Shown here in pieces: positions 1-11,308 of a stretch of DNA of 11,308 nucleotides. Each line of letters starts with the position of its first letter. The stretch's first letter is position 1. The notes under the pieces are model-generated. The model saw only the letters and a list, made by a program, of their open reading frames with translations, ran no database searches and had not been told where the DNA came from. Source of the stretch: Holosporales bacterium (GTDB lineage Bacteria; Pseudomonadota; Alphaproteobacteria; RUG11792); assembly GCA_031257415.1 (NCBI GenBank), contig JAIROR010000058.1:1-11308 (forward strand). Direction: 5' to 3'. Position numbers and translations under genes: made by a program.

Positions 1-678
1 ATAACATCCAAACGCTTTACGACCTTTATATACAGTCTTGCTAGAGTGTATGCCCTCTATATATTTACCATCCCGCCATTTGCCATCGTATACTTCTCCA
101 TTAAATAGCACAAGCACGCCTTCCCCGTGCTTTTTACCATTTGCAAATTGGCCTTCGTATACCGACCAGTCAGGATACTTAACTCTGTATGCGCCATTCA
201 GAAAATCTCCTTTCACAAAGAAAAGCCTCCCCTCACGATCGATTGTAACGCCTCCGAAGCCCACTACAATATGATTCATCGGGTCTACCGCATCGGAATT
301 ACGAACAGCCCTGTCATTTTTCCATATGCCATCGTGCACCACTTTGCCATCAGCAGATCTATATTTGCCCTCTCCTTCATATTTACCATTCGCGAAGTCG
401 CCTTCATAGATACAACCGTCAGGCCACATGAGTTTGCCTTTTCCTTCAAACACTCCACTTTTAAGTCGTCCCTTGTATACAGTTTTATCAGGATATTCAA
501 TTACGCATTCGCCATCCAGAAGAGCACAGTTATTATCATAAACTTTAGCATCAATTACATTGGCAGTTTTACATACTATATACTCTCCATGAGGTTTGTT
601 CATACCTGACACATTACTCACTGCCACTCCAAAGACCATCACCGCAACAAAACACACTAATTTAAACTTCACATTCAT
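1..678 (-). CDS. Secreted MORN-repeat protein, 3' part cut by window edge
   Basis: The frame is open from an ATG at 678 through base 1, giving 226 codons and no stop, so the C-terminus lies outside the window. Residues 1-25 look like a signal peptide: MNVKFK, then a hydrophobic stretch LVCFVAVMVFGVAV. MORN-type units (YxGxWxxGxxxGxG) follow at about 68-83 (YKGRLKSGVFEGKGKL), 91-106 (YEGDFANGKYEGEGKY), 115-122 (HDGIWKND, degenerate), 174-189 (YEGQFANGKKHGEGVL), 197-210 (YDGKWRDGKYIEGI) and 217-220. A GAGG ribosome site lies 7 bases before the ATG. MORN repeats are known as membrane or protein binding modules, common in eukaryotes and in some intracellular bacteria. Export and a host or envelope role are inference. 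The signal peptide and MORN units resemble those of the gene at 3434-4327, so the two are paralogues. The gene has its own promoter at 720-748. Confidence 0.85.
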   Translation of the reverse strand, partial: MNVKFKLVCFVAVMVFGVAVSNVSGMNKPHGEYIVCKTANVIDAKVYDNNCALLDGECVIEYPDKTVYKGRLKSGVFEGKGKLMWPDGCIYEGDFANGKYEGEGKYRSADGKVVHDGIWKNDRAVRNSDAVDPMNHIVVGFGGVTIDREGRLFFVKGDFLNGAYRVKYPDWSVYEGQFANGKKHGEGVLVLFNGEVYDGKWRDGKYIEGIHSSKTVYKGRKAFGCY

Positions 679-719
679 TTTGCTACCTCACTCCCAAAAA
701 CACCCCACAACATAATACA

Positions 720-748
720 ATACTATCACAACTGAAATATTATTGCAA
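720..748 (-). promoter_or_regulatory. Promoter of the left MORN gene (shared promoter family, copy 1)
   Basis: On the minus strand TTGCAA (743-748) is followed by a 17-base spacer and TAGTAT (720-725). The predicted transcript start is near 713, leaving about 35 bases of leader before the ATG at 678. The spacer TAATATTTCAGTTGTGA is almost the same as in the promoters at 2465, 3343 and 4514. Confidence 0.7.
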
Positions 749-1040
749 TATAAAAGCAGCAGGCTTCTTCCGAAATCGTCAGAATAGAAGTTTGGGGAGG
801 GGAGGGGCGTGCATAAGTTCGAGACTGTCGAAATGCTTCATATCGGCCACTCTGCAGAGCATCATTCTGTCGAATAATTTCTTTTACTGCGACTCAAACA
901 ATTTACGCGAAACATCTACTGCTCAAAGATCGGTAAACATATCTACAATCGATTCCATTCAACAGCCTCCCATTCGGTTTTTAAAGTCGGTTTTTAAAGT
1001 CGGTTTTTAAAGTGGACGTAGAACTGTGTGCGCAGGATCA
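749..1040. other. Intergenic region downstream of glmU, no gene seen
   Basis: The stretch separates the end of glmU from the promoter of the left MORN gene. It holds a triplicated 13-bp repeat (975-1013), a perfect 10-bp palindrome CTCTGCAGAG (850-859), a purine-rich run near 793-807, and an inverted pair TTCGA/TCGAA near 820. A 72-codon plus-strand frame (792-1010) has neither a family resemblance nor a convincing ribosome site. I see no clear rho-independent terminator for glmU. Confidence 0.5.
975..1013. repeat. Three tandem copies of a 13-bp unit
   Basis: CGGTTTTTAAAGT occurs three times without a gap (975-987, 988-1000, 1001-1013), 28 bases beyond the glmU stop. On the transcribed minus strand it reads ACTTTAAAAACCG. 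Identical copies point to recent slippage or expansion. No function is evident. Confidence 0.9.
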
Positions 1041-2330
1041 CTAAGCAATCTCTTTCCGTGTCTTATTCTCCTGCCTCGCCCTGCCAAACGCCAGCGTTTT
1101 ATCTGGTACATCTTTTGTTATGACGCTTCCTGCAGCTATTACAGCTTCACTACCGATTTCGACCGGCGCTATGAGGGAACTGTTCGCACCGACCATTGTC
1201 TTTGATCCAATCTTCGTTTTGTGTTTCTTTCGGCCATCGTAATTGCAGGTAATGGTTCCGGCGCCTATATTTGAGTTTTCTCCCACGTCGGTATCTCCAA
1301 TATACGCAAGATGTTTCGATTTTGTTGAATTTCCGATTGTCGATCTTTTGACCTCAACAAAATTTCCTATTTCTGCATGTTCTTCGACGACAGAGTCTCG
1401 TATGACAGCAGATGGCCCAATTTTAGCGTTCTTTCCAATTACACAATTCTCAAGGTAACTAAAGGATCGTATGACCGCTCCGGCTTTAATTTTTACTCCC
1501 CCTTTTATAATGACGTTTTGCTCTATCGTCGATAACGGCTCAGCAACAGTATCATACGAGAGATAAACAGAAGGGGGATCCAGCATTGTGACCCCGTTGT
1601 TTATAAATTTATCTCGCAATCTATTTTGCATAATATCTTCGGCTATAACAAAATCCCGCGGCGTATTAATTCCTAGAAAAGATTTATAATTTTTAGCAGT
1701 TATAATATTCACGCCACTCTTTATAAACTGAAATATGTCCGTCAAATAATACTCATTTTTATCAGCGTTTAGTTTTATTTTTTCGATATTCTCCAAAAGA
1801 GCAAGAGTCTTAAATTTATAAATTCCACTATTAACAATATTATATCTCTTTTGTTCGTCCGATAAATCGTTGTATTCCACAATTCGAACATCTTCGCTGC
1901 TATCAACAAAAACTCTTCCATACTGAGAATCCAGCATATCATTTGGAATTTGCATCACAACAATTGAAACGTTGCTTGTTTCAGTATCCGCAAGAAGCCG
2001 CAAATCATCAGCCTGAATCAGCGGCGAATCCCCGCAAATTATAATCGCGGACTCGCTCTCAACAAACGGGAGAGCCGCCTTCACGGCATCTGCCGTTCCA
2101 AGAGGAGCTTTCTGAATTGCTATTTTATCCGCCAGTCTAAATTCTTCTCTTTCCTTGTATTGCTCCTGCGTAACAATTATAACGTTGCCACTATTAACAT
2201 TCCGACAGTTATTAATCACGTGACTTACAATGGAAAGACCGGCTATCTTTTTAAAGAGTTTCGAACTATTAGTCGCGCAAGAATTCATGCGTCTGCCGTT
2301 TCCGGCGGCCAGTATAATAAAATCAGTCAT
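1041..2330 (-). CDS. glmU: Bifunctional UDP-GlcNAc pyrophosphorylase / GlcN-1-P N-acetyltransferase GlmU
   Basis: GlmU acetylates glucosamine-1-phosphate with acetyl-CoA and joins the product to UTP, giving UDP-GlcNAc for peptidoglycan and LPS in the cytoplasm. The 429 residues are slightly short for the family (about 450). The N-terminal nucleotidyltransferase domain (1-225) shows LAAGNGRRM, KAPLGTADAVKAAL (74-87), the metal-binding Asp of CGDSPLI (D101) and VNSGIY (166-171). The C-terminal left-handed beta-helix (about 250-415) carries KHLAYIGD with the likely catalytic His340 and NIGAGTITCNYDG (354-366). The nucleotide-binding loop is unusual: the family pattern GxGTRM is GNGRRM, and about three extra residues precede the conserved Lys24. 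The ATG at 2330 matches the family N-terminus, with GGGAG about 11 bases before it. Part of this start region is duplicated upstream (2352-2370). A promoter of the secreted-protein type lies at 2465-2493. Confidence 0.96.
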   Translation of the reverse strand: MTDFIILAAGNGRRMNSCATNSSKLFKKIAGLSIVSHVINNCRNVNSGNVIIVTQEQYKEREEFRLADKIAIQKAPLGTADAVKAALPFVESESAIIICGDSPLIQADDLRLLADTETSNVSIVVMQIPNDMLDSQYGRVFVDSSEDVRIVEYNDLSDEQKRYNIVNSGIYKFKTLALLENIEKIKLNADKNEYYLTDIFQFIKSGVNIITAKNYKSFLGINTPRDFVIAEDIMQNRLRDKFINNGVTMLDPPSVYLSYDTVAEPLSTIEQNVIIKGGVKIKAGAVIRSFSYLENCVIGKNAKIGPSAVIRDSVVEEHAEIGNFVEVKRSTIGNSTKSKHLAYIGDTDVGENSNIGAGTITCNYDGRKKHKTKIGSKTMVGANSSLIAPVEIGSEAVIAAGSVITKDVPDKTLAFGRARQENKTRKEIA

Positions 2331-2370
2331 GCCATTGCCGCTCCCGACGACTAGTAGAATCAGTCATGCC
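2315..2370 (-). repeat. Duplicated glmU start region (19 bp, 37-bp spacing)
   Basis: The 19 bases at 2315-2333, which include the glmU ATG, recur at 2352-2370 with two differences (GGCATGACTGATTYTAYTA on the minus strand). The upstream ATG at 2367 is out of frame and opens a 14-codon reading frame ending at a TGA that overlaps the glmU start. It may be a decayed earlier start or a short leader ORF. Confidence 0.75.
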
Positions 2371-2464
2371 CACAATACACCACATCAGCATTTCATATTC
2401 CGTATACAGAAATTATAGCCCCTAATCACTGCCTCATCCACCACAAAACACACTCCATAGTACA

Positions 2465-2493
2465 ATACTATCACAACTGAAATATTACTGCAA
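2465..2493 (-). promoter_or_regulatory. Shared-family promoter upstream of glmU (copy 2)
   Basis: TTGCAG (2488-2493), a 17-base spacer and TAGTAT (2465-2470) lie on the minus strand. The core and the first bases of the leader match the copy at 720-748 closely, yet no secreted-protein gene follows. The next gene is glmU, 128 bases beyond the predicted start near 2458. It may drive glmU, or be what is left of a deleted paralogue. Confidence 0.65.
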
Positions 2494-2514
2494 TACAGAA
2501 AAAAACAACAGTGA

Positions 2515-2542
2515 GAGGAGCCTGGATAAATCGCCGCTCCTC
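2515..2542 (-). terminator. Hairpin downstream of the Lys-rich repeat gene (copy 1)
   Basis: GAGGAGC (2515-2521) pairs with GCTCCTC (2536-2542) over a 14-base loop. TGA/TCA can extend the stem past one bulged base. On the minus strand a T-rich stretch (GTTGTTTTTTT) begins several bases after the stem, so this is a plausible but atypical rho-independent terminator for 2673-3305. Copy 2 is at 3391-3418. Confidence 0.55.
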
Positions 2543-2554
2543 ATCAATTGCCGC

Positions 2555-2593
2555 TTATCCAGCAAAAACACCATTTTCCCATTCGCCACTGTA
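2555..2593 (-). pseudogene. Remnant of a MORN repeat
   Basis: On the minus strand these 13 codons read YSGEWENGVFAG followed by TAA, a typical MORN unit. The DNA closely resembles the part of the second MORN gene that encodes GQWKNGVF. An in-frame TAA lies two codons upstream, so nothing translates it now. It lies between the stop of 2673-3305 and that gene's hairpin, where a MORN C-terminus would be expected. This suggests the ancestor of 2673-3305 ended in MORN repeats. Confidence 0.65.
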
Positions 2594-2652
2594 CCCTTAC
2601 ACGACCTGTTCAGAGAATCTCCATATTAGTAATAAGCTTTATTTCCGACTAC

Positions 2653-2681
2653 TCTTGGCTCCATCAACATTTTTATTCTTT
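2653..2681 (-). repeat. Partial third copy of the 147-bp coding repeat, out of frame
   Basis: These 29 bases match the start of the two in-frame 147-bp repeats at 28 of 29 positions, but they are shifted by one base relative to the reading frame. The stop codon of 2673-3305 falls inside them. In the repeat's own frame they would encode KNKNVDGAKSSRK and then a stop. Confidence 0.75.
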
Positions 2682-3305
2682 TAACATTCCAGACATATCC
2701 TGATGCGCGTGGATCTGGCTAGTTTGAACAACTATATTGCTCTCATCTGGATCCTCCTTCTGCAACCCGCGAACTTTATCTTTTGCTACCGTTTTGCTCT
2801 GAGTATTGGGCTTTTTTCGCAATTTACTGGTTTTATTCTTGACTCCATCAACATTTTTATTCTTTGTATTTCGAACAATTATATCGCTCTCATTTGAATC
2901 CTCCTTCTGCAACCCACGAACTTTATTTTCTGCTACCATTTTGCTCTGAGTATTTGGCTCTTTTCGCAATTCACTGGTTTTATTCTTGACTCCACCAACA
3001 TTTTTATTCTTTGTAAAATCACTGATCGGACGAACAACACCAGAAATAGGCACAGGAGAAAGAACAGGAGAAAGAACAGGAGAATAACAAAGAGGAAGAG
3101 GAGAAGGCGGAGTGGAAAAAGAAGAAAAGGAATGAGAAGGAGGAGAAATAGGAGGAGAGGTGTTTGCATAACATTGCCTATCATATCCAATAGTAGTAGT
3201 AGGAATGGTTATATAATATTGTCCATTATTATATGACGCATTACCTACTGCTCCTCCAAAGACTATCACGGCGACAAGGCACACCAATCTTAATTTTGCA
3301 CTCAT
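2673..3305 (-). CDS. Secreted protein with Pro/Ser-rich region and two Lys-rich repeats
   Basis: No known domain was recognised in the 210 residues. A signal peptide (MSAKLRLVCLVAVIVFGGAV) nearly matches that of the MORN gene at 3434-4327. Residues 50-95 are rich in Pro and Ser (SPVLSPVLSPVP). Two tandem 49-residue repeats follow, 98-146 and 147-195, each beginning TKNKNV and carrying NKTS, RK, PNTQSK and KVRGLQKED. They are strongly basic with an acidic tail. The ATG at 3305 is preferred to a GTG at 3341, because the GTG lies only a few bases beyond the predicted -10 and would not be in the transcript. GAGAG lies about 8-12 bases upstream. Secretion is supported only by the signal peptide. 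Function is unknown; by position and signal sequence it is a diverged relative of the MORN proteins. Confidence 0.75.
   Translation of the reverse strand: MSAKLRLVCLVAVIVFGGAVGNASYNNGQYYITIPTTTIGYDRQCYANTSPPISPPSHSFSSFSTPPSPLPLCYSPVLSPVLSPVPISGVVRPISDFTKNKNVGGVKNKTSELRKEPNTQSKMVAENKVRGLQKEDSNESDIIVRNTKNKNVDGVKNKTSKLRKKPNTQSKTVAKDKVRGLQKEDPDESNIVVQTSQIHAHQDMSGMLKE
2721..3014 (-). repeat. Two tandem 147-bp coding repeats
   Basis: Units at 2868-3014 and 2721-2867 encode 49-residue repeats that differ at about ten residues. The length is a multiple of three, so copy number can change without breaking the frame. Confidence 0.85.
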
Positions 3306-3342
3306 TTTACGACTCTCTCTAAAAAAAACACTGCGTAACACG

Positions 3343-3371
3343 ATGTTACCACAACTGAAATATTACTGCAA
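3343..3371 (-). promoter_or_regulatory. Promoter of the Lys-rich repeat gene (shared family, copy 3)
   Basis: TTGCAG (3366-3371), a 17-base spacer TAATATTTCAGTTGTGG and TAACAT (3343-3348) lie on the minus strand. The ATG at 3305 follows about 30 bases after the predicted start. Confidence 0.7.
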
Positions 3372-3390
3372 TACTGAAAAACAACAGTGA

Positions 3391-3418
3391 GAGGAGCCTG
3401 GATAAATCGCCGCTCCTC
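3391..3418 (-). terminator. Hairpin downstream of the second MORN gene (copy 2)
   Basis: This has the same 7-bp stem GAGGAGC/GCTCCTC and the same loop as 2515-2542. It lies 16 bases beyond the stop at 3434 and just upstream of the next promoter. A GTTGTTTTT run follows on the minus strand. Hairpin plus promoter form a repeated block of about 80 bp (2465-2546 and 3343-3422). Confidence 0.55.
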
Positions 3419-3433
3419 ATCAAAGTTGTCTGT

Positions 3434-4327
3434 TTATTCCAAAGAATGAAGGAGCAGTGAGTAAAAAGAGCCAGGGACTGGGGAAGGATTCTCTAAAATG
3501 GGCTCGTCGCTTTTCCATTCACCCTCGAAGAACCTTGATTCGTCAGCAAATGTATACCTGCCCCATCCATTCCGCTTACCATATGCAAAGTAGCCTTCGT
3601 AGACACCTCCGTTAGCATATATAACTGTTCCTTTCATAAATTTACCGTCTTTCCATTCCCCATCGTATTTATTTCCATTAGGCAATACAAGCGCGAATTC
3701 GCCATTTAAAAGAGCTCCGTCTGAACCATAATGTATGTATCCGTTAGCCCTAGCCTTGACAAAAACACCATTTTTCCATTGGCCCTCGGAATACGATTTG
3801 TTGGCAAATGTATACTTGCCCCATCCATGAGGTCTACCATTCGCAAAGCAGCCTTCGTAGACATCTCCGTTGGCATACGTAACCGTTCCTTCTATAAAAT
3901 TACCACCTCCCCATCTTCCATTGTACTCAGCTCCATCAGGCAATACAAGCGCGAATTTGCCATTTAAAAGAGCTCCATCATAACACACAGGTTCGTTAGT
4001 TAGAGAATGAGAGAAAGAATAAGTGAAAGGGGGAGGAGAAAAAGAAGGAGAAAGAAGAACAGGAGAAAAAAGAACAGGAGGTCGAGAAAATTGGGCCATA
4101 AGACGAGTTTCCTCGTCTATAATAAATGCATTCTCATCAAGATCAAGATCATGAACAGTTTGTTCCACGATTGGAAGAGGAGGAAAAGAAAGATAGGAAG
4201 GAATGTCCCGCGAATTATCTCCTGTCACAATACTCGCCGCCTCTCCATTACTCGCTGCTCCTTCAAAGACCATCACGGCGACAAGGCACACCAATCTTAA
4301 TTTTGCATTTTCAAACTTTATACTCAT
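3434..4327 (-). CDS. Secreted MORN-repeat protein with two long super-repeats
   Basis: From the ATG at 4327 the protein has 297 residues. A signal peptide (about 1-25, core LRLVCLVAVMVF) is followed by an acidic segment (57-75) and a Pro/Ser-rich part (82-105). Two super-repeats follow, about 117-188 and 203-275. Each starts DGALLNG(K/E)FALVLP and contains MORN units such as VYEGCFANGRPHGWGKY and VYEGYFAYGKRNGWGRY. The tail (276-297) is not MORN-like. The start is uncertain: VKMSI is duplicated, so the ATG at 4342 is also possible, adding five residues. Both lack a good ribosome site; a strong one upstream (GGAGGAG) serves a 21-codon ORF (4311-4376) that overlaps this start, suggesting coupled translation. 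The known role of MORN units is membrane or protein binding. Secretion and a role in host or envelope interaction are inference. Confidence 0.82.
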   Translation of the reverse strand: MSIKFENAKLRLVCLVAVMVFEGAASNGEAASIVTGDNSRDIPSYLSFPPLPIVEQTVHDLDLDENAFIIDEETRLMAQFSRPPVLFSPVLLSPSFSPPPFTYSFSHSLTNEPVCYDGALLNGKFALVLPDGAEYNGRWGGGNFIEGTVTYANGDVYEGCFANGRPHGWGKYTFANKSYSEGQWKNGVFVKARANGYIHYGSDGALLNGEFALVLPNGNKYDGEWKDGKFMKGTVIYANGGVYEGYFAYGKRNGWGRYTFADESRFFEGEWKSDEPILENPSPVPGSFYSLLLHSLE

Positions 4328-4376
4328 TTTTACTATACTCATTTTTACCGCTTTCAATAAACACTTTATGATACAT
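4311..4376 (-). CDS. Possible 21-residue leader ORF overlapping the MORN gene start
   Basis: An ATG at 4376 lies 8 bases after GGAGGAG, the best ribosome binding site in this part of the window. The product would be MYHKVFIESGKNEYSKNEYK plus V. Its stop at 4311 lies inside the MORN coding sequence, past both possible MORN starts (4342 and 4327), in another frame. It could couple or attenuate translation of the MORN gene, or be a relic of a frameshifted longer N-terminus. Confidence 0.4.
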   Translation of the reverse strand: MYHKVFIESGKNEYSKNEYKV

Positions 4377-4390
4377 ATACACTTCTCCTC

Positions 4391-4474
4391 CAAAAGATTG
4401 CCAAAGAAAATACAAGTCGCCGTGGATATCTCTAGCCGTGGATATCTCTAGCCTGGAAGATCTCCAATCTTTTG
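4391..4474. repeat. Imperfect palindromic dispersed element, copy A
   Basis: CAAAAGATTG (4391-4400) and CAATCTTTTG (4465-4474) form a perfect 10-bp inverted repeat. Inside is a 16-bp tandem duplication CGTGGATATCTCTAGC (4421-4436, 4437-4452). The element lies in the leader between the promoter at 4514 and the MORN gene start. A diverged copy is at 6195-6263. Confidence 0.65.
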
Positions 4475-4513
4475 TTAATCGCGTATACTTCTCAACAAAC
4501 ACTTCTTGGCGTA

Positions 4514-4542
4514 ATATTACCACAACTAAAATATCAGTGCAA
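4514..4542 (-). promoter_or_regulatory. Promoter of the second MORN gene (shared family, copy 4)
   Basis: TTGCAC (4537-4542), a 17-base spacer TGATATTTTAGTTGTGG and TAATAT (4514-4519) lie on the minus strand. The leader to the MORN start is unusually long (about 165-180 bases) and contains the palindromic element and the short ORF. The minisatellite begins 6 bases upstream of the -35. Confidence 0.7.
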
Positions 4543-4548
4543 CATGAA

Positions 4549-4837
4549 ACAACAGAATAAAGACAACAGAATAATGACAGCAGATGGAGAGACAACAGAA
4601 TAAAGATAGCAGATAGAGAGGCAGCAGAATAAAGATAGCAGATAGAGAGGCAGCAGAATAAAGACAGCAGATAGAGAGGCAGCAGAATAAAGATAGCAGA
4701 TAGAGAGGCAGCAGAATAAAGATAGCAGATAGAGAGGCGGCAGAATAAAGACAACAGATGGAGAGGCAGCAGAATAAAGACAACAGATGGAGAGGCAGCA
4801 GAATAAAGACAACAGAATAATGACAGCAGATGGAGAG
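4549..4837. repeat. 29-bp minisatellite
   Basis: Eight full 29-bp units start at 4563, 4592, 4621, 4650, 4679, 4708, 4737 and 4766, typified by GCAGCAGAATAAAGATAGCA plus GATAGAGAG. A 14-bp partial unit begins at 4549 and another at 4795, and a last full unit spans 4809-4837. The first and last 43 bp are nearly the same sequence. Since 29 is not a multiple of three, translation cycles through frames. All three minus-strand frames stay open over much of it and would give Leu/Cys/Ser-rich hydrophobic repeats, but no start or ribosome site supports expression. Confidence 0.92.
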
Positions 4838-4850
4838 ACCTGAATGAATC

Positions 4851-4992
4851 GAGCCGGAGGTAGGGGTTAAGAACCTTTCTGGGTATCTTTCTAAGTACTC
4901 TCCTAAGTACTCTCCTAAGTACTCTCCTAAGTACTCTCCTAAGTCACCTCCTAAGTCACCTCCTAAGCCACCTCCTAAGTACTCTCCGGCTC
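4851..4992. repeat. 12-bp tandem array bounded by 9-bp inverted repeats
   Basis: Eight 12-bp units run from 4891 to 4986: CTAAGTACTCTC four times, CTAAGTCACCTC twice, CTAAGCCACCTC once, then CTAAGTACTCTC. A degenerate unit precedes them (4879-4890). The array is flanked by GAGCCGGAG (4851-4859) and its exact inverse CTCCGGCTC (4984-4992). Most units contain the palindrome AGTACT. Confidence 0.9.
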
Positions 4993-5129
4993 TATACTTC
5001 GTGTTTCTACTTCATAATACTTTCCTCTTGGCCATCATCTCGTTTGTGAAGTGAAATGAGTACATGTGTTTTAATAAAGTCCACGACCTCATATCTGGCA
5101 TGACCTCCTCTGGCATGACCCCTGCTAAA
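4993..5129. other. Region downstream of the Gly-rich gene, no gene supported
   Basis: It contains a short direct repeat TCTGGCATGACC (near 5094 and 5109). In one minus frame it is an open extension of a reading frame that overlaps the Gly-rich gene (stop at 5012). I see no terminator hairpin. Confidence 0.4.
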
Positions 5130-6023
5130 TTATCGGTGTCTTCCGCCGAGACCATGATGTCCGTTGAATTGTGGGCCTCCGCCGTATTGTTCATGACCAC
5201 CTCTGCCTCCGCCTCCGTTGAATCGTTGGCCTCCGCCGTATTGTTCATGACCACCTCTGCCTCCGCCTCCGTTGAATTGTGGGCCTCCGCCTCCGTTGAA
5301 TCGTTGGCCTCCGCCTCCGTATCGTTGTTGGCCAGGATCGGTTCCGTTAATGGAATAATTTGCTGGTGGGGGTAGGCTGTGGCCAGATCGCAGCGGTATC
5401 TGCCCACCACCAGTGGGGAAAACATTAGCAGGGCTCGCGCTCCGCCCGCCTCTACCGAGACTATTATAAGAATCGTACCCCCCGCTCTGACCCGCGACAC
5501 TACTAGCATAGGAAGTATGAGTAGGGCTCCGCCCGCCTCCACCGTATTGTTGTTGAGGTCGAGTTGGAATTACATTCTTGAAAGCGTTGACTGATTGAGT
5601 TGTTGCATTCCCGAAAGCATCGGCAACTCGTCCAAGCTTGTGCACCTTATTAGCCGCATTCCTAAATACTTCTCCATAACCATGGGACGCGATCTGATTT
5701 CTCCCGTAGACGGGGGACGCGATCTGATTTCTTTCGTAGCCAGGTCGCAGCGGTATCTGCCCACTACCAGCTCTATAACCGCTCTGACCCGCGACACTAC
5801 TAGCGTAGGGAGTATGAGCAGGGCTCGCGCTCCGCCCGCCATAACCGCTTTGACCTACAACACGAGTAGGACTCGCACCCCGCCCGCCTCCGACGAATTG
5901 CTGGTTGTAGCCACCGCCTCTGACGTGACTATAAGAATTGTACACCTCACCCCACGTCAAATTCTCTACGCTGGCAATCATCACAAGCGATGACACAGCG
6001 ACTAATAATTTACTGATTTTCAT
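5130..6023 (-). CDS. Secreted Gly-rich repetitive protein
   Basis: The 297 residues match no family I recognise. An N-terminal Lys and a hydrophobic run (MKISKLLVAVSSLVMIAS) suggest a signal peptide. The middle has two related segments: 62-92 (YGGRSASPAHTPYASSVAGQ, then GQIPLRP) and 161-213 (GGGGRSPTHTSYASSVAGQS, later GRSASPAN and GQIPLRS). ERNQIAS/GRNQIAS is repeated at 97-113. A less repetitive part (118-155, EVFRNAANKVHKLGRVADAF) may fold. The tail (235-297) is Gly-rich with units QRFNGGGG, PQFNGGGG and GRGGHEQYGG. GGGGAG lies five bases before the ATG at 6023, a strong ribosome site. The composition resembles low-complexity adhesive, cell-wall or RNA-binding sequences; no function can be assigned. 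It uses its own member of the shared promoter family. A second minus frame is open under the repeats. Confidence 0.8.
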   Translation of the reverse strand: MKISKLLVAVSSLVMIASVENLTWGEVYNSYSHVRGGGYNQQFVGGGRGASPTRVVGQSGYGGRSASPAHTPYASSVAGQSGYRAGSGQIPLRPGYERNQIASPVYGRNQIASHGYGEVFRNAANKVHKLGRVADAFGNATTQSVNAFKNVIPTRPQQQYGGGGRSPTHTSYASSVAGQSGGYDSYNSLGRGGRSASPANVFPTGGGQIPLRSGHSLPPPANYSINGTDPGQQRYGGGGQRFNGGGGPQFNGGGGRGGHEQYGGGQRFNGGGGRGGHEQYGGGPQFNGHHGLGGRHR

Positions 6024-6064
6024 AATTACTCCCCAAAATTAAACATACAAAGCACCCTACTTAT

Positions 6065-6093
6065 AATCTACCACAATTTTAAATATTGTGCAA
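6065..6093 (-). promoter_or_regulatory. Promoter of the Gly-rich gene (shared family, copy 5)
   Basis: TTGCAC (6088-6093), a 17-base spacer AATATTTAAAATTGTGG and TAGATT (6065-6070) lie on the minus strand. The leader is about 35 bases. The spacer keeps AATATTT and TTGTGG of the family but carries a one-base shift between them. Confidence 0.6.
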
Positions 6094-6145
6094 ATAAAAA
6101 TTTTGCGATGTTCTGCTCAAAAAATCTCCATCTTTCGCCACGACG

Positions 6146-6177
6146 TTAACTATTTCTTAACTCTTTTGTGATATACT
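6146..6177 (+). promoter_or_regulatory. Possible ftsB promoter
   Basis: TATACT (6172-6177) is preceded by TTGTGA, as in the shared promoters. The only -35-like hexamer is TTAACT, 20 bases upstream, which is too far for a standard promoter. The predicted leader would run through the palindromic element at 6195-6263. Confidence 0.3.
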
Positions 6178-6194
6178 GGACATTGTCCAAGCGG

Positions 6195-6263
6195 CAAAAG
6201 ATTATCGAAGAATTGGCAAATTGCCATGGATATTTTTTGTCTGGGAAAATCTCCAGTCTTTTG
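6195..6263. repeat. Imperfect palindromic dispersed element, copy B
   Basis: The copy runs from CAAAAGATTA to CAGTCTTTTG and aligns with 4391-4474: most positions agree in the first 45 bases, and the last third is very similar (ATCTCCAGTCTTTTGTT). It lacks the 16-bp internal duplication. It lies upstream of ftsB. Confidence 0.6.
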
Positions 6264-6315
6264 TTGATTAGTGTATTATACTGTCAGAACGTTTTTGCGC
6301 AAATGTATTTTGGTT

Positions 6316-6648
6316 ATGTTTAATTTAAATAATCGTTTTGTTGGGATATCGAATAAAATAAAACTGTCTATCAAAATATTTTTGATACTTCTTATGTTTG
6401 TCTATTTTGCCTTCCACACAATAAGCGGGCGCAATGGCATGAGGTCGTATTTCGAAATCAAAAGGATAATGGCTGAGCAGCAACATGAGTTCGAACGTCT
6501 AAAAACGGAAAGAGAACAGCTGGAACGGCGCGTATCCCTTTTAGGAAATAATGCTATTGATCGAGATTTGCTTGAGGAAAGATGTCGCTCCGTCTTGAAT
6601 TATGCCTTTCCGGACGACGTGATCATTGATGAAAAGACAATATATTAG
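6316..6648 (+). CDS. ftsB: FtsB/DivIC-like septum formation initiator
   Basis: FtsB is a small bitopic inner-membrane protein that joins FtsL and FtsQ in the divisome. From the ATG at 6316 this product has 110 residues, normal for the family. It has a short basic N-terminus, one membrane segment (about 19-35, IKIFLILLMFVYFAFH), the family GRNGMRSYFEIK start of the periplasmic part (38-49), a coiled coil to about 77 (QHEFERLKTEREQLERRVSL) and the conserved end DRDLLEERCRSVLNYAFPDD (82-101). An upstream GTG at 6271 would add 15 residues without family support. The ribosome site is weak. The neighbours are not division genes. Assignment rests on layout and motifs; DivIC-family membership is more certain than strict FtsB orthology. 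Confidence 0.85.
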   Translation: MFNLNNRFVGISNKIKLSIKIFLILLMFVYFAFHTISGRNGMRSYFEIKRIMAEQQHEFERLKTEREQLERRVSLLGNNAIDRDLLEERCRSVLNYAFPDDVIIDEKTIY

Positions 6649-6651
6649 GAG

Positions 6652-6680
6652 CCCATGTATGGCTCATAGAGCCTCATGGG
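6652..6680 (+). terminator. Hairpin after ftsB
   Basis: CCCATG (6652-6657) pairs with CATGGG (6675-6680), and inside it GGCTC (6661-6665) pairs with GAGCC (6669-6673) over an ATA loop. It begins three bases beyond the ftsB stop. The T run that follows (GTTTTC) is short and some distance away, so this may be a weak terminator or an mRNA-end stabiliser. Confidence 0.55.
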
Positions 6681-6710
6681 AATCTCGAGTTTTCTGATGA
6701 GATTATTTAC

Positions 6711-6740
6711 TTGATGGGATTTTCTACACCGTGCTAACAT
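6711..6740 (+). promoter_or_regulatory. Possible promoter of the 6781-7461 gene
   Basis: TTGATG (6711-6716), an 18-base spacer and TAACAT (6735-6740). A start near 6747 would put the GTG at 6745 outside the transcript and favour the ATG at 6781. Confidence 0.4.
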
Positions 6741-6780
6741 AAATGTGGTGCGTTGGGGAGTTTTCGCAAGAGTTGTATGT

Positions 6781-7461
6781 ATGGCTTTGCCTAGTTATGA
6801 AAGGAATAGACCCAGGAGGGTGCAGCTTCAAGGGATAGTTGATGCTGGCTATGAGAGATTGTGGGACTTGGAGAGAGAGCGAGCGGATGGCAATCTGCAG
6901 GTTCCGCATTTAATGGTTCGTATTGGCGATGGAGGAGCCTTTACGGAAAAGAACACATTGCTCAACGATGGAACAACAAAGTTCGATGAAGACACGGGTT
7001 TTAAGGGCAATGGATCGAGCGGAGAAAATTTATTTGCCATCCATGTCAAAATCGGTGGAGCCATATATTCTGATGCTTCTGGATTTACTTTGCATTCTGC
7101 AGAAAAATACGTTGTTGAGGCAGCCCCTATTCTACTCATTATTGAGAATCATTTCAACGTAATGAAAATAACGAATGCTATGTTTGCTGGTGATATAGAT
7201 TTTTTGACAATATTGGAGGTTAAATATACCAAAAAAATTGATAAGGGGCCGGCAACGCTTCCGCAGATAACAAGAGTCTCTGAATTCGAAACTGTGAGAA
7301 TTATGTTTTCCGATTATCATTCGAGCAAGTATTTTTATATGTTTGCCTTCAACGCAGATAAAAGCACAGAAACATATAAGAGTTACGGCAGAGATGGGGA
7401 ACTAGTTGGTAATAGCTCAACTGTCTTTGACTATGGATACGGAGTCTTTAATTTCACGTAG
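6781..7461 (+). CDS. Unrecognised 226-residue protein
   Basis: I recognise no family with confidence. The ATG at 6781 is chosen, with AAGAG about 8 bases upstream; a GTG at 6745 would add 12 residues but lies within the predicted promoter. The first 40 residues are basic and charged (ERNRPRRVQLQG, then WDLERERADG), with no signal peptide. The rest appears soluble and mostly beta-strand by eye: LMVRIGDGGAF (44-54), LFAIHVKIGGAIYSD (84-98), ILLIIENHF (117-125), FLTILEVKYTKKID (141-154), ETVRIMFSDYHSSKYFYMFA (170-189) and a C-terminus VFDYGYGVFNFT (215-226). The end faintly recalls Hcp or phage tail-tube proteins, but no such neighbours are present and this is weak. It stands alone on the plus strand between the ftsB hairpin and the convergent MFS gene. 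Confidence 0.7.
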   Translation: MALPSYERNRPRRVQLQGIVDAGYERLWDLERERADGNLQVPHLMVRIGDGGAFTEKNTLLNDGTTKFDEDTGFKGNGSSGENLFAIHVKIGGAIYSDASGFTLHSAEKYVVEAAPILLIIENHFNVMKITNAMFAGDIDFLTILEVKYTKKIDKGPATLPQITRVSEFETVRIMFSDYHSSKYFYMFAFNADKSTETYKSYGRDGELVGNSSTVFDYGYGVFNFT

Positions 7462-7462
7462 C

Positions 7463-7528
7463 ATAAATCAGGAGCTCGGGATAAACCAACGTAAATAGAA
7501 TAGACAATGTATAAATCAGGGGCTCAGG
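7463..7528. repeat. Pair of 18-bp direct repeats
   Basis: ATAAATCAGGAGCTCGGG (7463-7480) and ATAAATCAGGGGCTCAGG (7511-7528) differ at two positions. They lie between the convergent ends of the 6781-7461 gene and the MFS gene. No clear terminator stem is seen. Confidence 0.7.
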
Positions 7529-7591
7529 CTGAATAATGTTTTGCATGGAGAGAAATTGTTGCACAAGCCGCTTTTTAACTCCAGTCTAATT

Positions 7592-8866
7592 TCACGATCT
7601 CGCCGTGCTCTTCCGCAGCTTCTCCCTTTCGAAAAATTTAATAATAAGCATAACGACGAGAGAAACGACCGCAAATCCGAGACTAACTTTGAAGGCAGCT
7701 GTTGTTGAGTAAATATCAGAAATGTATCCCGCCAGTTTTCCTCCAATCAACAATGAAGTGGCGCATATTAGATAAAATATTCCAAGCCCTGTTCCTTTGA
7801 GTTCATGTGGAATAACATCGACTATCTTTGCTTGAAAAATGCTTTGCTGGATTCCAACGTATCCCCCAAGAAAAACCATGGCAATCATCATAACACACAC
7901 GTTGCTCCCCAGTATAAACAGCACGTCTGATATAAAAAATACCACAATACCGCTCATGATTATATTGTCTCTGTTCCGCAATTTGTCTGATATAATCCCG
8001 GCTGATAAAGCTATAACGCTATTTGCTATTTGGTAATACATCATGCAAATCGGAGCGTAGTTTGATGGAAGATTAAGTTTTTTAATAATATGCAGAATTA
8101 CTATAGATTCGGTAACTCTTGAGATCATGTATAAACTCGCAATCAACATAGTTGTCCAGTATCTGCTATCGAAGTTCTTGACATCTCTCCAAGAAATCCT
8201 CATTCTATTTCCTCTCTCTTTCTTGAAAACTGTCTCTCTGGATTTGTCCTTAACAAAAAACAAAATGACTATAACTGCAATAGAAGAAGGAATAGCCGCC
8301 ATCCAAAAAACAAACTGAAAATCGCTATTAGAATCGCCAAATAAAATCTTGCTGGCAATAATGGCCCCAACTACAGACCCAAATGCAGCCATCGCATGCC
8401 GTATTCCGAAACAAGACCCCTTTAGATTTGCAGGAGCTATATCGCCGACTATTGCATCTCTTGGAGTTGCCTGAATTCCATTTCCAAATCTTTCCAACAT
8501 CTTGGCGGAGAAAAGACTCCAGTATGAAGAGGCAATGGCCTCCAGAGGTTTTGCTATAAATAAGAAGAACGCCCCTATTACAATAAATGCCTTTCTATTC
8601 ATTAGGATATCGCTCAGTAATCCGGAAAGAATCTTAATCATAAACGAGAAGCCTTCGACGGCCCCATCCAAAAATCCGATATTTTCAAGTTTAATTCCAA
8701 GATTCTTGTGGAGATACACTCCAAACACGCTGTATACCATAAGAGTTGAAGTATTGAGCAAAAACGAAGCAATACCAATCGCCTTAATCGTATTCGGGAC
8801 TTTTCTAAATAACCTAAACACTACGTGCAGAATCCAGGAGCCGCTAATGCTAATTGATTGCTTCAT
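7592..8866 (-). CDS. Major facilitator superfamily transporter
   Basis: The 424-residue product has about twelve hydrophobic segments, the usual MFS size. The signature motif A is present in both halves: SGLLSDILMNRK (81-92), between segments 2 and 3, and AGIISDKLRNRD (289-300). Residues 125-145 (ERFGNGIQATPRDAIVGDIA plus P) match a pattern (GxGIxxxPRDAxxxD) seen in one alphaproteobacterial-type MFS subgroup. GIRHAMAAFGSVVGAIIAS follows. The substrate cannot be told from sequence; in intracellular bacteria such carriers often import host metabolites or export drugs. The ATG at 8866 is preferred to a TTG at 8881. No good ribosome site precedes it. The gene lies 129 bases downstream of mreD on the same strand and may be its operon partner. 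Confidence 0.88.
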   Translation of the reverse strand: MKQSISISGSWILHVVFRLFRKVPNTIKAIGIASFLLNTSTLMVYSVFGVYLHKNLGIKLENIGFLDGAVEGFSFMIKILSGLLSDILMNRKAFIVIGAFFLFIAKPLEAIASSYWSLFSAKMLERFGNGIQATPRDAIVGDIAPANLKGSCFGIRHAMAAFGSVVGAIIASKILFGDSNSDFQFVFWMAAIPSSIAVIVILFFVKDKSRETVFKKERGNRMRISWRDVKNFDSRYWTTMLIASLYMISRVTESIVILHIIKKLNLPSNYAPICMMYYQIANSVIALSAGIISDKLRNRDNIIMSGIVVFFISDVLFILGSNVCVMMIAMVFLGGYVGIQQSIFQAKIVDVIPHELKGTGLGIFYLICATSLLIGGKLAGYISDIYSTTAAFKVSLGFAVVSLVVMLIIKFFEREKLRKSTARS

Positions 8867-8995
8867 TATTGCACATATCAAACAGCATCACAATCTCATA
8901 CTGCTCTCCACCCCAAAGTTTGTACAAGTCCACGTGTTTTGAGACAAATCAGAAGCCCGGTGTAAACTGAAATAGCATTATTCTTGAGAATAGTA

Positions 8996-9352
8996 TCACG
9001 ATGGAAATAGTATATTTAGAGCTGTATACAGCGTTATGGTGATGCAAATATACAGCTTTGGTCTATCAAATTTTCTTCCTTTGATGGAGAGAAAATAGGC
9101 TATTACCGAATACAAAAACGCAAATGTTCCAAGGACTGCATTTGAAAGAACGTCATCTATAATCCCGAGACAAAGTATTGAGATTGCCGGGACTTTCAGG
9201 CCGTAGATGAAAAATATAAATACGGGAATGATAGTCAGTGGGACGACGAGGGTTGTTCCCATCTGCAAGAGGCAATAGCTCACGAAACTCATCAGGCAAC
9301 ACACGAGAGACAACCACGTGACTTCAAAAGCTCTAGCAGCTAGAATCGACAT
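8996..9352 (-). CDS. mreD: MreD-like rod shape-determining membrane protein
   Basis: The 118 residues have four or five hydrophobic segments: 12-30, 34-51, 56-67, 76-90 and 99-115. The region LCLGIIDDVLSNAVLGTFAF (60-79) matches the MreD signature (GxxxDxxSxxxLGxxAxxY); LYSVIAYFLS continues it. MreD works with MreC and MreB in side-wall peptidoglycan synthesis at the inner membrane. The protein is short (about 160 is common), which fits reduced Rickettsiales-type homologues. mreB and mreC are not in the window. The gene follows pheS; the pheS TAG overlaps an AGGAGG, but the ATG used here is 52 bases further on, after a 23-bp repeated start region. The family call rests on one motif and topology. 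Confidence 0.68.
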   Translation of the reverse strand: MSILAARAFEVTWLSLVCCLMSFVSYCLLQMGTTLVVPLTIIPVFIFFIYGLKVPAISILCLGIIDDVLSNAVLGTFAFLYSVIAYFLSIKGRKFDRPKLYICITITLYTALNILFPS

Positions 9353-9400
9353 ACCATACTGATTAATGCAGACATACTCTACTAATTAAGACCGACATAC
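9350..9400 (-). repeat. Start region of mreD repeated at 23-bp spacing
   Basis: On the minus strand GTATGTC occurs three times, with ATGs at 9398, 9375 and 9352, exactly 23 bases apart. The first two units are alike (GTATGTCGGTCTTAATTAGT and GTATGTCTGCATTAATCAGT). The first two ATGs each open an 11-codon frame ending in TAA or TAG. Only the third opens the mreD frame. The AGGAGG at the pheS stop lies just 2 bases from the first ATG. Confidence 0.7.
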
Positions 9401-9404
9401 CCTC

Positions 9405-10421
9405 CTAGTAGTGTTTAAGCCATCTAACATCTGTGTCATACAAACTTCTGATATCATGGATCTGATTCCTGAGCATCGTGACTCTCTCGAGGCCAAATCC
9501 AAACGCAAATCCGTATAGCCCATCGCTATCAAGGCAGCAGTTCTTATAGACATTCGGGTGGACCATGCCTGCTCCTCCGAGCTCTATCCACTTATGCCCA
9601 ATTTTCTCGTGCATGCAATCGACCTCCATGCTTGGCTCTGTAAAAGGAAAATAGCTCGGGCGAAACCTGACGTTGACTTCATCAATATCATCTATCTCAA
9701 GACAGGCAGCAATCAATCTTTGAAGTTCTTTTTTGAGATTCCCCACAGACAGAGGCTCGCGCTCAACGACGAGCCCCTCCACCTGATGAAACATCGGAGA
9801 ATGGGTCGCATCAAGATTGTCACTCCTATATGTCTTTCCTATCGAAATCATCCTGATCGGAACCCCTCTCTCCATAAGAGATCTTATCTGAACTGTCGAT
9901 GTGTGGGTCCTCAGCAAGGTCCCTGCAAAATTTTTGATATAAAAAGTATCGTGGCTTTGCCTCGCCGGATGATGTGCTGGAATATTAAGAGCATCAAAAT
10001 TATGGAATTCGCTTTCGACCTCCGGCCCATCAAGCACAAGAAATCCCCTGGCATGATAGCGCTTTCTAATATTCCTTACCATCTTCGAAATAATGTGGAG
10101 ACTACCGATCTCGGAATCACAAGCCGGAAGAGTCGCATCAATATCTTCATTAGCAAGCCTCGTAGCAATCTCGATATTTTCAAGTTCTTTCCTTTTCTCT
10201 CTAATAGCCATTTCAACTTTCTCTTTAAGAATATTGATCCTTGCCCCAAAAGCTTTCTTCTGGTCACCAGGGATCGAAGCCATAACTTTAAATGCCGAAT
10301 TAACTATCCCAGATCTTCCAAGGATTTTAGTTCTTATGTCATCCAATTCACCAAGTGTAGAAGACCTGTCAATCTCTTCAAGAGAACTTTCGATATTGTT
10401 TTCTAAATCACTATGTTCCAT
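9405..10421 (-). CDS. pheS: Phenylalanyl-tRNA synthetase alpha subunit
   Basis: PheS is the catalytic subunit of the heterotetrameric class II enzyme that charges tRNA-Phe with phenylalanine. From the ATG at 10421 it has 338 residues, a normal size. An N-terminal coiled-coil arm (about 1-95) is followed by the catalytic domain: FHNFDALNIPAHHPARQSHD (139-158), LLRTHTSTVQIR (169-180), motif 2 IGKTYRSDNLDATHSPMFHQ (194-213) then VEG, the phenylalanine-pocket segment RFRPSYFPFTEPSMEVD (252-268) and motif 3 GFAFGFGLERVTML (304-317). An in-frame ATG at 10436 would add five residues; neither start has a good ribosome site, and the family N-terminus favours 10421. pheT, usually next to pheS, is absent. 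Its TAG stop overlaps AGGAGG, which suggests coupling to the mreD-like gene downstream. Confidence 0.96.
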   Translation of the reverse strand: MEHSDLENNIESSLEEIDRSSTLGELDDIRTKILGRSGIVNSAFKVMASIPGDQKKAFGARINILKEKVEMAIREKRKELENIEIATRLANEDIDATLPACDSEIGSLHIISKMVRNIRKRYHARGFLVLDGPEVESEFHNFDALNIPAHHPARQSHDTFYIKNFAGTLLRTHTSTVQIRSLMERGVPIRMISIGKTYRSDNLDATHSPMFHQVEGLVVEREPLSVGNLKKELQRLIAACLEIDDIDEVNVRFRPSYFPFTEPSMEVDCMHEKIGHKWIELGGAGMVHPNVYKNCCLDSDGLYGFAFGFGLERVTMLRNQIHDIRSLYDTDVRWLKHY

Positions 10422-10424
10422 AAT
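10396..10424 (+). promoter_or_regulatory. Possible plsC promoter inside the start of pheS
   Basis: TTGTTT (10396-10401), a 17-base spacer and CATAAT (10419-10424) overlap the first codons of pheS on the opposite strand. The predicted start near 10431 leaves about 38 bases before the plsC ATG at 10469. Confidence 0.35.
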
Positions 10425-10460
10425 TAAGAGCACCATGTACGATGAAGCATACTACGAGTG

Positions 10461-10491
10461 ATGATACCATGATTAGGACTGTATTGTTTAA
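10461..10491 (-). promoter_or_regulatory. Possible pheS promoter overlapping the plsC start
   Basis: TTAAAC (10486-10491), a 19-base spacer and TATCAT (10461-10466), which has the extended -10 TGG before it, lie on the minus strand. It covers the plsC start codon. The leader to 10421 would be about 33 bases. Confidence 0.3.
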
Positions 10492-11161
10492 TGTATTTTT
10501 GTGGCCCGTTTTCGCGGCATACCTAATTATTGCGTATCCGTTTGCCTATTTCATGAGCGCGAAGAATACATACAGATTTGTCTTTAGGCCAGTCACTAAT
10601 CTTCTCTTCTTTTGCCTCAAAATATTCGAAAAAATCGATTACGAAATTAAAAATTTGGATATCTTGAAGGAAGCTGTTAATGATGGCCCCGTTATTATCG
10701 GATGTAACCATCAATCGATCTGGGAAACATTTGTTTTTTCAAAGCTATTCACTGAACTCTCGATAGTAATCAAAAAAGAACTTCTTGATATAGCGATCGC
10801 AAGGATGTATTTCAAAAAACTCGGATGTATCGTTATTAATAGGGAAAGCAGTGTCAGTTCTATTAGAACGCTATTGAAAAGCGGGCGCAGATCAATTGAT
10901 AGAAACGTTTCAATACTGATTTTTATGAACGGAACAAGATCCTCCAATAGTGGCGATGACTACAAAGTCGGTGTCTTCGCGTTATACGAATATCTGAAAA
11001 CCCCAGTCGTCATTGCTTCCGTCGATTCGGGGAAATGCTGGCCACGAAAAGCCCACGTTAAAAAACCTGGAACAATTATCCTTGAGTTCAAAAAAATAAT
11101 AAAACCTGGCTTCGACAAGAATTCATTCTTAAATTCTCTAAAGCATGAACAAGACTTTTGA
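10469..11161 (+). CDS. plsC: 1-acyl-sn-glycerol-3-phosphate acyltransferase-like protein (PlsC family)
   Basis: PlsC enzymes add the second acyl chain to lysophosphatidate, giving phosphatidate for membrane lipids at the inner membrane. From the ATG at 10469 (GAGTG 8 bases upstream) the protein has 230 residues, with a hydrophobic N-terminus (3-30). Motif I is NHQSIWETF (80-88), with the catalytic pair His81 and Glu86 in HxxxxE spacing. Motif II is KKELLDIAIARMYFKKLGC (102-120) with INRE after it. Motif III is FMNGTR (152-157) where the family has FPEGTR, so Pro and the substrate-binding Glu are both replaced. YKVGVFALYEYLKTPVVIAS (165-184) and DSGKCWPRK match the alphaproteobacterial pattern except that the motif IV Pro is Ile. 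An ATG at 10442 would add nine residues. It diverges from pheS. The motif III change leaves activity or substrate open. Confidence 0.88.
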   Translation: MIRTVLFNVFLWPVFAAYLIIAYPFAYFMSAKNTYRFVFRPVTNLLFFCLKIFEKIDYEIKNLDILKEAVNDGPVIIGCNHQSIWETFVFSKLFTELSIVIKKELLDIAIARMYFKKLGCIVINRESSVSSIRTLLKSGRRSIDRNVSILIFMNGTRSSNSGDDYKVGVFALYEYLKTPVVIASVDSGKCWPRKAHVKKPGTIILEFKKIIKPGFDKNSFLNSLKHEQDF

Positions 11162-11308
11162 AATGATCCTGGAGTAGGGGAGGGCACACAAAAATCTTTT
11201 TTGCAAAATATGAAAAAAAATGTGATGGGACATAAAAAAATAGTTGCATAATGAAAAAAAATGTGATAACCTATAAAAAGGTGGGCGGAGTTGGTTACCC
11301 TGCTTGCT
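11162..11308. other. A-rich region after plsC with direct repeats
   Basis: ATGAAAAAAAATGTGAT occurs at 11210-11226 and 11251-11267, 41 bases apart, each preceded by TTGCA. The last 28 bases are GC-richer (GGTGGGCGGAGTTGG) and run off the window; they could begin a stable RNA or a coding leader, but nothing is recognisable. Confidence 0.5.
11244..11272 (+). promoter_or_regulatory. Possible rightward promoter at window end
   Basis: TTGCAT (11244-11249), 17 bases ending TGTGA, then TAACCT (11267-11272). TATAAA at 11272-11277 is an alternative -10 at poorer spacing. It resembles the leftward shared promoters in TTGCA, spacer length and TGTGRTAAC. Confidence 0.4.

Follow-up and report, generated by a model that had tools for sequence, protein, structure and literature searches.

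A probable promoter, leader and signal-peptide cassette with a family-specific spacer, copied before MORN-repeat protein genes of a Holosporales bacterium

The spacer of a promoter is usually regarded as free sequence, and extended -10 sigma-70 promoters follow the consensus TGnTATAAT. Conserved promoter DNA has been described for the erp (ospE/ospF/elp, "upstream homology box") lipoprotein genes of Borrelia burgdorferi, which in these accounts are located on cp32 prophages; an operator spanning some 145 bp precedes their transcription start, the known proteins being BpaB, EbfC and BpuR (PMC10016077, PMC9112904). As far as those accounts describe them, erp genes resemble the genes studied here (cassette A) in that a single promoter, leader and localisation sequence precedes diverse mature parts. 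Unlike erp genes, however, cassette-A genes lie on many contigs and not on cp32 prophages, and their conservation falls between -35 and -10, the 20 bases before the -35 being near background (18 sites), whereas the erp operator is upstream. With extended -10 sigma-70 promoters they share the element, here TRTG-R-TANNNT, 17 bases from TTGCA; in contrast to those promoters, the remaining spacer is conserved as well. The products are mostly MORN-repeat proteins (PF02493), 12 of the 18 genes matching above the curated cut-off. Of the 35 family genomes compared, this is the one with a large MORN-repeat set, whose members stand behind at least two distinct 5' cassettes; a literature search joining MORN repeats with Alphaproteobacteria and endosymbionts returned no paper.

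The window (the whole stretch of 11,308 nt that was analysed) carries five promoter-like sites, all on its minus strand, at 720-748 (site 1), 2465-2493 (site 2), 3343-3371 (site 3), 4514-4542 (site 4) and 6065-6093 (site 5). These positions agree with the initial annotation, as does the structure it gave for each site: TTGCA(A/G/C), 17 bases and a -10 hexamer (TAGTAT, TAGTAT, TAACAT, TAATAT or TAGATT). The pattern TTGC-N13-TTNTGRTANNNT is matched with zero mismatches at all five. A spacer common to four of the five had also been reported, and four sites do fit TRATATTTYAGTTGTGR exactly. With up to 3 mismatches, the long pattern has 4 matches in the window (site 5 not included) and 0 in each of 200 dinucleotide shuffles; in the whole genome it has 9 matches, against 0 for the reversed pattern. 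Rfam gave zero matches in the window.

Three of these sites precede genes that begin with a common signal peptide (signal peptide A), on the minus strand like all features below. Site 1 (TTGCAA, 17 bases, TAGTAT) is the cassette-A promoter of gene 1 (1-678), a MORN-repeat protein gene (Pfam MORN, 2.3e-18) that runs off the contig end; its signal peptide (607-678) was matched by a profile HMM at 3.0e-13 and the distance from the start of the -35 to the ATG is 70 bases. Site 3 is the cassette-A promoter of gene 3 (2673-3305), in which signal peptide A (3231-3305; 5.4e-14) is followed by a proline-rich, tandem-repeat mature part, with zero Pfam or NCBIfam matches at E 0.01. Site 4, likewise a cassette-A promoter, belongs to the MORN-repeat gene 4 (3434-4327; Pfam MORN 1.6e-12 over 3434-4324), and its leader is lengthened (-35 to ATG of 215 bases, against 61-82 in the other members). 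The signal peptides of genes 1 and 3 were training rows of the HMM; that of gene 4 (4247-4309; 1.3e-9) was not.

The two other sites are special cases. Site 2, matched by the pattern upstream of glmU (1041-2330; TIGR01173, 7.7e-117, above cut-off), is a cassette-A promoter copy without a gene of its own and is part of a segmental duplicate: the segment 2445-2547 is 88% identical to a sister copy at 3323-3423, which includes site 3, and 47 bases (2501-2547) are fully identical between the two. Judged from this alignment, site 2 is probably a promoter stranded before glmU by a 103-bp copy of the site 3 region. The earlier description of one promoter for each secreted-protein gene plus one at glmU is thus right as to the presence of the sites, and not as to an independent glmU promoter. 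Site 5 is an extended -10 promoter-like site, with -35 and -10 of the same type, before a gene for a glycine-rich protein (gene 5, 5130-6023) with a different N-terminus, which has no family at E 0.01 and is absent from the 18 matches of the signal-peptide HMM search. AATATTT and TTGTGG, both said to be kept at site 5, are present, AATATTT beginning one base closer to the -35. Scored in register against a matrix from which site 5 had been left out, the spacer middle of this site gives -8.5 (P = 0.43 against random cores of 76% AT), and the best of shifts -1 to +1 scores 4.9 (P = 0.015 against random cores of 84% AT). Because the in-register fit is limited to the -35 and the extended -10, and the spacer middle is not that of family A, site 5 is weak evidence for the kept regulatory role that had been argued from it.

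When used alone, the signal peptide A HMM (trained on 12 rows) retrieved 18 genes in this genome. The promoter is present before 17 of them: the promoter model placed sites before 15 (weakest E = 0.18), and in 2 a diverged promoter was placed by eye. The remaining member, C20, keeps the extended -10 without the family -35 and spacer. In 16 of 17 members the -35 lies 61-82 bases from the ATG, gene 4 being the exception. Promoter and signal peptide travel together, their similarities being correlated over 16 genes (Mantel r = 0.65; 0 of 2000 permutations as high). Mature parts are diverse behind this common 5' end, as in the erp arrangement: besides the 12 with Pfam MORN, 5 are without MORN and in 1 (C84) MORN frame and signal peptide are out of phase. 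Two members have 16-base spacers, into which a gap was inserted by hand. A pattern with 16-base spacing had 30 matches (13 for the reversed pattern), among them the family members C41 and C82.

The column counts of the 18 sites, which include C20, show T at position 21 in 16/18 and G at position 22 in 14/18, as in sigma-70 extended -10 promoters, and T, A and T at positions 24, 25 and 29 of the TANNNT hexamer in 18/18. From its sequence, TTGTGR is best described as an extended -10 element that recurs in unrelated multi-copy families of the genome. With at most 1 mismatch, TTGC-N13-TTNTGRTANNNT has 82 genomic matches against 17 reversed, an excess largely due to multi-copy repeats; once the six families and site 5 are set aside, 32 matches remain, roughly double the reversed control. 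TGNTANNNT is overrepresented in 61 non-cassette genes (23 against 11.6), the stricter TRTGNTANNNT hardly so (4 against 1.9). RpoD is present (NF004208, 4.3e-216, above cut-off) and is the only Sigma70_r2 protein found in the assembly; since the assembly is 64% complete, other sigma factors or regulators may be absent from it.

The reading we prefer, with a probability of about 0.77, is that of a copied promoter, leader and signal-peptide cassette read by RpoD, with a spacer under purifying selection and a jointly expressed gene set. The four like promoters of the window would represent the 5' end of this cassette, copied before about 18 genes, mostly of MORN-repeat proteins and also of other repeat-rich ones. 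RNA polymerase with RpoD would recognise TTGCA as its -35 element, the extended -10 being TRTG-R-TANNNT. The whole promoter, including the spacer middle, would be under purifying selection within the family, and joint expression of the presumably secreted set is for that reason likely. Of the causes offered by the initial annotation (a regulator site, an extended -10 class, recent duplication), the second accounts for TTGTGR and the third for the spread of the promoters, since the promoter moves as a unit with the signal peptide and the copy before glmU arose by segmental duplication; duplication alone does not account for the spacer middle.

If recent duplication were the only cause, the spacers would be alike for want of time to diverge; sites 2 and 3 do lie in a 103-bp, 88% identical duplicate, and clusters of cassette-A copies occur on C71, on C78 and in the window. 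However, among 11 non-redundant genes (C20 not among them) identity was 0.61 in the spacer middle, compared with 0.43 at third codon positions, 0.31 in the upstream flank and 0.44 in the downstream flank. The excess of the spacer middle was 0.19 over third codon positions (bootstrap median; 95% 0.10-0.27) and 0.30 over the upstream flank (95% 0.19-0.41). The spacer middle is family-specific and better preserved than either the flanks or third codon positions; recent copying alone is for this reason insufficient, and we consider it improbable. The same constraint, absent from other families, together with A at position 9 in 18/18 sites and T at position 14 in 17/18, could point to a dedicated DNA-binding protein, bound within the spacer (-29 to -19), that acts as an on-off switch for the whole secreted set. 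This is a tentative possibility. Against it count the best dyad (0.148, with a null 95% level of 0.199), the strongest direct repeat (0.150 at offset 17, borderline against 0.151) and the 16-base spacer of two members; a PhoB- or CtrA-like repeat of 11 bases, suspected at first, was dropped as no dyad or direct repeat exceeded the null. Moreover, the single OmpR-type regulator found in the 64%-complete assembly is CtrA-like, and the CtrA box, TTAA-N7-TTAA, is not in the consensus nor seen by eye in the column counts of the 18 sites.

That the motif is the general strong promoter of the organism is very improbable. The -35 and extended -10 do occur in other families and at site 5, and a site on C100, before an ORF taken for rph, has a middle that fits family A weakly (1.3, P = 0.037); yet in register on the family A matrix the spacer middles of families B to F and of G range from -7 to -19. 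The family model has 18 sites at E < 1e-4 in 806 kb, and signal-peptide A genes follow 12 of these. The motif therefore does not lie upstream of most genes, a location that would have contradicted the initial annotation. An alternative sigma factor reading the cassette-A promoters would agree with a conserved stretch that spans -35 to about +1 (18 sites), but the -35 and -10 are common to other families and the sole Sigma70_r2 protein of the incomplete assembly is RpoD by NCBIfam; an alternative sigma-70-type factor was accordingly rejected, and an alternative sigma factor of any kind is very improbable. Within the preferred reading of a copied, RpoD-read cassette, promoter-intrinsic tuning as the cause of the spacer constraint comes close to an even chance, a family-specific operator is a tentative possibility, and other causes are unlikely. 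A general requirement of RNA polymerase fits poorly, since families A and G differ in spacer despite the one sigma factor found.

Cassette G is a second MORN cassette, and with its different spacer the idea of one spacer for all MORN genes was rejected. Evidence of constraint on its spacer is weaker than for cassette A (comparisons on 11 of 13 genes, with C39 and C76 left out because their frames extend past the contig end). It is conceivable, if rather unlikely, that at least two secreted MORN-repeat sets each have their own promoter and signal-peptide cassette with the spacer as a set-specific control site; if so, a very small repertoire of regulators could suffice to switch whole surface or effector protein sets as units. 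A paralogous cassette with a constrained spacer, alongside a second with a different one, offers a natural test of spacer function. As the cassettes mark a likely secreted set, its members can be enumerated from the DNA sequence alone.

The 34 other family genomes searched gave no match to signal peptide A. A regulon kept in relatives was considered and rejected: with at most 150 candidates scored per genome, promoter-model matches were weak, occurred in 5 of the 34 (E 0.0056-0.0096) and were taken for chance. A first pattern search of 40 genomes gave matches in 8, those listed outside this genome having 3 mismatches and being comparable in number to the reversed control. The genome of the bacterium is small, and the contig of the window also carries pheS, glmU, an MFS gene and an acyltransferase gene.

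The five minus-strand promoters of the window (contig C14 in its entirety, 11,308 bases, from a genome assembly of 806,314 bases, 110 contigs and 64% completeness) were recovered at the positions and on the strand reported in the initial annotation (sites 1 to 5: 720-748, 2465-2493, 3343-3371, 4514-4542 and 6065-6093). The spacer it described as common to four of them was also found: four sites fit the long spacer pattern (matches in 0 of 200 shuffles), which occurs genome-wide at 9 sites with up to 3 mismatches, against 0 with the reversed control. At site 5, TTGCA, TTGTGG and the 17 bases between the boxes are as described, but AATATTT lies one base out of register and the long pattern is not matched. 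A 29-base tandem-unit array (4532-4850) starts at site 4 and extends upstream from there.

The genome search proposed with these sites was performed using a sequence-only promoter model built from ten sites (the five window sites included), and returned 18 sites at E < 1e-4, among which are all ten training rows. Twelve of the 18 precede genes with one common N-terminus (consensus MNxKFKLGCLVAVxVLGGAVxNASA), which we read as a putative signal peptide. Site 2, site 5, C45:5373 and C39:957 have no signal-peptide gene; at C71:5792 the signal peptide is truncated, and at C47:441 MDAK is followed by a different hydrophobic protein. On C45 (L023, 5310-5409, minus strand) a long near-perfect hairpin (-26.2 kcal/mol, z = -5.6) comes after the promoter that has no signal-peptide gene; it may be a small RNA or an attenuator.

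To avoid selection by promoter, the gene set was also defined by an HMM built only from the signal peptide, which identified 18 genes in the genome (12 of these being HMM training rows). Promoter-model sites precede 15 of these 18 genes (weakest E = 0.18); on C104 and at C28:9119 a diverged promoter was placed by eye, and the C20 gene is preceded by an extended -10 only. Pfam MORN repeats score above cut-off in 12 of the 18, and no MORN match at E 0.01 was found in five (window gene 3, C41, which is glutamine-rich, C82, which is short, C20 and C71:7408); on C84 the MORN frame is out of phase with its own signal peptide. Promoter and signal-peptide similarities are correlated (Mantel r = 0.65, 16 genes). 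This set, hereafter cassette A (its promoters, family A), is so far known from the present genome alone: among 35 genomes of the family (20 genera, present genome counted in), neither MORN at E 0.001 nor signal peptide A at E 0.01 was found in the others, and the promoter model gave weak matches in five others (E 0.0056-0.0096, vs 2.3e-10 here). The arrangement is like that of the Borrelia burgdorferi erp genes, but the cassette-A genes are not members of that family.

Recent duplication, a regulator site within the spacer and an extended -10 class had been offered as explanations of the shared spacer. The promoters are best explained by copying of the cassette, with a family-specific constraint in the spacer. 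With promoter positions numbered 1-29 (-35, 1-6; spacer middle, 7-17; -10, 24-29), identity of the middle across the full 153 pairs that the 18 cassette-A genes form is 0.61 (0.33 shuffled), vs 0.46 at third codon positions, 0.32 in the upstream 20 bases and 0.47 in the 15 bases past the -10. Among the 47 pairs whose third positions fall below 0.4, a choice that by itself depresses the third-position figure (0.31), the middle keeps 0.57 (shuffled 0.32), the extended -10 0.62 and the -10 0.80, with 0.31 in the upstream flank and 0.39 past the -10. A fairer test takes a non-redundant set of 11 genes, where identity is 0.61 in the middle, 0.43 at third positions, 0.31 upstream and 0.44 downstream; the middle exceeds third positions by 0.19 (95% bootstrap 0.10-0.27), upstream by 0.30 (0.19-0.41) and downstream by 0.18 (0.07-0.28); C20, without the family spacer, is absent from this set as redundant and present in the 18-gene comparison, and a gap was inserted by hand in two members with 16-base spacers.

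A second set of MORN genes (cassette G) starts like MVIRKVFLIAAVAIVPACA, behind a promoter resembling TTGACGGGCATTGCGTTATATTGTATCCT. Eleven of these genes form 55 pairs, across which identity in the spacer middle is 0.62 (shuffled 0.28), only a little more than the 0.57 of third positions. Where third positions fall below 0.5 (16 pairs), the figures are 0.63 vs 0.45, and 0.74 for the 12 upstream bases, which suggests constraint on this spacer too, less clearly than on that of A. Against the family A matrix, cassette G spacers score from -11 to -19 in register, and the best of five shifts brings them to -1 to -9, which speaks against a single regulator acting through one spacer motif on all MORN genes. 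No dyad or direct repeat above null was found in the family A promoter (the best direct repeat being borderline), and searches of the 64%-complete assembly for OmpR-type regulators and Sigma70_r2 proteins found one of each, the former nearest CtrA yet under the CtrA model cut-off, the latter RpoD.

The extended -10 option was borne out, TTGTGR being found beyond family A. Genome-wide, TTGC-N13-TTNTGRTANNNT (up to 1 mismatch) has 82 matches, vs 17 for the reversed control; we assigned 49 of them to six multi-copy families (A 16, B 6, C 8, D 10, E 4, F 5), and the rest are site 5 and 32 others, about twice the reversed control. TTGC and the TG-R-TA extended -10 are common to A, B, C and D; E deviates in the one as well as the other, and TTGACA is found in F. 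Because B to D share the extended -10 while the spacer middles of B to F misfit the A matrix (-7 to -17), TTGTGR is assigned to the extended -10 and the spacer middle to the family. Among 61 non-cassette genes of the stretches retrieved, TGNTANNNT occurs in 23 (11.6 expected), TTGC together with TGNTANNNT in 4 (0.1 expected) and the stricter TRTGNTANNNT in 4 (1.9 expected). Cassette-A promoters are most likely read by RpoD through the extended -10. Spacer sequence and TG motifs are reported to change promoter strength (PMC8695583).

Family C sites lie upstream of genes whose N-termini look secreted: two distinct genes were seen on C43, and one, with three sites, on C52. Secreted-looking genes of these two contigs (MNKKLF...) come with conserved extended -10 promoter-like sites of their own, three per contig. 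Families B and D are repeats, many close to contig ends, and are promoter-like in sequence. The D repeat, like TTGCATAACGAAAAAAAATGTGATAACCT, is found at 11244-11272 of the window (plus strand) and on nine other contigs, several copies lying near contig ends and being followed by further repeats.

Site 5, upstream of the glycine-rich gene 5, had been taken to favour a kept regulatory role. Although both the -35 and the extended -10 are present, the site cannot bear that argument, its spacer middle scoring -8.5 on the A matrix in register (P = 0.43); with a one-base shift the score is 4.9 (P = 0.015), and it may be related to family A in a shifted register. The segment holding site 2 (2445-2547) is 88% identical to 3323-3423 over 103 columns, with full identity between the two copies in the 47 bases upstream of the site 2 -35. 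Just past this duplicate, a 25-base fragment (2563-2587 vs 3760-3784, 92%) resembles MORN gene 4 coding DNA. We read site 2 as a promoter probably left from a lost tandem copy and stranded upstream of glmU, for which it is a candidate promoter only. Immediately before glmU lies a partial copy of the glmU start (2331-2368), seen by eye, which creates a short open frame overlapping the glmU start codon. A dispersed palindrome-like element (CAAAAGATTG ... CAGTCTTTTGTT) was seen by eye at 4381-4480, within gene 4's lengthened leader, and at 6190-6260, ahead of the FtsB-like gene; related copies were likewise seen on C71 and C104.
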